From positions 2,210,217-2,274,216 of the forward strand of contig OX639992.1 in NCBI GenBank assembly GCA_951828515.1: a stretch of 64,000 bases of DNA. Direction: 5' to 3'. Source of the DNA: an uncultured Poribacteria bacterium. GTDB lineage: Bacteria; Poribacteria; WGA-4E; WGA-3G. The notes below the pieces were generated by a model that was not told the DNA's origin, did not search any database, and saw nothing but the letters and a program-made list of their open reading frames with translations. Both the position numbers and the translations under genes were made by a program. Of the stretch, positions 1 through 64,000 are shown piece by piece (within the stretch, counting starts at the first letter, position 1; the number at the start of each line of letters is the position of its first letter).

Positions 1-511
1 CATCTGGCACAACACACTGCTTTGCATGCTCAACAAGCAGAATGCCATCAATACAGAGCAGCGAACTCTCGGCAAGCAGTGGTAAACATGTCTTATACAG
101 TTGCGACCCCCCTGCTAAATCAGCACCATACGGGGGATCAAAATAGATAATTTCAAACACAGTGGATCGCTTACAGAGGTATGCAATCCCTTTCATAACA
201 TCGCGACGGAGCAGATGATACCGCGCATGGGATTCAGTAAGCAGACCACACGTGTGGAGGTTTCGTTCGATAATCTCGATGCACCGCCGGTCGCGCTCCA
301 GAAACGTGACATGTTTCGCACCGCGGCTCAACGCTTCAATTCCCATACTCCCGGTACCTGCACACAGGTCCAGGAAATTTGCATCTACTACCCGTTCCTG
401 CAGAATACTAAAAACCGACTCTTTAACACGATCGGCAGTCGGGCGGACGAGACGACTTCCTTTCGGAGTCATCAAACGTCTACCTCTGAATGTGCCAGCA
501 ATAACTCTCAT
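1..511 (-). CDS. rsmD: 16S rRNA (guanine966-N2)-methyltransferase RsmD, 3' end outside window
   Basis: Reading the minus strand from the ATG at 511 gives an open frame to the window edge (about 170 codons, no stop). The start reads MRVIAGTFRGRRLMTPKG, typical of RsmD, followed by R-P-T-x-D-R-V-K-E-S-V-F. A SAM-binding motif (LDLCAGTGSMGIEALSRGA) lies near residues 50-68 and the catalytic DPPYG near residue 130. The family methylates G966 of 16S rRNA during 30S assembly. The frame is incomplete only because it leaves the window. Identification is firm; the C-terminus cannot be judged. Confidence 0.93.
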   Translation of the reverse strand, partial: MRVIAGTFRGRRLMTPKGSRLVRPTADRVKESVFSILQERVVDANFLDLCAGTGSMGIEALSRGAKHVTFLERDRRCIEIIERNLHTCGLLTESHARYHLLRRDVMKGIAYLCKRSTVFEIIYFDPPYGADLAGGSQLYKTCLPLLAESSLLCIDGILLVEHAKQCVVPD

Positions 512-514
512 TTT

Positions 515-656
515 TAATGGCTTTCGGCTGTCGGCTTTCAGTCGTCGGTAAAGAGGCATCCGTAACTGATAACCCTTCCTGGAAATTCCAAACCGGGAGA
601 GTTGTCAAAGAAATCCTCTTAACTGATAGTCCATAACCGACAACTGATAACTATTT
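515..656. repeat. Degenerate interspersed repeat tract (CTGATAAC / CAGTCGTCGGT type)
   Basis: The gap between rsmD and the DUF1501 gene is built of shuffled short words (GGCTTTCGGCTGTCGG, CAGTCGTCGGTAAAGAGG, CTGATAACC, CGACAACTGATAAC). The same words recur at 34440-34500, 35590-35670, 37105-37165, 49525-49645, 50465-50570, 59690-59850 and 62130-62165. No gene is seen here. Confidence 0.6.
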
Positions 657-1955
657 GAATAACTCCTCTATGACTGTGCCATCGTCAACGACTCGGATCG
701 GTCGTCCGGAGCGAGAATAGTTCTCTTCGTCAACATCGATTCCAAGCGCGAAGCAGAGTGACGCAAATAGGTCCGGTACTCTGACGGTCCCACTGACAAC
801 CTGAGTTCCATCTTCATTTGTGCTTCCGATGACCTGTCCGCCGCTGGTACCGCCTCCCGCAACGACAGCCGACCAGCCAGTGGTATGATGGTCGCGTCCA
901 TCGTTATTGTTAATCTTCGGTGTGCGACCGAATTCACCGAGCCATAGCACAATAGTCTCTTCAAGAATATCCCGTTCAGCCAAGTCCCTCAGGAGCATTG
1001 CGAATGCTGGATCTACCGTAGCAAGAAGTTCTTTCGTCCGCTCAAAGTTGTTTTCATGTGTGTCCCACCCGTCCAGCGAAACTTCAACAAATTTGACCCC
1101 AGCCTCTATCAACCGACGCGCCATCAAGCAGCCTTGACCGAATTTATTCATCCCATAAGCCTCGCGGATCGCCATCGGTTCTTCGTTGAGTTGAAACGCA
1201 TCTATTTTCGGAGAGTTAATGAGTTGATCCGCCTTTTTGTAAATCGCTTCATGCGCCTCTGTGCTGCGTCCCGTCCGTTTCGAGATAAAATCTGCCTCAA
1301 TCGCTTTAAGCATCTTCAGACGTTCGCGGAAACGGTGTGTATCCATCTGCGAAGGGTAAGAGAGATCGTCGACAGGTCTCGTCGGATCTTTGACAACAAA
1401 CGGATCGTGCGTTGCCCCAAGGAAACCACCGGAATAGGTCGGCGAATTAATATTAACACAACTCGGAAGATCGGAGAGAGTCTCCTCAAGGTAGTAAGAG
1501 GTGAGTGAACCGAGGGTGGGATGCCTAACAGCACCGCCAGGTGCATAACCCGTATGAAGTAAATAGCGTGCGCGTTCATGATTGCCTTCACGTGAAACCA
1601 TCGATCGGATAATAGAGAGATGGTGCGTCTGCTCTGCAACACGCGGGAGATGTTCGGAAACCTCTATGCCTTCAACACTTGTCGGGATTGCCGCAAAAGG
1701 CCCACCATTTTTGGTGCCGGGTTTCGGATCAAAAGTGTCTAATTGACTTGCGCCCCCACTCATGAACAGCACGATACAGTGCTTCGCACGCGGCAGAACA
1801 TCCTCAAGCTGCGCAAGGCTATTCGAACTGAAGTGCTGCATCGCGACGAGTCCCAGAAAACTGCTGATACCGCCTTTTACAAAACAGCGGCGTGAGATTT
1901 CTTTATGCCATAACTCTGGCGTGTCGTATTCTGGAACCCACAATTCCGCGTCCAT
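651..1955 (-). CDS. DUF1501 domain protein with Tat-like signal
   Basis: This 434-residue protein begins MDAELWVPEYDTPELW. The start at 1955 is preferred over an upstream ATG at 1997 because AGGAG lies 7 nt before it and the second copy at 9519 shares the same start. A twin-arginine-like segment (SRRCFVKGG) precedes a hydrophobic stretch (ISSFLGLVAMQHF), suggesting Tat export. The body has family features: IVLFMSGGASQLDTFDPKPG near residue 60, GCLMARRLIEAGVKFVEVSL and WLGEFGRTPKIN near the C-terminus. DUF1501 belongs to the alkaline phosphatase/sulfatase-like superfamily; its substrate is unknown. A nearly identical but truncated copy lies at 8749-9519. Confidence 0.9.
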   Translation of the reverse strand: MDAELWVPEYDTPELWHKEISRRCFVKGGISSFLGLVAMQHFSSNSLAQLEDVLPRAKHCIVLFMSGGASQLDTFDPKPGTKNGGPFAAIPTSVEGIEVSEHLPRVAEQTHHLSIIRSMVSREGNHERARYLLHTGYAPGGAVRHPTLGSLTSYYLEETLSDLPSCVNINSPTYSGGFLGATHDPFVVKDPTRPVDDLSYPSQMDTHRFRERLKMLKAIEADFISKRTGRSTEAHEAIYKKADQLINSPKIDAFQLNEEPMAIREAYGMNKFGQGCLMARRLIEAGVKFVEVSLDGWDTHENNFERTKELLATVDPAFAMLLRDLAERDILEETIVLWLGEFGRTPKINNNDGRDHHTTGWSAVVAGGGTSGGQVIGSTNEDGTQVVSGTVRVPDLFASLCFALGIDVDEENYSRSGRPIRVVDDGTVIEELFK

Positions 1956-1963
1956 GTCCACTC
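1192..1963. repeat. Direct repeat copy A (about 770 bp, DUF1501 5' part)
   Basis: This stretch, from TGAAA near 1192 to just past the DUF1501 start codon, recurs almost unchanged and in the same orientation at 8756-9526. Only scattered substitutions are seen by eye. Similarity ends sharply on both sides. Confidence 0.9.
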
Positions 1964-1997
1964 CTCTTAAGTTAGTTCGCTTGCACCATTTTAACAT

Positions 1998-2362
1998 GTT
2001 TACGTCTTTACAAACAAGGAAAAACTTAAGCGAGTCTCAATTTTCACTCTCTGAGCGGATCGGAAGGAGTGGAAGGATGGAAAACGGGAAGGATTAGGGC
2101 GCGATTCGGAGATCGCCTCTACAAGAGCATACGGTGAGGCAGAGATGGCTCCTAAGGAAAACTGAAAAACTTTGTTTTTTCTTGATGCGCGGGTCTCACG
2201 CGAGCCAGGGGATGTCCTCGTTTTTCAAGTAAGGGATTTGCTTGGGCGTTTTTTCTAGGTGTTCTTGGAGTTGGAGTCAGACGTTGTTGACGACTTTTGT
2301 CAGCAAAGGGAAAAGTCCTGCTTATACGATCAAACACACCCATATCCTGTCGAACTGACAAC
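1998..2362. other. Intergenic region with palindromic repeat
   Basis: No convincing gene is seen. A short minus-strand frame here (2152-2388) looks accidental. A 16-nt word containing GCGAT...ATCGC at 2101-2116 recurs exactly, in reverse orientation, inside the TRAP permease gene at 20709-20724. A copy of the GGTGTTTTTGCTTGGGTG-type repeat lies near 2236-2265. Confidence 0.5.
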
Positions 2363-5224
2363 TTATTTGGGTTTATGCGAATACACACGCCACAACATTG
2401 AATGTTTTCTCGGTAGACGTGTGATTTCAGGTGGAAGATTGATTTCTACATTATCAAGGGGTTTCCCATTCTCATCTGTTAATCGGAGATAAAACCCGGT
2501 TACTTTTTCCCCTCTTTGTACCACTTTTACAAGAATCTTATTTAGCCCGCTTTTTAATGCTACAGGGACGATGTATTCATCAACTCGCAATCCATACTTT
2601 TGATTCGGATTGAGGTATACCAGTTTATCGTTGAGCCAAACTTTCAGTGCCCCACTAACACCGAGGCGCATCTGTGCTTTGATTGGCACAGGCAATCTTG
2701 CATAACTAAGTGCATAACAAGCCATAGTGCTTGTTTTGAGGACACTCCTTAAATCAACATAACTCTGCCCAATGTCGAAATCGGGATATACCCAATGGAC
2801 TTCCCTTTCGAGCCACTGATTCCGAGAAGTTTTGCTAACTGCCTTATATTCCTCATTCAATTCAATCTGCTTTTCTGGCGGTAATACCTCGTTAAAGGCA
2901 GTTAACCCTTGATAATTGTTCTGAGTTGACCATGGACCGATTATGAGCCAATCTTGGTTCAAGATAAAGCCCATTCGACCCTGTAATCTTATAGCCTGCT
3001 GAGAATTTCCTTTAGCCCGATAGGCTTCACTAAGCAAAATTGCCAGATAGGGATTTTCTGGCTGTTGCTGCAACATCTCCGTGAGTGTATCATGTATTGG
3101 TTCGAGTTCTTCCAACATTTTTAATCCGTCTGACTTTAGCATTTTCGTAAGAGAATCAGTTTTCGTTGCTTCAATAATCGTTGTTCGGGCATTATTTAAG
3201 TGATGCTGCTGTTCCGCTGTCAACTTGTAGGCTTTTGGATTGAGGGTGATATCAAGTGGGAAGCGAAGTATTGGGACAATTTCGTTATACTCATTTTGCG
3301 ACCTCTGAGTTGCACTACAGTGCTGAATCCCAAAATCTTTGCTTTTATAGACGGTGCCGTTGACAATCAACGTCGGGGAATCTTGAATGGATAGCTGCTG
3401 CTTTTTAATATTTTCGTGAAGAAGGGCAAATCCTTCTTCGGTTTGTGTGAGTTGCTCTACCTTTTCCGCGTCAATACCTAAACGATTCACACACGCTTTC
3501 CAGCCTTCGTAATTCCGGTAATTTTTCGTATAACAGAGTAAGTAATCCAAAAACACATCCGGATAGTATTTGGCGATAATCAGTTGACGAACATTCTCCC
3601 AGATTTCTGGAATACCGTGTAAACTGTCAAAACGCGTCGGGTCGTATGTTGGTCCGCCGAAATCATCCGCAATGTAAAATAACTTAAAATCAATTTGAGA
3701 TTTGTAACGTTTCACAATCGGAATGAGTTGTCTTTTCACTTCGTTTGCAAAAGGGCATAAACTCATCATATAAAACTCCATGGTAGTCGTCTCCTTTTGC
3801 TTAATTTCCGTCACGAGTTTGTCAAGAATATCAGGCACCTCCTGACTGTGATCAACCTTAGGAAGGGCAACCTCAAATCGACTTTCAAAAGCGGGTGAAT
3901 GTTTCTGGTTATGACACTCCAGACAGATCCCGTTCTCGACTTCTCCGCGAATGTTCTGTCGGGACGGTTTTGCGATGTGTTTTCCACCTGGACCATGACA
4001 TGTTTCGCACCCTACATTCCTAAAGTGATGCTGATCTTCTTGAATCGCATACCCTGTTTCATAGCCAAATCCAACGACGTGGCATGATACACAATCAGGA
4101 TGGAAATGTTTTTGAGCCTTTAGCAAGGTATTGAAAGCAAACGCGTGTCTGCTGGATTTCCATTGCTTAAATTCCGATTGATGGCAACCGGAACAGGAAT
4201 TACTTCCAACGTAATGACTTTCGTTATCCTTCTCCAGTGATTCATTTGTAAATAGGGGTTTACCTAATGCTTGAAGGGTTTCGTCAGCAGCGATCTTATC
4301 ATAGAAGGTCTGTAGAATGGATCTCACTGTGGGTTGATCCGGAATTGTCTCGTCCATAAATAGTTTTTGAACTCGATAATCGATAATTTCTCCTCGCTCG
4401 CCGAGTTTCAAGTCAATTTTTCCTAATGTTTCTCCTTGTGGTGTACAATAAGCAATGACTGTTTTCTCGACGGTTTCATATTGCTTTCCTCGTGTCTTAG
4501 GTTTCATACTGATGATAAGATCAATTTCCTGGAGCTGATCTGCAATTTGACGATTGTTTGCTTTATCCAACGCACTTAGTAAAATGACAGTCCTACGATC
4601 CTCTGTCTGTGCCGCAATTTGTTGTCTCAAGTTGTCTATCAAATGAGACAGAGATTGATTTGGGAGGTCACTGGCACCCAAAACAAGAAATTCATTTTCC
4701 TTTAATTTTTTCGTGAGTCGCGGTCGGACGAATTCACTATTTTGCCATAAAGGTGGATCGTTCGTCGAGATGAAGGACAATTGCAATTCAGTTGCAATCT
4801 CACCTAAAAAGTGCTCTCCAAACTGTAGTTCGGTTGGAGACAGCAGAATAGCATCATAGCCGATCACCTTCATTGCCTCCATATTGGCTTTCCCTCGCAG
4901 CTGATCCAGAAGGTTAGTCCCTTCAAAGACACCTCCGGCATCTACCAACAGAACAGGCTTTTCCTGTTTTCTTATTTGCTCAATCAGCGTGGCACGACGT
5001 GCGATACCTCCTGATTGACCCGGATAACACCCACAAGGCTCAAGATAACTCTGGGTGTTGCCTGTATACAGGACTGTAATCACTCCTCCACCCTCGAGTG
5101 GCTGATAGTTTGACTGTTCTGATGGTTCTGTTTGTGAAGAATCTTTCGTCCAGAAAAATCGGTACACTAAAAAACCACCTAAAAGGATAGCGAAAACAAT
5201 GAAAAAAAAACGCGTCCTATTCAT
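2363..5224 (-). CDS. Membrane-anchored mosaic protein: metallophosphatase-like + cytochrome c554-like + thioredoxin-like + TPR + C-terminal beta domain
   Basis: A 953-residue protein starting MNRTRFFFIVFAILLGG (GAGGAG 7 nt upstream; an ATG 30 nt earlier lacks this). Residues 5-25 form one membrane anchor. Residues about 45-320 resemble the 5'-nucleotidase/metallophosphatase fold found beside cytochromes (LYTGNTQSYLEPCGCYPGQ, LLVDAGGVFEG). Residues about 340-440 hold four CxxCH heme sites (CSGCH, CVSCH, CETCH, CLECH), as in cytochrome c554-type proteins. Residues about 485-625 look like a DsbA/thioredoxin-type domain (EFYMMSLCPFANEV ... SPTLIVNG) with one Cys in the usual active-site position. 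TPR-like helices follow, then a beta-rich C-terminus (ALKVWLNDKLVY). It lies 11 bp after the 133-residue gene, probably one operon. The electron partner and substrate are unknown. Confidence 0.75.
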   Translation of the reverse strand: MNRTRFFFIVFAILLGGFLVYRFFWTKDSSQTEPSEQSNYQPLEGGGVITVLYTGNTQSYLEPCGCYPGQSGGIARRATLIEQIRKQEKPVLLVDAGGVFEGTNLLDQLRGKANMEAMKVIGYDAILLSPTELQFGEHFLGEIATELQLSFISTNDPPLWQNSEFVRPRLTKKLKENEFLVLGASDLPNQSLSHLIDNLRQQIAAQTEDRRTVILLSALDKANNRQIADQLQEIDLIISMKPKTRGKQYETVEKTVIAYCTPQGETLGKIDLKLGERGEIIDYRVQKLFMDETIPDQPTVRSILQTFYDKIAADETLQALGKPLFTNESLEKDNESHYVGSNSCSGCHQSEFKQWKSSRHAFAFNTLLKAQKHFHPDCVSCHVVGFGYETGYAIQEDQHHFRNVGCETCHGPGGKHIAKPSRQNIRGEVENGICLECHNQKHSPAFESRFEVALPKVDHSQEVPDILDKLVTEIKQKETTTMEFYMMSLCPFANEVKRQLIPIVKRYKSQIDFKLFYIADDFGGPTYDPTRFDSLHGIPEIWENVRQLIIAKYYPDVFLDYLLCYTKNYRNYEGWKACVNRLGIDAEKVEQLTQTEEGFALLHENIKKQQLSIQDSPTLIVNGTVYKSKDFGIQHCSATQRSQNEYNEIVPILRFPLDITLNPKAYKLTAEQQHHLNNARTTIIEATKTDSLTKMLKSDGLKMLEELEPIHDTLTEMLQQQPENPYLAILLSEAYRAKGNSQQAIRLQGRMGFILNQDWLIIGPWSTQNNYQGLTAFNEVLPPEKQIELNEEYKAVSKTSRNQWLEREVHWVYPDFDIGQSYVDLRSVLKTSTMACYALSYARLPVPIKAQMRLGVSGALKVWLNDKLVYLNPNQKYGLRVDEYIVPVALKSGLNKILVKVVQRGEKVTGFYLRLTDENGKPLDNVEINLPPEITRLPRKHSMLWRVYSHKPK

Positions 5225-5235
5225 GAAAATACTCC

Positions 5236-5637
5236 TCAATCCGCTGATGTGCATGATGATGCTTTTCTGTAGACCTGAATTTCCTTTTGAACCGCAGTTG
5301 TGGCAAACTGGGTAGTGCTTTGGAATAATTTTCGTAGGTCCTTTGTTTTTTCAAAAGTGAGCAACATGACCTTCGCGCAAATAAGTTTACTATAGAACAG
5401 ATCTGCTATTTCCTGTTCCGGCATGTTACTAAAAAAACGGAGATGAATTATGAGTTGAGATGAGTTCCGCTCCTCGGCCTCAACCGATTCAATCTGATCA
5501 CTGAGCATTGAAACCGTTCTTTCAATAACAGGCAGTGAAAAAATTCGAGTATCTACATCGATCTTTACCTGTTTGACATCAAAACCTACGTATTGAGGTT
5601 GCCAACTCGCAGCTTTCTCTGGGTATTTGATTCGCAT
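5236..5637 (-). CDS. Hypothetical protein, possibly HxsD-like
   Basis: A 133-residue cytosolic protein with no signal peptide. The middle part (IFSLPVIERTVSMLSDQI ... SQLIIHLRF ... PEQEIADLFYSKLI) has the pattern of HxsD, a small protein of His-Xaa-Ser peptide-maturation loci: a short strand, F-S-L-x-x-I, a helix, then I-I-x-L and an acidic helix. This resemblance is by eye and weak. No radical-SAM partner (HxsB/HxsC) is in the window. The gene ends 11 bp before the mosaic cytochrome gene, so the two are probably co-transcribed. Confidence 0.45.
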   Translation of the reverse strand: MRIKYPEKAASWQPQYVGFDVKQVKIDVDTRIFSLPVIERTVSMLSDQIESVEAEERNSSQLIIHLRFFSNMPEQEIADLFYSKLICAKVMLLTFEKTKDLRKLFQSTTQFATTAVQKEIQVYRKASSCTSAD

Positions 5638-5712
5638 GCAATTTATTTCCTATTCTGATATAGTAAGGCGTTGTTTTTCTTTGACACTAATGTATGGATG
5701 CCTGAACGATCA

Positions 5713-6010
5713 ATTTTCTTTACTTTTGATCTCGCTCCACAATGCTACCAATTTTTTCTTGGGGAAACCCCAAGCGGCTTTGGCTGCCAAGAATCCCAAC
5801 ATCATTTCGAGTGAGGTTGATGGTTTTGGAGCCGTCGGTATTCACAGCATAGATTTTCATCGTTCCATCTTGGTCTGAGGTAAATGCCCTTTGCGTCCCA
5901 TCCGGATCCCTATTGGGATGTGTGTCCTAACAGGGATCTGATGCCAGGCTTCGTGTGAGCTTAACAGGATTGTTTCCATCGAAAGGCAATCTTCAGAGCA
6001 ACAACAGAGA
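5713..6010 (-). pseudogene. Decayed TolB-like PD40 beta-propeller fragment
   Basis: On the minus strand the words PVKLTRSLASDPC, a TAG stop, DTHPNRDPDGTQRAFTSDQ, then DGTMKIYAVNTDGSKTINLT can be read, ending at a TAA near 5713. They follow the PD40 blade rhythm (D-x-x-P-x-W-S-P-D-G-T-Q-I-A-F) of the intact gene just upstream at 6159-7130, but with an in-frame stop, W-S replaced by N-R and no start. It is best read as the remains of a tandem duplicate. A perfect CTTGGGGAAACCCCAAG hairpin lies at 5758-5774 within it. Confidence 0.7.
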
Positions 6011-6158
6011 TCTGATGTGTTAATGCAACAAGCAAATTTATCCAGAGTGTTAAACGGAAAACTCCATGGTTCGTTTGGAAATTTTTAAATTCATAGTTCC
6101 ACTCTGTGTCATTAACGTGTAGTAAAATTCACAAGCAATCTGTTTGGATTATGAAAGT

Positions 6159-7130
6159 TCATCTTGCCTTCTTCCGTTTGAGGGCTCCCCACACGGTTGA
6201 CAATTTCCATTTGGGAGAAACAGCCAACAGTTGGGGCGACCAAGCCGGAGTCATAGCTAATTTCAAGTTTTCGGCAACGCGAACGACCTTGTCACCATTG
6301 GCATTCATCACATAGATACCATAAATGTCATCTCGCTCTGATGCATAGGCAATCTGAGTCCCATCCGGAGACCACGTGGGATGCATATCATGGGATCTAC
6401 TTTCAGTGAGATTCGCTTCCGCTTTGCCGTCTATATTTATGATGTAGATGTCCCAGATTTTGTTTCGGTAAGACGCGAAGGCAATCTGCGTCCCATCTGG
6501 AGACCACGCTGGTTGCGTATCCCAAAATCGAGAGATAGTGACCCGTTTGATGTCTGTCCCATCAGCGTTCATCACAAAGATGTCCGAGCCAAAAATACGG
6601 GTGGATTCAAATGCAATCTGCGTGCCATCAGGGGACCAAATGGGATGGGTATCTAAGCCTAGATGGTCGGTAAGTCGTTTTAAATTCGTTCCGTCGACAT
6701 CCATCACATAAATTTCTACGTTTTTATCACGTTCTGATACGAAGGCAATCTGTGTGCCATTGGGAGACCAAGCAGGAGCACTATCCTCTGTAGGATGCTG
6801 GGTCAGGTTAATCGGCTGCCCTCCGTTCATAGGCATCATATAGATTTCAAAAAAGAACCCCAACCGTTCTTCTGATGTGAAAGCAATCTGTGTGCCATCG
6901 GGAGACCAGGTTGGTTCTCCATCATATAATTTGTGGTGGGTAAGCTGTTTGACATTTTTACCTTTAGGATCCATCACATAAACATCCGCCTGTCCAAAAG
7001 AATCACCAGACGTAAAGGCAATTTGTGCCTCGACACGTAGCGTGATATCTATCAATGCCAATGCCCCTAAAAGCAAAAACAGCAGTAGGCTTTTTTGAAG
7101 ATTGCTCGGTAACTTCAATTCGGCTCTCAT
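6159..7130 (-). CDS. Secreted TolB-like PD40 beta-propeller protein
   Basis: The start at 7130 (MRAELKLPSNLQKSLLLF) has GGAGGAG just upstream; a 10-codon-longer version does not. A signal peptide covers about residues 1-35. Six PD40/WD40-like blades follow, each with W-S-P-D-G-T-Q-I-A-F or close and I-Y/F-V-M-x-x-D-G. The last blade breaks off at PAWSPQ and runs into a tail, LAVSPKWKLSTVWGALK, that also ends two unrelated secreted proteins in this window (47964 and 62171). The propeller probably binds a partner or glycan outside the cell; no catalytic residues are evident. Confidence 0.88.
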   Translation of the reverse strand: MRAELKLPSNLQKSLLLFLLLGALALIDITLRVEAQIAFTSGDSFGQADVYVMDPKGKNVKQLTHHKLYDGEPTWSPDGTQIAFTSEERLGFFFEIYMMPMNGGQPINLTQHPTEDSAPAWSPNGTQIAFVSERDKNVEIYVMDVDGTNLKRLTDHLGLDTHPIWSPDGTQIAFESTRIFGSDIFVMNADGTDIKRVTISRFWDTQPAWSPDGTQIAFASYRNKIWDIYIINIDGKAEANLTESRSHDMHPTWSPDGTQIAYASERDDIYGIYVMNANGDKVVRVAENLKLAMTPAWSPQLLAVSPKWKLSTVWGALKRKKAR

Positions 7131-7248
7131 TTTTCTCCTCCCTAGACAACACAAGTTCAAGAAAAAATAGGAATTTTTGGTATAAAGAGAACCCTCTGGT
7201 ATAAGGAGTTTCCCATGGATTGTACTGCCTACTAACTGGCAACTTGGG

Positions 7249-7635
7249 TTAGAATAGATAACGTAGATAAGTAATTAGCGTCGTTTTACACAACACAGTC
7301 AATAAGCATCCTGAACAAATCACACCAGCTAATCTGATATGTTCTTGAACTTTAATCGTATCACCGAGTTTTTGAAATGCTCCGTTCTTCCATAACTCTT
7401 GTACCTCTTCAACTTTGCTCTGAGAAATTCCTTTTGAAGATACATCTAAGATGATCTGGTCTTTTTTGCGTTTTGGGTATACTGCGAGCTCTTTCTCATA
7501 GCTTATCTGTCCATCCGGCATTATGACTTGAAAAATGCGTTCCGCCGGAATTGTTCCTTCTGTCAAAGCACTAAAATTGATGTCTTTGACATATGCTCTC
7601 TGTCCTACCTGCCAGCGGCGTGTCGAGAGGGACAC
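7249..7635 (-). pseudogene. C-terminal remnant of a membrane protein, possibly A24 prepilin-peptidase-like
   Basis: The frame has no credible start and overlaps the 3' end of the sigma-54 activator. Its end (VEEVQELWKNGAFQKLGDTI ... IRLAGVICSGCLLTVL) resembles the C-terminal part of some A24 prepilin/preflagellin peptidases, where a soluble insert (G-L-S/T-x-x-x-V-E-x-L) precedes the last membrane helix. The N-terminal half with the catalytic Asp residues is absent. I infer that a deletion fused this gene to the truncated sigma-54 gene upstream. The family call is tentative. Confidence 0.35.
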
Positions 7636-8464
7636 TCACACTTGGCGTGCCTTCACCTGCGGAGACATCGCTATGCTGCGTTTGGTAGCCCCGGATCTCT
7701 TCCGGTAGATGCCTTGGCAAGAGAATTCCATTTTTAACCAGATAAGACATGCTCTCAACAATGTTCACCAATTCCCGCACATTGCCAGGCCAGGGATAGG
7801 CTTCGAGGAGAGCCAATGTACTCGCTGCCACCTTCAGAACTTCCGATTTATCAGGTCGGCGACGCCTTTCAAGACAGTATGCTATCAACGCCTCAATATC
7901 CTCCCGCCGTTCTGACAACGGAGGCAGAGATATAGCGAAACCATTCAATCGGTAATAGAGGTCCTCACGAAAGGTTCTATCCTTAATGGCTTGTACAAGA
8001 TCACGATTGGTAGCCGCCACGATTCGGACATTTACTGAAATTGGATTTTCGCCACCAACACGCTCAATCTCACCTGCCTCAACTGCGCGTAACAACTTCG
8101 GCTGTATGGAAAGGGGCATCTCTCCGATCTCATCCAGGAACAGTGTTCCGTTACGCGCCCTTTCAAACCTACCGATATGTCGTGCATCCGCGCCTGTAAA
8201 CGCGCCTTTTTCATGCCCGAACAATTCACTCTCCAGCAAGCTTTCTGATATCGCTGCCCAGTTAATAGAAACCATCTTTCCTGTTCTACCACTGTTTGTG
8301 TGCAAGGCACGTGCGACCAATTCTTTGCCGGTTCCCGTCTCGCCAGAAATCAGGACTTTCAACGGAGCAACCGCAAGAGACTCAATTTGTTGCCGGACTT
8401 TAGACATCTGTGGACTGTCGCCGATGATTTCCCTGTAATCCCCACGTAATTTATTTTTTTTCAC
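7571..8464 (-). CDS. Truncated sigma-54 interaction AAA+ protein (no DNA-binding domain)
   Basis: The 297-residue product is almost all AAA+ domain: Walker A GETGTGKE (about residue 40), the sigma-54-contacting GAFTGA loop, Walker B GTLFLDEIGE, the ATNRDL sensor and PWPGNVREL near residue 225. There is no receiver or sensory domain in front. After SVPLDTPLA, where NtrC-like proteins continue into a Fis-type helix-turn-helix, the frame turns into an unrelated tail (GRTESICQRHQF) and stops. The HTH is therefore lost, apparently through the junction with the remnant at 7249-7635. The ATPase may still be made, but specific DNA binding is not expected. Confidence 0.75.
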   Translation of the reverse strand: MKKNKLRGDYREIIGDSPQMSKVRQQIESLAVAPLKVLISGETGTGKELVARALHTNSGRTGKMVSINWAAISESLLESELFGHEKGAFTGADARHIGRFERARNGTLFLDEIGEMPLSIQPKLLRAVEAGEIERVGGENPISVNVRIVAATNRDLVQAIKDRTFREDLYYRLNGFAISLPPLSERREDIEALIAYCLERRRRPDKSEVLKVAASTLALLEAYPWPGNVRELVNIVESMSYLVKNGILLPRHLPEEIRGYQTQHSDVSAGEGTPSVSVPLDTPLAGRTESICQRHQF

Positions 8465-8748
8465 CGTAACAGAGTTCTCCCCTAAGAAAAAATCAAACCT
8501 ATTTTTTTGTGGATTCAGACCGTATATCTGATGATAGATATGACACTTTACTCTTAAAGACCTCTTTTTTTAGTGAAATTCGTGCATAAAATGCAAAATT
8601 CGTGTTTTTATGAAAAAATTGTGTTTTCCATTTTTTGACCGAATTACGGCAGCTGAATGCCCCAGAAGGTTGAGGCTACGCGGGTTTTCTGAGGATAATG
8701 GAGAAGATGACGACGAAACGAGAGATCGCGGAATTCGCTGTCCCTGTC

Positions 8749-9519
8749 TTACAGGTGAAATGCATCTATTTTCGGGGAGTTAATGAGCTGATCCGCCTTT
8801 TTGTAAATCGCTTCATGTGCCTCTGTGCTGCGTCCTGTCCGTTTCGAGATAAAGTCTTCCTCAATCGCTTTAAGCATCTTTAGGCGTTCGCGAAAACGGT
8901 GTGTATCCATCTGCGAAGGGTAAGAGAGATCGTCGACAGGTTTCATCGGATCTTTGACAACAAACGGATCGTGCGTTGCCCCAAGGAAACCACCGGAATA
9001 GGTCGGCGAATTAATATTAACACAACTCGGAAGATCGGAGAGAGTCTCCTCAAGGTAGTAAGAGGTGAGCGAACCGAGGGTGGGATGCCTAACAGCACCG
9101 CCAGGTGCATACCCCGTATGAAGTAAATAGCGTGCGCGTTCATGATTGCCTTCACGTGAAACCATCGATCGGATAATAGAGAGATGGTGCGTCTGCTCTG
9201 CAACACGCGGGAGATGTTCGGAAACCTCTATGCCTTCAACACTTGTCGGGATTGCTGTAAAAGGCCCCCCATTTTTGGTGCCGGGTTTCGGATCAAAAGT
9301 GTCTAATTGACTTGCGCCCCCACTCATGAACAGCACGATACAGTGCTTCGCACGCGGCAGAACATCCTCAAGCTGCGCAAGGCTATTCGAACTGAAGTGC
9401 TGCATCGCGACGAGTCCCAGAAAACTGCTGATACCGCCTTTTACAAAACAGCGGCGTGAGATTTCTTTATGCCACAACTCTGGCGTGTCGTATTCTGGAA
9501 CCCACAATTCCGCGTCCAT
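8749..9519 (-). pseudogene. Truncated second copy of the DUF1501 gene
   Basis: About 256 codons from an ATG at 9519 (GGAG upstream) match the N-terminal 60% of the protein at 651-1955 with a handful of substitutions (A/T near residue 80, T/M and R/K near residues 190-191). The frame stops at KIDAFHL, where the full copy continues QLNEEPMAIREAYG. The GEFGRTPK region and C-terminal part are missing, so it is probably non-functional, although the start region and Tat-like signal are intact. The 284 bp downstream, up to the sigma-54 gene, hold no recognisable gene. Confidence 0.85.
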
Positions 9520-9526
9520 ATCTACT
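8756..9526. repeat. Direct repeat copy B (about 770 bp, DUF1501 5' part)
   Basis: Partner of the stretch at 1192-1963, same orientation, about 7.56 kb away. The sharp left edge lies inside the coding sequence. Confidence 0.9.
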
Positions 9527-9733
9527 CTCCTCGTTACGTTCAACTATACTATTTTAGCATCTCTTCCCCTTTTAAACAAAGCAATTTTAATATAATAACA
9601 TGGAGAGCAGGGTATATCTGCCATCTCTAACAAATCTACATATTTTTATACTTTACCATAAAAAAATAAAAACGAAATAGACTTAATGATTTACGGCAGC
9701 AACCTGGATTAGTAGACCTCTATCTATTTCCAC

Positions 9734-9762
9734 TTGATACGCTCACTGTAAAATGATATTAT
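9734..9762 (+). promoter_or_regulatory. Probable sigma-70 promoter of the PQQ-like gene
   Basis: TTGATA, a 17-bp spacer and TATTAT lie about 75 bp before the GTG start at 9838. The rest of the gap 9527-9837 is AT-rich with no gene seen. Confidence 0.6.
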
Positions 9763-9837
9763 AGTTAGTGAGATAGTATCAAAAGCCATTTACGTTTTAG
9801 TTTCACGTTTCACGATTATAAGGAGAAATTCTCTATA

Positions 9838-11382
9838 GTGTCGCCCACACAAAAACCGATCCGCTGGTGGCTCCTGTCTATTGTTATTGTTGTTGCCATT
9901 TTAAGCATTCTGATAATCCAAATATTGGACATGGATCACCGCCAAAGCAAAGTATTCTGGACAGCTACAGTTATCGTCCTTACAGCCGTTCTGAGCGCCT
10001 TGTGGCTATTAGGTTTCTCGCGTCTGGGTTGGCGGACTAAGTTAATCACCCTTGCCATAGCGATCTTGGGAGTCTTTCTCGGTGCGAATCTATTCCAGTT
10101 CAAAGGATTCAGTGGCGACCTCATCCCGATATTTGAATGGCGATGGCGGGATGAACCGACGGCTTTCCGACAAGATTCAGGCAATACATCCGACACCCAA
10201 ATCTCCATTGCTGATTACCCACAATTCCTCGGTCAACATCGGAACGGCGTAGTGACAGGTATCAAGTTAAACCTTGATTGGGACACACATCCACCGAAAC
10301 TCGTTTGGCACCAACCCATCGGCGCGGGTTGGTCAGGCTTTGCAGTCGTTGGAAATTCAGCAATCACACAAGAACAGGAAGATGACTGGGAAAAAGTGGT
10401 TTGCTATGAATTACACACAGGCGAAGTAAAGTGGAGTCATAAAGACCAAGCGCGCTATAATATGCCGCCTGCTGGGCTCGGACCGCGTGCCACACCCACA
10501 ATTTCAGGGAACAGGGTTTACACTGTCGGTTCAACAGGGATCCTCAACTGTTTGGATATTGAAACAGGTAAGTCGCTTTGGACAACCCACACCTTTGAAG
10601 AGAACAAAGCGGATCTACCGCCTTGGGGTGTGAGTATTTCACCGCTCGTTTTCGATGAACTTGTTATCGTCAGTGCCGGTGGTGCAGTCGCATACCACAA
10701 AGATACAGGCGAAATCGTGTGGACAGGTTACCGAACACAAAGCGGTTATAGCTCACCACTCCTTACAACTTTAGCAGGCACCGAGCAAGTTGTTCTCTTT
10801 AACCAAGGTTTAATCACCGCTCATGAACCTTTAACTGGAAAACTTCTCTGGAAGCAACCGTGGGTACAAACATACGCAGAATGTGTCGCGCAGCCAGTGC
10901 CGATTTCTGATGACAAACTTCTCTTCTCAACCGGCTACGGTGTCGGTGCTAAACTTTATCAACTCTCGCAGAATTCCACCGGTGAATTCGACGTTTCAAT
11001 TATATGGGAAACCATATACCTCAAAGCAAAATTCACCAATATCATCCATTACAAAGGCTACCTGTACGGACTTGATGACGGAATCTTGGCTTGTATAAAC
11101 CCAACCGACGGCGTACGTCAATGGAAAAGCGGTAGATACGGACACGGACAAACACTCCTAATTTCAGATGTCCTGTTGGTAACCACTGAATCCGGCGAAG
11201 TTGCCCTCATTGAACCAGACCCTGAGCGTCATATTGAACATGCACGTTTTTCAGCGATAAAGGGTAAAACATGGAACACGCCGGCACTTGCGGGTCCCTA
11301 CTTATTGGTGCGTAATGACCGCGAGGCAGCGTGTTATCAATTACCAATAATCGACACAAAAACCGATATTGGAACGGAATGA
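9838..11382 (+). CDS. Membrane-anchored PQQ-like beta-propeller protein
   Basis: A 514-residue protein with a GTG start; AAGGAG lies 12 nt upstream. Three hydrophobic helices (about residues 11-31, 40-62, 67-90) anchor it. A propeller follows from about residue 120: W-x-x-P-I-G-x-G-W-S-G, GEVKWSHKDQA, SLWTTHTF, GEIVWTG and GKLLWKQPW are the repeating A-x-D/x-G-x-x-x-W tips. It resembles the PQQ_2/outer-membrane assembly lipoprotein type often paired with serine/threonine signalling or sugar metabolism. There is no sign of a bound PQQ or of enzyme motifs, so it is more likely a scaffold or sensor. Transcribed alone from the promoter at 9734. Confidence 0.85.
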   Translation: MSPTQKPIRWWLLSIVIVVAILSILIIQILDMDHRQSKVFWTATVIVLTAVLSALWLLGFSRLGWRTKLITLAIAILGVFLGANLFQFKGFSGDLIPIFEWRWRDEPTAFRQDSGNTSDTQISIADYPQFLGQHRNGVVTGIKLNLDWDTHPPKLVWHQPIGAGWSGFAVVGNSAITQEQEDDWEKVVCYELHTGEVKWSHKDQARYNMPPAGLGPRATPTISGNRVYTVGSTGILNCLDIETGKSLWTTHTFEENKADLPPWGVSISPLVFDELVIVSAGGAVAYHKDTGEIVWTGYRTQSGYSSPLLTTLAGTEQVVLFNQGLITAHEPLTGKLLWKQPWVQTYAECVAQPVPISDDKLLFSTGYGVGAKLYQLSQNSTGEFDVSIIWETIYLKAKFTNIIHYKGYLYGLDDGILACINPTDGVRQWKSGRYGHGQTLLISDVLLVTTESGEVALIEPDPERHIEHARFSAIKGKTWNTPALAGPYLLVRNDREAACYQLPIIDTKTDIGTE

Positions 11383-11541
11383 TTCGCCATTCCGAGATGT
11401 TTTTACATTCTTTAACGTGAGCGCGGTCTTAGGATCTGGTTTTGGCGGGTAAATTTCATAAATATTATAGGGCAAGCCTAACGCGTCGTTTTGCTAAAGA
11501 CAACACATAGACTTGCCCATATCTGTGATACTTTGACCATT

Positions 11542-12312
11542 TTAAATGTTTGAATGCGACTGACAGCCATCCACGTTCACACAAGCACCCGTCACAAGAC
11601 TGGCGCGTTCTGATGCGAGAAAAACCGCCACATTCGCGATTTCTTCGGGTTTTCCGAACCTACCAAGCGGCATATCGCTTTTCACAAAAGCTTCCATCGC
11701 TTCTGGATCCGCGGCTATGCGGCGAGCCCAGCCACCCCCCGGAAAGAGAATGGAACCCGGTGCGACACTATTCACGCGGATATTATCTGGTGCGAGTTCT
11801 TTTGCCAACGACTTTGTCATACTGATCTCGGCGGCTTTTGCAGCGTTATAGGTGATGTGTCCACCGCCTTCTCTACCATAGATAGAGGTTATCATCAGAA
11901 TTACACCGTTCCCTTGCTTTTTCATTTCAGGGATCGCGCGTCGGTTTACCCGTGCCCCAGAAACAAGATTCAGGTCGAGGATCTCGTGCCACTCGGTATC
12001 TGAAATCTCTTCCAGAGGGGTCCATCGACTGCCACCGACGTTGTTCACAACGACATCTATTCCGCCATAAGTTTCCACTGTTTCCGCTATGAACGCGTCA
12101 ACCTGTTCGCCATCGGTAACATCTGTGAGTTTAGTAAAAACCTCCGCGCCTTTTGCCGTGAGTTCATTCTTAACGTCTTGGAGTGTATCTTGGGTTCTGC
12201 CACAGATGCTCAACCGTGCACCTTCTTCAGCAAAGCCGTGTGCAATAGCACGTCCGATGCCGCGGCTTGCCCCTGTTACAACGACCACTTTGTCTTTTAG
12301 TCCTAAGTCCAT
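11542..12312 (-). CDS. SDR-family NAD(P)-dependent oxidoreductase
   Basis: The start at 12312 (MDLGLKDKVVVVTGASRG) has AGGAG 5 nt upstream; the frame extends 14 codons further without a better start. Classical short-chain dehydrogenase features: TGASRGIG cofactor loop near residue 12, NNVGG near 88, catalytic Ser in TSIYG and Y-N-A-A-K, then PGSILFPGGGW and the C-terminal L-V-T-G-A-x-V-N-V-D-G. About 256 residues, normal for the family. It probably oxidises or reduces a small alcohol/ketone; the substrate cannot be read from sequence. It is a single gene. Confidence 0.93.
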   Translation of the reverse strand: MDLGLKDKVVVVTGASRGIGRAIAHGFAEEGARLSICGRTQDTLQDVKNELTAKGAEVFTKLTDVTDGEQVDAFIAETVETYGGIDVVVNNVGGSRWTPLEEISDTEWHEILDLNLVSGARVNRRAIPEMKKQGNGVILMITSIYGREGGGHITYNAAKAAEISMTKSLAKELAPDNIRVNSVAPGSILFPGGGWARRIAADPEAMEAFVKSDMPLGRFGKPEEIANVAVFLASERASLVTGACVNVDGCQSHSNI

Positions 12313-12617
12313 TAGATCTCCTATGTCTTTTTGTGATATGGATTTGAAAGTCAAACCCTAATATTTCTACGTCGCTATTATAGCGGATAACCTGAAAAAT
12401 ATCAACGGGATAGTTGTCAATTGTCAGTCATTGTCTGAATCAGGATTCACAGGATTAAAGGATTTTCAGGATTCTTGTAGGTGTCAACCGTCAGGAAGAT
12501 AATTATCAGTTTTTACCAGGATTAGTGGACAACCAGTTACCAATTGCCAATATGGTCGGGAATGGGAGTTCCGTCCTACAAGGGAACTGAATGCCCTTGA
12601 TAAAAATAAAAACACCC

Positions 12618-12646
12618 TTGACAATTTACGAACATTGTGGTAAAAT
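12618..12646 (+). promoter_or_regulatory. Sigma-70-type promoter of the ferredoxin gene
   Basis: TTGACA, 17 bp, TAAAAT, about 90 bp before the ATG at 12737. Confidence 0.75.
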
Positions 12647-12691
12647 ATATGTATTGCGTGTATTAGTAAGATTCTGCCCGATTTTAGAATA

Positions 12692-12717
12692 GCAAGTTTT
12701 GGCTTGCAAGCTGCGCC
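12692..12717 (+). repeat. GCAAGTT-type repeat, intergenic copy
   Basis: A 26-nt word starting GCAAGTTTTGGCTTGCAAGC and containing a small palindrome. Close copies lie at 36756-36779 (before yajC) and, inverted, inside rsmA at 16455-16480. Confidence 0.8.
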
Positions 12718-12736
12718 AAAAACAGGAAAATGATTC

Positions 12737-13195
12737 ATGGCATACTATATCACTGACGAATGTATCGGGTGTATGGCGTGTTTGACGAACTGTCCGGTTG
12801 ATGCAATAACCGGCGATAGGAACATGCTACACATCATCGATCCGAATATTTGCATCGATTGCAGCGCGTGCGGGATGGTCTGTCCTGTCGAGGCAATCCG
12901 CGACCAGTTCGGAGAGGTGTGCAAATTCATTCGTCGACCCACACACCGACCTGTTGCCGTTATCTACGAAGAACTCTGCTCGGGATGCGACTTCTGCGTC
13001 CATATTTGCCCATGGGATTGTCTTGAACTCAAGGACCCAGAAACCGGCGAACATGCCGAAAGTTTCTTCGGCATCTGTGAACTGGTTAAACCGAAAGACT
13101 GTGTCGGCTGCAAGCTATGCGAAGAGGTCTGCATCAAGGACGCGATCCGCATTGAATCCCCCGTGCTCGTGGAACTTGCTGAAGCCGCAGACTAA
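12737..13195 (+). CDS. Polyferredoxin with four [4Fe-4S] motifs
   Basis: A 152-residue cytosolic protein. Four CxxCxxCxxxC motifs are visible: CIGCMACLTNC (about residue 9), CIDCSACGMVC (about 39), CSGCDFCVHIC (about 78) and CVGCKLCEEVC (about 117). Three are followed by Pro as in typical 2[4Fe-4S] ferredoxins. The layout suggests two fused bacterial ferredoxin units with a linker (RRPTHRPVAVIYEEL). The likely role is electron transfer to an unidentified oxidoreductase; no partner is adjacent. It has its own promoter at 12618. Confidence 0.92.
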   Translation: MAYYITDECIGCMACLTNCPVDAITGDRNMLHIIDPNICIDCSACGMVCPVEAIRDQFGEVCKFIRRPTHRPVAVIYEELCSGCDFCVHICPWDCLELKDPETGEHAESFFGICELVKPKDCVGCKLCEEVCIKDAIRIESPVLVELAEAAD

Positions 13196-13401
13196 TTTTA
13201 ATTTTACCTTGCGGTTCGATGAGTCCAATTTGGATATTGAGGTGCCTCTCCGTATATCTAGGGGAAACGCCCAAGCAAAAACCCTGTGCCGATGTTGCAG
13301 GCTACGTCTGAGTATCACCAGAAACCTGCCCGTAAGCGTATTTAATTTTACCTTGCGGTTCAATAAGGCCAGTTTGGATATTGAGGTGCCTCTCCGTTAT
13401 A
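13196..13401. repeat. Two copies of a 60-bp repeat around a third repeat
   Basis: About 60 bp beginning TTTAATTTTACCTTGCGG and ending in TTGAGGTGCCTCTCCG occur at 13196-13256 and 13341-13401. Between them lies a copy of the GGGAAACRCCCAAGCAAAAA repeat (13261-13283). The first 18 bp are the reverse complement of CCGCAAGGTAAAATTAAA, a word found at about nine places in this window. Confidence 0.85.
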
Positions 13402-13438
13402 GGCTTGTACCTAAACTCCATAAATTCAAACGCTTCCA

Positions 13439-14098
13439 ATGGCGAACACACATCTCTATAAACCGAACCTCGTCATCGTCATCTCTGGACCGTCCGGCTC
13501 AGGGAAAAGCACAGTCATTGATTCCCTCTGCAAAACGGATGAAACCTTACAACTGTCTGTCTCCGCGACAACGCGCAATCCACGTCCCGGTGAAGTAGAT
13601 GGTGTTGACTATCACTTTTTAACGAGAGCGGAATTTGAAAAGTCCATCCAGCAGGGCAAATTCTTAGAGTGGGCAGAATATGGCGACAACCTCTACGGCA
13701 CGCTCAAATCTGAAATTGCCGATGCCCGTGATGCTGGGAAAGATGCTATTTTGGAGATTGAGGTAAAGGGTTCCTTGCAAATCCGGGAGCAACAACAAGA
13801 TCTCGCACCGGCAAGAAGTATCCTCATCTTTATTGTCCCGCCATCATTCGCTACCTTGGAGAAACGTCTCCGCCGCAGAGACACAGAATCGGAGTCGGAA
13901 CTGAAACAGCGATTGGATATAGCAAAATCCGAAGTTCTTGAGATTCAGCACTACGACTATTGGGTGAGCAACCCACAAGGCGGAATCCAACAATCAGTTC
14001 AACAGATTCAGACTATCATTAGTGCTGAGCGATCTCGTATTGATGCCAAACTCATAGAGACACTCAACCCCTTACTCGGCATTGACAGTGTAGATTAG
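13439..14098 (+). CDS. gmk: Guanylate kinase
   Basis: A 219-residue enzyme that phosphorylates GMP to GDP in the cytosol. The P-loop GPSGSGKST is at about residue 18. The GMP-binding segment S-A-T-T-R-x-P-R-x-G-E-V-D-G-V-D-Y-H-F is at about 44-62, and FLEWAEYGDNLYGT at about 76. The lid arginines lie in RLRRRDTESESEL. Length fits the family with a short extra C-terminus. It is followed by a Uma2 gene and coaBC; many bacteria have rpoZ in that slot. Confidence 0.97.
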   Translation: MANTHLYKPNLVIVISGPSGSGKSTVIDSLCKTDETLQLSVSATTRNPRPGEVDGVDYHFLTRAEFEKSIQQGKFLEWAEYGDNLYGTLKSEIADARDAGKDAILEIEVKGSLQIREQQQDLAPARSILIFIVPPSFATLEKRLRRRDTESESELKQRLDIAKSEVLEIQHYDYWVSNPQGGIQQSVQQIQTIISAERSRIDAKLIETLNPLLGIDSVD

Positions 14099-14137
14099 CG
14101 TGGATTTGATTTAGGGTAAACGGATAAGGAGGAAATT

Positions 14138-14920
14138 ATGGGGTCCCTCGACACCTTTGCATTCAAACAGAAAAAATATATGCCGGTCTTCCCAAAAGCG
14201 AGCGGAAAACCGACAATTTACATAGAAGGATACCCCTATGAGGACGATGAACCTATGGCCGCAACTGGATTTCATGCCGACCAGATTGGAATTTTTTCTG
14301 ACCAACTCATGCGATACTTTGCGATCAACCCATACGTTTACATCGGTGTTGACAGTTTCATTTATTATCATGAAGGCGATATCACGAAATTCGTCGCGCC
14401 CGACGTTTACGTCGTCTTTGGGGTTTCTAAGTTTCCACAGCGGCGCAGTTTTTATACATGGTCAGAAGGTGCTGTTCCTGCGGCTATCTTTGAATTCCTT
14501 TCCGACTCAACAGCCGATCAGGATCGACATGAAAAGGTTCACATCTATCTAAATGACATGGGGGTAGACGCGTATTTCATCCATCAACCCGAAATGGAAA
14601 AGCCACCTGAGTTTCGGGGCTGGCGGCGAGACCTAACGGGGGATATTGTTGAAATTACGCCTGATGCACAAGAAGGTCTGTTCAGTGAAACCTTAAATCT
14701 CTATTTTCAGTGGGAGGATCAACAGGATACGCATGTGCGGCTGCTACGTCCGTATTTACCGGATGGCACGCCGATTACGACTTCTATGGAGGAGCATGAC
14801 CTTCGGATAGCAGCAGAAACGCGCACAGCAGCAGCAGAAACACGCGCACAGGAAATGGAAGCCGAGATAGAACGGCTCCGTCAGCAACTCGCTCATCGCC
14901 AAGACAACGATATTTCATGA
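14138..14920 (+). CDS. Uma2-family (DUF820) endonuclease-like protein
   Basis: A 260-residue protein with AAGGAGG upstream of the ATG. The Uma2 fold is visible: VAPDVYVVFGV (metal-binding Asp) near residue 90, E-F-x-S-x-S-T in FEFLSDSTADQD with D-x-x-x-K (DRHEKVHIY) near 120-135, then V-x-x-Y-F-I. A coiled coil rich in A-E-T-R repeats closes the protein (about 222-255). The family has a PD-(D/E)XK nuclease fold, is common in cyanobacteria and other expanded genomes, and its role is unsettled. It ends 4 bp before coaBC, so it is probably translated with it. Confidence 0.88.
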   Translation: MGSLDTFAFKQKKYMPVFPKASGKPTIYIEGYPYEDDEPMAATGFHADQIGIFSDQLMRYFAINPYVYIGVDSFIYYHEGDITKFVAPDVYVVFGVSKFPQRRSFYTWSEGAVPAAIFEFLSDSTADQDRHEKVHIYLNDMGVDAYFIHQPEMEKPPEFRGWRRDLTGDIVEITPDAQEGLFSETLNLYFQWEDQQDTHVRLLRPYLPDGTPITTSMEEHDLRIAAETRTAAAETRAQEMEAEIERLRQQLAHRQDNDIS

Positions 14921-14924
14921 AGCA

Positions 14925-16145
14925 ATGGAATTTAAAGAGCGGACGATTATCTTAGGTGTTACAGGCGGCATAGCCATTCACAAAGCGATTGACGTGGCAA
15001 GCCAACTCGTCAAAGGCGGTGCATCCGTTCACGTCGTAATGACGGAAAACGCCACGCGTCTTGTGCAGCCATTGCAATTCCAAGTCATCTCGAGGAATCC
15101 TGTCCTCCTGAATCTATTTGACGCTGGCACAGACTGGAAACCCCCACATATCGACCTCGCCGACCGTGCGGATCTACTCGTGATTGTCCCCGCGACAGCA
15201 AATACCATCGGTAAAATGGCAAACGGCATCGCTGATGACGCGCTCTCGACCGTTGCTGTTTCCGTTCACTGTCCAATCCTCCTCGCACCGGCGATGAACG
15301 GACACATGTACCACAATCCGTTTGTGCAACGAAATATCGATACCTTGAAAACACACGGGATCCATTTCATTGAACCCGCCAGTGGCGACTTGGCATGTGG
15401 CTATGAAGGGACGGGACGGCTGAATACAGTAGAGGCAATCTTGCAACGGATACGTGATATTCTTGACGCGAGATCGGACACGGCACCTCAGGTTGAAGCA
15501 AACGATTTACAGGGGACACGCGTTCTCGTTACAGCAGGCGCGACGCGTGAATATATCGATCCCGTTCGATTTATTACCAACCGCTCCAGCGGCAAGATGG
15601 GATACGCCATTGCTGAAGCGGCTGCACAACGCGGTGCAGAGGTACACTTAATCAGCGGCACTGCGACTGTCCCTGCCCCTGTCGGCATTGAGACCGAATA
15701 CGTCGAGACGACGCTTGAGATGCACGATGCAGTCATACAAGTTTTCAATGAAACAGACATTGTCATCATGGCGGGCGCGCCTGCCGATTACCGACCCAGC
15801 GAATTTACGCCCCATAAAATCAAAAAAACCGCCGAAACCTTGACCCTTCCACTCGAAAGGAACCCGGACATCGCGCAGACACTTGGTGAACAGAAAACGA
15901 ATCAAACTCTCGTTTGCTTTGCCGCCGAAACGAACGACCTCCTTGAGAACGCAAAAAAGAAATTAATCCGCAAAAACTGCGATCTCATTGTCGCGAATGA
16001 CATCCTTGCAGACGGAGCAGGATTTGAAGTCGATACGAATATTGTCACTTTGCTGGACCAAGACGGCACCTGTGAACAACTCCCACGTTCCTCAAAACGC
16101 GACGTGGCGGATGCCATTCTAACAAAAGTTGTTTCCCTCAGGTAA
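14925..16145 (+). CDS. coaBC: Phosphopantothenoylcysteine decarboxylase / phosphopantothenate-cysteine ligase
   Basis: A 406-residue bifunctional coenzyme A biosynthesis enzyme. The CoaC half shows the flavin-binding start ILGVTGGIA, the active-site His in PPHIDLADRAD, PATANTIGKMANGIADD, PAMNGHMY and the substrate-clamp flap ACGYEGTGRL. The CoaB half starts near residue 190 with TRVLVTAGATREYIDPVR, then FITNRSSGKMG and, near the end, L-I-V-A-N-D. Normal length. It starts 4 bp after the Uma2 gene. Confidence 0.97.
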   Translation: MEFKERTIILGVTGGIAIHKAIDVASQLVKGGASVHVVMTENATRLVQPLQFQVISRNPVLLNLFDAGTDWKPPHIDLADRADLLVIVPATANTIGKMANGIADDALSTVAVSVHCPILLAPAMNGHMYHNPFVQRNIDTLKTHGIHFIEPASGDLACGYEGTGRLNTVEAILQRIRDILDARSDTAPQVEANDLQGTRVLVTAGATREYIDPVRFITNRSSGKMGYAIAEAAAQRGAEVHLISGTATVPAPVGIETEYVETTLEMHDAVIQVFNETDIVIMAGAPADYRPSEFTPHKIKKTAETLTLPLERNPDIAQTLGEQKTNQTLVCFAAETNDLLENAKKKLIRKNCDLIVANDILADGAGFEVDTNIVTLLDQDGTCEQLPRSSKRDVADAILTKVVSLR

Positions 16146-16158
16146 TAGTCAACTGAAA

Positions 16159-16179
16159 GGTTTTTTCGCAGAAAAAACC
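16159..16179. repeat. Hairpin repeat GGTTTTTTC-GCA-GAAAAAACC
   Basis: A 9-bp perfect stem with a 3-nt loop between coaBC and rsmA. It belongs to a loose family of GGGTTTC...GAAACCC hairpins (24901, 37129, 59763). It could act as a terminator, but no T-run follows. Confidence 0.6.
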
Positions 16180-16199
16180 GAACCGACAACCATTAAAAG

Positions 16200-17126
16200 A
16201 TGAACCATCGACAGGTCCGCGATTTTTTTGCTCTAAATCACACCCGCCCCAAAAAACAATTAGGACAAAACTTCCTCGTTAACCCAGAAGCCCTCGATAT
16301 TATCCTCGAAGCAGGAGAACTCACAGACACCGATACAGTCATAGAAATTGGTGCCGGTTTAGGGTGTCTCACGGATGCCTTAGCGCGACGTGTTAAACAT
16401 GTAATTGCCGTCGAAGTGGATGCGTTGTTATACAAGGCGTTAGCAGCTCGTTTTGGCGTAGCTTGCAAGCCAGAACTTGCCACAGAAAAATCAACAGATT
16501 CACGCGTTCAACTCCTTAACGCTGATATTCTTAAACTGGAATTCGATTTATTGTTGTCAGATGGCACAGAGACTACGCCTAATCCCTTTAAGGCTGACGG
16601 CACAGAGACTGTGCCTACTACTTTTAAGGTTATAGCGAACTTGCCTTATAGCATTACGACCCCAATCTTGTGGAAACTCCTCGATCATCACAAACAGATT
16701 CACAGTTGTGTGTTGATGATGCAAAGGGAAGTAGCAGAGAGGATTGTTGCTGAACCGGGAGGAAAGGATTATGGTGCCTTGACTGTCGGTGTCGCTTACC
16801 GGACTGATGCGACACTCATCGCCACGCTGTCGCCAGAAAGCTTTTATCCGGCACCCAAAGTGGATTCGGCACTCCTAAAATTGACAATGCGCGAAAATCC
16901 AAAGGTTACGGTTGAAAACGAGGAATTCTTCTTTAAAGTCGTCCGGACAGCGTTTCGGACGCGGCGGAAGATGCTAAAAAACACGTTAGTTAGGAGTAGA
17001 CTGGCATCAGCGAAGGTATTGGAGACTGCTTTTGAGGAACTCGGCATTGCCCCAGAGCGTCGTCCTGAAACATTGGACATCACAGAATTTGCCGCCCTCG
17101 CAAATTATTTGTTTTTTAATCAATAA
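16200..17126 (+). CDS. rsmA: 16S rRNA (adenine1518/1519-N6,N6)-dimethyltransferase with repeat-derived insertions
   Basis: A 308-residue KsgA enzyme that dimethylates two adenines in helix 45 of 16S rRNA. Visible are KKQLGQNFLV, the SAM motif V-I-E-I-G-A-G-L-G-C-L-T, the acidic E-V-D, the catalytic NLPYSITTPI and the C-terminal RRKMLKNTL. Two insertions relative to a typical KsgA sit between motifs: GVACKPELATEKST, whose DNA is an inverted copy of an intergenic repeat, and SDGTETTPNPFK-ADGTETVPTTFK from two tandem 36-nt units. Both keep the frame. All catalytic motifs are intact, so it is probably functional. Confidence 0.95.
   Translation: MNHRQVRDFFALNHTRPKKQLGQNFLVNPEALDIILEAGELTDTDTVIEIGAGLGCLTDALARRVKHVIAVEVDALLYKALAARFGVACKPELATEKSTDSRVQLLNADILKLEFDLLLSDGTETTPNPFKADGTETVPTTFKVIANLPYSITTPILWKLLDHHKQIHSCVLMMQREVAERIVAEPGGKDYGALTVGVAYRTDATLIATLSPESFYPAPKVDSALLKLTMRENPKVTVENEEFFFKVVRTAFRTRRKMLKNTLVRSRLASAKVLETAFEELGIAPERRPETLDITEFAALANYLFFNQ
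16455..16480 (-). repeat. GCAAGTT-type repeat inside rsmA
   Basis: Reverse complement of the 26-nt intergenic repeat at 12692-12717, inserted in frame within rsmA. Confidence 0.85.
16558..16629 (+). repeat. Two tandem 36-nt units inside rsmA
   Basis: Units 16558-16593 and 16594-16629 share GGCACAGAGACT and end TTTAAGG; the second contains the palindrome GGCACAGAGACTGTGCC. They encode twelve residues each, just before NLPY. Confidence 0.85.
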
Positions 17127-17222
17127 GGATATGTAGGGTATAGCATCAAAAACCAAGCCTGCAACAACGGCGCAGGCGACTCGAACACAGCAAAGGTTAA
17201 AATTCAAGTAACCGATACTTAC

Positions 17223-17240
17223 CCGCAAGGTAAAATTAAA
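17223..17240 (+). repeat. CCGCAAGGTAAAATTAAA repeat, intergenic copy
   Basis: Perfect copy between the convergent rsmA and lipoprotein genes, not associated with a start codon. Confidence 0.85.
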
Positions 17241-18078
17241 GACGGATATCTAACTCAAAAAGTTGCCAATACACAATTTTCCAACTTCTTTCTTCACGAC
17301 GGAATTCAAACTTGCAACTGGCTTTGAGTTCCCTTAAGTCCCGTTCCTCCCCTTTTTCTGCGTTAACATCCAGCTGCAGTGTCGCTGCCGCCTTCCGGGC
17401 ATGCGTTATATCCATCTCTATATCCTGGAATAGGAACTGAAGTGAGACGTACTCCTCAAAAAGCTGCGTCATCGCCGGAACGACATCCGCATAATTTTCA
17501 GGAACAATCCCTGATGCCACGCCGAAAAGTGTGGCTGGATCGTCCGCTGCGACATAAGTCTCCGAAAAGAGTGCTTCAACTGCCTCAATGTTTTCCATAT
17601 CCACTGATTCAAGGAGAGCCGCAAAATTGTCAAAAAATTCCTGTAGCTCCACCACTGGATCTTTTAGTGGTGTCATCGCAATATCCACAACTAACCGTTC
17701 TTGTTTAAGCACAACGGGCTGGCTATACGGTTTGTAATCCGGATCGATAACCGTCAAGGTATGAACATCGTCGTAAAGAACACCTTGAAACGTGTAATTG
17801 CCATCTACGCCAGTTTCAACGGACTGTCCGAGTAGTGTCACAGTTGACCCGGGAATACGATTTCCGGTGCCAGCATCGTTGATGGTTCCAGAGACCGTAC
17901 CGTATTCGAGCATCGCCGGTTTTTCAGATTCGGGTTCAGTTGTCTCTTCCGCTTCCCCACACGCGAAAATGCAAGCCATCAATAGGAAAAGGGAGATACT
18001 TTTTTTGAGTGTCACGGTTTGTTTACCATCCTTATTTTTAACTATGAGGTTTCTTATCATCATTCCACTTCGTTTCAT
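17236..18078 (-). CDS. Lipoprotein with carboxypeptidase-regulatory-like domain
   Basis: A lipobox-type signal (SISLFLLMACIFAC) predicts a lipid-anchored protein, followed by an acidic spacer (GEAEETTEPESEK). Residues about 60-130 form a CarboxypepD_reg-like beta domain (GTVSGTINDAGTGNRIPGST ... GNYTFQGV). The C-terminal half (ELQEFFDNFAALLESVD to the end) resembles a SnoaL/NTF2-like cone fold ending in K-I-V-Y-W-Q. The signal would fit a GTG start at 18015 (VTLKKSISLF); the longer ATG start at 18078 leaves an odd N-terminus, so the true start is uncertain. Function unknown. Confidence 0.75.
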   Translation of the reverse strand: MKRSGMMIRNLIVKNKDGKQTVTLKKSISLFLLMACIFACGEAEETTEPESEKPAMLEYGTVSGTINDAGTGNRIPGSTVTLLGQSVETGVDGNYTFQGVLYDDVHTLTVIDPDYKPYSQPVVLKQERLVVDIAMTPLKDPVVELQEFFDNFAALLESVDMENIEAVEALFSETYVAADDPATLFGVASGIVPENYADVVPAMTQLFEEYVSLQFLFQDIEMDITHARKAAATLQLDVNAEKGEERDLRELKASCKFEFRREERSWKIVYWQLFELDIRL

Positions 18079-18163
18079 GATGGTTTTTGCTGAGATTGCG
18101 ACGGGTCATAGGAATTGTACAGGTTTTCTGTTTCTCATTTTGTCCGATTTTTCAGTGCAATCC

Positions 18164-19612
18164 TCATTCATCAAAAAACCTCTCAAGTGTTTGTAATTTC
18201 GGCGGTTTCGTGAGCAAAGAAACAATTATTAGCGCGACAGACGAAACAGCGATCAGAATCGCGGCAGGCATAATCCCGATGCCACCGACACTATACCCCG
18301 GCGTCTGCCAATTTTGGAGAAAAAAATAAAGCCATAACAGAATTACACTTATGATCGCGGCACATACGCCTTGCTTTGTGCTACGCTGCCAGAACAACGC
18401 CGCAACTACAATCGGAAAAAGACCGGCAAACCCAGTGAACGACCAAACAGCGAGTCTAAAAATGCTGGGTGTCGCGATGAGCGAAATGAGATAGGTAACA
18501 CAAAGCACGCCGCTCACAAATAACCGCCCTACCCACACCCGCTGCCGCTCGGAAAACGCTTCCCGACGATAATGCCCAACAATATCGTGCGTAAACATAC
18601 TCCCAATAGCAAGCGATTGAGAATCCAATGATGACATAATCGCCGCGAAGACACCAGCACCTAAAAACCCAGCTAAAACGCCAGGGGCGTGTATATGAAT
18701 CATTTGAATCAGCACATTGTTCGCTTGTGCTCCCTGCAAACCTGGGACATCCACGTTCCCCAATATTCCCAGCAACACGCTCGGAATCCATACAACCGCA
18801 ATACACAACGGATACAAAATAATCGCATAACGGAACGTCCCGACATCTCTCGCCGTTAGGAAATGCGAAAAGATATGTGGAAACATGCCGACACAGAGCG
18901 GAATACAGAGATACGTCAAGAGTTCCAACGGCTTGATATGCTCCGCCTGCATCAGTAAACCTACGTCCACTTTAGAGATAGCATTTGAAAACCCACCCAT
19001 CCGATTCGTGATGACAAAAAAGGTGATGCCTCCGAGGATCATGAAAACGAGCGTTTGGAATGTGTTCACCCAGGCAGTGCCTCGCATACCGCTGTAGGTA
19101 ACATAACACAGAACGACAGCACAAATGAGTAACCCACCTACCCATTGTGGAATTTGACCATCTGTGAGTGTCGCCAATGTCCCACCCCCGCCCATCACAC
19201 CGATCAGCAGATACGGGATAAGTAACACCACAAACACAATGAAGAGAAGCAGTCCCAAACCGTCGGACTCCCACCGGTCACGGAAGTACTGCACCTGCGT
19301 CACATAGCCAAACCGTTTCCCAAGCCGCCAGAGACGAGTCCCAATAAAGAGGAATACACACGGCACAACTATCGCCGAGGAAGAAGCCATCAGTGCAAAA
19401 ACACCGATACCTCTGTGGTAGGCTTCGCCCGACGCACCGAGGATCGAGAACGCCGTCATGTTCGTGCCGAAAAGCGTCATCAACAGGATAAACCAATTAA
19501 TCGTCCGACTCGCAACGAAGTAATCTTCTCCGGTATTTCGGAAAAGTTTATGGCTCAGCGCACCGAGAACCAAGACCATCGCGAGGTATATAAAAATAAC
19601 CGCAAGGCTCAT
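18164..19612 (-). CDS. Sodium:solute symporter family protein
   Basis: About 482 residues with some 13 hydrophobic helices. The start at 19612 (MSLAVIFIYLAMVLVLGALS) has GGGGAG 4 nt upstream and overlaps the stop of the DUF3311 gene by 4 nt (ATGA), so the two are translationally coupled. SSS features include Y-F-V-A-S-R-T-I-N-W, T-x-F-S-x-L-G-A-S-G-x-A-Y-x-x-G, YTSG-like VTYSGMRGT and the sodium-site helix AAIMSSLDSQSLAIGS. The substrate is unknown. The DUF3311 partner matches the YhdT/PanF arrangement seen in other bacteria. Confidence 0.92.
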   Translation of the reverse strand: MSLAVIFIYLAMVLVLGALSHKLFRNTGEDYFVASRTINWFILLMTLFGTNMTAFSILGASGEAYHRGIGVFALMASSSAIVVPCVFLFIGTRLWRLGKRFGYVTQVQYFRDRWESDGLGLLLFIVFVVLLIPYLLIGVMGGGGTLATLTDGQIPQWVGGLLICAVVLCYVTYSGMRGTAWVNTFQTLVFMILGGITFFVITNRMGGFSNAISKVDVGLLMQAEHIKPLELLTYLCIPLCVGMFPHIFSHFLTARDVGTFRYAIILYPLCIAVVWIPSVLLGILGNVDVPGLQGAQANNVLIQMIHIHAPGVLAGFLGAGVFAAIMSSLDSQSLAIGSMFTHDIVGHYRREAFSERQRVWVGRLFVSGVLCVTYLISLIATPSIFRLAVWSFTGFAGLFPIVVAALFWQRSTKQGVCAAIISVILLWLYFFLQNWQTPGYSVGGIGIMPAAILIAVSSVALIIVSLLTKPPKLQTLERFFDE

Positions 19613-19833
19613 CGTTCTCCCCAATCCCCCCGTGCTTTGACGAAAGCCGCCATCAGCAACATTGCTGCAAGACAGAACCCTATATGATAGAGCAAGCCTA
19701 CCGGCACCCCCAAAACAAACTGAGGGGTTTCCCAGAGCCAAAAATCGTTGTGAAGTAGGAGCAGTAGCACGAGCAAAAAGTATAATTTTTTAATTTTTCC
19801 TTGCGGGTAAATAACGCGCATCTGCACTATCAA
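19609..19833 (-). CDS. DUF3311 small membrane protein, partner of the symporter
   Basis: A 74-residue protein with two membrane helices (LYFLLVLLLLLHND and VGLLYHIGFCLAAMLLMA). Size and the W-x-x-P ... G-x-P-x-x-L-x-Y-H pattern fit DUF3311 (YhdT-like), which pairs with SSS symporters. Its stop overlaps the symporter start. The N-terminus reads VIYPQGKIKK, encoded by a copy of the CCGCAAGG repeat (19789-19806), so the native start may have been altered by the repeat. Confidence 0.75.
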   Translation of the reverse strand: MIVQMRVIYPQGKIKKLYFLLVLLLLLHNDFWLWETPQFVLGVPVGLLYHIGFCLAAMLLMAAFVKARGDWGER

Positions 19834-19918
19834 GCACGTTTCTTAAATCCGCCCTCCTTGCGCAAGTCTCTATAGGCTTCAATGTTACGGACTACATTCT
19901 TTCAGTAAAGAGATCTTC

Positions 19919-21988
19919 TTACTGATCGCTGATCGCTGATAATTGACGGCTATTATAATAGAAAATGGCAACACTCGTAAGCGTGACTATCGCATGAACC
20001 CATATAAATTGTAGACCCGTCGGTGCAAAAAAGAGAATGAATGCCGCAACAAACAGGACGCAGCGCGTCCACAGCGATAATCTGTTAAATATATAACCCG
20101 CGATAGCAGTTGCCAAGATAACTGTCCCGATGAGTGTCAGCGAAAAATTCACGAAAACCGTCCACACTCCTGGTGTCCCACCACTCTCACTGAGCCAAAG
20201 CAGTGCGGGTCTCAAAACAAACGCGTAAGGCAGCGCAAAACCGACGAGCGCGAACCTGAACGCCGCGAACCCCGTTGCCATGATTCCCGAACCCGCGATG
20301 GCAGATGCCGCATACGCCGCCAATGCAACGGGTGGGGTCACCATCGACATCATCCCGAAATAGAAAATGAAAAAGTGCGCCGCAAGTGGCACGACTCCCA
20401 AGTCCAGAAGCACGGGACCTACTAAAATCGCCATGAGCAGATAACAGACCGATGAAGGCAACCCCATTCCCAGAATAATCGTTGAAATCATGAGAAAGAA
20501 CAGTGCCAACATCAGGTTCGTAGACGCAAGCGGTAAGAGTGTCGACGGTAACTTGCCACCAATGCCCGTCAGCGTCACCACACCTAAGATGATACCGACA
20601 CATGTCGCAGCCGCAATCAATGACACACCGCTCTGCGCTGCCCGCTCACACGGCGATATTAAGAAGTTTATCCCTTTCCGTAAACCCGAAACGCCAATAC
20701 CGGTAGGCGCGATCTCCGAATCGCGATGCGTTTCAGTCGTGGAGTGCTGTCCACGGATTCGGCGGACCAAGAAGTCCAACAGGCTTATCGCGACGACTAC
20801 CAATAGACTCCAACTCACGGCGCGGAATGCCGTAGCACCCTTCAGCAGGACCCCGATGAGCGTAATAAACGCAGCAAGGAAGATGCCCCCTTGTAGCGTC
20901 AAAAACTTCCCATGCTTCTCACCCTGTTCGTTGGCATTCGTTTCTTCAGGGCTGTGAACGGAAACCCCCGGCGCATGCCTACGACTTCTCGCCGCGAAGT
21001 GTACTATACACAGCATTCCTGTGTAGTATAAAACTGCTGGTAGCAGTGCCGCCTTGATAATCTCCAGATACGTAACAGCAGGCTCTACGATTTCCAGCAT
21101 CATATACGCCGCTGCGCCCATAATAGGCGGAACCAACGCGCCACCAGAACTCGCGGCGGCTTCAATTCCTCCTGCTATCGCAGGTTGAAACCCCGCGCGT
21201 CGCATTAACGGAATTGTGAACGTTCCAGTCGTTGCCGTGTTCGCTACAGCCGAACCCGATAGCGATCCCATCATGCCACTACTCAGGACGGCGACCTTCG
21301 CAGGTGCCCCCGTACTCGAACCGAACACACGACTTGCCAAATCCAAGACATAATTCGTTGCCCCTGTTCTCTCCAACAACGTCCCGAACAACACAAACAG
21401 AAAAACATAGGTGAACATCACACGAAGGGCAATGCCAAACGCGCCTTGACTGTGTAAAAACGTCTGGCTGACGATGCGCTGCACAGAATACCCGCGATGC
21501 GGGAACAGCCAATCCGGCATAAACTGTCCAAAGCCGGCATAGAGTAGAAATGCGAGAGAGAGTAGTGGAAGCGTCACACCAATAGAACGGCGGGTCGCTT
21601 CTAATATTAAGAGAAGTCCGAGCCCGCCGATGATATAATCCAGGGGTAACTCCGCTCCCGCTCGGTCACCGAGGGACTTACCATCTAACCAGAACGTTTG
21701 AAAAATCGGTTCTGTCTGAACCAGAACGTAGCCGAAACAGACAATCACACTGCCTATTAGCAACACATCCAAAAGCCGGAAAGCACGATTGTTCGCAAAA
21801 CGTGGATGAACAGGGTATCTCAGAAATACCACTACTAACCCCAGCATAGCGAAGAGTGCTAACTCCGATTGCGGTGTAAGCTGCGGATAGTTGACCTCGG
21901 CTAAGATAAAGAGGCACAACAGCACCGAAACTGTAAGTAAGATGTAATTCTTTGATTGTTGTTTCAATACATTGATCGAATTTGTCAT
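19919..21988 (-). CDS. TRAP transporter fused permease (DctQM type)
   Basis: A 689-residue integral membrane protein. The N-terminal part has about four helices like a small DctQ subunit, and the large part is DctM-like: GSLSGSAVANTATTGTFTIP, EAAASSGGALVPPIMGAAAY and, later, STIILGMGLPSSVCYLLM and MVTPPVALAAYAASAIAG. This is the TAXI-type fused permease that works with a periplasmic TAXI solute receptor. No receptor gene is in the window. A cytoplasmic linker (HRDSEIAPT) is encoded by a 16-nt intergenic palindrome, and the last residues (SAISDQ) by CTGATCGCTGAT repeat DNA. Confidence 0.93.
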   Translation of the reverse strand: MTNSINVLKQQSKNYILLTVSVLLCLFILAEVNYPQLTPQSELALFAMLGLVVVFLRYPVHPRFANNRAFRLLDVLLIGSVIVCFGYVLVQTEPIFQTFWLDGKSLGDRAGAELPLDYIIGGLGLLLILEATRRSIGVTLPLLSLAFLLYAGFGQFMPDWLFPHRGYSVQRIVSQTFLHSQGAFGIALRVMFTYVFLFVLFGTLLERTGATNYVLDLASRVFGSSTGAPAKVAVLSSGMMGSLSGSAVANTATTGTFTIPLMRRAGFQPAIAGGIEAAASSGGALVPPIMGAAAYMMLEIVEPAVTYLEIIKAALLPAVLYYTGMLCIVHFAARSRRHAPGVSVHSPEETNANEQGEKHGKFLTLQGGIFLAAFITLIGVLLKGATAFRAVSWSLLVVVAISLLDFLVRRIRGQHSTTETHRDSEIAPTGIGVSGLRKGINFLISPCERAAQSGVSLIAAATCVGIILGVVTLTGIGGKLPSTLLPLASTNLMLALFFLMISTIILGMGLPSSVCYLLMAILVGPVLLDLGVVPLAAHFFIFYFGMMSMVTPPVALAAYAASAIAGSGIMATGFAAFRFALVGFALPYAFVLRPALLWLSESGGTPGVWTVFVNFSLTLIGTVILATAIAGYIFNRLSLWTRCVLFVAAFILFFAPTGLQFIWVHAIVTLTSVAIFYYNSRQLSAISDQ
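20709..20724 (-). repeat. GCGAT...ATCGC palindrome inside the TRAP gene
   Basis: Exact inverted copy of the intergenic word at 2101-2116, within a predicted cytoplasmic linker. Confidence 0.75.
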
Positions 21989-22350
21989 CCGAGATGAAGC
22001 GTTTTAGCAGACCCCGCAAATGCGCGCTAAACTATAAGTAATAAAAAACTACCCATAACCGCTTTAAGTTTAGCAGGAAATAAGACAGAAGTCAAGGAAA
22101 ACGGAGAGCACAGCAGGGGCACCCAGTTGTCAGTAATTAGCCATCAGTAGTTGGCAGGACGCTTATCGTCTGAATCAGGATTTTCAGGAGAAGAGGATTT
22201 TGGCATATCCGGTCAATTACACGAAGATTCAAAATTTAACTCGGTACTGTGGGTGTTTCCGCTTGAGTGTTTCCCGAATTTCTTCTCCGTGTGGGAGGGG
22301 TTGTAACCCCGAATTACCGAATTATTTATTTAAGCTTCACCAAACCACAC
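21989..22350. other. Intergenic region between TRAP and cydB
   Basis: No gene is seen. It contains CAGTTGTCAGTAATTAGCC and CAGGATTTTCAGG type repeats and a GTTTCCGCTTGAGTGTTTCC copy at about 22249-22275. It is the 5' side of the TRAP gene, so its promoter should lie here, but I could not pick one. Confidence 0.5.
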
Positions 22351-23373
22351 CTACCGGTTATTATGAAAAGGTACTGTACCCTTAAACACGGCGTAAAGAT
22401 ACCAGAACGCAGGCACCAACAGCACACCACCGGCAACGAGCACAATCATCAACGGACGCAGCACTGCATCGGGGGCAGCCGTGTTTGAAAAGGTTAAGTC
22501 TGGCGTGACGAGATACGGATACTGTGCCAATCCCCAACCGAAAACGATCAGTGTAACCTGTATCAGAACAAGGAGTCGCGCACGTCGAAATTGACGTTTC
22601 CAAATTGTCCAGATCGCCCACAGAGCAACCGCGCCCGTCAAAATTTGAAAAGGGATTGACCATGGCGCACTACCGAGTCCACGTCGAATCGCGGGTGCTC
22701 CCTCAGCAGATAAGATAAAACTTAGTCCAGCCATCGCGCCAACGCTCACTGCGGCGATGAGCGCGCGTCGCCGGAAATCTTCCCGCAATGCGGGGTCTTC
22801 AGCCTCAAGGGTGAGATACACTGCCGCAAGCAAGGCACACAGCGTCAACGTGAAAAAACCGATTGCAAACGGGAACGGCGCAAACCACGCCGAGATGAAA
22901 TCGGTCTCTACCTGTCCACTTTCCACGTCAACGTGAATCGTGCCGGACGCGACCGCACCTAACGTAACCCCTAACATCACTGGAGTGATGACACTCGCAA
23001 CAGCAAATACCCGACTCCAACGGCGATGTGTTGTATCCGATTGGTCATCATAGGTACGAAACACAAACGCCGTGCCGCGAAGCACAATACCGATAAGCAT
23101 TAACGTCAGCGGAATATGCAAAGCCGTACTAATCGCTGCGAATGCGACAGGGAACGCCACGAAAAGCAGAACGACAATCACAATCAACCAGACGTGGTTT
23201 GCTTCCCAGATCGGTGCAATAGCCTGTGCGATAAGCGACCGTTGCGCCTTCGCACGGCGACCTGTAGCAAATAGGTCCCAGATGCCGCCGCCAAAATCTG
23301 CGCCGCCCGTCAACATATAGATAATCAGGGAGATAAGCATCACGCATGCGATGCAAAATTCAAGACTTAACAT
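22351..23373 (-). CDS. cydB: Cytochrome bd ubiquinol oxidase subunit II
   Basis: A 340-residue membrane protein with about 8-9 helices and GGAG before the ATG. CydB features are clear: LTGGADFGGGIWDL near residue 22, P-I-W-E-A-N-H-V-W-L near 53, F-P-x-A-F-A-A-I-S-T-A-L-H-I-P and LRGTAFVFR. Together with CydA it reduces oxygen to water with quinol. It lies about 200 bp downstream of cydA, in the same direction. Confidence 0.96.
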   Translation of the reverse strand: MLSLEFCIACVMLISLIIYMLTGGADFGGGIWDLFATGRRAKAQRSLIAQAIAPIWEANHVWLIVIVVLLFVAFPVAFAAISTALHIPLTLMLIGIVLRGTAFVFRTYDDQSDTTHRRWSRVFAVASVITPVMLGVTLGAVASGTIHVDVESGQVETDFISAWFAPFPFAIGFFTLTLCALLAAVYLTLEAEDPALREDFRRRALIAAVSVGAMAGLSFILSAEGAPAIRRGLGSAPWSIPFQILTGAVALWAIWTIWKRQFRRARLLVLIQVTLIVFGWGLAQYPYLVTPDLTFSNTAAPDAVLRPLMIVLVAGGVLLVPAFWYLYAVFKGTVPFHNNR

Positions 23374-23459
23374 CGGGTTTCTCCATTACAGCGAAATCCA
23401 CAATTAACGCAAGTTGCCACTTGTAGTGCTCTATCCATTTTAAAGCTGAGGGTAGGTTC

Positions 23460-23521
23460 GTAGTAGTGCGATTCATCGCACGTCTTTAAAGTTAAGAACG
23501 GGCAATGAATTGCCCTACTAC
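23460..23521. repeat. Nested inverted-repeat element between cydA and cydB
   Basis: GTAGTAG (23460-23466) and CTACTAC (23515-23521) enclose two inner hairpins, GTGCGATTCATCGCAC (23466-23481) and GGGCAATGAATTGCCC (23500-23515). The cloverleaf-like layout suggests a REP/MITE-type element. It would lie in the cydA-cydB transcript. Confidence 0.75.
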
Positions 23522-23569
23522 AAACCAAAGCAATGCCTCTGAAGTTGCGCACCAAAAAGTTTACAATAC

Positions 23570-24868
23570 TTACAAGCGTGGACTTTGGAATATTTGGCGA
23601 CGTAATAGGATAACAACAATAATTGAGAGGAAAATGTAAAGGATCGTAAAACTGATAAAAGGCACAACAAGGTTCGGCATTGGGGTTACCGCCTCTGCTG
23701 TGCGCATGTAATTATAGATAATCCACGGTTGTCGTCCTACCTCCGTGACCGTCCAACCCGCTTCAATCGCAATAAATCCAAGAGGTGTGCAGAGCGTGAC
23801 CAACCGAAGATACCAACGTTGATCTGGTAGACTTTTGTGCTTCCACGCGAGCCAACCACCGAGAATGCCCACGGTAATTAGTACTATCCCACACGCAACC
23901 ATAATCTGAAATGCGAAATGGACGATTGCCACCGGCGGACGATCTTCGCGTGGTACTGCCTTGAGTCCCATAATTTCAGCGTTGAAGTCAGAATGCGCAA
24001 GAAAACTGAGTGCCTTCGGGATCTCAAGTGCATATCGGGTTTCTTCAGTGTCCTCGTTAGGGATACCACCGATGCGTAAGGGCGCGCCGCGTTCCGTTTC
24101 CCATTGTGCTTCCATTGCCGCGAGTTTGACAGGTTGGTATTTAGCAAGTTTCTTGGCACTGATGTCACCCGAAATCGGTTGGAGAAGTGCGAATACGCCA
24201 CCAACACTCAACGCAATAGCGAACGCTCGGCGATGGAAAAGGTTGTCAGGATCGCGCCGCAGAAAATGGGCGTGGATGCCAGCCACCGCGAACCCAACCG
24301 CCAGAAAGGCAGCGATGGTCATGTGAAGTGCTTGACTGAATGACGAAGGATTCAACATCGCCGCAATCGGATCGACGTTTGTTACTTCACCATTAACAAT
24401 CGAAAATCCGGTAGGCGTGTTCATCCATGCGTTCGCGGTGACAACGAAGATACCGGACAAGGTGCCACCGAGCAGCACCATCACACCAGCAAACCAGTGT
24501 GCATATTTTGGGATGCGGTCCCAACCATAGAGATAAAGACCCAAGAAGATCGCCTCAAGGAAGAACGCAAATCCCTCCAACGAGAACGGCATGCCGATGA
24601 TCGGACCGGCGTAAGCCATGAAGTTGGGCCACAACAAACCAAGCTCGAACGACAAAACGGTACCAGAGACTGCTCCAACAGCGAACATAATCGCAGTGCC
24701 TTTTGCCCACCGCTTCGCAAGCGTCAGATAGACCTCCTCCCGCGTTCTGAGCCAGAACCCCTCGGCAATTACCATCAACAACGGCATTGCTATACCGATG
24801 ACTGCAAAGATAATGTGAAACGCGAGGGACATCGCCATCTGTGCGCGGGCTGCCAACAAATCCGTCAT
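23570..24868 (-). CDS. cydA: Cytochrome bd ubiquinol oxidase subunit I
   Basis: A 432-residue membrane protein, GGAGG upstream of the ATG. The conserved His of heme b595/d lies in MSLAFHIIF (about residue 18), GTVLSFELGLLWP and SLEGFAFFLEAIFLG (heme-ligand Glu) follow, and the heme b558 ligands are in LHMTIAAF and HFAFQIMVACG. G-R-Q-P-W is near residue 385. The quinol loop is short, as in CIO-type oxidases. It is the first gene of the cydA-cydB unit. Confidence 0.96.
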   Translation of the reverse strand: MTDLLAARAQMAMSLAFHIIFAVIGIAMPLLMVIAEGFWLRTREEVYLTLAKRWAKGTAIMFAVGAVSGTVLSFELGLLWPNFMAYAGPIIGMPFSLEGFAFFLEAIFLGLYLYGWDRIPKYAHWFAGVMVLLGGTLSGIFVVTANAWMNTPTGFSIVNGEVTNVDPIAAMLNPSSFSQALHMTIAAFLAVGFAVAGIHAHFLRRDPDNLFHRRAFAIALSVGGVFALLQPISGDISAKKLAKYQPVKLAAMEAQWETERGAPLRIGGIPNEDTEETRYALEIPKALSFLAHSDFNAEIMGLKAVPREDRPPVAIVHFAFQIMVACGIVLITVGILGGWLAWKHKSLPDQRWYLRLVTLCTPLGFIAIEAGWTVTEVGRQPWIIYNYMRTAEAVTPMPNLVVPFISFTILYIFLSIIVVILLRRQIFQSPRL

Positions 24869-24900
24869 GAGCGGAACCTCCGTTATGCCCCAGCTGCACG

Positions 24901-24922
24901 GGTGGGTTCAGAAACCCACCCT
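24901..24922. repeat. Hairpin repeat GGGTGGGTT-CAGA-AACCCACCC
   Basis: A 9-bp perfect stem just upstream of cydA. Same type as 16159, 37129 and 59763. Confidence 0.6.
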
Positions 24923-25070
24923 ATCTATTACAGTAAAGCCCCTAATTACCTATACACATTTTATAGTTAGCGAGGTTAGGAGGGAAATCCGCAGAAATAC
25001 CCAAGCAAAAACACCTCGCCAGCGAGACGGAAGTAGGTTCAGTGCGTTTAGGTGAAAGATCCTACCGTGT

Positions 25071-25889
25071 TTACGCATTCCACGATTCAAGTCCAAGGAG
25101 TTTCTCTCCTAAAGGGGTCAATTCGGCTGTTTTACCGTGGTAATGCTCCTTCTCTTTTGTCTCTCTTCCGAGTCCTGTTAAACGTTCGCGCCACCCTGTA
25201 ATCCGAGCCTCAGGATTTCCGTTCGTCGGTGCCGGGGACATCGTGATGTATTGTGCCATTCGGGGACGCTCAGCAGAGTTCGGACTGCTGCCGTGCGGCA
25301 ATGCGCTATGCCAGATCACCAGATCTCCGGCTTTCCCCGCGACTGGCACCGCTTCCGCTTGATAGTCTCGCACAACTTCTCTCGGATTCGCGTCATCAGG
25401 TAAGTCGTTCAACCATTTTTCCAATTTCCGATGGAAACCCGGAATACAGGTGAATGCGCCTTGATTCCCAGGGGTATCCGCCAGATACAAAACACCTTGC
25501 ACTTTTAGGCGCACCGGCATATCGTCCAATGACATATCCCAATGCAAATAGGGACCGGTGAACTCATAATTCGGACGTTCAGGCGGGTTCATACTTGCCC
25601 GATCAAAACTAACCCAGAGTTTCTCACTACTCCAAATCTCTGAGAACGCCTGATGCACGCGCGGGTATTGGCGATTGTTCCATAACGCTTGGTGTTGATA
25701 AATTTCCACCATGATGCTCCGGCGCGGCGGATCAGGGTACCAACTGTCCGGATTGTCCCGGTCCATTTCAAGAAAATCCCAGACCGCCTGTTCCGCGGCA
25801 CCGCAATTCTCAAGTGGTACCGCCTCTGGTACAACGACGTAACCATTTTCTTCCCAAAATTCTAAGGCTTCTGCATCAAAAACTGGCAT
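25071..25889 (-). CDS. Phytanoyl-CoA dioxygenase family protein
   Basis: A 272-residue Fe(II)/2-oxoglutarate oxygenase with AAGGAG upstream. The metal-binding HxD is in YLHWDMSL (about residue 148), the distal His in LPHGSSPN (about 211) and the oxoglutarate-binding Arg in ERPRMAQY. P-E-A-V-P near residue 21 and Y-L-A-D-T-P near 165 are typical. The substrate is unknown; poribacterial members are many and diverse. It is divergent from the Gfo/Idh-PhyH pair at 26135-27998. Confidence 0.92.
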   Translation of the reverse strand: MPVFDAEALEFWEENGYVVVPEAVPLENCGAAEQAVWDFLEMDRDNPDSWYPDPPRRSIMVEIYQHQALWNNRQYPRVHQAFSEIWSSEKLWVSFDRASMNPPERPNYEFTGPYLHWDMSLDDMPVRLKVQGVLYLADTPGNQGAFTCIPGFHRKLEKWLNDLPDDANPREVVRDYQAEAVPVAGKAGDLVIWHSALPHGSSPNSAERPRMAQYITMSPAPTNGNPEARITGWRERLTGLGRETKEKEHYHGKTAELTPLGEKLLGLESWNA

Positions 25890-26050
25890 GAGTCTCTCCT
25901 TATCAATCGATTCAGTTTCGAGGTACTCTGCGAACAGAGAAATATCTTGACTACCTGAAGATTAATGTAGTTTTAAGAATACCACAAAAGATTACGAAAA
26001 TCAAACTTTTTGATGATACGCGAGTGCCACCTAATGTTTGAAAAATTTTC

Positions 26051-26079
26051 TTGCAAACGATTGAATCTTGTGCTAAAGT
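26051..26079 (+). promoter_or_regulatory. Sigma-70-type promoter of the Gfo/Idh gene
   Basis: TTGCAA, 17 bp, TAAAGT, 55 bp before the ATG at 26135. Confidence 0.6.
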
Positions 26080-26134
26080 ACGGATACTCCGATCCACGAA
26101 ATTTAGTGAATATTGAGACGAAGGAGCAGTCACA

Positions 26135-27088
26135 ATGCTTAAAGCAGGATTTATCGGTGCAGGGGGACGTAGTCAAGGGGCACATTATCCGAGTGTGAAT
26201 CGACTGGAAGATGATGTCGAGATGCTCGGAGCCTGTGAATTGGACGAGGAGAAACTCGCACAGGTTGCCCAGAAATATGAGTTTCCACACACCTTCACAG
26301 ATCACAGGAAGATGTTGGATACCTTAGACTTAGACGTCGTCTATTGTGTGATGAACGAGAAGTGGATTTTGCAACCCGCTCTGGATTGCCTAAACGCCGG
26401 CAAGCATCTGTTCATCGAAAAACCACCCGGTGCGAACAGCGATGAAACGCAACAACTCCTTGAGGCAGCAGTCGCTAACGATGTCTATTGTATGGTAGGG
26501 TTCCAGCGTAGATTTGCGGCTGTTACGCGCGAAGCCATGCGACGCGTCGCAGAAAAGGGACCTGTTACGTTAGCCGTCACCACCTTTAACAAGCAAATGC
26601 TCGGGGGAAATCGAGAATTTACGACAACGCTTTGGAACGATGTCTGCCACGTTATTGATCTACTCCGCTATATGGCAGGTGGCGAGCCGGTGGAAGTCAC
26701 GGCACATCGCGACACATTTGATGCGGAACAACGCAATTTCTACACCGCCTTCGTCCGTTTCGATAACAACGTCACAGGTGTGCTTTTCGGAAGTCGCGCA
26801 TCAGGCGGACGCGTACTGCGCTCCGAATTGCACGGTGTCGGCATCGGCTGTTATATGAAAATCCCAGAAGAAATCGAAATTCATGAGGACAACAACAAAA
26901 GTGTTATGGGAGGTTGGGAAGTTGACGGTGTCGACGAGCGCGATACCCCCAACTACGAAGGCGTGCTGACGATGCATCGCCATTTCGTCGATTGCGTCCG
27001 TAACCGGCAAGTCCCACTCACAGACCTCCGTGATGTTATACATTCTATTCATTTTGTTGACCAGATAGAGGGTCCACTACCGGATTAA
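26135..27088 (+). CDS. Gfo/Idh/MocA-family oxidoreductase
   Basis: A 317-residue NAD(P)-dependent dehydrogenase. The Rossmann loop G-x-G-G-R-S-x-G is at residue 7, the E-K-P-P-G motif (FIEKPPG) near 92, and W-N-D-V-C-H-V-I-D near 168 supplies the catalytic Asp-x-x-x-His pattern. Family members act on sugars, inositols or their derivatives. The gene lies 46 bp before a PhyH gene in the same direction, so both may act in one degradation route. Confidence 0.92.
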   Translation: MLKAGFIGAGGRSQGAHYPSVNRLEDDVEMLGACELDEEKLAQVAQKYEFPHTFTDHRKMLDTLDLDVVYCVMNEKWILQPALDCLNAGKHLFIEKPPGANSDETQQLLEAAVANDVYCMVGFQRRFAAVTREAMRRVAEKGPVTLAVTTFNKQMLGGNREFTTTLWNDVCHVIDLLRYMAGGEPVEVTAHRDTFDAEQRNFYTAFVRFDNNVTGVLFGSRASGGRVLRSELHGVGIGCYMKIPEEIEIHEDNNKSVMGGWEVDGVDERDTPNYEGVLTMHRHFVDCVRNRQVPLTDLRDVIHSIHFVDQIEGPLPD

Positions 27089-27134
27089 CCGATTCGTGTA
27101 ATCGGATAAACATCACAAACTGGAGACTCAACCT

Positions 27135-27998
27135 ATGCTTGACGAACGACATCTACAACACCAGATTACCGACGAGCAACGCCGCGAACTGAACGAAAAC
27201 GGATATCTTACCGTTGAAGACGCGCTCCCATCAGATCTCGTCGAACGGCTCGAAACAAAGGTAGACAGCATCTACCAGAATCATCTTGATACGGGCTACG
27301 ATCCATATAGCAAGAGTCAACTTACTGCGCATAACAACTTCTTCTATCCGAATTTTCTCGGTACAGATCAGATTTTCGTGAATATTTTGGATTGGTATAA
27401 AACATTCCCGAAGGTCTGGGGAATCTTGGGATGGAACATTTACTCCTATCACAGCCATTTCATCATCACGCCCCCGCGACCGGATGAGGTTCGTGGGAAA
27501 CCGACCCCACTGGGTTGGCACCAGGACAGTGGACGCGTTAATTTTGAGATCGAAAGTTCGCCGCGACCCCGTCTTTCCATAAAAGTTGTCTACTGGCTAT
27601 CCGACTGCTCCGAAATAGGACGCGGGAATTTCTACGTCATACCGGGAAGCCATCTCTGGGATAAACTCGATCGACCAGAAGACGGTTCCATGCCGGATGG
27701 GGCAACGCCTGTCTGCTGCAAGCCGGGCGATGCGGTCTTCTTTGATCGACGGCTATGGCACGCCCGTAGCGAAAACGATTCAGACATCACCCGCAAAGGA
27801 CTCTTTTACGGATACGGGTACCGATGGCTACGGAGTAAGGACGATATGACCATACCCGCAGAGATGTTTGTGCGGAACGACCCGATTCGACAGCAGTTAC
27901 TTGGGGGTGGCACCAACGCAAACGGGCATTTTTCACCCAAAGATGGAGACGTGCCTTTGAAGACATGGCTTGAAGAAAAAGGTATCATTTCTACCTGA
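27135..27998 (+). CDS. Phytanoyl-CoA dioxygenase family protein
   Basis: A 287-residue oxygenase. The HxD pair is in GWHQDSGRV (about residue 132), the distal His in LWHARSEN (about 208), and R in ITRKGLFYGYG can bind 2-oxoglutarate. F-Y-V-I-P-G-S-H lies near 172. It is co-oriented with the Gfo/Idh gene (GGAG before its ATG). Confidence 0.93.
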   Translation: MLDERHLQHQITDEQRRELNENGYLTVEDALPSDLVERLETKVDSIYQNHLDTGYDPYSKSQLTAHNNFFYPNFLGTDQIFVNILDWYKTFPKVWGILGWNIYSYHSHFIITPPRPDEVRGKPTPLGWHQDSGRVNFEIESSPRPRLSIKVVYWLSDCSEIGRGNFYVIPGSHLWDKLDRPEDGSMPDGATPVCCKPGDAVFFDRRLWHARSENDSDITRKGLFYGYGYRWLRSKDDMTIPAEMFVRNDPIRQQLLGGGTNANGHFSPKDGDVPLKTWLEEKGIIST

Positions 27999-28050
27999 AA
28001 TGACGAGGTCACTGAAGAACAAAACCGTGTTATGCTAAACGCAAATCCAC

Positions 28051-28079
28051 TTGACATCCATAGCAAAATAGCGTATAAT
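28051..28079 (+). promoter_or_regulatory. Consensus sigma-70 promoter of the selenocysteine peroxiredoxin gene
   Basis: Perfect TTGACA and TATAAT with a 17-bp spacer, 37 bp before the ATG at 28117. Confidence 0.85.
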
Positions 28080-28116
28080 TTCATTAACTTAACGCATCTA
28101 ACGGAGGCATAACGCA

Positions 28117-29127
28117 ATGTTTCAAACGCGGCTGAATGCAAGCGTCTGGGCTGTTATCCTCATAACAGCAATTTTGATTCCAGCAGCTTCAGGGGAGGAA
28201 GCAGTGACAACGCCAAATACACTAAAAGTGGGCATGGTCGCCCCCGATTTCACACTCAAAGATGAAGAAGGCATTGAGCAGAATCTCAGCGACTATTTAG
28301 GGAAAAAGAATGTTGTTCTCGCTTTCTATCCAAAAGATTTTACAGGTGGATGAACGACCGAACTTTGCTCGCTCCGTGATAATTTGAGCGAGATAGAAGC
28401 ATCCGACAGTGTCCTTTTCGGGGTCAGTGTTGACGATGTTGAATCGCATAAACGGTTTAGAACAGAACAGAAATTCGGATTTTCACTCTTAGCCGACACC
28501 GAATTTGAGGTGAGCAACCAGTATAGCGGTATCATTGACGGCTTCAACGCCTCAAAACGGACAACCTTCATCATTGATAAAGCGGGATACATCCGTGCCA
28601 TTGATACGGATGTCAATGTCAAAACGCATGGTGAAGATGTCGCCGCACTGCTTAAGGAAGTTCTACCCAAGATAGCGGTTGGACAATCCGCTCCAGATTT
28701 TATTGCAACCGATGGAACCGGCAAAATGCACCAATTAAGCGAATTGCATCAGGAAAAGAACGTCGTCTTAGCATTCTACCCGCGCGATTTTGGGCGTGGC
28801 TGAACGGCTCAAGTTTGCTCACTCCGTGATGAGTCGAGTAGTTTTGAGAAATACGATGCACAGATTTTTGGGATTACGTCGAACGATACGGATTCTCACC
28901 AAAAATTTTCGGAAGAAAATCAGTTGAATTTTCCGCTTTTGGTAGACACCGGACGCAATCTCGCCCTCCTCTTTGGTGCGACGAACGCCCCAGATGGAAG
29001 GATTCAACGGTTAGCTGTTATTATTGATAAAACAGGGAAGATTCTTGAAATTGATAAAGAGGTCAACGCCAGCACACACGGTGCGGACTTAGTTGGTTTC
29101 TTCAAAACTTTGGAAACATCAGATTAA
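28117..29127 (+). CDS. Exported tandem peroxiredoxin with two in-frame UGA (selenocysteine) codons
   Basis: One frame runs from an ATG (GGAGG 9 nt upstream) to TAA at 29125, interrupted only by TGA at 28351-28353 (residue 79) and 28801-28803 (residue 229). Read through, it gives a 336-residue protein: a signal peptide (1-25) and two BCP/PrxQ-like AhpC-TSA domains (about 35-180 and 190-336). In both, the UGA falls exactly at the peroxidatic Cys: [19 protein letters not shown] and [19 protein letters not shown]. The resolving Cys five residues later is kept in both. A hairpin starts 14 nt after each UGA. Protein similarity continues across both codons, so frame decay is unlikely. Selenocysteine is an inference; no sel genes are in the window. 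Ordinary gene callers would split it in three. Confidence 0.85.
28368..28392 (+). promoter_or_regulatory. Candidate bacterial SECIS hairpin 1
   Basis: CTCGCTC and GAGCGAG form a 7-bp perfect stem with an 11-nt loop containing GUG, starting 14 nt after the UGA at 28351. Confidence 0.6.
28818..28838 (+). promoter_or_regulatory. Candidate bacterial SECIS hairpin 2
   Basis: CTCACTC pairs with GAGTCGAG (one bulged C) around the 6-nt loop CGTGAT, at the same 14-nt distance from the UGA at 28801. The G-to-A change in the 5' arm relative to hairpin 1 is matched by T in the 3' arm. Confidence 0.6.
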
Positions 29128-29130
29128 TTG

Positions 29131-29745
29131 ATGGCGAGTAGCGATTTATCAACAATTCCGGCACGCATCGCTTGGGGCACCTCTATTCTTTTTAGCCCAT
29201 TTTTGGTCCCAATCGCAACCGCTGTTGGCGTTATCCAAAAATACGCGGCTCCCCAAAATGTACTCCGCTGGTTGGCAATTGTTGTCCTATTTGTTACCGT
29301 GCTACCGGTACTATCAATTGCAGTGATGGCTCGGTATGCTAAAGTAAGCGATCTGCACTTGCATAACAGGGAAGAGCGACTCCTACCTTTATGCTGTACA
29401 CTTGTCAGCATGGTTGTAGGCACTGTCCTACTGCATCAGCTGGGTGCGGCACGGGAAATCGTCTGGGCAGGCATTGCTTACATTGTAAACAGCCTTATTT
29501 TTTCCGCAATTACCCCGATGTGGAAAATAAGCTTTCACAGCAGCGTCGCTACTGGGTGCGTCACTGTCCTCGTCATGCTCGTTAACCCACAATTCGGTTG
29601 GCTATTCCTGCTGACACCACTGATTGCTTGGGCGCGGGTTTACCGAAAACGACACACTCTTCTCCAAACCGTCGTCGGCGCAGTGCTCGCTGTTGGCAAC
29701 ACGGTATTCATTTTGTACATGGCAAAACTTGGGGGTCAAAGTTAG
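29131..29745 (+). CDS. PAP2-like integral membrane protein
   Basis: About 204 residues with six hydrophobic helices. It begins just after the peroxiredoxin stop (TTG at 29128 or ATG at 29131). The later helices carry a pattern reminiscent of PAP2 phosphatases: ISFHSSVATG for the S-G-H motif and ARVYRKRHTLLQTVVGAVLA for S-R-x-x-x-x-x-H-x-x-x-D, but with Gln instead of the last Asp. It may be a lipid-phosphate phosphatase or a derived, inactive member. Likely co-transcribed with the peroxiredoxin. Confidence 0.6.
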   Translation: MASSDLSTIPARIAWGTSILFSPFLVPIATAVGVIQKYAAPQNVLRWLAIVVLFVTVLPVLSIAVMARYAKVSDLHLHNREERLLPLCCTLVSMVVGTVLLHQLGAAREIVWAGIAYIVNSLIFSAITPMWKISFHSSVATGCVTVLVMLVNPQFGWLFLLTPLIAWARVYRKRHTLLQTVVGAVLAVGNTVFILYMAKLGGQS

Positions 29746-29822
29746 AGGACAAGAACGTCTGTCTTTACTGCAGCAGTGCCTGGAAAGACGCGCCTACTAT
29801 ATTCCCGATAAATCCAAGATCA

Positions 29823-30605
29823 TTATCGCGGATGTTTCAGCGGTGGTAGGTTATCCCAATCACACTCAAGGCAGAAAATGCCTTCTCTGCCGAGTTGGCG
29901 CACACGCCCACCACATTCAGGACATTTCATAAGGCGAAGGGAGTTCGCTTCTTCGGTACTCGGTGGAAACATGAGCAATTGCTCTATTGGCAAAGCCTGC
30001 CCCTGTTCTCCCACGAGTTCCAATTGTACATTTTCAATTATATCGCGGGTATCCAGTTTAAACGGTGGCGGTGAATTTCGAGTGAGATTGATAAAATCGC
30101 TACGATAGACCCGAATTGTGTCATCTTCTCGCACCTGTCGTATAAAAAGCGTATATTTATCGGGTGCTACCAAATAAGCCGCGGTATCCAAAATGTATCT
30201 GCGTGGTTTGATTGCTATTTCATATCCGCCGTAGTGCAGGATAGAAGGACTGGTATCAGGTTGCATCTGGCAGATTTCAAAGAGTTCATGAGAACGTGAC
30301 GCTGAGAGAATCAACGCATATTGTCGACAAGGATGCTGAGAAAGACGTTCAAACGGCAGGAAAACTTCCGGCTCCGCACTATCCTGGAGGAACGTAATAA
30401 ATGTCGCATAAGCGTTCTCAGTGGCTTCGTGCAAGATTAACTGGCTTAACCGCCGAGGTTGCGCTGTCCGCTCTATATCGGCACGGTCAATCTCGCGAGA
30501 ATAAAGCTCCACTTGTACATCAACATCAAGAGGCTGGCTCTCAGTATCAATACGCTGTAAACGCTCTACGGGTTGGTCTGCGATTTTCAAAATAAAAGGT
30601 AACAT
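29823..30605 (-). CDS. Hypothetical protein with C-terminal zinc ribbon
   Basis: A 260-residue protein with no signal or membrane segment. The N-terminal 200 residues are not recognised. Near the C-terminus CPECGG and CLECDW, about 15 residues apart, form a zinc-ribbon. AAGGAG lies upstream, somewhat far from the ATG. It has its own promoter-like sequence and converges on the PAP2-like gene. Confidence 0.7.
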   Translation of the reverse strand: MLPFILKIADQPVERLQRIDTESQPLDVDVQVELYSREIDRADIERTAQPRRLSQLILHEATENAYATFITFLQDSAEPEVFLPFERLSQHPCRQYALILSASRSHELFEICQMQPDTSPSILHYGGYEIAIKPRRYILDTAAYLVAPDKYTLFIRQVREDDTIRVYRSDFINLTRNSPPPFKLDTRDIIENVQLELVGEQGQALPIEQLLMFPPSTEEANSLRLMKCPECGGRVRQLGREGIFCLECDWDNLPPLKHPR

Positions 30606-30644
30606 AGCAACCTATATCAACTCCTTAAAGGAAGGATGTAACAA

Positions 30645-30673
30645 GTTTAGCACACATTCCTATTCTTGTCCAG
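30645..30673 (-). promoter_or_regulatory. Possible sigma-70 promoter of the zinc-ribbon gene
   Basis: On the minus strand TGGACA, 17 bp, TAAACT, about 40 bp before the start at 30605. Confidence 0.5.
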
Positions 30674-30801
30674 TCAATTATAACAGGTTTACGTTAACCC
30701 ACGTTTGAAGCAATACGCAAAATTGATTGCGCATCAGTAAACACCAAGGTAGGAAAGTAGTTGAGAGGGCAACGTTTCATCTTCGGTAACACAGATTCAC
30801 G

Positions 30802-30830
30802 TTGCATATTTTTTAGCGTTATGCTACATT
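30802..30830 (+). promoter_or_regulatory. Possible promoter driving the IsrB omega RNA
   Basis: TTGCAT, 17 bp, TACATT. A start about 6-7 nt downstream (near 30836) would leave about 15 nt of flanking DNA before the element edge, close to the guide length known for IscB-type RNAs. Confidence 0.4.
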
Positions 30831-30835
30831 AATTC

Positions 30836-31054
30836 AACCAGAATTCAGTGACTCCAGACTAAAGTCTGGAGATTGTTCAGTACGGTAGCCGGCCTATAGG
30901 TTGAACGATTATAAATACATTGAATAGAGTCATATATTGCGGAATCTCAGTATGGCAACTGGTAAGACGATATGGATGCTTCCCAAGTCTATATCCGCTC
31001 TGATTTCGTGATCTCGATGGGGCAATATACAACCCGCAAGGGAGACTACATACT
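30836..31054 (+). ncRNA. Predicted omega RNA of IsrB, with guide at its 5' end
   Basis: About 200 nt without a gene directly precedes isrB, the place where IscB/IsrB omega RNAs are encoded. It opens with an 8-bp hairpin CTCCAGACTAAAGTCTGGAG (30852-30871); GTTCA...TGAAC closes a second stem further on (30874 onward) around GCCGGC. The guide would be the about 15 nt just upstream of 30852, which is host flanking DNA. Length matches IscB omega RNAs. Structure not computed. Confidence 0.55.
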
Positions 31055-32165
31055 ATGTATGTTCCAGTGACAAGTAAAGATGGTAAAAAGTTAATGCCGA
31101 CTCATCCTAATAAGGCTGGTATGTTAATCAAAAAAGGATTAGCAACGCCTTATTGGAGCAATGGTATTTTCTGTATCAGATTAAACTACGAAACTACAGC
31201 GTATACGCAAGAGATATGCGTAGGCGTGGATCCTGGTAGTAAAAAGGAAGGATTTACGGTTAAGTCTGAAGCATATACTTATCTGAATGTTCAGGCTGAT
31301 GCACATAATAAAGTTGGTAAGAAGGTCAAAAAGCGTAGTGAATTAAGGCGAGGTAGACGGGGGCGCAAGTGTCCTAACAGGAATAATCGCATGAACCGAC
31401 TTGCCAACAAAGAACGCATCCCTGCTGGCACACGTGCAAGATGGGACTGGAAACTACGCATATTGGATTGGTTGTCCAAATTGTATCCAGTCACACATAT
31501 ATGTGTAGAGGATATTAAAGCACGTACCAAGCAATATCAAAAGAAATGGAACCAGTCTTTTAGTCCATTAGAAGTAGGTAAAAACTGGTTCTACTCTGAA
31601 ATACAGAAGAAGTGGGAGTTATTCACGCTTCAGGGTTACGAAACAAAAGAATTACGTGACAGCCTTGGACTTAAGAAGTCCAAAGATAAGATGTCCGAGT
31701 CCTTTGATGCACATTGCGTGGATAGCTGGTGCTTGGCTTATCATGCTGTAGGCGGTGAACCAATTGTAGATAACACGAGAATTTTTTGTATATCGCCTCT
31801 ACCTATACAAAGACGTAATTTGCATAGAGAAGTCCCAAAGAAAGGTGGTGTCAGAACCCGATATGGCGGTACCAGATTCCTTGGCACTCGCAAAAATATG
31901 TTAGTAAAGCATATTAAACATGGAATTCTCCGTGTAACTGGACATCAGAAAGGTGGATTAACCTTAAGCAATATAGAAAATGCGAAACAAGTAGCGTTAT
32001 CAGCAAAACTTGATACTTACAAAATACTAACCAGACTTAACTTTAGATACAAACAAATTGTATCTGAACAACCGAAAGTGGAACAAGGTGAATTAGCACC
32101 ACAACTCACTTTGGATATATAGGAACAGCGTCTACATCTCCAAGCTAAAGCATGGAGTTTTGACT
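30852..32165 (+). mobile_element. IS200/IS605-type element carrying IsrB, no transposase
   Basis: The left edge is marked by the hairpin CTCCAGACTAAAGTCTGGAG (30852-30871) and the right part by CTCCAAGCTAAAGCATGGAG (32138-32157); both have the loop TAAA and matching outer arms, as subterminal hairpins of IS200/IS605 elements do. No tnpA is present, so it needs a transposase in trans. Exact ends are not certain. The right end lies 43 bp before the yebC start. Confidence 0.65.
31055..32122 (+). CDS. isrB: IsrB: IscB-like RNA-guided nickase lacking the HNH domain
   Basis: A 355-residue protein with GGGAG before its ATG. The N-terminal PLMP-type domain reads DGKKLMPTHPNKAGMLIKKG. RuvC-I is VGVDPGS (about residue 58), an Arg-rich bridge helix follows (ELRRGRRGRKCPNRNNR), RuvC-II is HICVEDIKAR (about 150) and RuvC-III is SFDAHCVDSWC (about 215). 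The about 65 residues between RuvC-II and RuvC-III leave no room for an HNH nuclease, and no HNH residues are seen, which defines IsrB. The C-terminal part has R-R-x-L-H-R-x-x-P-x-K-G-G-x-R-x-R-Y-G-G-T, as in IscB. Catalytic D, E and D are kept, so one-strand cutting is expected. Confidence 0.88.
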   Translation: MYVPVTSKDGKKLMPTHPNKAGMLIKKGLATPYWSNGIFCIRLNYETTAYTQEICVGVDPGSKKEGFTVKSEAYTYLNVQADAHNKVGKKVKKRSELRRGRRGRKCPNRNNRMNRLANKERIPAGTRARWDWKLRILDWLSKLYPVTHICVEDIKARTKQYQKKWNQSFSPLEVGKNWFYSEIQKKWELFTLQGYETKELRDSLGLKKSKDKMSESFDAHCVDSWCLAYHAVGGEPIVDNTRIFCISPLPIQRRNLHREVPKKGGVRTRYGGTRFLGTRKNMLVKHIKHGILRVTGHQKGGLTLSNIENAKQVALSAKLDTYKILTRLNFRYKQIVSEQPKVEQGELAPQLTLDI

Positions 32166-32199
32166 CTGAAGAATTTGATAATAAGAAAGGATACAGATG

Positions 32200-32946
32200 A
32201 TGTCAGGACACTCTAAATGGTCAACAATTAAACATAAAAAAGCAGCAAACGATTCCAGACGCGGCAAACTCTTTTCAAAATTGGTGAAAGAGATTACCGC
32301 AGCGGCGCGTACCAGTGGCGGCGATATAGACATGAACCCAAGACTCCGTACCGCAATCGCAGCAGCAAAATCAAGCAACGTCCCTAACGATAATATTGAG
32401 AAAGCGATACTGCGAGGCACCGGTGAGATTGAAGGTGAAACCTATGAAGAAATTCTCTATGAGGGCTACGGACCCGGTGGTGTCGCAGTAATGATAGAAG
32501 TTTTGACTGATAACCGTAATCGGGTGGTTGCAGAGATTCGACACGCTTTTACTAAACACGAAGGAAGAATCGGAGAACGTGGATGTGTCGCATGGGGCTT
32601 TGATAAATGCGGATTGATCGTCGTTACGCCTGATAGTATTGATGAAGAAGAACTGTTCCTCATGGCGGTTGAAGCCGGTGCTGAAGATGTAACCGCTTCC
32701 GAAACAGGTATGGAAATCGTTACACCGTTTGAGATGTTCGATAGTGTCTTAACGGCAGTTCAAGAAACATCCGCTGAAATCCAACTCGCTGAAATCAGTA
32801 TGATTCCACAAAACACCGTGAAACTTGATGGGAAAGAAGCGGAACGGATGATACGCCTCATGGATGTCCTCGACGAAATCGATGATGTCCAGAAAGTCTA
32901 TGCCAATTTCGATATCCCCGATAACCTTTTAGAAGCCGCAGCTTAA
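32200..32946 (+). CDS. yebC: YebC/PmpR-family protein
   Basis: A 248-residue protein starting [18 protein letters not shown], the hallmark of the family; an ATG 3 nt earlier is also possible. [10 protein letters not shown], the P-N-D-N-I-E-K-A-I motif and G-Y-G-P-G-G-V-A are visible. The family was first described as a regulator of ruvC and quorum genes and is now linked to translation of proline stretches. It heads the ruvC-ruvA-ruvB cluster. An IsrB element separates it from whatever lay upstream. Confidence 0.96.
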
Positions 32947-33116
32947 CTACCGAATACCACTTGTGACGACTTAACTATTAATCGTAGGAGCGAGTGTTGC
33001 TTATGACTCTCGAGGTGTTTGATAAAGGCATAATTAAAAATCCTTCATAGCATCAAAAACCGAATCCGTAAAGTAGTGGAGGACGGTTCTACGGGAAGGA
33101 CACCCATCTCACCGAA

Positions 33117-33133
33117 CCGCAAGAAAAATTAAA
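33117..33133 (+). repeat. CCGCAAGG-type repeat at the 5' end of ruvC
   Basis: CCGCAAGAAAAATTAAA, a variant of the repeat seen before ruvA, running straight into the first RuvC codons. Confidence 0.7.
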
Positions 33134-33643
33134 AAAATAATTCTTGGCATTGATCCGGGCATTGCGAATACTGGATACGGCGTGGTTGAAGCGGACGCGA
33201 ATCGCCTCATTGCGCGGAGTTTCGGAAACATCAGAACCAGTCCAAAAACAGCATCGGAGGTACGGCTGAAACAAATTTACGATGCCATAACCCAACTGAT
33301 CACTAAATTCGCTATCGAGAGTATAGTGCTTGAGGATATTTTCTTTAGTAAAAATATAAGCAATGCGTTCATCGTAGGTGAAGTGAAAGGTATCGTGAAA
33401 CTTGCAGCCGCGAATGCGGATCGTCCGATTACTGTGTATACACCGACGCAAGTCAAACAGGCAGTTGTTGGTTACGGAAAAGCCACAAAATCTCAGATGG
33501 AGAAGATGACACAAGCCCTGCTTAAACTCAAGGAACCCCCTCGCCCTGATCACGCAGCAGATGCCCTCGCGCTTGCACTATGCCATGCCCGCTCCTACAA
33601 AGTCCTTCAACTCCGTGAAAAATATATGCAAAGGGAAAATTAA
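33128..33643 (+). CDS. ruvC: Holliday junction resolvase RuvC, non-ATG start
   Basis: The frame shows all RuvC landmarks: K-K-I-I-L-G-I-D-P-G (catalytic Asp), A-N-T-G-Y-G-V-V, VLEDIFFSKN (catalytic Glu), and DHAADALALALCH near the end (catalytic Asp pair). It resolves Holliday junctions with RuvAB. There is no ATG, GTG or TTG between the upstream stop at 33074 and the GID motif; the only codons available are ATT (33128) or ATA (33137). The first normal start (GTG 33182) would remove the catalytic Asp. I place the start at ATT 33128, just after a CCGCAAG repeat. The C-terminus (MQREN, then TAA) is also encoded by repeat-like DNA. Confidence 0.85.
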   Translation: MKKIILGIDPGIANTGYGVVEADANRLIARSFGNIRTSPKTASEVRLKQIYDAITQLITKFAIESIVLEDIFFSKNISNAFIVGEVKGIVKLAAANADRPITVYTPTQVKQAVVGYGKATKSQMEKMTQALLKLKEPPRPDHAADALALALCHARSYKVLQLREKYMQREN

Positions 33644-33817
33644 AATATGGCTATCAGTCGTCAGTCGTCAACAAAGAGGGAGTGTTAGATCCCAAACCCG
33701 TAGCCTGCAACAACCGAACCCGATACTCGTGCTTTTAAGTATTGTATCGGAGACGAGTTTCGGATTCGGCAGGCGGATTTGAGGAACGCACGTAAAAGTT
33801 GAGATGCCGTTGTTCCT

Positions 33818-33835
33818 CCGCAAGGGAAAATTAAA
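33818..33835 (+). repeat. CCGCAAGG-type repeat supplying the ruvA leader
   Basis: CCGCAAGGGAAAATTAAA ends 2 nt before the ruvA ATG; its AAGGG is the only Shine-Dalgarno-like word there. Confidence 0.8.
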
Positions 33836-33837
33836 AT

Positions 33838-34437
33838 ATGATTTCTTATATCAAAGGGGTTCTCGTAGATAAAGAAACAACACAGATTGTTGTAGATGTA
33901 AACGGCATTGGGTACGCTATCGATGTGCCACCAAGAATTGTAACGGATTTACCGCCCATAGGTGATACTGTTATTCTTTATACATACTATCACCAAAACC
34001 GCGACAACAAAATTACGCTCTACGGGTTCACTTCAAAGGATGCCCTCAAAGTTTTTGAATTGGCTCTGACCGTCTCCGGTGTAGGACCGGCACTCGCACA
34101 AAATATCGTTGCGAGGCTGTCCCCTGCCCAATTCCAACGCGCTGTTCACCGCGGAGATGCAACGACCCTTATGCGGGTTCCACGCTTAAGCAAAGATATC
34201 GCCCAAGTCATCATCAGCAAACTCAAAAAGAACATTATGAAACTGAAACTCGAAGGTGATGTCGATCTTGAAAAACCGACTGGAACTCCAGATGCGGAGG
34301 CAATCAAAATTCTCGTTAACCTCGGTGCCTCGGAACTCGAAGCAGAACAAGCCGTCGAGAAGGCACAACAAGTTCTCGGGGAATCTGCCCAACGAGAAAA
34401 CCTAATTGCGCAGGCACTCCGATATATTCGAAATTAG
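33838..34437 (+). CDS. ruvA: Holliday junction branch migration protein RuvA
   Basis: A 199-residue protein. MISYIKGVLVDKETTQIVVDVNGIGYAIDV is cut here to its key features: a start M-I-x-x-I-K-G and the N-G-I-G-Y OB-fold segment. The first helix-hairpin-helix is VSGVGPALAQNIVARLSP (about 79). The second (RVPRLSKDIAQVIISKLKK) is less canonical, with R-L-S for G-I-G. Domain III, which binds RuvB, is AIKILVNLGASELEAEQAV. It lies between ruvC and ruvB. Confidence 0.96.
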   Translation: MISYIKGVLVDKETTQIVVDVNGIGYAIDVPPRIVTDLPPIGDTVILYTYYHQNRDNKITLYGFTSKDALKVFELALTVSGVGPALAQNIVARLSPAQFQRAVHRGDATTLMRVPRLSKDIAQVIISKLKKNIMKLKLEGDVDLEKPTGTPDAEAIKILVNLGASELEAEQAVEKAQQVLGESAQRENLIAQALRYIRN

Positions 34438-34565
34438 TTTTTAATGGCTGTCAGCCGTCGGCCGTCAGTAACTCTGTAACAGAGGCGTTTGTTTTACAAC
34501 CTTCACACCCTCTTGCTGAAAGCCGATTGTTACTTATATTGAAACTCTTGTGTTAGGACCCCAAA

Positions 34566-35591
34566 ATGGATAATCACGAAATACCGGACTTCGACCGGAT
34601 GCAAGATTTGGCAACAGAAGACGACAGTATTGGATATAGCCTCCGTCCGGAAACGTTAAGCGAATTTATCGGGCAACATCAGGCGAAAGAACAACTTCGT
34701 ATCCATATTGAAGCCGCCAAAAGGCGCGGGGACGCGCTGGAACACGTTCTATTTGTCGGTCCCCCCGGGCTTGGGAAGACTACGCTTGCCAGGATCATCG
34801 CCAATGAAAGCAAGAGCAACTATAAACAAGCGATCGGTCCCGTTATGGAGAAACTCGACCTTGCTTCAACCTTAATGAATCTCGATCAGGGCGATATTCT
34901 GTTCATTGATGAAATTCACCGTATGAAAGGGTACGTCCAAGAATTGCTTTATCCTGCCATGGAGGATTACCAACTGGACTTAGCCATCGGTCAAGGTCCC
35001 GCATCGGATGTCGTGCAAGTGTCTCTTAAGCAATTCACACTCGTCGGGGCGACAACACGCGAAGGCTTGCTTTCCGGTCCTTTTCGCGACAGGTTCGGCA
35101 TCCGCATCCATCTCGATTACTACGAAGCAAAAGACATCCAACAAGCAGTTCGCATTAACAGTGCAAAACTCAACATTAATATCGACGAAGACGCAGAATA
35201 TGTATTGGCTTGTCGCTCACGTGGCACAATGCGAATCGCAAACAAACTGCTCGCTAACGTTAGGGATTACGCCCAAGTCAAAGCAGACGGTACCCTCTCG
35301 CTTGGGGTTGTGGAAGAGGCACTCAAGTTCTTTGACATCGATGAACGCGGATTAAACGCACAAGACTACGCTTATTTTCAGACCCTCATCGAAAAATTCA
35401 ATGGACGCGCAGGACTCAAGGCACTCGCTGTCGCTCTGAGTGAGGATGAACGTACTATTGCAGAGGTTTACGAACCTTACTATATCAAAGAAGGATTTTT
35501 GCTGCTAACACCAGGCGGACGTGTCGCAACCGATGCCGCCCATGAGTATTTCGACTATCCTGTAGGGTCCCAACCATCGCTGTTCTATTAA
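34566..35591 (+). CDS. ruvB: Holliday junction branch migration ATPase RuvB
   Basis: A 341-residue AAA+ motor. S-L-R-P-x-T-L-x-E-F-I-G-Q near residue 25, Walker A GPPGLGKTT (about 65), Walker B DILFIDEIHRM (about 115), sensor GATTREG (about 160) and arginine finger GPFRDRFG (about 170). The winged-helix C-terminus has D-x-x-G-L-N-A-x-D and P-Y-Y-I-K-E-G-F. Repeat-type DNA of the CTGATAAC family lies on both sides. Confidence 0.97.
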   Translation: MDNHEIPDFDRMQDLATEDDSIGYSLRPETLSEFIGQHQAKEQLRIHIEAAKRRGDALEHVLFVGPPGLGKTTLARIIANESKSNYKQAIGPVMEKLDLASTLMNLDQGDILFIDEIHRMKGYVQELLYPAMEDYQLDLAIGQGPASDVVQVSLKQFTLVGATTREGLLSGPFRDRFGIRIHLDYYEAKDIQQAVRINSAKLNINIDEDAEYVLACRSRGTMRIANKLLANVRDYAQVKADGTLSLGVVEEALKFFDIDERGLNAQDYAYFQTLIEKFNGRAGLKALAVALSEDERTIAEVYEPYYIKEGFLLLTPGGRVATDAAHEYFDYPVGSQPSLFY

Positions 35592-35716
35592 TGGCAATCG
35601 GCTTTCAGCTGTCGGCTTTCAGTAAAGAGATTTCTGTCGAAGTTAGCACCTATTGCTGACCGCTGATAGCTTTTTCAACGGAGCAGAACGATGTCCAGAA
35701 ACTCATAGTTCGCAAT

Positions 35717-36745
35717 ATGAAACTTACAGATTTCGACTATCATCTACCTGCTGATCGGATTGCGCAAAGCCCACTTCAACAGCGTGATGCCTCACGACTC
35801 TTGGTAGTTGACCGCGACACTGGTAATTTCCACCATACGCAGTTTTCGCAGATTGGGAGATACTTACCCGACGATGCGTTGTTAGTCCTCAACGACACGA
35901 AGGTAATTCCGGCACGGTTAATTGGCAACAAAAGCGGGACAGGAGGAAAGATAGAACTCCTTCTCATCCGCGAAAAAGAGACAGACACATGGGAGGTACT
36001 CGCCAAGCCGCGGCGGAGCCTCCAAATCGGCACACAGGTCGTCTTTGGTAACGCTGCCCTAACAGCAGAGGTGCTCGCGAAACCGGATGACGGACACTGT
36101 ATCGTCCGTTTCGACTATATCGGCGAGTTTTCGACTATCCTGACAGATGTGGGTATGATGCCCTTGCCGCCTTATATTCGTCGTCCACCGAATGCTGAAG
36201 ACAAGGTGCGGTATCAGTCAGTCTACGCCACCACCGAAGGCGCGATTGCAGCCCCTACGGCAGGTCTGCACTTTACACAAGAATTGCTGGAGGAATTAAA
36301 AAACAGCGGGATAGAAACAGCGATGCTAACACTGCATGTTGGCCCCGGAACGTTTCAACCCGTGAAAGCAGAAAATATTGCGGCACATAAGATGCATGCT
36401 GAATATATCCATCTCGCCGAAACGGAAGCGAACCGGATTCGCATCGCGCGGGAGGCGGGACGAAAAATCGTTGCTATCGGGACTACAGTCGTGCGATCCT
36501 TGGAAACCGCAGGAGCGACAGGGGCTGTTCATCCGTATAGCGGCTATAGTGAACTTTTTATCTATTCCGGACACCGATTTAACGCGGTAGATGCGCTGGT
36601 TACCAACTTCCATCTACCCAAATCAACCTTATTGATGCTCGTGAGTGCCTTCGCAGGAAGGGAACTGATTCAGAAGGCTTACCAAGCGGCACTCCAACAT
36701 GACTATCGTTTTTACAGTTATGGCGATGCCATGCTAATTCTTTGA
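35717..36745 (+). CDS. queA: S-adenosylmethionine:tRNA ribosyltransferase-isomerase
   Basis: A 342-residue enzyme of queuosine synthesis. D-F-D-Y-x-L-P-x-x-R-I-A-Q-x-P at the start, LVLNDTKVIPARL near 55, E-G-A-I-A-A-P-T-A-G-L-H-F-T near 175 and L-H-V-G-x-G-T-F-x-P-V near 205 are diagnostic. G-T-T-V-V-R-x-L-E and T-N-F-H-L-P-K-S-T-L-L-M-L-V follow. Full length. It is followed by yajC, the usual neighbour. Confidence 0.97.
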   Translation: MKLTDFDYHLPADRIAQSPLQQRDASRLLVVDRDTGNFHHTQFSQIGRYLPDDALLVLNDTKVIPARLIGNKSGTGGKIELLLIREKETDTWEVLAKPRRSLQIGTQVVFGNAALTAEVLAKPDDGHCIVRFDYIGEFSTILTDVGMMPLPPYIRRPPNAEDKVRYQSVYATTEGAIAAPTAGLHFTQELLEELKNSGIETAMLTLHVGPGTFQPVKAENIAAHKMHAEYIHLAETEANRIRIAREAGRKIVAIGTTVVRSLETAGATGAVHPYSGYSELFIYSGHRFNAVDALVTNFHLPKSTLLMLVSAFAGRELIQKAYQAALQHDYRFYSYGDAMLIL

Positions 36746-36755
36746 TTTTTTAACA

Positions 36756-36779
36756 GCAAGTTTTGACTTGCAAACTACG
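36756..36779 (+). repeat. GCAAGTT-type repeat before yajC
   Basis: Starts GCAAGTTTTGACTTGCAAAC; third copy of the repeat at 12692 and 16455. Confidence 0.75.
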
Positions 36780-36801
36780 TAAAAAGGGAAGGAAAGACTT
36801 C

Positions 36802-37104
36802 ATGGACCAGATAACAGGTTTGCTTGTTCCATTCATCGCGATGGGTGCTATTATGTATTTTTTGCTATGGCGTCCGGAACAAGCCAAACGCAAAAAACAT
36901 CAGAATATGCTGGAAAATCTGACCAAGGGCGATGAAATCGTTACGAATGGCGGGTTGCACGGCAAAATTCTCGGACTTAGCAATGATAAGAATCTTATCC
37001 TCATCACCGTTGGAGAAGTGAATAGCCAAGAGGTAAAGGTTCAAATTTCGCGGAGTTCTGTCGCCTTTCTAAAAAAAGGTGGCGAACTCATCGAAGGTGA
37101 ATAG
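36802..37104 (+). CDS. yajC: Preprotein translocase subunit YajC
   Basis: A 100-residue protein starting MDQITGLLVPF (AAGGAAAG upstream); the frame opens earlier but the extra residues come from repeat DNA. One helix (GLLVPFIAMGAIMYFLLW) is followed by R-P-E-Q-A-K-R-K-K-H and the family core G-D-E-I-V-T-N-G-G-L-H-G-K-I. It assists SecDF-YajC export. Confidence 0.94.
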   Translation: MDQITGLLVPFIAMGAIMYFLLWRPEQAKRKKHQNMLENLTKGDEIVTNGGLHGKILGLSNDKNLILITVGEVNSQEVKVQISRSSVAFLKKGGELIEGE

Positions 37105-37128
37105 TTTTTAGTTGTCAGTCGTCAGGTC

Positions 37129-37147
37129 GGGTTTTCTACGAAAACCC
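37129..37147. repeat. Hairpin repeat GGGTTTTC-TAC-GAAAACCC
   Basis: 8-bp perfect stem within CAGTCGTCAGG-type repeat DNA after yajC. Confidence 0.6.
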
Positions 37148-37261
37148 TTTCAGTCGTCAGGTAAGAGACAATTGTTTAACAAAGGTTTCCTCCTGTTATT
37201 GATAACTGAAAAATGGAGGGCAGCTCAAAGGCTCATAGTTAGAAATAGGTATATGATCTCC

Positions 37262-37966
37262 TTAGAAGTCTGGCTGTACCCACACCTGGTAGCCGCCCCC
37301 TTTGGAAGTCAATGCCATAATGTTATCCTGTTTTGAAACGGCTAACACATCGTTGTGATACAATTGCACGCGTACCGTTTCTACGGTGCGCGTGATATCC
37401 AAAGTCGCAACGCCATCGGCATCTCGGAACCTGTGCAGACAGATTGCTTCCTCTCCCGAAAGCATCACGTTCGCATCCCATGTCTCTACATCTACCTCCC
37501 CCGATAAGTCGGTTTCCCATATCCTGAGGTGCGTCTCACTTTCATCTACGGTCTCCCCTGCTTCGAAAATAATCGCAGCGGATTCGGCATAGGATGGTAC
37601 TTTGCAAACTGCGATCTCAATACCTGTGTCACCTGCAAGCACCTCATAAGTGGTATGATGTGGAATATACGCTACACACGCCTCGCCGTGGAAAACGTCC
37701 GGACGCTCGCCCAAAACTCCGTTCGCTTTGTTGCCGTTATGACCCACCAGCAAGGTGCAATGTCCACCTAACGCAATCAAGGCGACCTCGGTATCATCAG
37801 AACGATCAAAGAAGGTTGCTTCGGGGGCGAGATTAAGAATTCCGAAATGGAGTTTCGTGATGCCCATTTCGCCGGGCGTTACAATTTCAGTATAGCCCTC
37901 GGTAGGTTTTTTAATTTTACCTTGCGGATAAGTATCGTGATAAGAACTTTGAAAGTTTTTGATCAC
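37262..37966 (-). CDS. IolB/KduI-like cupin isomerase
   Basis: A 234-residue protein related to 5-deoxy-glucuronate isomerase: G-x-T-E-I-V-T-P-G-E-x-G-I-T-K-L-H-F-G-I-L-N-L and D-x-T-E-V-A-L-I-A-L-G-G-H-C near the N-terminus, R-P-D-V-F-H-G-E near residue 85. It is shorter than usual and the second half lacks the H-P-P-H-K-H-D metal site of IolB; its C-terminus is unusual (YQVWVQPDF). The first residues (YPQGKIKK) come from a CCGCAAGG repeat (37910-37927). Activity is therefore uncertain. Confidence 0.65.
   Translation of the reverse strand: MIKNFQSSYHDTYPQGKIKKPTEGYTEIVTPGEMGITKLHFGILNLAPEATFFDRSDDTEVALIALGGHCTLLVGHNGNKANGVLGERPDVFHGEACVAYIPHHTTYEVLAGDTGIEIAVCKVPSYAESAAIIFEAGETVDESETHLRIWETDLSGEVDVETWDANVMLSGEEAICLHRFRDADGVATLDITRTVETVRVQLYHNDVLAVSKQDNIMALTSKGGGYQVWVQPDF
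37910..37927 (-). repeat. CCGCAAGG-type repeat at the 5' end of the IolB-like gene
   Basis: Minus-strand CCGCAAGGTAAAATTAAA, read in frame as part of YPQGKIKK. Confidence 0.8.
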
Positions 37967-37991
37967 GAGTCGCCCTCCATTACATTACGGG

Positions 37992-38600
37992 CTACAGTTT
38001 TGGTATTAAAGTTTTAAAGTGTTCAACGAGGGTCGCTAACGGAAGTCCAACGACATTAAAATAACATCCCTCAATACGTCGAACGAAAGCTGCACCGCGT
38101 CCTTGGATCCCGTACGCGCCAGCCTTATCTGATGTTTCTCCGCTTGCGATATAGGCGGTTATCTCGTTACTCTGCAACTCTCGAAAGTAAACCTGGGTTG
38201 TTTCTGTCCAGACGATTTCGCGTCCTGTCCCCGCGTCCACCAAGGCTACACCTGTAACAACCTCGTGGCATGTGCCGCTAAGGTGTGTCAACATCTCAAA
38301 CGCTTCCGCATCGTCAGTCGGTTTACCGAGAAGTTTTCCATCGAGCGATACCAAAGTATCCGCACCGATAATTATAGCATCATCAAAGTGCTGAGCCACA
38401 GCCGTTGCCTTCAGCAAAGCAAGTTTTTGTGTTACTTCACTCGCAGGATTATTTGAATGTATGTTGTGTGGTGGTTCAACAACATCACTTGGGCGCACCT
38501 CAAACGTTAGACCAATCTGTGATAACAGAGCGGCACGACGAGGGGATGCAGAGGCTAATATCAGACGCGGGATTTTTAAAGCGGATTCGCGCGTTTGCAT
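37992..38600 (-). CDS. maf: Maf-family nucleotide pyrophosphatase
   Basis: A 202-residue protein with RLILASASPRRAALLSQIG near the start, I-I-G-A-D-T-L-V near 85, L-G-K-P-x-D-x-x-E-A near 100 and D-K-A-G-A-Y-G-I-Q-G-x-G-A near 165. Maf proteins hydrolyse non-canonical nucleotides such as dTTP, UTP or modified forms. It begins 1 bp after the stop of the small wHTH gene, so both are probably coupled. Confidence 0.95.
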   Translation of the reverse strand: MQTRESALKIPRLILASASPRRAALLSQIGLTFEVRPSDVVEPPHNIHSNNPASEVTQKLALLKATAVAQHFDDAIIIGADTLVSLDGKLLGKPTDDAEAFEMLTHLSGTCHEVVTGVALVDAGTGREIVWTETTQVYFRELQSNEITAYIASGETSDKAGAYGIQGRGAAFVRRIEGCYFNVVGLPLATLVEHFKTLIPKL

Positions 38601-38601
38601 G

Positions 38602-38910
38602 CTATTTCAGGCAGTATAATCGTGTACCTTGTTTTGTGCGGATTTGCAACAAATCTACCTGGACCAGTTCTTGCAACGCGCTCCTAAGCCCCCGCTTAGA
38701 AAACCCGATATTCTTAAGACGCTGGTCGGATTCCGGCACGTGAAACCATCCCGGTTCTTCACCAGAACAATATTCCTTTTTGATAACCCCCAACACGCTA
38801 TACAAACGCAAAGTCTTTGGAGGCAGTCCAACAAGGGGATTAATTTTAGCAAAGGATTGAAGTGATCCATTCCGCATTGCTTCAGTCCAGAAAGAAATAG
38901 AATTACTCAT
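38602..38910 (-). CDS. Small protein with winged-helix-like C-terminus
   Basis: A 102-residue protein. The part from about residue 66 (IGFSKRGLRSALQELVQVDL ... GTRLYCL) fits a helix-turn-helix with a two-strand wing, as in DnaD or plasmid replication initiators. The start (KINPLVGLPPKTLRLYSVLG) is also helix-rich. It lies directly upstream of maf. It could be a regulator; evidence is by pattern only. Confidence 0.6.
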   Translation of the reverse strand: MSNSISFWTEAMRNGSLQSFAKINPLVGLPPKTLRLYSVLGVIKKEYCSGEEPGWFHVPESDQRLKNIGFSKRGLRSALQELVQVDLLQIRTKQGTRLYCLK

Positions 38911-39028
38911 GTTTTAAATAACGCTTTCATTTACGAATCGGTTACAAAAAAAATAAACTCATGACATTTTTTCTTAGATACACAAGCATTGTAGTCTATT
39001 ATGATGCAGCAACCTTGTGAAGTCGCAT

Positions 39029-39057
39029 TTGACAAATTCAGGACATCGTGATAAACT
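39029..39057 (+). promoter_or_regulatory. Sigma-70-type promoter
   Basis: TTGACA, 17 bp, TAAACT, about 30 bp before the TTG start at 39089. Confidence 0.7.
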
Positions 39058-39088
39058 CTATCAAATTTCATAAGAGGACAGTGCAATA

Positions 39089-41041
39089 TTGCTTCCTAAA
39101 AATGAAAATCGTCTTTCAGGACGTTCCTTCCTGCTCGGCACCTGTTTCGTTATTGCTATATGTTGCATTGTCTCTTACGCCGAATTAGTAATCACCTACA
39201 TCCAAATCGGGTTCTTACAACTGCCACCTGCGGTTATCGGGTTATTCTTCTTTCTCGTATTAGGGAATCGGTTGCTCGAAAGACTGAACGCCCGTTTTGG
39301 GCTGTCGCCTCGCGAATTGATGTGTATCTACTGCATGATGCTCGTCGCTTCAATGATCTCATCGCGCGGGGTCATGGAAAAACTCATTCCCGCACTCATC
39401 GCAGTCAACTATTTCACTAACGAAACCAACAGTTGGGACCCCCTCTTTTTCCCACATATCAAGCCGTGGCTCATCCCCTTTTCACCTGAACAAAAAGGAC
39501 AAGCAACTATTGCCATCAGTTTCTATGAGGGTATACAAACAGGTGATAGCATTCCGTGGCGCGCATGGATAGAACCCCTATGTGTCTGGGGTATACTTGT
39601 CTTTTTGGTGTTCACTGCGTTTCTCTGCTTAGCAGCAATTTTACGTAAACAGTGGATTGAAAACGAGAAACTCACATTCCCGTTAGTCTCACTACCACTT
39701 GAGTTTGTACACGAGGGACGCGGCTTTCTTCGGAATCACCTGATGTGGTTAGGGTTCGCGGTGCCCGCCCTCATCTTTACGTTGAACGGACTTCATGAAA
39801 TCTGGCCCCAAATCCCGAATCTACCGCTGAGGTACATACTCAACCAATACTTCACAGAACGACCCTTCAACGCTATGGTGTACACACCGATCTTTCTGTC
39901 CTTCGCAGCGGTAGGCTTCTTTTATCTGCTCCCGACCCAACTCCTTTTCAGCCTATGGTTCTTTTTTCTACTCACACGGTTCCAAGATGTTGTCGCTGCG
40001 GTTTTTGGGTGGCGGGTAAGTACCATGCCGCTCTACCCAACCCGACTCTATATCGGTTATCAAGTTGCCGGAGCCTATATGGTACTCGTAGTTTCGTTCA
40101 TCTATATGGGATTCCCGCACTTCCGACAGGCGTTTCGTCGTGCCTTTACTGCGACAAAAGTGGATGATAAGGAGGAACTTTTGCCTTACCGAACGGCAGT
40201 TTGGGGACTCATCATCAGCTTAACCCTCGCGATAGTGTGGTGCTATACAGCAGGACTGAATTTAGGGTTCGCAGCGTTCGAGATACTGGTCTATGTATGC
40301 ATCGTTGCCGTGGTGATGGCACGTAGCACAGCGGAAGGTGGATTGCTGATGACGGAAACATCGTTCCGCCCGTTAGATCTCTATCAACTCGTCTCAACCA
40401 AAGCCGCACTGGGCGCGCAGAGTCTCACCGTGTTGTCACTTCTGGACGCGATCTTCACTCGCGACCAGCGCGGATTAATCCTCACAGGATTTTTAGACGG
40501 TTTAAAGATTAGGGATCAGGTCGGAATGTCTCACCGTTCGTTGGTAGGGGTGTTCGTGTTAGGCAGTACGCTCGCATTCCTATGCGCAGCAGTTATTCAT
40601 CTGTGGCTCCCTTACACCCACGGTGCGAACTACATGTATAACTACACCTATCGCGGCAACCCACTCTGGGCATTTCAGGACAATGTTGCGGCGATGGAAG
40701 GATTAGGATCAGACCTCCGCACAACAGGCGGACTTTTTTTCGGTATCGGCGCATTAGTGACAACAGGTTTAGTCATCTTGAGGATGTTATATTGGTGGTG
40801 GCCCCTCCACCCACTTGGATACGCACTATCGGCTTCATGGACCCTGATAGTGTTCTGGTTCCCCGTTTTCATCGCGTGGGGCATCAAAACACCGCTCCTG
40901 CGTTACAGCGGTATCCGACAATATCAGCGGCTCCGTCCGTTCTTCTTAGGTATGGTCTTCGGGGAATTCAGTATGGCGGTTATATGGACGCTCATCAGTT
41001 GGAGCGCGAACACCCCCGCACCCTTCTTTCCGTGGCCCTGA
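39089..41041 (+). CDS. Multi-spanning membrane protein, DUF6785/DUF6784-like
   Basis: A 650-residue integral membrane protein with about 14 helices and a TTG start. The start of the body (ELVITYIQIGFLQLPPAVIG ... R-F-G-L-S-P-R-E-L-M) and the W-x-E-N-E-K-L-T-F-P-L-V segment near residue 190 match a family of large transporters or enzymes (DUF6785) frequent in Planctomycetes and Poribacteria, distantly like oligopeptide transporters. The substrate is unknown. It is a single gene with its own promoter, convergent with the PLP enzyme. Confidence 0.8.
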   Translation: MLPKNENRLSGRSFLLGTCFVIAICCIVSYAELVITYIQIGFLQLPPAVIGLFFFLVLGNRLLERLNARFGLSPRELMCIYCMMLVASMISSRGVMEKLIPALIAVNYFTNETNSWDPLFFPHIKPWLIPFSPEQKGQATIAISFYEGIQTGDSIPWRAWIEPLCVWGILVFLVFTAFLCLAAILRKQWIENEKLTFPLVSLPLEFVHEGRGFLRNHLMWLGFAVPALIFTLNGLHEIWPQIPNLPLRYILNQYFTERPFNAMVYTPIFLSFAAVGFFYLLPTQLLFSLWFFFLLTRFQDVVAAVFGWRVSTMPLYPTRLYIGYQVAGAYMVLVVSFIYMGFPHFRQAFRRAFTATKVDDKEELLPYRTAVWGLIISLTLAIVWCYTAGLNLGFAAFEILVYVCIVAVVMARSTAEGGLLMTETSFRPLDLYQLVSTKAALGAQSLTVLSLLDAIFTRDQRGLILTGFLDGLKIRDQVGMSHRSLVGVFVLGSTLAFLCAAVIHLWLPYTHGANYMYNYTYRGNPLWAFQDNVAAMEGLGSDLRTTGGLFFGIGALVTTGLVILRMLYWWWPLHPLGYALSASWTLIVFWFPVFIAWGIKTPLLRYSGIRQYQRLRPFFLGMVFGEFSMAVIWTLISWSANTPAPFFPWP

Positions 41042-41057
41042 GCGTTTTTAAAAAAGC

Positions 41058-42167
41058 TCACGCAGCAGTCCGATTCCGCGCGATAACCTCCCATGTCCCA
41101 CGACAATACCCATCGGCATCCACGACATAGTAGAAAGGATGGAGTGCCACACACGGACAGATATGTGTCGGACAGACGTAAATTTCTTGTCCGATGTGCA
41201 TCGGTGAACTGTCAGGAACGTTAATTGCCCAATGCTCTTCGTGCTGTTTATCCACTTCAGCACCGTCAATATCCAAAACGATCCCTCGCACGCCATCAGG
41301 ATCCGCGGCGATGGCTTTATGCCCTAAATCAAGGGTAATCCGCTGCGGCGTAGGAATACTAATCACCCGACTCAGGAGCAGTGCGGCAGGCGTAAAACCG
41401 AGATCAGGAAAATGGGTGCCGTAACCGTAATCATGAAAAACGAAAGTGCCGGGGGATGCCTCCACACCCGGCGTCTCCGCATAGATAGGGAAGGTCGGTG
41501 TGCCGCCCATCACAATCAACGGCACTTCAAGCCCTTTAGCAGCAAGCCTATCCTTCATATCTTCTACCTGCGCGAGACTCTTATCGCAGGATGCTTTCCG
41601 ATCAGCGACATCTTCATCGTGAATGTGTCCATCGTAGACGTGTAATCCCCACGGTTGTAATCCCTCTGCGGCTTCAATTTGCGCATAGACATCCACAGCG
41701 GCATCACCGACCGGTATTCCCGTGCGGTTCATTCCTACATCGAGGTCCAGCATGACCTTGACGGTCAAGCCCTGCTTCACCGCCGCTGATGAGAGTGTTG
41801 CCACGGACTCTTGATGGTCAACAATAACCTTGAAATCGGCATCTGGATACTTGACCTGCAGCGAAACAAAACGGTTGACGTTGGGTCCGACCATCTGATA
41901 GGCAATCAGAATATCCTCTATACCGTTCTGTGCCAACATTTCTGCTTCCCGCAACGTCGCGCATTTGTGTTTGAGGATACCGGCATCCCGTTCCATGGCG
42001 ATAATCTCTGCGGTTTTATGCGTCTTCGCATGCGGTCTGAGTTTCGAGACATCTCCACCAACGGTCGCAATCGCATGCTCAATGTTATACTGAACCTGTG
42101 CGAGATAGACCACCAGCGATGGACTCGGTATCGTCTCAACGTTCTGAATACGGTATTTTTTATCCAT
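41058..42167 (-). CDS. PLP-dependent D-threonine aldolase / D-serine dehydratase-like enzyme
   Basis: A 369-residue fold-III PLP enzyme. The PLP Lys is in L-R-P-H-A-K-T-H-K (about residue 48); D-L-D-V-G-M-N-R-T-G near 142 and H-x-Y-D-G-H near 175 are typical. Near the C-terminus P-T-H-I-C-P-C gives a His-x-Cys zinc site, as in D-serine dehydratase, rather than the His-x-Asp of D-threonine aldolase. It may remove ammonia from D-serine or cleave D-3-hydroxy amino acids. It ends a run of minus-strand genes starting with a sulfatase. Confidence 0.88.
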   Translation of the reverse strand: MDKKYRIQNVETIPSPSLVVYLAQVQYNIEHAIATVGGDVSKLRPHAKTHKTAEIIAMERDAGILKHKCATLREAEMLAQNGIEDILIAYQMVGPNVNRFVSLQVKYPDADFKVIVDHQESVATLSSAAVKQGLTVKVMLDLDVGMNRTGIPVGDAAVDVYAQIEAAEGLQPWGLHVYDGHIHDEDVADRKASCDKSLAQVEDMKDRLAAKGLEVPLIVMGGTPTFPIYAETPGVEASPGTFVFHDYGYGTHFPDLGFTPAALLLSRVISIPTPQRITLDLGHKAIAADPDGVRGIVLDIDGAEVDKQHEEHWAINVPDSSPMHIGQEIYVCPTHICPCVALHPFYYVVDADGYCRGTWEVIARNRTAA

Positions 42168-42218
42168 AACTTTACCCCTTTCCGAAACTTCTGTTGGTAT
42201 ACATCACTACATTTTACT

Positions 42219-43640
42219 TTAAGTCAATGTCGCAGCTCGCAGGATAATCCGATCTTCGGTCCAATTATCACGATACCACGTACACGCCTCAAAGGTATCG
42301 TTAATCGCATTCATGCGTTGCTGCAAGACAATTCGGAATTGATTCCGGAGTCCGGTCGATTCGGGTTCGTCAATCAGATTACGGGTTTGGAACGGATCAG
42401 CGATATTATCAAAAAGCTTTTCACTTCGATCTGAACGATGGATGGCGTAGGTATATCGCTTTGTTCGGAGTGCGCGCCACTCATAACCGTCCTCCCACTT
42501 GGCGGTACATCCCATTCCCTGCATGAACGCTACTTCCGGTTCATCAGTGGGTCGGTTAAACGCAGCGTCGCTGCGATTCGTCCCTTCAACAGCCTCTGGA
42601 ATCGGTAGATCCACCATCGATAGTAGCGTCGGCATGATGTCAGGTGTGTTCAAGCAGGCATCTGAGACGTGTCCTTCCGAAATTTGTCCCTGCCACCGGA
42701 CAAGAAACGGGACACGCACGGCTTCTTCATAAAAGATGTTCTTTGCTCGGCGACCCTGTGCTCCGAACATTTCACCGTGATCGGAAGTGAAGACAAAGAT
42801 TGTATTGTTTCGCATTCCGAGATCGTCAACGGTTTGTAGCAACCGTCCGATATTCCGATCGAGATTGGCAGTCATTGCGTAATAGACACGCATCCATTCA
42901 GGCAGTGCAGCACGCTCTGCCTCGGACATAATTGCCCACGTATCGCCGTAAGGGTCGTTTTCATCGCGATAGTTCGGTGGTAACGGGAAATCAACATCCC
43001 TGAACATCTCATAATCAGCGGTTGGAACGTTGTCCTGTGTCCACGGATCGTGCGGTGTCCCGATCGAGAGGAAAAGTGCGAACGGATCATCACCCGTTGA
43101 TGCCCGTTGCAGGTAATCGATTGCCATATCGGTCTGACCGTCCGGCTCATAACCGGGTAGCACGATCTTTTCAGGCGAGTCCTTGTGATAATACGTGTCA
43201 AAGTACAAGTGATGAAAATTGTACGCCGACCACTCGCCATCGAAACCGAGCCGATGTTGTCCCGGCGGAATGTAAGAATTGCTGGGGTCGTTGTGCTTTC
43301 CTAATTGATTTGCCCACAAATGCCATTTCCCGATGTAGCTTGTCTGGTAACCGTTGCGATGTAAAACATGACCGAAACAGTCATGATTCGGGTTCATACG
43401 GAGTTCATTAATCGCCATACCGGTACTACTCGCGTATTTGCCGGTAAAGAGTGAGGCGCGGTAGGGCGCGCACATTGGACTACCGGAGACAGCGTTGCAG
43501 AAATTCACACTCTCTGTGGCAAACCGGTCAATATTGGGTGTATGCGCGCGGACATCGCCAGCATATCCACACGACTGGTAGCGGAGCTGATCGGCGAAAA
43601 CATAGATAAGGTTCGGCTGCTGAGTTGTTGAACGGGACAT
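42219..43640 (-). CDS. Sulfatase (formylglycine type)
   Basis: A 473-residue alkaline-phosphatase-superfamily sulfatase. The formylglycine motif is C-A-P-Y-R in SPMCAPYRASLFTGKY (about residue 57); N-L-I-Y-V-F-A-D-Q at the start supplies metal ligands, FTSDHGEM (about 288) the second set. No signal peptide is seen, so it may act in the cytosol. The leader has a CCGAAGGTATAATTAAA repeat directly before the ATG. It probably works with the PLP enzyme or other sulfatases in breakdown of sulfated compounds. Confidence 0.94.
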   Translation of the reverse strand: MSRSTTQQPNLIYVFADQLRYQSCGYAGDVRAHTPNIDRFATESVNFCNAVSGSPMCAPYRASLFTGKYASSTGMAINELRMNPNHDCFGHVLHRNGYQTSYIGKWHLWANQLGKHNDPSNSYIPPGQHRLGFDGEWSAYNFHHLYFDTYYHKDSPEKIVLPGYEPDGQTDMAIDYLQRASTGDDPFALFLSIGTPHDPWTQDNVPTADYEMFRDVDFPLPPNYRDENDPYGDTWAIMSEAERAALPEWMRVYYAMTANLDRNIGRLLQTVDDLGMRNNTIFVFTSDHGEMFGAQGRRAKNIFYEEAVRVPFLVRWQGQISEGHVSDACLNTPDIMPTLLSMVDLPIPEAVEGTNRSDAAFNRPTDEPEVAFMQGMGCTAKWEDGYEWRALRTKRYTYAIHRSDRSEKLFDNIADPFQTRNLIDEPESTGLRNQFRIVLQQRMNAINDTFEACTWYRDNWTEDRIILRAATLT

Positions 43641-43642
43641 TT

Positions 43643-43659
43643 TTTAATTATACCTTCGG
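43643..43659 (-). repeat. CCGCAAGG-type repeat variant in the sulfatase leader
   Basis: Minus-strand CCGAAGGTATAATTAAA just before the ATG at 43640; a GGGTGTTTTTGCTTGGGTG copy follows at 43668-43695. Confidence 0.7.
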
Positions 43660-43914
43660 AGAAACGATGTGGGTGTTTTTGCTTGGGTGTTTCCTCAGAA
43701 CTTTGATATGCCTTCCTTAAATCCGCCTCCATTTCACTACAGGCTATAGTTTTCGGTTAATTCCAACGGAGTCTGAACTCGGTAAGGCTGAAATCTCTGT
43801 AGGGACTTCGACGCAAGAATTGTTACGATTCCTGACACCTGCAGCATATCATATTTTAGCAGATCATTCAAGTCAAAACTCGGTAAGTCACGCACCGCTT
43901 TCGGAAGTGGTTGA

Positions 43915-45327
43915 TTACGGACTCGGAGGTTTTCTCCACTCTCCTTCAGTGACCTGATCTACAAGAATACGCGCCTTTTGACTCGCTCGAACCTGCTTCT
44001 CGATTTCAACGGGATCCCATTCTTCCAACAGTTGTGCTTTAAGCTCTTGGCAGATTGCTTGATACGTCTCATCATCGGCGAGATTCCGAAATTCATTCGG
44101 ATCTTCGGCAACATCGTAAAGTTCTGGCGCATCGCCGAGGCTATAGTTGAATTTGTATCGCCCTTTTCGTAGCATCGCCATCGGGCGTTCGACCCCGTGT
44201 GCGAGGTATTCGGAGAACGCGAAATCCTTCCAATCACTCGCGCCACCTTGTAGCAAAGGCAACAAACTATCTCCATCCAGTTGACTGAAGGATTGGGCAC
44301 CCGCAATATCAACAAGCGTTGCCGTTAAATCCACAAGCGACACGACTTCATCAATACGTTTGCCTGCAGACAATCGGTCAGGGAACATTATTTGCAGAGG
44401 CACACGAACGGATGCCTCATAGAAATTCGACTTCCGCCACATGCCGTGTTCACCGTTCATCTCACCGTGGTCGCTGGTATAGACAACAACCGTATTCTCC
44501 GACTGTCCGGTATCTTCAAGTGCCTTGAGTAAGTTGCCAATCTTTTCATCAAGATAGGTAATCAACCCATAATAGCCAGCGCGCCCGCGGCGGACGAGTT
44601 CTTCGGGGAAATCGACACAACCGAACATACGCCGCATCCGTTGGTAGACGGGATGTTGGTTCTCAAGGTGTCCCTCCGGAATGTTGGGGAGATCGATCTC
44701 GTCAAGCGGGTAAAGGTCCCAAAATCGTTGCGGCACGACGAGTGGGAAATGTGGTGCGATAAATGAAACGTTGAGTGCCCACGGCTGTTCATGTCGTGCT
44801 GGGTCTCGGAGATACGCCAAAGCCTCTGTTTCTGCGAGGTCGTCTACTTCAATTTCCTCTGTTGTTCCTGGACCGGCTTGTGCGAGACCTTGCCACGGGC
44901 GCGGTGCTGGTGGTGTACCGTTATCCCAATCTGTAAGTGCGTGCTGTCGTTCTGCGTGCAGATCCCGTGCGAGTTGGGAACGAAATCCGTGGAGTTGATC
45001 CATCCCCCCGAAATGCTGTTTTCCAGAAATCACAACATCGTAGCCTTCTGCCCGTAAGAGATGTGCCCATGTAACAGCATCCGGACGCAGCGGTGCCGCG
45101 TTGTCCCATGCACCAATGTGATGGATGTACCTACCCGTCATAAAGGACATCCGAGACGGCATGCAGAGCGGTGAATTGCAGTACGCATTGGTGAAGGTAA
45201 TACCGTCTTCAGCGAGTCTATCCATGTGTGGAGTCTGGACGAGAGGGTGTCCGTAGGGACCGCTGTACATGGGTGCGTGTTCGTCGGACATGATGACGAG
45301 GAGATTGGGATGTTGTCTGGACGGCAT
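43915..45327 (-). CDS. Sulfatase (formylglycine type)
   Basis: A 470-residue sulfatase. The motif C-M-P-S-R lies in SPLCMPSRMSFMTGRY (about residue 55). The start NLLVIMSDEHAPMYSGPYGH resembles choline-sulfatase-like enzymes, and YTSDHGEMNGEHGMW near residue 285 gives the second metal site. AGGAT lies before the ATG. No signal peptide. It is divergent from the third sulfatase at 45546. Confidence 0.94.
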   Translation of the reverse strand: MPSRQHPNLLVIMSDEHAPMYSGPYGHPLVQTPHMDRLAEDGITFTNAYCNSPLCMPSRMSFMTGRYIHHIGAWDNAAPLRPDAVTWAHLLRAEGYDVVISGKQHFGGMDQLHGFRSQLARDLHAERQHALTDWDNGTPPAPRPWQGLAQAGPGTTEEIEVDDLAETEALAYLRDPARHEQPWALNVSFIAPHFPLVVPQRFWDLYPLDEIDLPNIPEGHLENQHPVYQRMRRMFGCVDFPEELVRRGRAGYYGLITYLDEKIGNLLKALEDTGQSENTVVVYTSDHGEMNGEHGMWRKSNFYEASVRVPLQIMFPDRLSAGKRIDEVVSLVDLTATLVDIAGAQSFSQLDGDSLLPLLQGGASDWKDFAFSEYLAHGVERPMAMLRKGRYKFNYSLGDAPELYDVAEDPNEFRNLADDETYQAICQELKAQLLEEWDPVEIEKQVRASQKARILVDQVTEGEWRKPPSP

Positions 45328-45422
45328 GGTGATTTTATCCTAAGTATAGCCGGTTTCCTCTAAGATACCACCTTCTTCACATACCGTCAACGAAAAAAGA
45401 GATTGTGCCTCCTGCATTCCTC

Positions 45423-45451
45423 TTGAATTATCCCTTCCTACGTGCTATGCT
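45423..45451 (+). promoter_or_regulatory. Possible sigma-70 promoter of the third sulfatase
   Basis: TTGAAT, 17 bp, TATGCT, about 95 bp before the ATG at 45546. Confidence 0.45.
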
Positions 45452-45545
45452 GATTTTAGTAATAAATACAACATAATAGCGATCAGAGCACTTTGTTAAA
45501 CGAAAACTTCTTAACCGATAACCGATAACCAATTAAGGAAATAGT

Positions 45546-47057
45546 ATGCCTGAAACCAGACCTAATATTTTACTTATTACCAGCGACCAGCAGCATTGGA
45601 ACACTCTGGGCTGTCTCAACCCTGAAATCCAGACCCCTCACTTGGATACACTGGCACAGCAAGGTACCCTCTTCAATAGAGCCTACTGCCCAAACCCTAC
45701 CTGCACGCCGACGCGGGCATCTATTATCACTGGAAAATATCCGAGCCAACACGGTGCCTGGTCCCTCGGCACAAAACTTTCTGAAGATGAGCATACCGTC
45801 GGTGAAGACTTCACGGATGCGGGGTATCGGACTGCCCTCGTCGGAAAAGCACATTTTCAACCACTTCACGGAACAGAGGAATTTCCATCTTTGGAATCTT
45901 ATCCGATTCTCCAAGATTTGGACTTTTGGCGTAGCTTCAACGAACCGTTTTATGGGTTTGAACACGTTGAACTCGCACGCAATCACGCCGATGAAGCACA
46001 TGTCGGACAACACTATGCCATCTGGATGGAAGAGAACGGCTGCCCAAATTGGCGCGACTATTTCGCGCCGCCGACAGGGAACGCTCGCGGTCAATATCGT
46101 AAATGGCACATTCCTGAAGAATACCATTACGATACATGGATTGCGGAACGTACCAATGCACTCATGGAAAATTATCAACAGAACGGCGAAAACTTTTTTC
46201 TCTGGGCAAGTTTCTTCGATCCGCATCCGAAATATCTCGTTCCAGAGCCGTGGGATACGATGTACGACTCAAATGCGCTGACAGTGCCTTCCGTAACCGA
46301 GGGAGAACATGATAAGAATCCGCTGCACTTTCAACTCACACAACAAGAAAAGCCGGACTTCTCCGCTTGGCGCGAGAGTGGAAAGGGCGTACACGGCTTC
46401 AACTCGCATCTACGGGATCGGGATGAACTCGCCAAAGATATTGCTGTCTATTACGGCATGGTGAGCCTGATGGACAAGTATATCGGGAAAATCTTGGCGA
46501 AACTCAACGAATTAGGGCTGGCAGAGAACACGTTAGTCGTTTTCACATCCGACCACGGGCATTTTTACGGACAACATGGTCTTGTCGCAAAGGGGGCATT
46601 CCACTACGAAGATGTCATTCGGGTGCCTTTCATCGCGCGGTACCCCGGGGTTGTACCTGCAGGGAAACAATCGGAGGCGTTGCAGACGCTCGTAGATTTA
46701 GCACCCTCGTTCTTGAGTGCTGCGGATATCGAAGTTCCGCTATCAATGACAGGTGTAAATCAGATGCCAGTCTGGTCGGGACAAGAGGAACAGGCACGCG
46801 ACCATATCATCGTCGAAAATCACCATGAACCGACAACGGTACACGTCAAAACCTACGTTGACGATCGTTATAAAATTACCGTCTACTATAACAGAGATTA
46901 TGGCGAGTTATTTGATCTGCAAGCGGATCCTGGAGAAGTCAATAACCTATGGAATTCCGTCGAGCATGCCGAGTTAAAAGCAGATTTGGTGATGAAGTTG
47001 TTGTTCGCGGAGATGGGGAAAGAACCGTTGTGGATGCCGCGAACTTCCGGAGCATAA
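45546..47057 (+). CDS. Sulfatase (formylglycine type)
   Basis: A 503-residue sulfatase with AAGGAAA before its ATG. The formylglycine motif is C-T-P-T-R in NPTCTPTRASIITGKY (about residue 56). RPNILLITSDQQ at the start and FTSDHGHFYGQHGL near residue 337 carry the metal ligands. No signal peptide. It converges with the PhyH gene at 47065, only 7 bp apart. Confidence 0.94.
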   Translation: MPETRPNILLITSDQQHWNTLGCLNPEIQTPHLDTLAQQGTLFNRAYCPNPTCTPTRASIITGKYPSQHGAWSLGTKLSEDEHTVGEDFTDAGYRTALVGKAHFQPLHGTEEFPSLESYPILQDLDFWRSFNEPFYGFEHVELARNHADEAHVGQHYAIWMEENGCPNWRDYFAPPTGNARGQYRKWHIPEEYHYDTWIAERTNALMENYQQNGENFFLWASFFDPHPKYLVPEPWDTMYDSNALTVPSVTEGEHDKNPLHFQLTQQEKPDFSAWRESGKGVHGFNSHLRDRDELAKDIAVYYGMVSLMDKYIGKILAKLNELGLAENTLVVFTSDHGHFYGQHGLVAKGAFHYEDVIRVPFIARYPGVVPAGKQSEALQTLVDLAPSFLSAADIEVPLSMTGVNQMPVWSGQEEQARDHIIVENHHEPTTVHVKTYVDDRYKITVYYNRDYGELFDLQADPGEVNNLWNSVEHAELKADLVMKLLFAEMGKEPLWMPRTSGA

Positions 47058-47064
47058 CGGTAAA

Positions 47065-47883
47065 TCAATACCGCCGTTTCCAGTGCCAACTGTCGCTTCC
47101 TGAAATAAGCGGACGGATGTCTTCCGGCAATGTCTCAACAAACTCAGGACTGACCTCGTTGCCAGGCCATTCGCGCACCATCGGCGGTGTATAGCCGGAG
47201 ATGAGGATGACACGCTCTTTATCACTACGGATGGCAGTCGTGCTGTGGATCAACGCCTCGGCAAAAAGAAGGACGGAACCGGCTGATGCTTCGACTTGGT
47301 AGATGAGTTTGTCGTCAGAGAGTGCCGCTTCGATCATTTCTTTTGGATCCCACGTTAAACGATGGCTTCCCGGTATCACACACGTCCCACCATCGTCGGG
47401 ACCGACATCGGTGAGGTAGGCGAGCGTCTTCACGAAGATACAGTGAAACTTGTTCTGTTCCACATAGGTACCCCACCCGTGTTGCGTCCCACGATGAAAC
47501 CCAGTCGGGTTATAGCGGCGTTTATAGAGTTCGTCCACTTCTATCTCTGGATTCCGACTATTAATGATCGCTTCGGTTTCCTCAAGACGTACTGCGCCAC
47601 CTACCAGTTCCTCAACGAGAGGCACCAATTGCGGATGCGCGGCGTATTCTAACAACGCCGAATCATACGCGACAAGATTGCCGAAAAGCACATGATGTTC
47701 GCTTTTCCCTCGGGCATAGACGCGTGTGGCATCCAAATTTTCGTCGGCTTTCATCCTATAGAGCGCGCCCTTCATGCGCTCAATTTCATCGTCGTTCAGG
47801 ACGTTCTCCAACAACACAAAACCGTAGATGTCGAAGTGGAGACGTTGTGCCGGTGTTAGACTGATCGTTTCACTTTTCTGCAT
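47065..47883 (-). CDS. PhyH-like Fe/2-oxoglutarate enzyme with HxG in place of HxD
   Basis: The start at 47883 (MQKSETISLTPAQR) has GGAGG close by. About 272 residues. R-L-H-F-D-I-Y-G-F-V-L-L-E-N-V-L near residue 15 and the C-V-I-P-G-S-H-R segment (about 185) mark a PhyH fold. The metal motif region reads G-F-H-R-G-T, so the Asp of HxD appears to be Gly; the distal His in ALIHSTTA is present. Iron halogenases of this superfamily also have Gly or Ala here, but a shifted acidic ligand or a non-catalytic protein is equally possible. Confidence 0.8.
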   Translation of the reverse strand: MQKSETISLTPAQRLHFDIYGFVLLENVLNDDEIERMKGALYRMKADENLDATRVYARGKSEHHVLFGNLVAYDSALLEYAAHPQLVPLVEELVGGAVRLEETEAIINSRNPEIEVDELYKRRYNPTGFHRGTQHGWGTYVEQNKFHCIFVKTLAYLTDVGPDDGGTCVIPGSHRLTWDPKEMIEAALSDDKLIYQVEASAGSVLLFAEALIHSTTAIRSDKERVILISGYTPPMVREWPGNEVSPEFVETLPEDIRPLISGSDSWHWKRRY

Positions 47884-47963
47884 TTCTTCCTCCAAGACCA
47901 AGAGGTATCCCTTAACCTCGCGCAAACTAACAGTTTACGCTAAAAATATCGAACTTACGTTTT

Positions 47964-48713
47964 TTAGAATGCCTGCTTGACATGTCCCCAGAGTGTCGTG
48001 AGTTTTCCATTCGGATCAACGGCAAGGTCGAGTGGATCTGCCCCTTCATAGATGAGTAAATCATCAACATAACCGGGGGCAGTTATTCCCCACGTATAGA
48101 AAGCGACCCACTTGGCAACGGGACCGAGTGCAGCATTCCGAAAAGGAAGCCCCTTTTCCGGCTTGGCACCCAAGGCATCGTTTCTATCGTCTCCCACGTA
48201 GAAATCGAATTCGCTTTTACCGACATCAGCGATAACGCGAACGTATTTCCATGTATCGGTTTCAAAGTCGCCAATAAGTTGCCACGCCGCGCCATCGTAA
48301 AGCCGGACAATGCCAGCGTCCCAGTTGATGTAGGTGCACCCGGTGTTTTCGCCAATGCCATCAGCAGTAGCGACTTTGAGATTGAAAGACCTACCACCGC
48401 TTTCAATATAAACCCAAAATTCGACCGAAATAATAGGATTTTCGGTTTCTATCGGCACACCGAGTCCATCTCCGTCTCCACCGCCCAAAATAGCGAGTGC
48501 TTTTTTATCGGTTTTGACGGTGTCCTTAGTAACTTCAAAGTCACCACCTATCTCTTCCCAGTCCGGAGGTGGATCACCAACGGCGAACTCCTCAAACCCA
48601 GTCTGCATATACACCTCTTGAGCGATTGCGGTTCTCACAATAGCGAAGCTCAAAACAATGACGAAAGCCAATAAGATGCATTGGCAAAAAGTAATCCACT
48701 TTTCTTGGACCAT
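47964..48713 (-). CDS. Secreted jelly-roll (LamG-like) protein with C-terminal tail
   Basis: A 249-residue protein, GGAGG before its ATG. A signal peptide (about 1-32, ending A-I-A-Q) precedes one beta-sandwich domain: M-Q-T-G-F-E-E-F-x-x-G-D-P-P-P-D-W, ISVEFWVYIES and F-D-F-Y-V-G-D typical of LamG/DUF1080-like folds. The last residues, LAVDPNGKLTTLWGHVK, match the tail of the TolB-like (6159) and LamG (62171) proteins. It may bind glycans outside the cell. It lies between two PhyH genes on the same strand. Confidence 0.85.
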   Translation of the reverse strand: MVQEKWITFCQCILLAFVIVLSFAIVRTAIAQEVYMQTGFEEFAVGDPPPDWEEIGGDFEVTKDTVKTDKKALAILGGGDGDGLGVPIETENPIISVEFWVYIESGGRSFNLKVATADGIGENTGCTYINWDAGIVRLYDGAAWQLIGDFETDTWKYVRVIADVGKSEFDFYVGDDRNDALGAKPEKGLPFRNAALGPVAKWVAFYTWGITAPGYVDDLLIYEGADPLDLAVDPNGKLTTLWGHVKQAF

Positions 48714-48738
48714 TTCCTATTCCTCCATTAAGTCTTCA

Positions 48739-49521
48739 TCACGGCATCCAGAGATTCCACTCCCCCTTTTTCTCCCATTTGCGACATGTGAGGCATAAGC
48801 ACATAGATCGGATTGCGAAGCGCGGGGCAGAACCGACATTCATTGCGCCACAATGTGGCAATAAGTGGTGGAAAAACAAGACATCTCCCTGTTTGGCAAC
48901 AACTTCCATCGGTTCACCTAAATCCATCTTTGGAAATAGCGCGCCAACATCGCGAACATGGTTTGAAAATTCTGGGTTCTTCTTACGGAATTCTCGAATC
49001 CGTTGTGGACCTTCGGGCCATATCACAGTCGCTCCGCCGTGTGAATTCGCATCGGTAAGATAAGTTAAACTGGTTACTCGGAATGTCCCAGGATCCAGCC
49101 GTAAATCCCGAAAGCCGCCATCCAAGTGAGGGGACGGACATTTCCACTCGGAACCCGAAATAGGAAATTGATTGAGTGCCCAGACACCATCCGGATGTTG
49201 ACTCTTACAATGTGGAATCTCTGGATATCCGGAGGCGAGTTGCTTAATGATAGCGAGATACTCAGGTGTAAAACACGCTAAGACATCCAGATGGGTAACA
49301 CCGTAAAGTTCAACGCGCCGTCCGTCTGCCATTTTCTCCATATAAAAACCGGAGAGCGGCGGACGTTTGAAATGTCCCCATGAATCTGGATTCTCCGCCT
49401 CCATGCCCATCATCTTCCACATCGCTGCCTCCGCTTTTGTGGCAGTCTCTTGCGGAATCAATCCGGAAAGCAGTAAATGGCCCTCTTCTTCAAATTGTGA
49501 TAATTGCTGTTTTGAAAGCAT
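48739..49521 (-). CDS. Phytanoyl-CoA dioxygenase family protein
   Basis: A 260-residue oxygenase. The HxD pair is in SPHLDGGF (about residue 131), the distal His in LLPHCGAMN (about 224), followed by R-F-A-I-R-S. Q-F-E-E-E-G-H-L-L-L-S-G-L-I at the start is typical. No clear Shine-Dalgarno is seen before the ATG, which lies next to repeat DNA. It is 25 bp upstream of the jelly-roll gene, probably one transcript. Confidence 0.9.
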   Translation of the reverse strand: MLSKQQLSQFEEEGHLLLSGLIPQETATKAEAAMWKMMGMEAENPDSWGHFKRPPLSGFYMEKMADGRRVELYGVTHLDVLACFTPEYLAIIKQLASGYPEIPHCKSQHPDGVWALNQFPISGSEWKCPSPHLDGGFRDLRLDPGTFRVTSLTYLTDANSHGGATVIWPEGPQRIREFRKKNPEFSNHVRDVGALFPKMDLGEPMEVVAKQGDVLFFHHLLPHCGAMNVGSAPRFAIRSMCLCLTCRKWEKKGEWNLWMP

Positions 49522-49524
49522 TTT

Positions 49525-49645
49525 TTTAATCGTTATCAGTTTTCAGTTGTCGGTCGTCGGTTAAGAGGTGTTTTTGCTTGAGTGTTTCCCCTCGTTTAGC
49601 AAAATCCTCTTGTCCCTGATAACCGATAACCGATAACTAACAACC
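49525..49645. repeat. Composite repeat tract between ppk2 and the PhyH gene
   Basis: CAGTTTTCAGTTGTCGGTCG, then GGTGTTTTTGCTTGAGTG and tandem CCGATAACCGATAACC words. Almost the whole gap is repeat DNA. Confidence 0.65.
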
Positions 49646-49650
49646 ACTCC

Positions 49651-50463
49651 TCAGTCACCTATCGTGAATTGGGTAATATCAACAGAAGGTTCAGGATACC
49701 GCATGTCCAGCTTCCTGAGCGTCTCAACGATACACTCCGTGATAACGAGGTTCCGATACCACTTCTTATTCGCGGGGATTACATGCCAAGGTGCCCAATC
49801 GGTACTACACTTTTGGAGCATCACTTCGTACGCTTGCATATAATCATCCCAGTAGGCGCGTTCACGAACATCAGATTCCATGACTTTCCAATGTTTTGTC
49901 GGATCGCTAATCCGAGATTCAAGACGCGCTTTCTGTTCATCTTTTGAAATGTGAAGGAAAAATTTCAGGACGATCGTCCCACTTTCAACGAGCATCTTCT
50001 CAAAATCGTTAATCTGCTGATAGCGCTGCGACCAAACCTCCTCTGGCACTAAATTATGCACTCGAACAACGAGGACATCTTCATAATGCGAACGGTTAAA
50101 TATACCGATTTTCCCTTTCGATGGAACGGCTCTATGTGCACGCCACAAGAAATCACGGGAAAGTTCATCCGTAGAAGGGACTTTAAAACTAACAACGTCG
50201 CATCCTTGGACGTTGATACCCGCCATTACCCTCCGAATAGTGCCATCTTTACCACATGTATCCATGCCTTGCAGAATGATGAGAAGTGCCTGCTGATTCC
50301 CAGCATAAAGCAATTCCTGAAGTTTCAGGAGTTGCTTATGGAGTTTTTTCAACCTCCGTTTTGTCTGACCTTTTTTTTCGTAATCCCCCGTGAAATCGGG
50401 GGCGTAATCGTTCAGACTGACGAGCTCACCGGGTTTAATGATATTATTCATTTCAAGTTCCAT
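49651..50463 (-). CDS. ppk2: Polyphosphate kinase 2 family protein
   Basis: A 270-residue PPK2, which uses polyphosphate to phosphorylate nucleotides. Walker A is QGMDTCGKDGT (about residue 66), Walker B is GIFNRSHYEDVL (about 119), and the lid arginines lie in ARLESRISDPTKHWK (about 190). W-A-P-W-x-V-I-P-A-N-x-K-W-Y-R-N is conserved near residue 225. One-domain length fits. The start could also be the internal ATG at 50451. Confidence 0.94.
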   Translation of the reverse strand: MELEMNNIIKPGELVSLNDYAPDFTGDYEKKGQTKRRLKKLHKQLLKLQELLYAGNQQALLIILQGMDTCGKDGTIRRVMAGINVQGCDVVSFKVPSTDELSRDFLWRAHRAVPSKGKIGIFNRSHYEDVLVVRVHNLVPEEVWSQRYQQINDFEKMLVESGTIVLKFFLHISKDEQKARLESRISDPTKHWKVMESDVRERAYWDDYMQAYEVMLQKCSTDWAPWHVIPANKKWYRNLVITECIVETLRKLDMRYPEPSVDITQFTIGD

Positions 50464-50566
50464 TCTTTAATAGTTGTTAGCTACAAGAGGATTTTGTTAA
50501 ACGAAAACCTCTTCGCTGAAAACCGACGACCAAAAGGGTTGCGTAGCAATCCGAACCGAAAACCAA

Positions 50567-53500
50567 TTATTGTGACAAAGACTCGTAGTAATCATCAACA
50601 AGTCTACGGTATTCAGGCGGAACGTCCTCCTTTGTAACCTGAGCGAGCCGTTTTTTCTCCTGAAGTGTGTTAAGCCGCTCTTCGAGTGCGGTTTCCAACT
50701 CACCAAGGTCCCTAATAACGAATTCGTAGTTCGGAAATGGATTCGAGCGATTTCCGGGTCGATAGTCCATTGTATCAAGCATACCGAGCCAAAGTCTATC
50801 AATCTCCGTATCTGACTCCCTACCCCCTACACGGGAACCCTCCTGATTTGTGGGTTCATCGGGATTTCCAGGTTGGTTCCCACTCTGCCTTTGCCTCACC
50901 TCTTGTGCGCGTCGCATCTGTTCTTGGACCTGCTGCTGTTGCTGCGCGAGTTGTTCCCGCCGCCGCTGCTGTTCCTCCGTCTGCTCCTGACCTTCCATCG
51001 CTTGAAGTTCACGCTGGATGTCCTCCATCCGTTCCCGAGCCTGTTGGAGTTGTTCAAGCGCGGCTTCAAGTTGTTCCTCTTCAGTATTCGCCATATTCGC
51101 TTGCGCCTGCTGCAGATCCCCTTGTGTCTGTTCTAATGTATCTAAAACTTCCTGCTGATTCTGGTCAGCGGCTCGGAAACTGCGCCATTGCAAGGCACGT
51201 TGTGCAGTCGCCATATCTCCGGTAGTTTGTTCTTCAGCGAGACGTCTTGTCGCATCTCCCACATTTTGGGCTGCCTCCGGATTGTCTGGAGTGAGTTGCT
51301 CCTGGACGTTTCTCAGTGTGCGCTCAAGTGATTCCAAATTGCGTTGAAGTTCGCGCTGCTGATTGGCAAGTTCAGATGCCCTTTGTAAATCTTCAGGACG
51401 CATTTCTGATTGCTGAGAACGACCTCTGAGTTCCTGTGTCTGCTGCTGAACATCAGATTGTGCCTCTGTCAACTGCTGAAGTTGTTGAGAGGCTCTATCA
51501 AGCGCAGCATCCGTGTATTCCGCGGCGACCTTTTCCAACTGCTCAATGGCTTCCCCAAGTCTCTCTTCCGCCTTTTGCCCCTTAGCGGCACTCAACTGCG
51601 GTTCCTCCTGTTGCATGCCCTGCGCGGCTTCCTCCATCTGTTCACCCGCCTGTTGCATCGCTTGTCCAGCTTGGTTTAGGCGTTGTCCTTGGGTGCCTTG
51701 TCCGCTCTGTTGCATGGCATCGAGCTGCTGTGCCATCTGTTGCGCTTGTTGTGACAACTGTCCCTGTTGTTGGCTGTTCTGCTGCATCTCACTCGGCGAG
51801 GGCTGGTTTTCACGCCCCAACTGTTGGCTCTGTTCACTCAGTTGCTGCTGTTCCCCTAACATCTGACGCGCCTGATCCAACATCTCCTGGGTCTGTTCCT
51901 GCATTTCCGTGTCAAGCTCGTTCTGCTGATTCTCAAGTTCGCTTTGCAATTCCTCCATTTCAAGTTCAAGCTCCTCAGCGAGTTGCGGATTACTATCCCG
52001 CATCTGCATGAGCACCTTGGGGATCTCGAGACTGACCTTTATGAGTAGCTCAAGTGCCTCCTGTTCCGGTGGAATCGCTTCGTCAGGACGGACAGCGTTC
52101 AAACTATCACTCGCTTCCCCCATTCTATCTATCGCATCTTCCAAGTTCATTAAGATTTCAGGCGAAACGCCCGATTGCATTTGCATCGCTGCACTAAATT
52201 CATCTACAACTCGTTGCGTTTTATCCTTTAATTCGGTTTGTTTTTCACCTGTTTTCCTAACGGCAGCCTGATATTTGTCAGTAACTGTTACAACTTTCGC
52301 ACTAATGTGATTCCATGTCTCTCGGATAATCTCCTTCTGTGAGCTAATCACATCAGAAAGTGGATTGGGTTCAGCCTGCCCGGGTTCCCCTTCTCCTTCT
52401 CCTTCGTGGAAATTCTCATTAAAGGGACGGATTTCAATGAAGTAAATGTCGCTATTGGCTTCGCCGGGACCGGTGCGTATATTGTTGTCAATAGCGTGCG
52501 CGTAATAAGAGATAACATCCCCGGCTTCAACGTCGAATTCCTCGAGATAGAAAGTATAGGTGCCGTCTGCATATTGGCTTTCGGATTTCGGATTTCGGAA
52601 ACCATCAGGTAAGAGGTTTTCGTTGCTGACCGCTGACCGCTGACTGCTGATCGCTTCTTTCGAGGATTCCATCACGAGTTCCTGTAATGCATCGGATCCG
52701 ATGCGATACATGAGTTTTAATTCTGCAACACCGTAGTCATCTGTCGCTTCAGCGATGATTTCCACCTCATCTAACTTTGTAGCTTTCACATCTCGACCGG
52801 GTTCTTTGATAACGACTTCTGGAACAGCGTCTGGAATGGCTCTGATTGTGTATTCGATCGGTATCTCGTTGTTGAATCCATCAATACACAGCAGCTGAAT
52901 GGCATAACTTCCGTTCTCAACAACATCTATAGTGGTCGTAAGCGTGTTTCCACCAGAGATAACCATTTCGGATGAAACAGGTTCTGAAGTCGTGTGCGAT
53001 TTCTCAACAGTGGAAACCTGTAAGTCGCCCACTACATCAGCTTGATGGGAGAACGTTGCAGTTTGAATCGCTTTATTCGTCGTAAGCCTAATTTCTGCTT
53101 GCGTGCCAACAACAGCATGAATATCCCCTGTTCCTGTTTGCACAACAGGTTTAAGATCCGTATAGTCAGGATAAGTGTAAGCGACGGAAATTTCAGTCAC
53201 CTTTGGCATTTCAAAGACTTCAACAGTGTAGCGTTCTGAAGTCGCTTCGTTTGCAACGACATAGTATTCCATATCGGCATCAATGTTGAAAATCTCATAG
53301 GCAAACCCGCGTTTATCATTCGGGTTTTGTAACATGCCAATCATAGTTTGGGATTGTTGTTCATCTTCCTTGGTTTCGGATGTGGAGGGTTGCTGCGCGC
53401 TAACATCTCTATACGTCAAAACAACCTTTTCAGCAGACTTACCCGTGACAGTCACATGAATCGGCAGACTCTTGCCGCGGAGGATACGCGCATTTCCCGG

Positions 53501-54100
53501 CTCAACAGCAAGTTTAGTCGTCAAAATCGGATCCGTTTTCTCCCAAGGGACCAGGACGCGGAGCAAACTCGTATGGATTTCTGTCGGAAACAAAAGTAAA
53601 AGGATAGAACAACCGACAACGACCAAAGCTGCTATGCCCATATACTTACGGGTGCGACTGTGATCAATCGTCGTTTTGAAATTGATACCTTTTACCCGCT
53701 CACTGGTATCCTCAAGCAAGCGTTGGAGCATGTGCGCTTCAATCGGATCCGTCGATTCGCGGTTTCCGAACTCAATGGCACTCACCAGTCTATCTTCAAG
53801 GTTCGGATGGTTTCGTTCAACATTGAGGGCGACATCACGGAGCGTGAGCGACGCTCGGAGCGGTCGAACGAGATACTTATATAACAGGTAAACGATAACA
53901 CCTACACCGATAGCCAATAAAGCAACGCGCACAGCATCTGGGAGCGGCATCAACCAATCAACGACGGCTTCACCCACAAATAAAGCGATAATACCCGTCA
54001 GGACAATGGCAAATCCTGTCCAGAAGAGACTCCGTTTCCAGACACGCCGTGCGGCTAAAATCCTTGCTTGTAATTCTGCGTAACCTTCTCGTGTATTCAT
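50567..54100 (-). CDS. DUF4175-like membrane protein with long Gln-rich coiled coil
   Basis: A 1177-residue protein; the start at 54100 (MNTREGYAEL) has GGAGG upstream. Two membrane segments (about 22-45, 58-80) and one near 150-170 lie in the N-terminal part. A beta-rich extracytoplasmic region with Ig-like folds follows to about residue 560. The last 500 residues are a long coiled coil very rich in Q and E (MQQSGQGTQGQRLNQ type repeats). This matches DUF4175 proteins. Residues near 475-500 (EAISSQRSAVSNENLLPDG) come from CTGACCGCTGA repeat DNA inserted in frame. It may be a cell-envelope scaffold; function unknown. Confidence 0.85.
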   Translation of the reverse strand: MNTREGYAELQARILAARRVWKRSLFWTGFAIVLTGIIALFVGEAVVDWLMPLPDAVRVALLAIGVGVIVYLLYKYLVRPLRASLTLRDVALNVERNHPNLEDRLVSAIEFGNRESTDPIEAHMLQRLLEDTSERVKGINFKTTIDHSRTRKYMGIAALVVVGCSILLLLFPTEIHTSLLRVLVPWEKTDPILTTKLAVEPGNARILRGKSLPIHVTVTGKSAEKVVLTYRDVSAQQPSTSETKEDEQQSQTMIGMLQNPNDKRGFAYEIFNIDADMEYYVVANEATSERYTVEVFEMPKVTEISVAYTYPDYTDLKPVVQTGTGDIHAVVGTQAEIRLTTNKAIQTATFSHQADVVGDLQVSTVEKSHTTSEPVSSEMVISGGNTLTTTIDVVENGSYAIQLLCIDGFNNEIPIEYTIRAIPDAVPEVVIKEPGRDVKATKLDEVEIIAEATDDYGVAELKLMYRIGSDALQELVMESSKEAISSQRSAVSNENLLPDGFRNPKSESQYADGTYTFYLEEFDVEAGDVISYYAHAIDNNIRTGPGEANSDIYFIEIRPFNENFHEGEGEGEPGQAEPNPLSDVISSQKEIIRETWNHISAKVVTVTDKYQAAVRKTGEKQTELKDKTQRVVDEFSAAMQMQSGVSPEILMNLEDAIDRMGEASDSLNAVRPDEAIPPEQEALELLIKVSLEIPKVLMQMRDSNPQLAEELELEMEELQSELENQQNELDTEMQEQTQEMLDQARQMLGEQQQLSEQSQQLGRENQPSPSEMQQNSQQQGQLSQQAQQMAQQLDAMQQSGQGTQGQRLNQAGQAMQQAGEQMEEAAQGMQQEEPQLSAAKGQKAEERLGEAIEQLEKVAAEYTDAALDRASQQLQQLTEAQSDVQQQTQELRGRSQQSEMRPEDLQRASELANQQRELQRNLESLERTLRNVQEQLTPDNPEAAQNVGDATRRLAEEQTTGDMATAQRALQWRSFRAADQNQQEVLDTLEQTQGDLQQAQANMANTEEEQLEAALEQLQQARERMEDIQRELQAMEGQEQTEEQQRRREQLAQQQQQVQEQMRRAQEVRQRQSGNQPGNPDEPTNQEGSRVGGRESDTEIDRLWLGMLDTMDYRPGNRSNPFPNYEFVIRDLGELETALEERLNTLQEKKRLAQVTKEDVPPEYRRLVDDYYESLSQ
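52612..52665. repeat. CTGACCGCTGA repeat inside the DUF4175-like gene
   Basis: Contains TTGCTGACCGCTGA, identical to intergenic 35653-35666, and the AAGAGG...CGTT flank of other tracts. Reads through in frame. Confidence 0.75.
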
Positions 54101-54167
54101 CACTTTCCTCCACCTATATCATCCACGCCCCATAAGATTCTATCGATTCTCCGTCATCCACATATTC

Positions 54168-54854
54168 CTAAGAAGAAGAACCAACTTGGAATAAAGTATC
54201 AACGCCGACTCTTAATAGCCAAATGATTACTGCCGTAAGACATGCCTTTGTTTTACTGACCTCCGCGAGCGCAGCAACCGCCACAGTTAAAACAAAGATA
54301 TTCCACATACCCAAAATATCTATATAACTCAAAAAAAACAGAAGGTACTGATTTTCGACGGACATCACCAACATGTGGATCCCGGGAATAATTCTCATAT
54401 CAACAACTGTCTCGATATCCTCAACGCTCCTAAAAACTGGAAGGAATGCGATATTGATAAAAAATATCAATGGATTAATCAAGATCGTATGCCACCAAGC
54501 CGCGAAGATATGTTTAAATTTGAGTGCCTCATTTACCTTGAAAACTCGCGATACCAGGGTGAGTACAATACTGAACACAACAGCACAAAGAACTCCAAGA
54601 ATAACCCCACCCACCGCAACAAAGACCATAGAAGCCGCTTTGGTAGATCCAAACAACTCAATATCGGCTAAACTATCTGCATACTGTGGGTTAATGAACT
54701 TCTGCGTAAACGGGAAAACGATCCATGCCAATACCACGACAAGGAAGCAGAAGACACCGAACGCAACTCCCCATTTTGGCTTGGATTTCAGCCGCGTAAA
54801 TGTAGCCTTCGGGTTTGCAATGAGATCAATGAGATTCTGCCAACTCTCTTTCAT
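54168..54854 (-). CDS. Yip1-domain membrane protein
   Basis: A 228-residue protein with five helices. The start E-S-W-Q-N-L-I-D-L-I-x-N-P-K-A-T-F-x-R-L-K and five hydrophobic segments fit the Yip1 family. It is about 40% similar by eye to the next gene, a tandem duplicate 11 bp away. The role in bacteria is unknown; membrane organisation is likely. Confidence 0.8.
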   Translation of the reverse strand: MKESWQNLIDLIANPKATFTRLKSKPKWGVAFGVFCFLVVVLAWIVFPFTQKFINPQYADSLADIELFGSTKAASMVFVAVGGVILGVLCAVVFSIVLTLVSRVFKVNEALKFKHIFAAWWHTILINPLIFFINIAFLPVFRSVEDIETVVDMRIIPGIHMLVMSVENQYLLFFLSYIDILGMWNIFVLTVAVAALAEVSKTKACLTAVIIWLLRVGVDTLFQVGSSS

Positions 54855-54865
54855 AATTCCGATGC

Positions 54866-55558
54866 TCAGGTGGCAAATACGACCTCAGGCAGAATACCGA
54901 TTCCCCACAGAACTACTGCAGCAACACGGGCTTTGTTTTTTTCTATACCGGCAAGTACAGCGATTGCTATTGCCATCACCGCGATCAACCATAAATTCAA
55001 GGGGTTAATGTGACTGAGCAACATTGCTAACTTAGGGTTCGCGCCGCCTCCCAACAGTAAATGTAATCCGGGAATCATTTTTAGGTCTACCGCGCTCTTG
55101 ACCCCTTCTATGTCCTTAAAAACAAGTAGAAGCGCAGCGTTCACCAACTGCATAAGACAACCAATCAGCGAAAGATGAACAACAGCGGCGTAGATATGCT
55201 TAAATTCTAACGAACTATCTTTGAAAAGAAATCGAGCTGCTAACTTGAGGAAGGCACTGATAATGACAAATATCAGAAGCGCAAAGACTGGTCCGATGAA
55301 GATACCAATACTCTTGAAAATCTGACCGATATTGTTCGCAGCGTCAAGTTGTTCTGGTTGCAAACCTCTTTTCGTGAGTTGGACAGCGGTCAATGCGTCG
55401 GTGTACGGAAGAAGAGCCCACCCAATGAGAACAGAAAACAGATAAAAGACTATAAGTGCGATGCCAAATCTCGGTTGTGATTTGAGACGAGAAAACGTGG
55501 CACTCGGTTCAGCGATGAGGTCCCCTATGTTTTGCAAACTCTCCTTCATCATTTTCAC
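54866..55558 (-). CDS. Yip1-domain membrane protein, paralog
   Basis: A 230-residue protein with the same E-S-L-Q-N-I-G-D-L-I-x-x-P-x-A-T-F-S-R-L-K start and five helices. Both M-R/K-I-I-P-G-x-H-x-L segments near residue 165 match between the paralogs. A GTG (55558) or ATG (55552) could be the start. It is the upstream member of the pair and follows the selenocysteine thioredoxin gene in the same direction. Confidence 0.8.
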   Translation of the reverse strand: MKMMKESLQNIGDLIAEPSATFSRLKSQPRFGIALIVFYLFSVLIGWALLPYTDALTAVQLTKRGLQPEQLDAANNIGQIFKSIGIFIGPVFALLIFVIISAFLKLAARFLFKDSSLEFKHIYAAVVHLSLIGCLMQLVNAALLLVFKDIEGVKSAVDLKMIPGLHLLLGGGANPKLAMLLSHINPLNLWLIAVMAIAIAVLAGIEKNKARVAAVVLWGIGILPEVVFAT

Positions 55559-55620
55559 CTACAGATTAGACAAGACTTTTCTGAAATAGTTCTTAAAGAT
55601 GTGTTGAATTAGTATAAACA

Positions 55621-56763
55621 CTAATCAGGAGTTTGTTCGGACGGTTCACTTTTTTCTGCCTCTAACTGTGTCTTCTGCCAACCGTAATCGACATCGCCGT
55701 CATAAAATTTGTCCGGATGCTCCACCGCCCAAATTTGTTTATGGATAATCCAGTTTTGGGGGTCTAATGCCAAAGCCTTCCGCCATTCTGCCATCGCTTC
55801 CTCCTCTTTACCAACCCCTAACAAGACCAGACCAAGTTGGAAACGCGCTGTAGCTTCAGTAGTAGTTTGTGCATCCAGTGCATCTAAGGGTTTCACATCA
55901 CGAAGCAATTTCACATTATAATCGGGATCCGACACCCACTTTTCAAGCATCGCGAGGGTTTCTTGATTCGCAACATTGATGTTGAAAGGTCCTTTTACTA
56001 ACCGTCCTGCCTCATCAATCATAATACCATAGGGAATAGCTTTAAGGTCATAGCGAGCGCCGAATGTATTCTGTGAATCAACGAGCGTGACAAAATCGGC
56101 GTTTGCCGTATCATGCCAAGGACGCACGACGGATACACCTTGTGCATCGAGTGCAATGGAGACAAAGTTTAACTTTTCTCGGTGTTTGGCATAAAACTTC
56201 TGCCAGCCTGGCAGTTGTTCACGACATCCTCACCACGAACCCCAAACATAGAGGAGTGTCTTTTTCCCTCTGAAATCTCGTAAGTTTCTTGGTGTTCCTT
56301 CAAGGTCGGGAAGCGTGAATTCGGGTGCAAGGTGCATGGGTTGAAAAACCTCTAACCGGTTTGCCGAGACTTCATAGATTTCAAAGCCGAAGGGTTCCGT
56401 AACTCGCGCCGGTTGGACATAAGTTACGCCATCCATATCAACAACACCCGTATCTTGGAATTCGAGAGGCACACATAGTTCTGATGTCACATCACCACAG
56501 AGAACCGCCATCTTCTCACCTTCCGGGTACTCCACTTTTAAGCCGAGCTGTTTGGCGAAAGGTTCCAAAGGCACGAACCATTTACCATCTTCAAGAATAG
56601 GAGAGGCAGTGAATGTGACGCGTCGGGCATCTATGGTAATTTGTAAATCCTCTTTATTCATATTCCGCTCCTCGGTCACCCCTACTCGTAAACCTACTGC
56701 ACAGAACAGACCTACTGCCAACATTATACCCCCCAGACTGCGCATTGATATTGCGAGAATCAT
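55621..56763 (-). CDS. Exported thioredoxin-like protein with in-frame UGA (selenocysteine) in the active site
   Basis: The frame runs from the ATG at 56763 to TAG-type stop at 55621, broken only by TGA at 56232-56230 (residue 178). Read through, it is 380 residues: a signal/anchor helix (about 8-27), a copper-amine-oxidase-N-like stalk (about 40-135), a redoxin/TlpA-like domain from FTLPDLEGTPRNLRDFRGKK (about 148) and TPR-like helices at the end. The active site reads Y-V-W-G-S-W-U-G-C-R-E-Q-L-P, i.e. U-x-C. Frame, length and the domain (PYGIMIDEAGRLV) continue normally after the UGA. CTGCCA-GGC-TGGCAG, 15 nt after the UGA, is a good SECIS candidate. It overlaps the cytochrome c gene by 4 nt, so it is co-translated. 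Confidence 0.85.
56200..56214 (-). promoter_or_regulatory. Candidate bacterial SECIS hairpin 3
   Basis: Minus-strand CTGCCA-GGC-TGGCAG: 6 bp perfect stem, loop beginning GG, starting 15 nt after the UGA at 56230. G in the first loop bases fits the known bacterial SECIS pattern. Confidence 0.7.
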
Positions 56764-57128
56764 TGTGTCGTTTTCTCCCTGTGTTCCGAATCGTAGATCA
56801 GAAATTTAATGATCTTTTCCGCAGTTTTTGGAGTGAGCCCTGACCCCGGTTTCCGCATCATCTTATAGACATATTCCCGCCATTCCTCTGCGGTAAAAGT
56901 AGAATTAATTGGGCGTGCGACGGTATGACATCGGCTACATTTACGGGTAAAAAGCTCGTAAGTCTCCTGCATTTCAGGTGAATAGGTGGTAACATCAATA
57001 AAGTTGGGACCCTTATCCGCCGGATAGGTTTTAGGTGCCGCACGCGGGGCGCGTAAGGCGTAAATCATCCCAATCCCAACGAGGAGGATAACACCCAAGA
57101 CAGTAATCCAAACTATAGGTTGTTTCAT
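56760..57128 (-). CDS. Membrane-anchored monoheme cytochrome c
   Basis: A 122-residue protein: one N-terminal helix (VWITVLGVILLVGIGMIYAL), then one heme site CSRCH (about residue 65) and a likely Met ligand in KMMRKPGSGLTP (about 90). It faces the periplasm. Its stop overlaps the start of the selenocysteine thioredoxin-like gene (ATGA), so it may pass electrons to or from that protein. Confidence 0.85.
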   Translation of the reverse strand: MKQPIVWITVLGVILLVGIGMIYALRAPRAAPKTYPADKGPNFIDVTTYSPEMQETYELFTRKCSRCHTVARPINSTFTAEEWREYVYKMMRKPGSGLTPKTAEKIIKFLIYDSEHREKTTQ

Positions 57129-57156
57129 CTGTTAGTGAACTTATATCCCCGAAACA

Positions 57157-57534
57157 TCACCTGAGTGAGTGCAGCGCGTTAATGCTTACATCACCGTCGT
57201 TTATAACATCCAATATCACGCGACTTCCATAAAGCAAAGACATTCCAATTAATGGTCCAGCGTCTGATTCTAACGCAGTCACCTCGCGTTCTTCACCATC
57301 CCACAATACCTTCGCAAAATAAATATCAAAGTCCACTTCATTCCCATCACCGAGGAAAGCTGGCTGGTTGCCAATGCGTTGGAGTGTGAGGCGGCTTATC
57401 AAATCACTTGGTAGTACCAAAAATCCATAGAAGCCAGTATCAATGATAGCCTCAATTTTCTCTCGCTGGTCTGATCCGACAACTTCCATTTCAATGACAG
57501 CATCTAGATTGCCTGTAACTTTTCCGGTCATCAT
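57157..57534 (-). CDS. Clan AA aspartic protease-like protein
   Basis: A 125-residue retropepsin-like protein. The catalytic IDTGFYGFLVLP is near residue 30, and D-A-G-P-L-I-G-M-S-L-L near 90 is the second motif. Such proteins are often paired with a small partner; here the 94-codon gene upstream overlaps it by 4 nt (ATGA). Dimers may be active. The substrate is unknown. Confidence 0.88.
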   Translation of the reverse strand: MMTGKVTGNLDAVIEMEVVGSDQREKIEAIIDTGFYGFLVLPSDLISRLTLQRIGNQPAFLGDGNEVDFDIYFAKVLWDGEEREVTALESDAGPLIGMSLLYGSRVILDVINDGDVSINALHSLR

Positions 57535-57800
57535 GACGTGTTCGCCTTAAAGTTAAAACCGATTCCATAGACTGGCCCAACCCCGATTCGTAAACTGTAA
57601 ATGATCGACTCAGGACGCTTGGCAAGCAGATACTTTATGGCTTTCAAATCATTATCGCCAATTTCATAGTCGCCTGTTTGAATGTCAATGGCCACAATCT
57701 TTCCTTTGTGTTGTGGTTCAACTTTGTGCCGAACTTGCTGCGAATAAATCTCTTTCCCGCGTGCAGCGATAGTTCCAGGCGGATAATCCGAATATGGCAT
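57531..57800 (-). CDS. Small protein paired with the aspartic protease
   Basis: About 89 residues from the ATG at 57800 (MPYSDYPPGTIAARGKEIY; GAGGAG 8 nt upstream). V-A-I-D-I-Q-T-G-D-Y-E-I-G-D-N-D and L-L-x-x-R-P-E-S-I-I-Y-x-L-R-I-G are visible. I do not know a named family. The ATGA overlap with the protease gene suggests that the two act together, perhaps in a toxin/antitoxin-like or adaptor manner. Confidence 0.75.
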   Translation of the reverse strand: MPYSDYPPGTIAARGKEIYSQQVRHKVEPQHKGKIVAIDIQTGDYEIGDNDLKAIKYLLAKRPESIIYSLRIGVGPVYGIGFNFKANTS

Positions 57801-57815
57801 AACAGTTCTCCTCAA

Positions 57816-59663
57816 TTAGAGTTTCAACGCTTTCGCCTTCTGTACGATAGCGTCCGCACTAATGCCGTGATGTTCCAAAAGCTCCTCCGGTTTCCCGGAC
57901 CTCGGCACTCCTGTAACGGCAAGTTTGTGGACACAGACCCCTTTCGTCGCCACAGCCTCAAGGACAGCATCACCGAGACCCCCTTCAGGATAATGGTCTT
58001 CAACGGTGATGAGGGTGTTGTTCGTCTCAGATGCCGCCTTTTGTAGTGCTTCCTTATCAATCGGTTTGACGGAATACAAATCAATGATACGTATAGCAAT
58101 CCCTTCTTCAGCAAGTATTTCGTGTGCTTTCAACGCTTCGTGAAGGGCAACACCCGCGGCAACAACGGTCACTTTATCTTCGCCACTTTCCCGAATAACT
58201 TTACATCCACCGATTGGGAAACTCTCATCAGCATCGTAGAGAATAGCGGTTTTTGGACGCGACGTGCGGAGGTAAACAATACCTTCATAAGCCGCGGCTT
58301 CCGCGACGAGCCGTTCAGCGGCGACTACATCGCTTGGATACAGCACGACTGCTCCCGGAATCGCACGGAACATCGCGATGTCCTCTAAACCCATCTGCGA
58401 GGGACCGTCTTCGCCAATTGAGACCCCACAGTGTGAGCCGGCATATTTAATATTCGCTTGTGAGATCGCAGACATCCGAATCTGATCATAGGCACGCGAT
58501 AAAAATGCCGCAAACGTCGAGACAAACGGAATCTTCCCACGTTTTGCCAAACCGATGCCAGCACCGACCAGATTTTGTTCCGCGATGAACATCTCGAAAT
58601 AGCGGTCCGGATGGAGTGTCATAAATTCCTCGGCATAAGTAGAATTTTTGGTATCCCCGTCCAAAGCGACAACATTGGGATTCGCGCTACCGAGTTTCGC
58701 AAGACCTGCACCGTAGCCACTACGCGTTGCGATTTCTTCGTCCGCCGGATAGTCAGGAGGTTCACATTCGACCACGACGGGACGATCAGCACTCCCATTT
58801 ACAGGATTAGGAACTTCAATCTGAACGGAAATATCTGACTGTAGCGGTCCAAGTTCAGCTAAAGCCTTATCAAGTTCCTCACCTTCGGCAAGTGCCTTTC
58901 CGTGCCAGTTATCGGCGTTCTCAAGAAACGAAATCCCTTTTCCCTTAAAAGTTTTAGCGACTATCATCGTCGGTTTCTCGCTCGAAGCCTGAGCTTGCTC
59001 AAGGGCAGGAAGGATTTCATCAAAATCGTGTCCATCAATACCGATGGCTTGCCAACCAAACGCCTCAAAACGCTGACAATACGTATCAACATCGAAGGCA
59101 TACATCGTTCGCTGACTTTGTCCAAGCGCGTTGACATCCACGATCCCGATCAAATTATTAAGCTTGTAGTGTGACGCCAAAGCAGCCGCTTCCCAGACCC
59201 CACCTTCGGCAGTCTCGCCATCGCCAAGGAGGACATAAACACGGTAGTCAGAGTCGTCTAAGTATTTACCGTTGAGAGCCATGCCGAGTCCAAGCGATAA
59301 GCCTTGCCCAAGTGAGCCTGTTGCGACCTCTGTCCATTCAAATCGAGGGGTCGGATGTCCCTCCAAGATACTGTCAATTTGCCGCAGGGTGCGTAATTTC
59401 TCGATTGGGATAATACCTGCTTCCGCATAAGCAGCGTAAAGTAGTGGTGCTGCATGCCCCTTGGACAAAATGAATCTATCGTTATTCGGGTTCTGAGCAT
59501 CGGTCGTATCATAACGCATCGCGTGAAAAAAGAGTGCTGAGACAATATCCGCGGCTGAGAGACACGTGGTTGGATGCCCAGAACCTGCCTCCGATGTGGA
59601 GATAACCGAATGAATGCGTAAGTTCGTCGCTTTCTGTTTGAGAAAATCTTTTAAGGTTTCCAC
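57816..59663 (-). CDS. tkt: Transketolase (both halves in one chain)
   Basis: A 615-residue ThDP enzyme with a GTG start; AAAGGATT lies upstream. GSGHPTTCLS near residue 28 and L-S-K-G-H-A-A-P near 66 hold active-site His residues; LLGDGETAEGGVWEAA near 143 with V-D-V-N is the ThDP site. The C-terminal pyrimidine and transketolase-C parts (HCGVSIGEDGPSQMGLEDIA) are complete. It transfers two-carbon units in the pentose phosphate pathway. The short length fits the DXS-like fused form of the archaeal two-subunit type. Confidence 0.95.
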   Translation of the reverse strand: METLKDFLKQKATNLRIHSVISTSEAGSGHPTTCLSAADIVSALFFHAMRYDTTDAQNPNNDRFILSKGHAAPLLYAAYAEAGIIPIEKLRTLRQIDSILEGHPTPRFEWTEVATGSLGQGLSLGLGMALNGKYLDDSDYRVYVLLGDGETAEGGVWEAAALASHYKLNNLIGIVDVNALGQSQRTMYAFDVDTYCQRFEAFGWQAIGIDGHDFDEILPALEQAQASSEKPTMIVAKTFKGKGISFLENADNWHGKALAEGEELDKALAELGPLQSDISVQIEVPNPVNGSADRPVVVECEPPDYPADEEIATRSGYGAGLAKLGSANPNVVALDGDTKNSTYAEEFMTLHPDRYFEMFIAEQNLVGAGIGLAKRGKIPFVSTFAAFLSRAYDQIRMSAISQANIKYAGSHCGVSIGEDGPSQMGLEDIAMFRAIPGAVVLYPSDVVAAERLVAEAAAYEGIVYLRTSRPKTAILYDADESFPIGGCKVIRESGEDKVTVVAAGVALHEALKAHEILAEEGIAIRIIDLYSVKPIDKEALQKAASETNNTLITVEDHYPEGGLGDAVLEAVATKGVCVHKLAVTGVPRSGKPEELLEHHGISADAIVQKAKALKL

Positions 59664-59762
59664 AAATTTTGTTAATCCTTTTTTTTATCGCTATCGGCAG
59701 TCAGCCATCAGCCATGAGTAAAGAGAGCATTGTAGCGATTACAAACTGCTTCGCATTGTCTC

Positions 59763-59788
59763 GCGGGTTTCCTGTAGAGGAAACCCGC
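59763..59788. repeat. Hairpin repeat GCGGGTTTCC-TGTAGA-GGAAACCCGC
   Basis: 10-bp perfect stem between the transketolase and TPR genes; a CTGACCGCTGACTGCC tract follows at 59813-59849. The gap 59664-59848 holds no gene. Confidence 0.65.
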
Positions 59789-59848
59789 ACAGAACAATTG
59801 CCACAACACACGACTGACCGCTGACTGCCGATGGCTGACTGCTGATTG

Positions 59849-60589
59849 CTATTCTGGGTTCAACTGAGCCGTTCTCCGCTGTGCGGCTAACGAAAGGTAA
59901 TGTTCCTGATAATTCTGGATAAGACTCTCAAAAGTTACAATGGCTTGCGAAATGTCTTGCATTTTGACGTACGCTTCTGCCTGCCAGTACATCGCCTTGG
60001 CTACAACCGAATTGGAATCTGGCACATCTCCGCCCGTATGCTGGGTTTCGTTTTCTATAGCCTCTCCAAATTTTTCGATTGCGCGTTGATAATTTTTCTC
60101 TTCATAGTAGGCTTTCACAGCATCTGCATAAGCGAGATTGCCTTGCTCCTGTGGTCGGAAAAACGCAACATCCAACGAAGGTAATTCCAACGGGGGAACG
60201 ACGACTTCTAAATCTTCTTCGTCTGGCAACGCATCTATCGCTTCAGCAAGTCGTTGCTCGTATGTCTCAGTGTCATCGTTGTCTGACTCTTCGGGACTAT
60301 CTTCCTTTTCATCGCCGCGCGCCTCTACCACTTTTTCATCGTCGTGCTCTTCTACTGCCTCTGCCTCTTCATCCTCTTCATCTTCTTCATCTTCTTCATC
60401 TTCCTCAACTACTGCAGCTTCACGAAATGCCTGAGAGAGTGCAGTAGCAGGATCCCCTAACTCCTCTTCGTCATCTTCCAAATCAATGTCATCGGCATCC
60501 TCTTTATTGAGAAGTGAATCTTGTGGTTCATCATCAAAATCGCCTGTTTCGTCAAAATCGTCTGTTTCGTCGTAGCTAAATGATGTCAT
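59849..60589 (-). CDS. Acidic protein with C-terminal TPR repeats
   Basis: About 246 residues. The start at 60589 (MTSFSYDETDDFDE) has GGAGGG upstream. The first 130 residues are strikingly acidic (E-E-D-E-E-D-E-E-D blocks), encoded by CTTCTTCATC-like tandem codons. The C-terminal 110 residues hold TPR-like helices (NLAYADAVKAYYEEKNYQRA, AIVTFESLIQNYQEHY), as in YbgF/TolA-binding proteins. It may be a protein-binding adaptor. The TnpB element's end lies about 50 bp upstream. Confidence 0.75.
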   Translation of the reverse strand: MTSFSYDETDDFDETGDFDDEPQDSLLNKEDADDIDLEDDEEELGDPATALSQAFREAAVVEEDEEDEEDEEDEEAEAVEEHDDEKVVEARGDEKEDSPEESDNDDTETYEQRLAEAIDALPDEEDLEVVVPPLELPSLDVAFFRPQEQGNLAYADAVKAYYEEKNYQRAIEKFGEAIENETQHTGGDVPDSNSVVAKAMYWQAEAYVKMQDISQAIVTFESLIQNYQEHYLSLAAQRRTAQLNPE

Positions 60590-60640
60590 TTTTCCCTCCA
60601 TGTTTCTATTTTTTTATGAATATACTTCGCAGTGATACCA

Positions 60641-61980
60641 CCCACAGCGTAAACGCTGGGGCTTCGGTTTCGTCGTGACTGCGGTTTTCGCGAAAGCGTC
60701 CACCGTCTTAATATCACTCCACCTGCGGGTTCTTATTCCGAATCAGATCGGTTTTATCTGGCTTAGGTCCAGGGTACCCCAACCCGCAAAATGTTTATAG
60801 CAGCGTTGATGTCTCTGTCGTGGTGAGAATCACAGTCAGGACACGTCCAGTGTCTATCTGAAAGTGTTAGTTTTTCGTTGTGATACCCACACTCAGAACA
60901 AGGTTTAGTAGTGGCTTCCCAACGGCCTGCTTTCAATAAGGTTTTACCGTATTTGGCACACATCCATTGAAGTATCAATGAGAATTCACCAAAAGCAAGG
61001 TCAGAGACTTTACGACCCCAGAGGCGTTTCATACCTTCAAGATTCAGGCTTTCAATGGCAATGGTATCATATCGTCTCACAAGACGGAGTGCCAACTTGA
61101 AGAACCAATCGCGTCTTTTATTGGCTATATCCTTATTGACGCGTGCGAGGTGTCGTTTGGCACGAAACCAGCCGTTAGAAAGATACTGCTTACGGGAGAG
61201 TGCCTTGTTTGCGGAACGAATTTCATTGAGACTTTGCTTGAAAAACTCTGGTGAGACTATCTCGATACCGTCTGAAAGTGTCAGAAACGTCTTCATACCG
61301 AAGTCTGCCCCTGCCGCATTACTGGTCAGTGAGAGTTTTTCGGTGGATTCTGAACCTTCACAACTGAGATACAAGTGATAGTCGCCCACAGTATCACGCT
61401 TGAGTGTTACTGTCTTTATCGTGCCAGTCCATTCACGGTGTTTCCAAAACGTGAACGACTTTTTCAGACACTTGATATGAATACGATTGCCTTCAATCTC
61501 ATAACCTGCTTGTGTGAACGTCAATGAGTTATACTTGTGTTTTGGCTTTATCTGTGGCTTGCCAACTTTACGCGGTGATAATCCTTTCTTTTTATCATCA
61601 AGATAGTCAAAGAACTTTTCATAACCGAGATGGATACGCTGGGCAACCTGTTGTATCACTTGGCTTGGCAGGTGTTTCCAGTGCGGTTTTGTCCGCTGTT
61701 TCAACTTCGTTATGTGCGCGCAGATACGCCCAAACGCTGCATACTTGCTGTACATACGATAATAGCGTCTCTGCAATAAAAGCAAGTGGACATGCACGCC
61801 ATGCAAGTCGTCAAGCAGATTACCAATCTGTATGATATTAGACTGATGATAGAACTCATATTTTTCAGTTTTCATGGAGTATCAAGTATCAAGTCTTTAA
61901 CCCCTGTTTCGTGGGGGGACCGACACACAATCAAGCGATTGTGCGAAACATGTCGGTCCAACTTAATACATTAATTTTAC
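60641..61980 (-). mobile_element. IS200/IS605-type element carrying tnpB, no transposase
   Basis: The right end (low coordinates) has the hairpin CCCACAGCGTAAACGCTGGG (60641-60660). The left end holds a long palindrome (61917-61959) with arms GGACCGACA and TGTCGGTCC. A TnpB gene lies between, and no tnpA is present, so it depends on another element. The TnpB guide RNA (reRNA) would come from the 3' end of the gene and this right end. Exact ends are estimates. Confidence 0.7.
60763..61875 (-). CDS. tnpB: TnpB: RNA-guided endonuclease of IS200/IS605-type elements
   Basis: A 370-residue TnpB. RuvC-I is GADFGMKTF (about residue 190), RuvC-II is IAIESLNLEGM (about 275), the zinc ribbon is CSECGYHN ... 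CPDCDSHH and RuvC-III is H-D-R-D-I-N-A-A-I-N-I (about 355). All three acidic residues are kept, so it is probably active. TnpB proteins cut DNA next to a TAM under guidance of a reRNA transcribed from the element's right end. Confidence 0.95.
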   Translation of the reverse strand: MKTEKYEFYHQSNIIQIGNLLDDLHGVHVHLLLLQRRYYRMYSKYAAFGRICAHITKLKQRTKPHWKHLPSQVIQQVAQRIHLGYEKFFDYLDDKKKGLSPRKVGKPQIKPKHKYNSLTFTQAGYEIEGNRIHIKCLKKSFTFWKHREWTGTIKTVTLKRDTVGDYHLYLSCEGSESTEKLSLTSNAAGADFGMKTFLTLSDGIEIVSPEFFKQSLNEIRSANKALSRKQYLSNGWFRAKRHLARVNKDIANKRRDWFFKLALRLVRRYDTIAIESLNLEGMKRLWGRKVSDLAFGEFSLILQWMCAKYGKTLLKAGRWEATTKPCSECGYHNEKLTLSDRHWTCPDCDSHHDRDINAAINILRVGVPWT

Positions 61981-62170
61981 CACAATTCACAGCCAAAAAG
62001 CAAGTGAATTTTCACGCATTGACGCGTGGACCTGTTCACGAGGGCGGGGTTTCATCCCACAACCTAAAGGATGGGGCTTTCACCCCGTTTTCTTCGGTAA
62101 GACAAGAGTTTACAAAAACCGATAGGGCACCCGCTGAAAGCCGACTGCCGAGAGCCGAAAGTCGCACCAC
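61876..62170. other. Left end of the TnpB element and repeat tract
   Basis: It holds the palindrome at 61917-61959, then repeat DNA (a GGGGTTTC...CACCCCG arm pair at 62045-62093 and GCCGACTGCCGAGAGCC words at 62138-62160). No gene. Confidence 0.55.
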
Positions 62171-62998
62171 TTAGTACCTGATCTTCACGTCTGCCCAAGT
62201 AGTTGCCATCTTGTCAGCAGGATCAATCGCTAAGGCTGCAAGCATACCATCCAACATCGTTTCAATATCCGCTTGCTCCAAAGCGACATCGAAAATTACA
62301 ACCTCGTCGATAGTCACTGCCCCAAAGCGCGCGCCACCGCAACAGTCATCAAATCCGATATTGACGGGACCGCTATCAGCATCAATAGGATTTTTAGCCA
62401 AATCTAATGTGCTGGCTTCTTTTGCATCAATATAGATGACCCACTTACCGGTCTTACTATCAAAAGTGGTCGTGTACATGTGCCATTGGGTAATATCTTT
62501 GGGTCCAACATTACCATCATTCCAACCACCGGGTTTATTCCAGCAGCCTCCATTGCAAACCGGCCACGCTACATTTTTTGTGCCTTGGTTGGGATGGATG
62601 ATATAGGCATTCCGCTTTTCGACCATCCAACCGTGTTGATTCCAAGTATCATTCGGACTCTTTGCCCAAGCTGAGACCGTGATCGCTTTAGTCGGATTAT
62701 CATGCTCGGCGATCCGAACGAAAGCACCTTTACCATCAAATTCAAGTGCTTGCCCAAACTGGCCCTTAACCCATTTCGGTTTACCTTCAAATTCGCCGTC
62801 CAGTCCATTTCCGGTGTCATCGGTTGCGATATTTCCTTTGCCCTCATCAAACAGCCACATTCCGACAATGGTACCAGGATCGATCTCGGCAGAGGTGGTG
62901 GAGACGAACAAAACACCAACCGCAAAAAGACTGAAACACACAAGGACTACACTCGTGGGTTGCCAAAACTTGCCAGAAAAAATAGTGCGGAAACTCAT
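62171..62998 (-). CDS. Secreted LamG (concanavalin-like) protein with C-terminal tail
   Basis: A 275-residue protein with AGGAGG before its ATG. A signal peptide (about 1-37, ending T-S-A-E) is followed by a Laminin_G_3 domain: VGMWLFDEGKGNIATDDTGN, G-D-G-E-F-E-G-x-P-x-W-V-K-G-Q-F-G-x-A-L-E-F-D-G-K, ITVSAWAKS and TIDEVVIFDVALEQADIE. The end, LAIDPADKMATTWADVK, is the tail shared with the proteins at 6159 and 47964. Likely glycan- or protein-binding on the surface. Confidence 0.9.
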   Translation of the reverse strand: MSFRTIFSGKFWQPTSVVLVCFSLFAVGVLFVSTTSAEIDPGTIVGMWLFDEGKGNIATDDTGNGLDGEFEGKPKWVKGQFGQALEFDGKGAFVRIAEHDNPTKAITVSAWAKSPNDTWNQHGWMVEKRNAYIIHPNQGTKNVAWPVCNGGCWNKPGGWNDGNVGPKDITQWHMYTTTFDSKTGKWVIYIDAKEASTLDLAKNPIDADSGPVNIGFDDCCGGARFGAVTIDEVVIFDVALEQADIETMLDGMLAALAIDPADKMATTWADVKIRY

Positions 62999-63115
62999 TT
63001 TTACCTCCTGCTCAATATTACAAACTCAAGGACTTTATACACATATCCGTGCGATTCATACGGACACCACAACCGTGCGAAAGCATAAATCGCCGCTAAA
63101 ACATCACATATATCT

Positions 63116-63144
63116 ATCATATCAAATTCATAGGTACATGTCAA
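63116..63144 (-). promoter_or_regulatory. Sigma-70 promoter of the LamG gene
   Basis: On the minus strand TTGACA, 17 bp, TATGAT, about 120 bp before the ATG at 62998. Confidence 0.75.
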
Positions 63145-63336
63145 GAAAAAAGCGAAATTTAAGGCAATTTCGCTTTCCGTGAAAAGGTTCCGCGCACACC
63201 TTGATATCACCACCTTCCAGTTCTTCTCTCATACGGAAATTAGGAACTCAATCTGAATGGAGAATCTACGTAGAATATACCGATCCGAAGAGGTCACGTC
63301 GGTTCACGAATGCGAGGTCCTATATTTAAAAAACCG

Positions 63337-63365
63337 TTGACACGAAAGGAATTTTCATCTATAAT
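63337..63365 (+). promoter_or_regulatory. Consensus sigma-70 promoter
   Basis: Perfect TTGACA and TATAAT with a 17-bp spacer, 40 bp before the ATG at 63405. Confidence 0.85.
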
Positions 63366-63404
63366 GTTATCATACATTCATCTCAATGCGAAGCGTAGGA
63401 AAAC

Positions 63405-64000
63405 ATGAAGGAAATAGGATTTATCTTTTTATTCTTGGTCTTTGGTATCCTGCCCGTTTTTGGACAGATCTCAAATAACACACGGCAAGTTTTAGACTCA
63501 CAACACCCCGACTTCGAACATAGAAAACCAGCGAGAGGTGTTCTTATTGCGCAAGGCGTAACAGCACAGAATTTGGATGTGACTTCTGACGAGTCTACAA
63601 AGCAAAGTGATGTTGCCGATTCGGAAAACGGAGAAACCACTGGAGAAGGACTCGCTCAGTCGGAAAAGGCACGGCGGATATTTAAGATTATAAATGACTA
63701 CGAGTTAGTAGGGGATGAGGTATTAACAACACTCGTTATAATCGCAGCAGACGCACGATTACAAGGGCGCGTAACCGGCAACGCATTGGTAATCGGTGGA
63801 ACTGTCCAACTGTCTCCAGAGGCGAAAGTGAACGGGACGCTACATATTATCGGCGGACAGATTACCGGCAATACACAAGGAGTCGCTAACCTTCAAGTAA
63901 GCAATGACTGGCAGATGGTCCCTTCCGCGGTAAAGATTGTCATGCATCCACATGCTTTTTGGGGGATCAGTAAGCAAGCGAATTTCCGGCTAATACTTAT
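63405..64000 (+). CDS. Secreted polymer-forming (bactofilin-like) protein, 3' end outside window
   Basis: The frame is open from the ATG at 63405 (TAGGA just upstream) to the window edge, about 198 codons. A signal peptide (MKEIGFIFLFLVFGILPVFG) is followed by a low-complexity spacer. From about residue 105 short beta-repeats appear: LVIIAADARLQGRVTGNALV, IGGTVQLSPEAKVNGTLHII, G-G-Q-I-T-G-N, a right-handed beta-helix rhythm as in polymer-forming/bactofilin-like proteins. The C-terminal part is not in the window. Confidence 0.75.
   Translation, partial: MKEIGFIFLFLVFGILPVFGQISNNTRQVLDSQHPDFEHRKPARGVLIAQGVTAQNLDVTSDESTKQSDVADSENGETTGEGLAQSEKARRIFKIINDYELVGDEVLTTLVIIAADARLQGRVTGNALVIGGTVQLSPEAKVNGTLHIIGGQITGNTQGVANLQVSNDWQMVPSAVKIVMHPHAFWGISKQANFRLIL

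Follow-up and report, generated by a model that had tools for sequence, protein, structure and literature searches.

Does the in-frame TGA in a redoxin gene of an uncultured Poribacteria bacterium end translation or encode selenocysteine (Sec), and what might the resulting protein do? The gene (55621..56763, minus strand) was analyzed within a window of 64,000 nucleotides, the whole stretch of DNA under study, which comes from a 5.85-Mb single-contig genome whose relatives are Candidatus Poribacteria MAGs. The frame begins with an ATG at 56763, encodes 380 residues, ends with a TAG at 55621, and is homologous across 49 non-redundant sequences. From N- to C-terminus, the gene encodes a signal/TM segment, a stalk domain, a Sec redoxin domain, a TPR region, and a conserved C-terminal tail. 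Only one TGA lies in this frame (56232-56230, minus strand), at codon 178, where it would encode Sec178 of a W-U-G-C-R motif. When the frame was re-read, both the TGA position and the hairpin letters given in the first-pass annotation proved exact, and the read-through of about 200 residues claimed there was found to be 202 residues, open up to the TAG. Under the standard code, records of such genes would list a fragment of 177 residues and a separate piece downstream of it.

Decoding of the in-frame TGA

Codon 178 is TGA in all 49 homologs, which extend down to 42% identity and include an Armatimonadota MAG (Armatimonadia). The TGA is always followed by x-Cys, the partner Cys180 being present in 49/49, and some relatives carry U-A-C instead of U-G-C. 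The median pairwise dN/dS was 0.178 for the part preceding the TGA and 0.098 for the part following it, with 0.118 for residues 260-371; purifying selection is thus stronger on the codons after the TGA than on those before it, and because dN/dS is this low downstream, that part is translated. Searches of the read-through protein with Pfam HMMs, which had been proposed as a check, found domains on both sides of the TGA and across it, and the redoxin/TlpA domain suggested from the letters was recovered as an AhpC-TSA match spanning the codon (residues 145-255, 59.5 bits). Two objections anticipated by the first-pass annotation fell away: no homolog ending at the TGA was found among the homologs, and a sequencing error is excluded because independent assemblies all carry the TGA. 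It is scarcely credible that translation truly stops at the TGA, or that the gene is split or decayed and what follows is a remnant or an independently re-initiated ORF; within the reach of sequence evidence, these readings are already refuted. TGA does act as a normal stop codon at other genes of this genome, including the cytochrome gene upstream, and the standard-code ORF listing gives a GTG at 56127 as the first start codon after the TGA, but re-initiation there is disfavored because the intervening codons 179-212 hold many invariant residues (including C180, R181, L184, W187, Q188, and Y191), and the low downstream dN/dS, the unchanged TGA, and a co-varying SECIS also speak against it.

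The hairpin CTGCCA-GGC-TGGCAG (56200..56214, minus strand), 15 nt long and beginning 15 nt after the TGA, had been proposed as a bacterial SECIS element. Its form and position, with a G in the loop and a conserved core of five base pairs, are those of the bacterial SECIS. Among 182 near-invariant positions at which codon constraint was judged, 48/49 homologs have CTG for Leu184, a codon that makes up only 13% of the family's pooled Leu codons, and 48/49 have CAG for Gln188, against a pooled usage of 39%. The sole exception (L049) alters both stem codons together (TTG ... CAA) with the base pair retained, and an identical double change occurs in a second lineage (L133), so that a compensatory C-G to U-A swap is found in two lineages. 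The five core pairs form in all of 24 sequences, and the sixth, loop-adjacent pair does not always do so. The folding-energy check gave no such support: with z values of -0.4 to -1.2, the free energy of the hairpin did not reach significance and would not on its own have revealed the element, and the SECIS is demonstrated here by codon constraint and covariation in place of energy. An Rfam search of the window gave no match.

The genome also encodes the required machinery, namely selB (347 bits), a tRNA-Sec with anticodon TCA directly after selB (78 bits, also called by ARAGORN), and selD (359 bits), which itself contains an in-frame TGA. SelB and tRNA-Sec would decode the UGA at codon 178 under the direction of the SECIS at 56214-56200. 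A tRNA-Sec scored over threshold in 75 of the 85 Poribacteria genomes, whether the gene was present or absent, so that its occurrence says nothing about that of the gene. In seven gene-carrying MAGs (G024, G030, G033, G034, G065, G068, and G071) none was found above the Rfam threshold, which probably reflects incomplete assemblies or missing contigs. The pattern of TGA conservation, selection, and stem codons lies far beyond chance, and together with selB, tRNA-Sec, and selD it confirms, on comparative sequence grounds, a genuine selenoprotein whose stop codon would be used for selenocysteine insertion.

Other TGA-containing redoxins were noticed. The gene had been counted as the second exported selenoprotein of the window; the export signal is supported from the sequence, and another Sec gene is indeed present at 28117-29127 (plus strand), encoding a signal peptide and then a tandem pair of Bcp/PrxQ-type peroxiredoxin domains, each of which has an in-frame TGA as its peroxidatic codon (U79, U229); the gene occupies precisely the gap before the ORF that starts at 29128. 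Elsewhere in the same genome (C1, about 614.3-615.2 kb; L098 374-1294, minus strand), a TGA redoxin with T-U-G-D-C-R (UxxC) is apparently exported. A related Poribacteria genome (G049) carries a W-U-A-G-C-R (UxxC) redoxin (L180) with one TGA, in which TPR and a further C-terminal domain follow the redoxin in a single 492-residue frame, and a genome of another phylum (G316) carries a small redoxin (L179), F-W-A-T-W-U-P-S-C-R (UxxC), also with an in-frame TGA.

Distribution and architecture of the protein

At an E-value of 1e-20, the gene was matched in 61 of the 85 Poribacteria genomes. Every full-length Poribacteria match covering the active site carries the TGA; where the TGA is missing, the match is a bare redoxin domain or a split-off piece. 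The gene is also present in class- or phylum-level relatives (G050, G054, G056, G057, G058, and G061), in three Armatimonadota genomes, and in one further carrier among roughly 300 genomes of other phyla (G369), which has a UGC redoxin, TPR-like helices, and the TGA. Homologs bearing Cys at the Sec position, whose alignment had been proposed as a check, were sought among the matches listed from the 85 Poribacteria genomes, a sample of about 200 Armatimonadota genomes, and the roughly 300 genomes of other phyla: those lacking the TGA covered only the bare redoxin domain or were split-off end pieces, and no full-length Cys form was found. A plasmid search returned only generic TlpA/ResA domains, and a viral structure library returned nothing useful. 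In the literature searched, which covered few subscription papers, no link between Poribacteria and selenoproteins was found, and the word 'selenocysteine' occurs once each in two sponge metagenome papers; this near-silence is weak evidence of novelty.

The stalk domain (residues about 41-140; 56344..56643, minus strand) matches Cu_amine_oxidN1 (PF07833, 29.7 bits) at residues 44-89. The redoxin/TlpA domain (residues 145-257; 55993..56331, minus strand) matches AhpC-TSA/Redoxin, and the C-terminal part (residues 302-370; 55654..55860, minus strand) combines a weak TPR match at residues 305-337 with the tail N-W-I-I-H-K-Q-I-W-A-V-E-H-P. The AlphaFold2 model, in which Cys replaces Sec (mean pLDDT 77.7, pTM 0.70), predicts a low-confidence N-terminus, a beta-rich stalk at 41-140, a thioredoxin-fold domain, and then helices. 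Structure comparison demonstrates a ResA fold for the redoxin domain, the nearest structure being Bacillus ResA (1st9; Z 18.1, rmsd 2.0 A over 132 residues), followed by CcmG, TlpA, and peroxiredoxins.

Conservation is demonstrable in each of these parts. In the stalk, Cys89 and Cys97 (56473..56499, minus strand) are invariant in all 14 sequences of alignment A2 and lie on what are predicted to be adjacent strands (85-90 and 97-101); the pair recurs in every distant stalk-bearing member, with varying spacing between the two residues. In the redoxin domain, the cis-Pro equivalent P244 is invariant, as is Gln183 (49/49), which was aligned by hand with Glu80 of ResA. Conservation is highest in the tail, where many residues are invariant across Poribacteria and Armatimonadota; even an Armatimonadota member that lacks the stalk (L161) still has this tail.

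The neighboring cytochrome c gene and the proposed function

Immediately upstream lies a gene that, judged by its sequence, encodes a membrane-anchored monoheme c-type cytochrome (C-S-R-C-H; 56760..57128, minus strand) and shares 4 bp (ATGA) with the start of the selenoprotein gene. Within the main Poribacteria clade, every locus whose two gene ends were readable automatically shows this overlap (37/37); the five remaining loci (L040, L041, L044, L046, and L049) have a mis-set start or no cytochrome. The coupling of the two genes is a demonstrated feature of this clade, in which the selenoprotein gene appears to be translationally coupled to the cytochrome c gene. A transketolase gene lies further upstream, and Yip1-domain genes and a gene for a DUF4175 protein lie downstream. 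Between the cytochrome and the transketolase are two short ORFs (57157-57534 and 57531-57815, minus strand) that overlap by 4 bp, have no Pfam match, and occur in only some relatives; by eye, one resembles a retropepsin-like aspartic protease (D-T-G-F-Y-G).

ResA and CcmG keep the heme-binding cysteines of apocytochrome reduced. The best explanation overall, which we consider fairly probable, is that the protein is a Sec-coded extracytoplasmic ResA-like thiol-disulfide reductase with the coupled cytochrome as its partner. We infer the export, the Se-S chemistry, the partner, and the direction of electron flow as follows. The protein would be exported and, outside the cytoplasmic membrane, either stay anchored or be released; there Sec178 would attack a disulfide and Cys180 would resolve the intermediate as an Se-S bond. 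The Sec-Gly-Cys center would then presumably alternate between the reduced selenol/thiol state and the Se-S bond, with re-reduction by a DsbD/CcdA-type donor. By analogy with ResA and CcmG, the client would most likely be the upstream coupled cytochrome, for instance through its apocytochrome heme-binding cysteines being kept reduced. Counted in favor of the cytochrome reading are ResA as the closest solved structure, the perfect ATGA overlap, a ccmE-ccmF-ccmH cluster in the genome without a ccmG between ccmF and ccmH (these genes were named by length and sequence, except for one CcmF-type profile match), and a DsbD/CcdA-type reductant protein in the genome. Counted against it are Gln183 at the place of ResA Glu80 and several CxxC redoxins elsewhere in the genome, Cys-type proteins that could serve cytochrome c maturation instead. 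Taken as a claim of its own, a cytochrome-serving role, read from sequence, is a tentative and nearly balanced proposal.

The adjacent cytochrome is absent in distant members (Poribacteria families f5, f7, and f10, and Armatimonadota), so a partnership with it cannot hold for the family as a whole. A broader role apart from the cytochrome is a possibility to be taken seriously, if a lesser one: general extracytoplasmic reduction or isomerization of disulfides or oxidized substrates, in which the stalk Cys pair would serve as internal relay and a client would bind to the TPR/KQIW tail. Such a role would fit the retention of the Cys pair and tail in every member with a stalk, whether or not the cytochrome is present, and the differing neighbor genes of the distant members, but it leaves the perfect coupling (37/37) in the main Poribacteria clade, which argues for a function shared with the cytochrome there. 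A peroxiredoxin-type role, in which the protein would act as a selenoperoxidase to remove peroxides outside the membrane and might itself be reduced via the cytochrome, is improbable; AhpC-TSA is the best Pfam match and UGC proteins carry the name 'Prx-like' (PMC2398784), but the T/S-x-x-C peroxidatic signature is absent, residue 175 being Gly in 48/49, and the fold is closer to ResA than to peroxiredoxins (Z about 15-16). Returning to the ResA-like reductase, a further and quite speculative extension, which we regard as unlikely, is that the stalk Cys pair, the Sec-Gly-Cys center, and the coupled heme c might form one dedicated extracytoplasmic relay in which the selenenylsulfide and the cytochrome exchange electrons, beyond help with assembly.

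Comparison with known systems

ResA, CcmG, and TlpA are thiol-disulfide oxidoreductases with a Cys-x-x-Cys site that act in the assembly of cytochrome c and of oxidases. The protein shares with them its fold, the cis-Pro equivalent P244, a probable extracytoplasmic location, and a link to cytochrome c; it differs in its Sec-x-Cys motif, which is one residue shorter, in having Gln183 in place of the conserved Glu80 of ResA, and in its additional stalk and TPR/tail domains.

The best NCBIfam match is NF041054, 'ResA-like WAxxUGC motif-containing protein' (WAxxUGC_long), at 145.4 bits (E 2.6e-42). Both share a UGC in a ResA-like domain and the order of stalk, redoxin, TPR, and tail. The first-pass annotation had described a stalk before the redoxin domain and TPR helices after it as a new combination; the layout held, with the TPR weak, but since NF041054 covers the same layout the combination is not new. 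The protein aligns with the 354-position model in two stretches, residues 44-93 falling outside the best matched one, whereas relatives L135, L138, and L160 span positions 8-333. It also differs in having W-G-S-W rather than W-A-S-W before the Sec and, within its own clade, in the coupling with a cytochrome c gene. The cut-off of this equivalog model is 300 bits, which none of the 12 genomes checked passes; because the protein does not reach this curated value, it was filed as a divergent sister of the NF041054 family.

The U-G-C motif, which had been taken as unusual, is not new: UGC-containing Prx-like selenoproteins were described in 2008 from Global Ocean Sampling data, with 46 Sec sequences (PMC2398784), and the UGC Prx-like/TlpA group appears in reviews of 2022 and 2026 (PMC9312934, PMC13188914). 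The protein belongs to this known kind, with which it shares the pfam00578/cd02966 domain, Sec-Gly-Cys, and a bacterial SECIS, the group being one of aquatic bacteria (PMC2398784). The parts of these sources that were consulted give no Poribacteria, operon partner, stalk, or Cys pair (PMC2398784, PMC9312934, PMC13188914). New here are the cytochrome c coupling, the invariant stalk Cys pair, and the finding of no full-length Cys version. UGC redoxin selenoproteins, which have had no known function since their description in 2008, thereby gain a testable partner in the coupled cytochrome c, and the group gains a phylum-wide distribution in the sponge-symbiont Poribacteria, where no full-length Cys form was found, together with a conserved stalk Cys pair.
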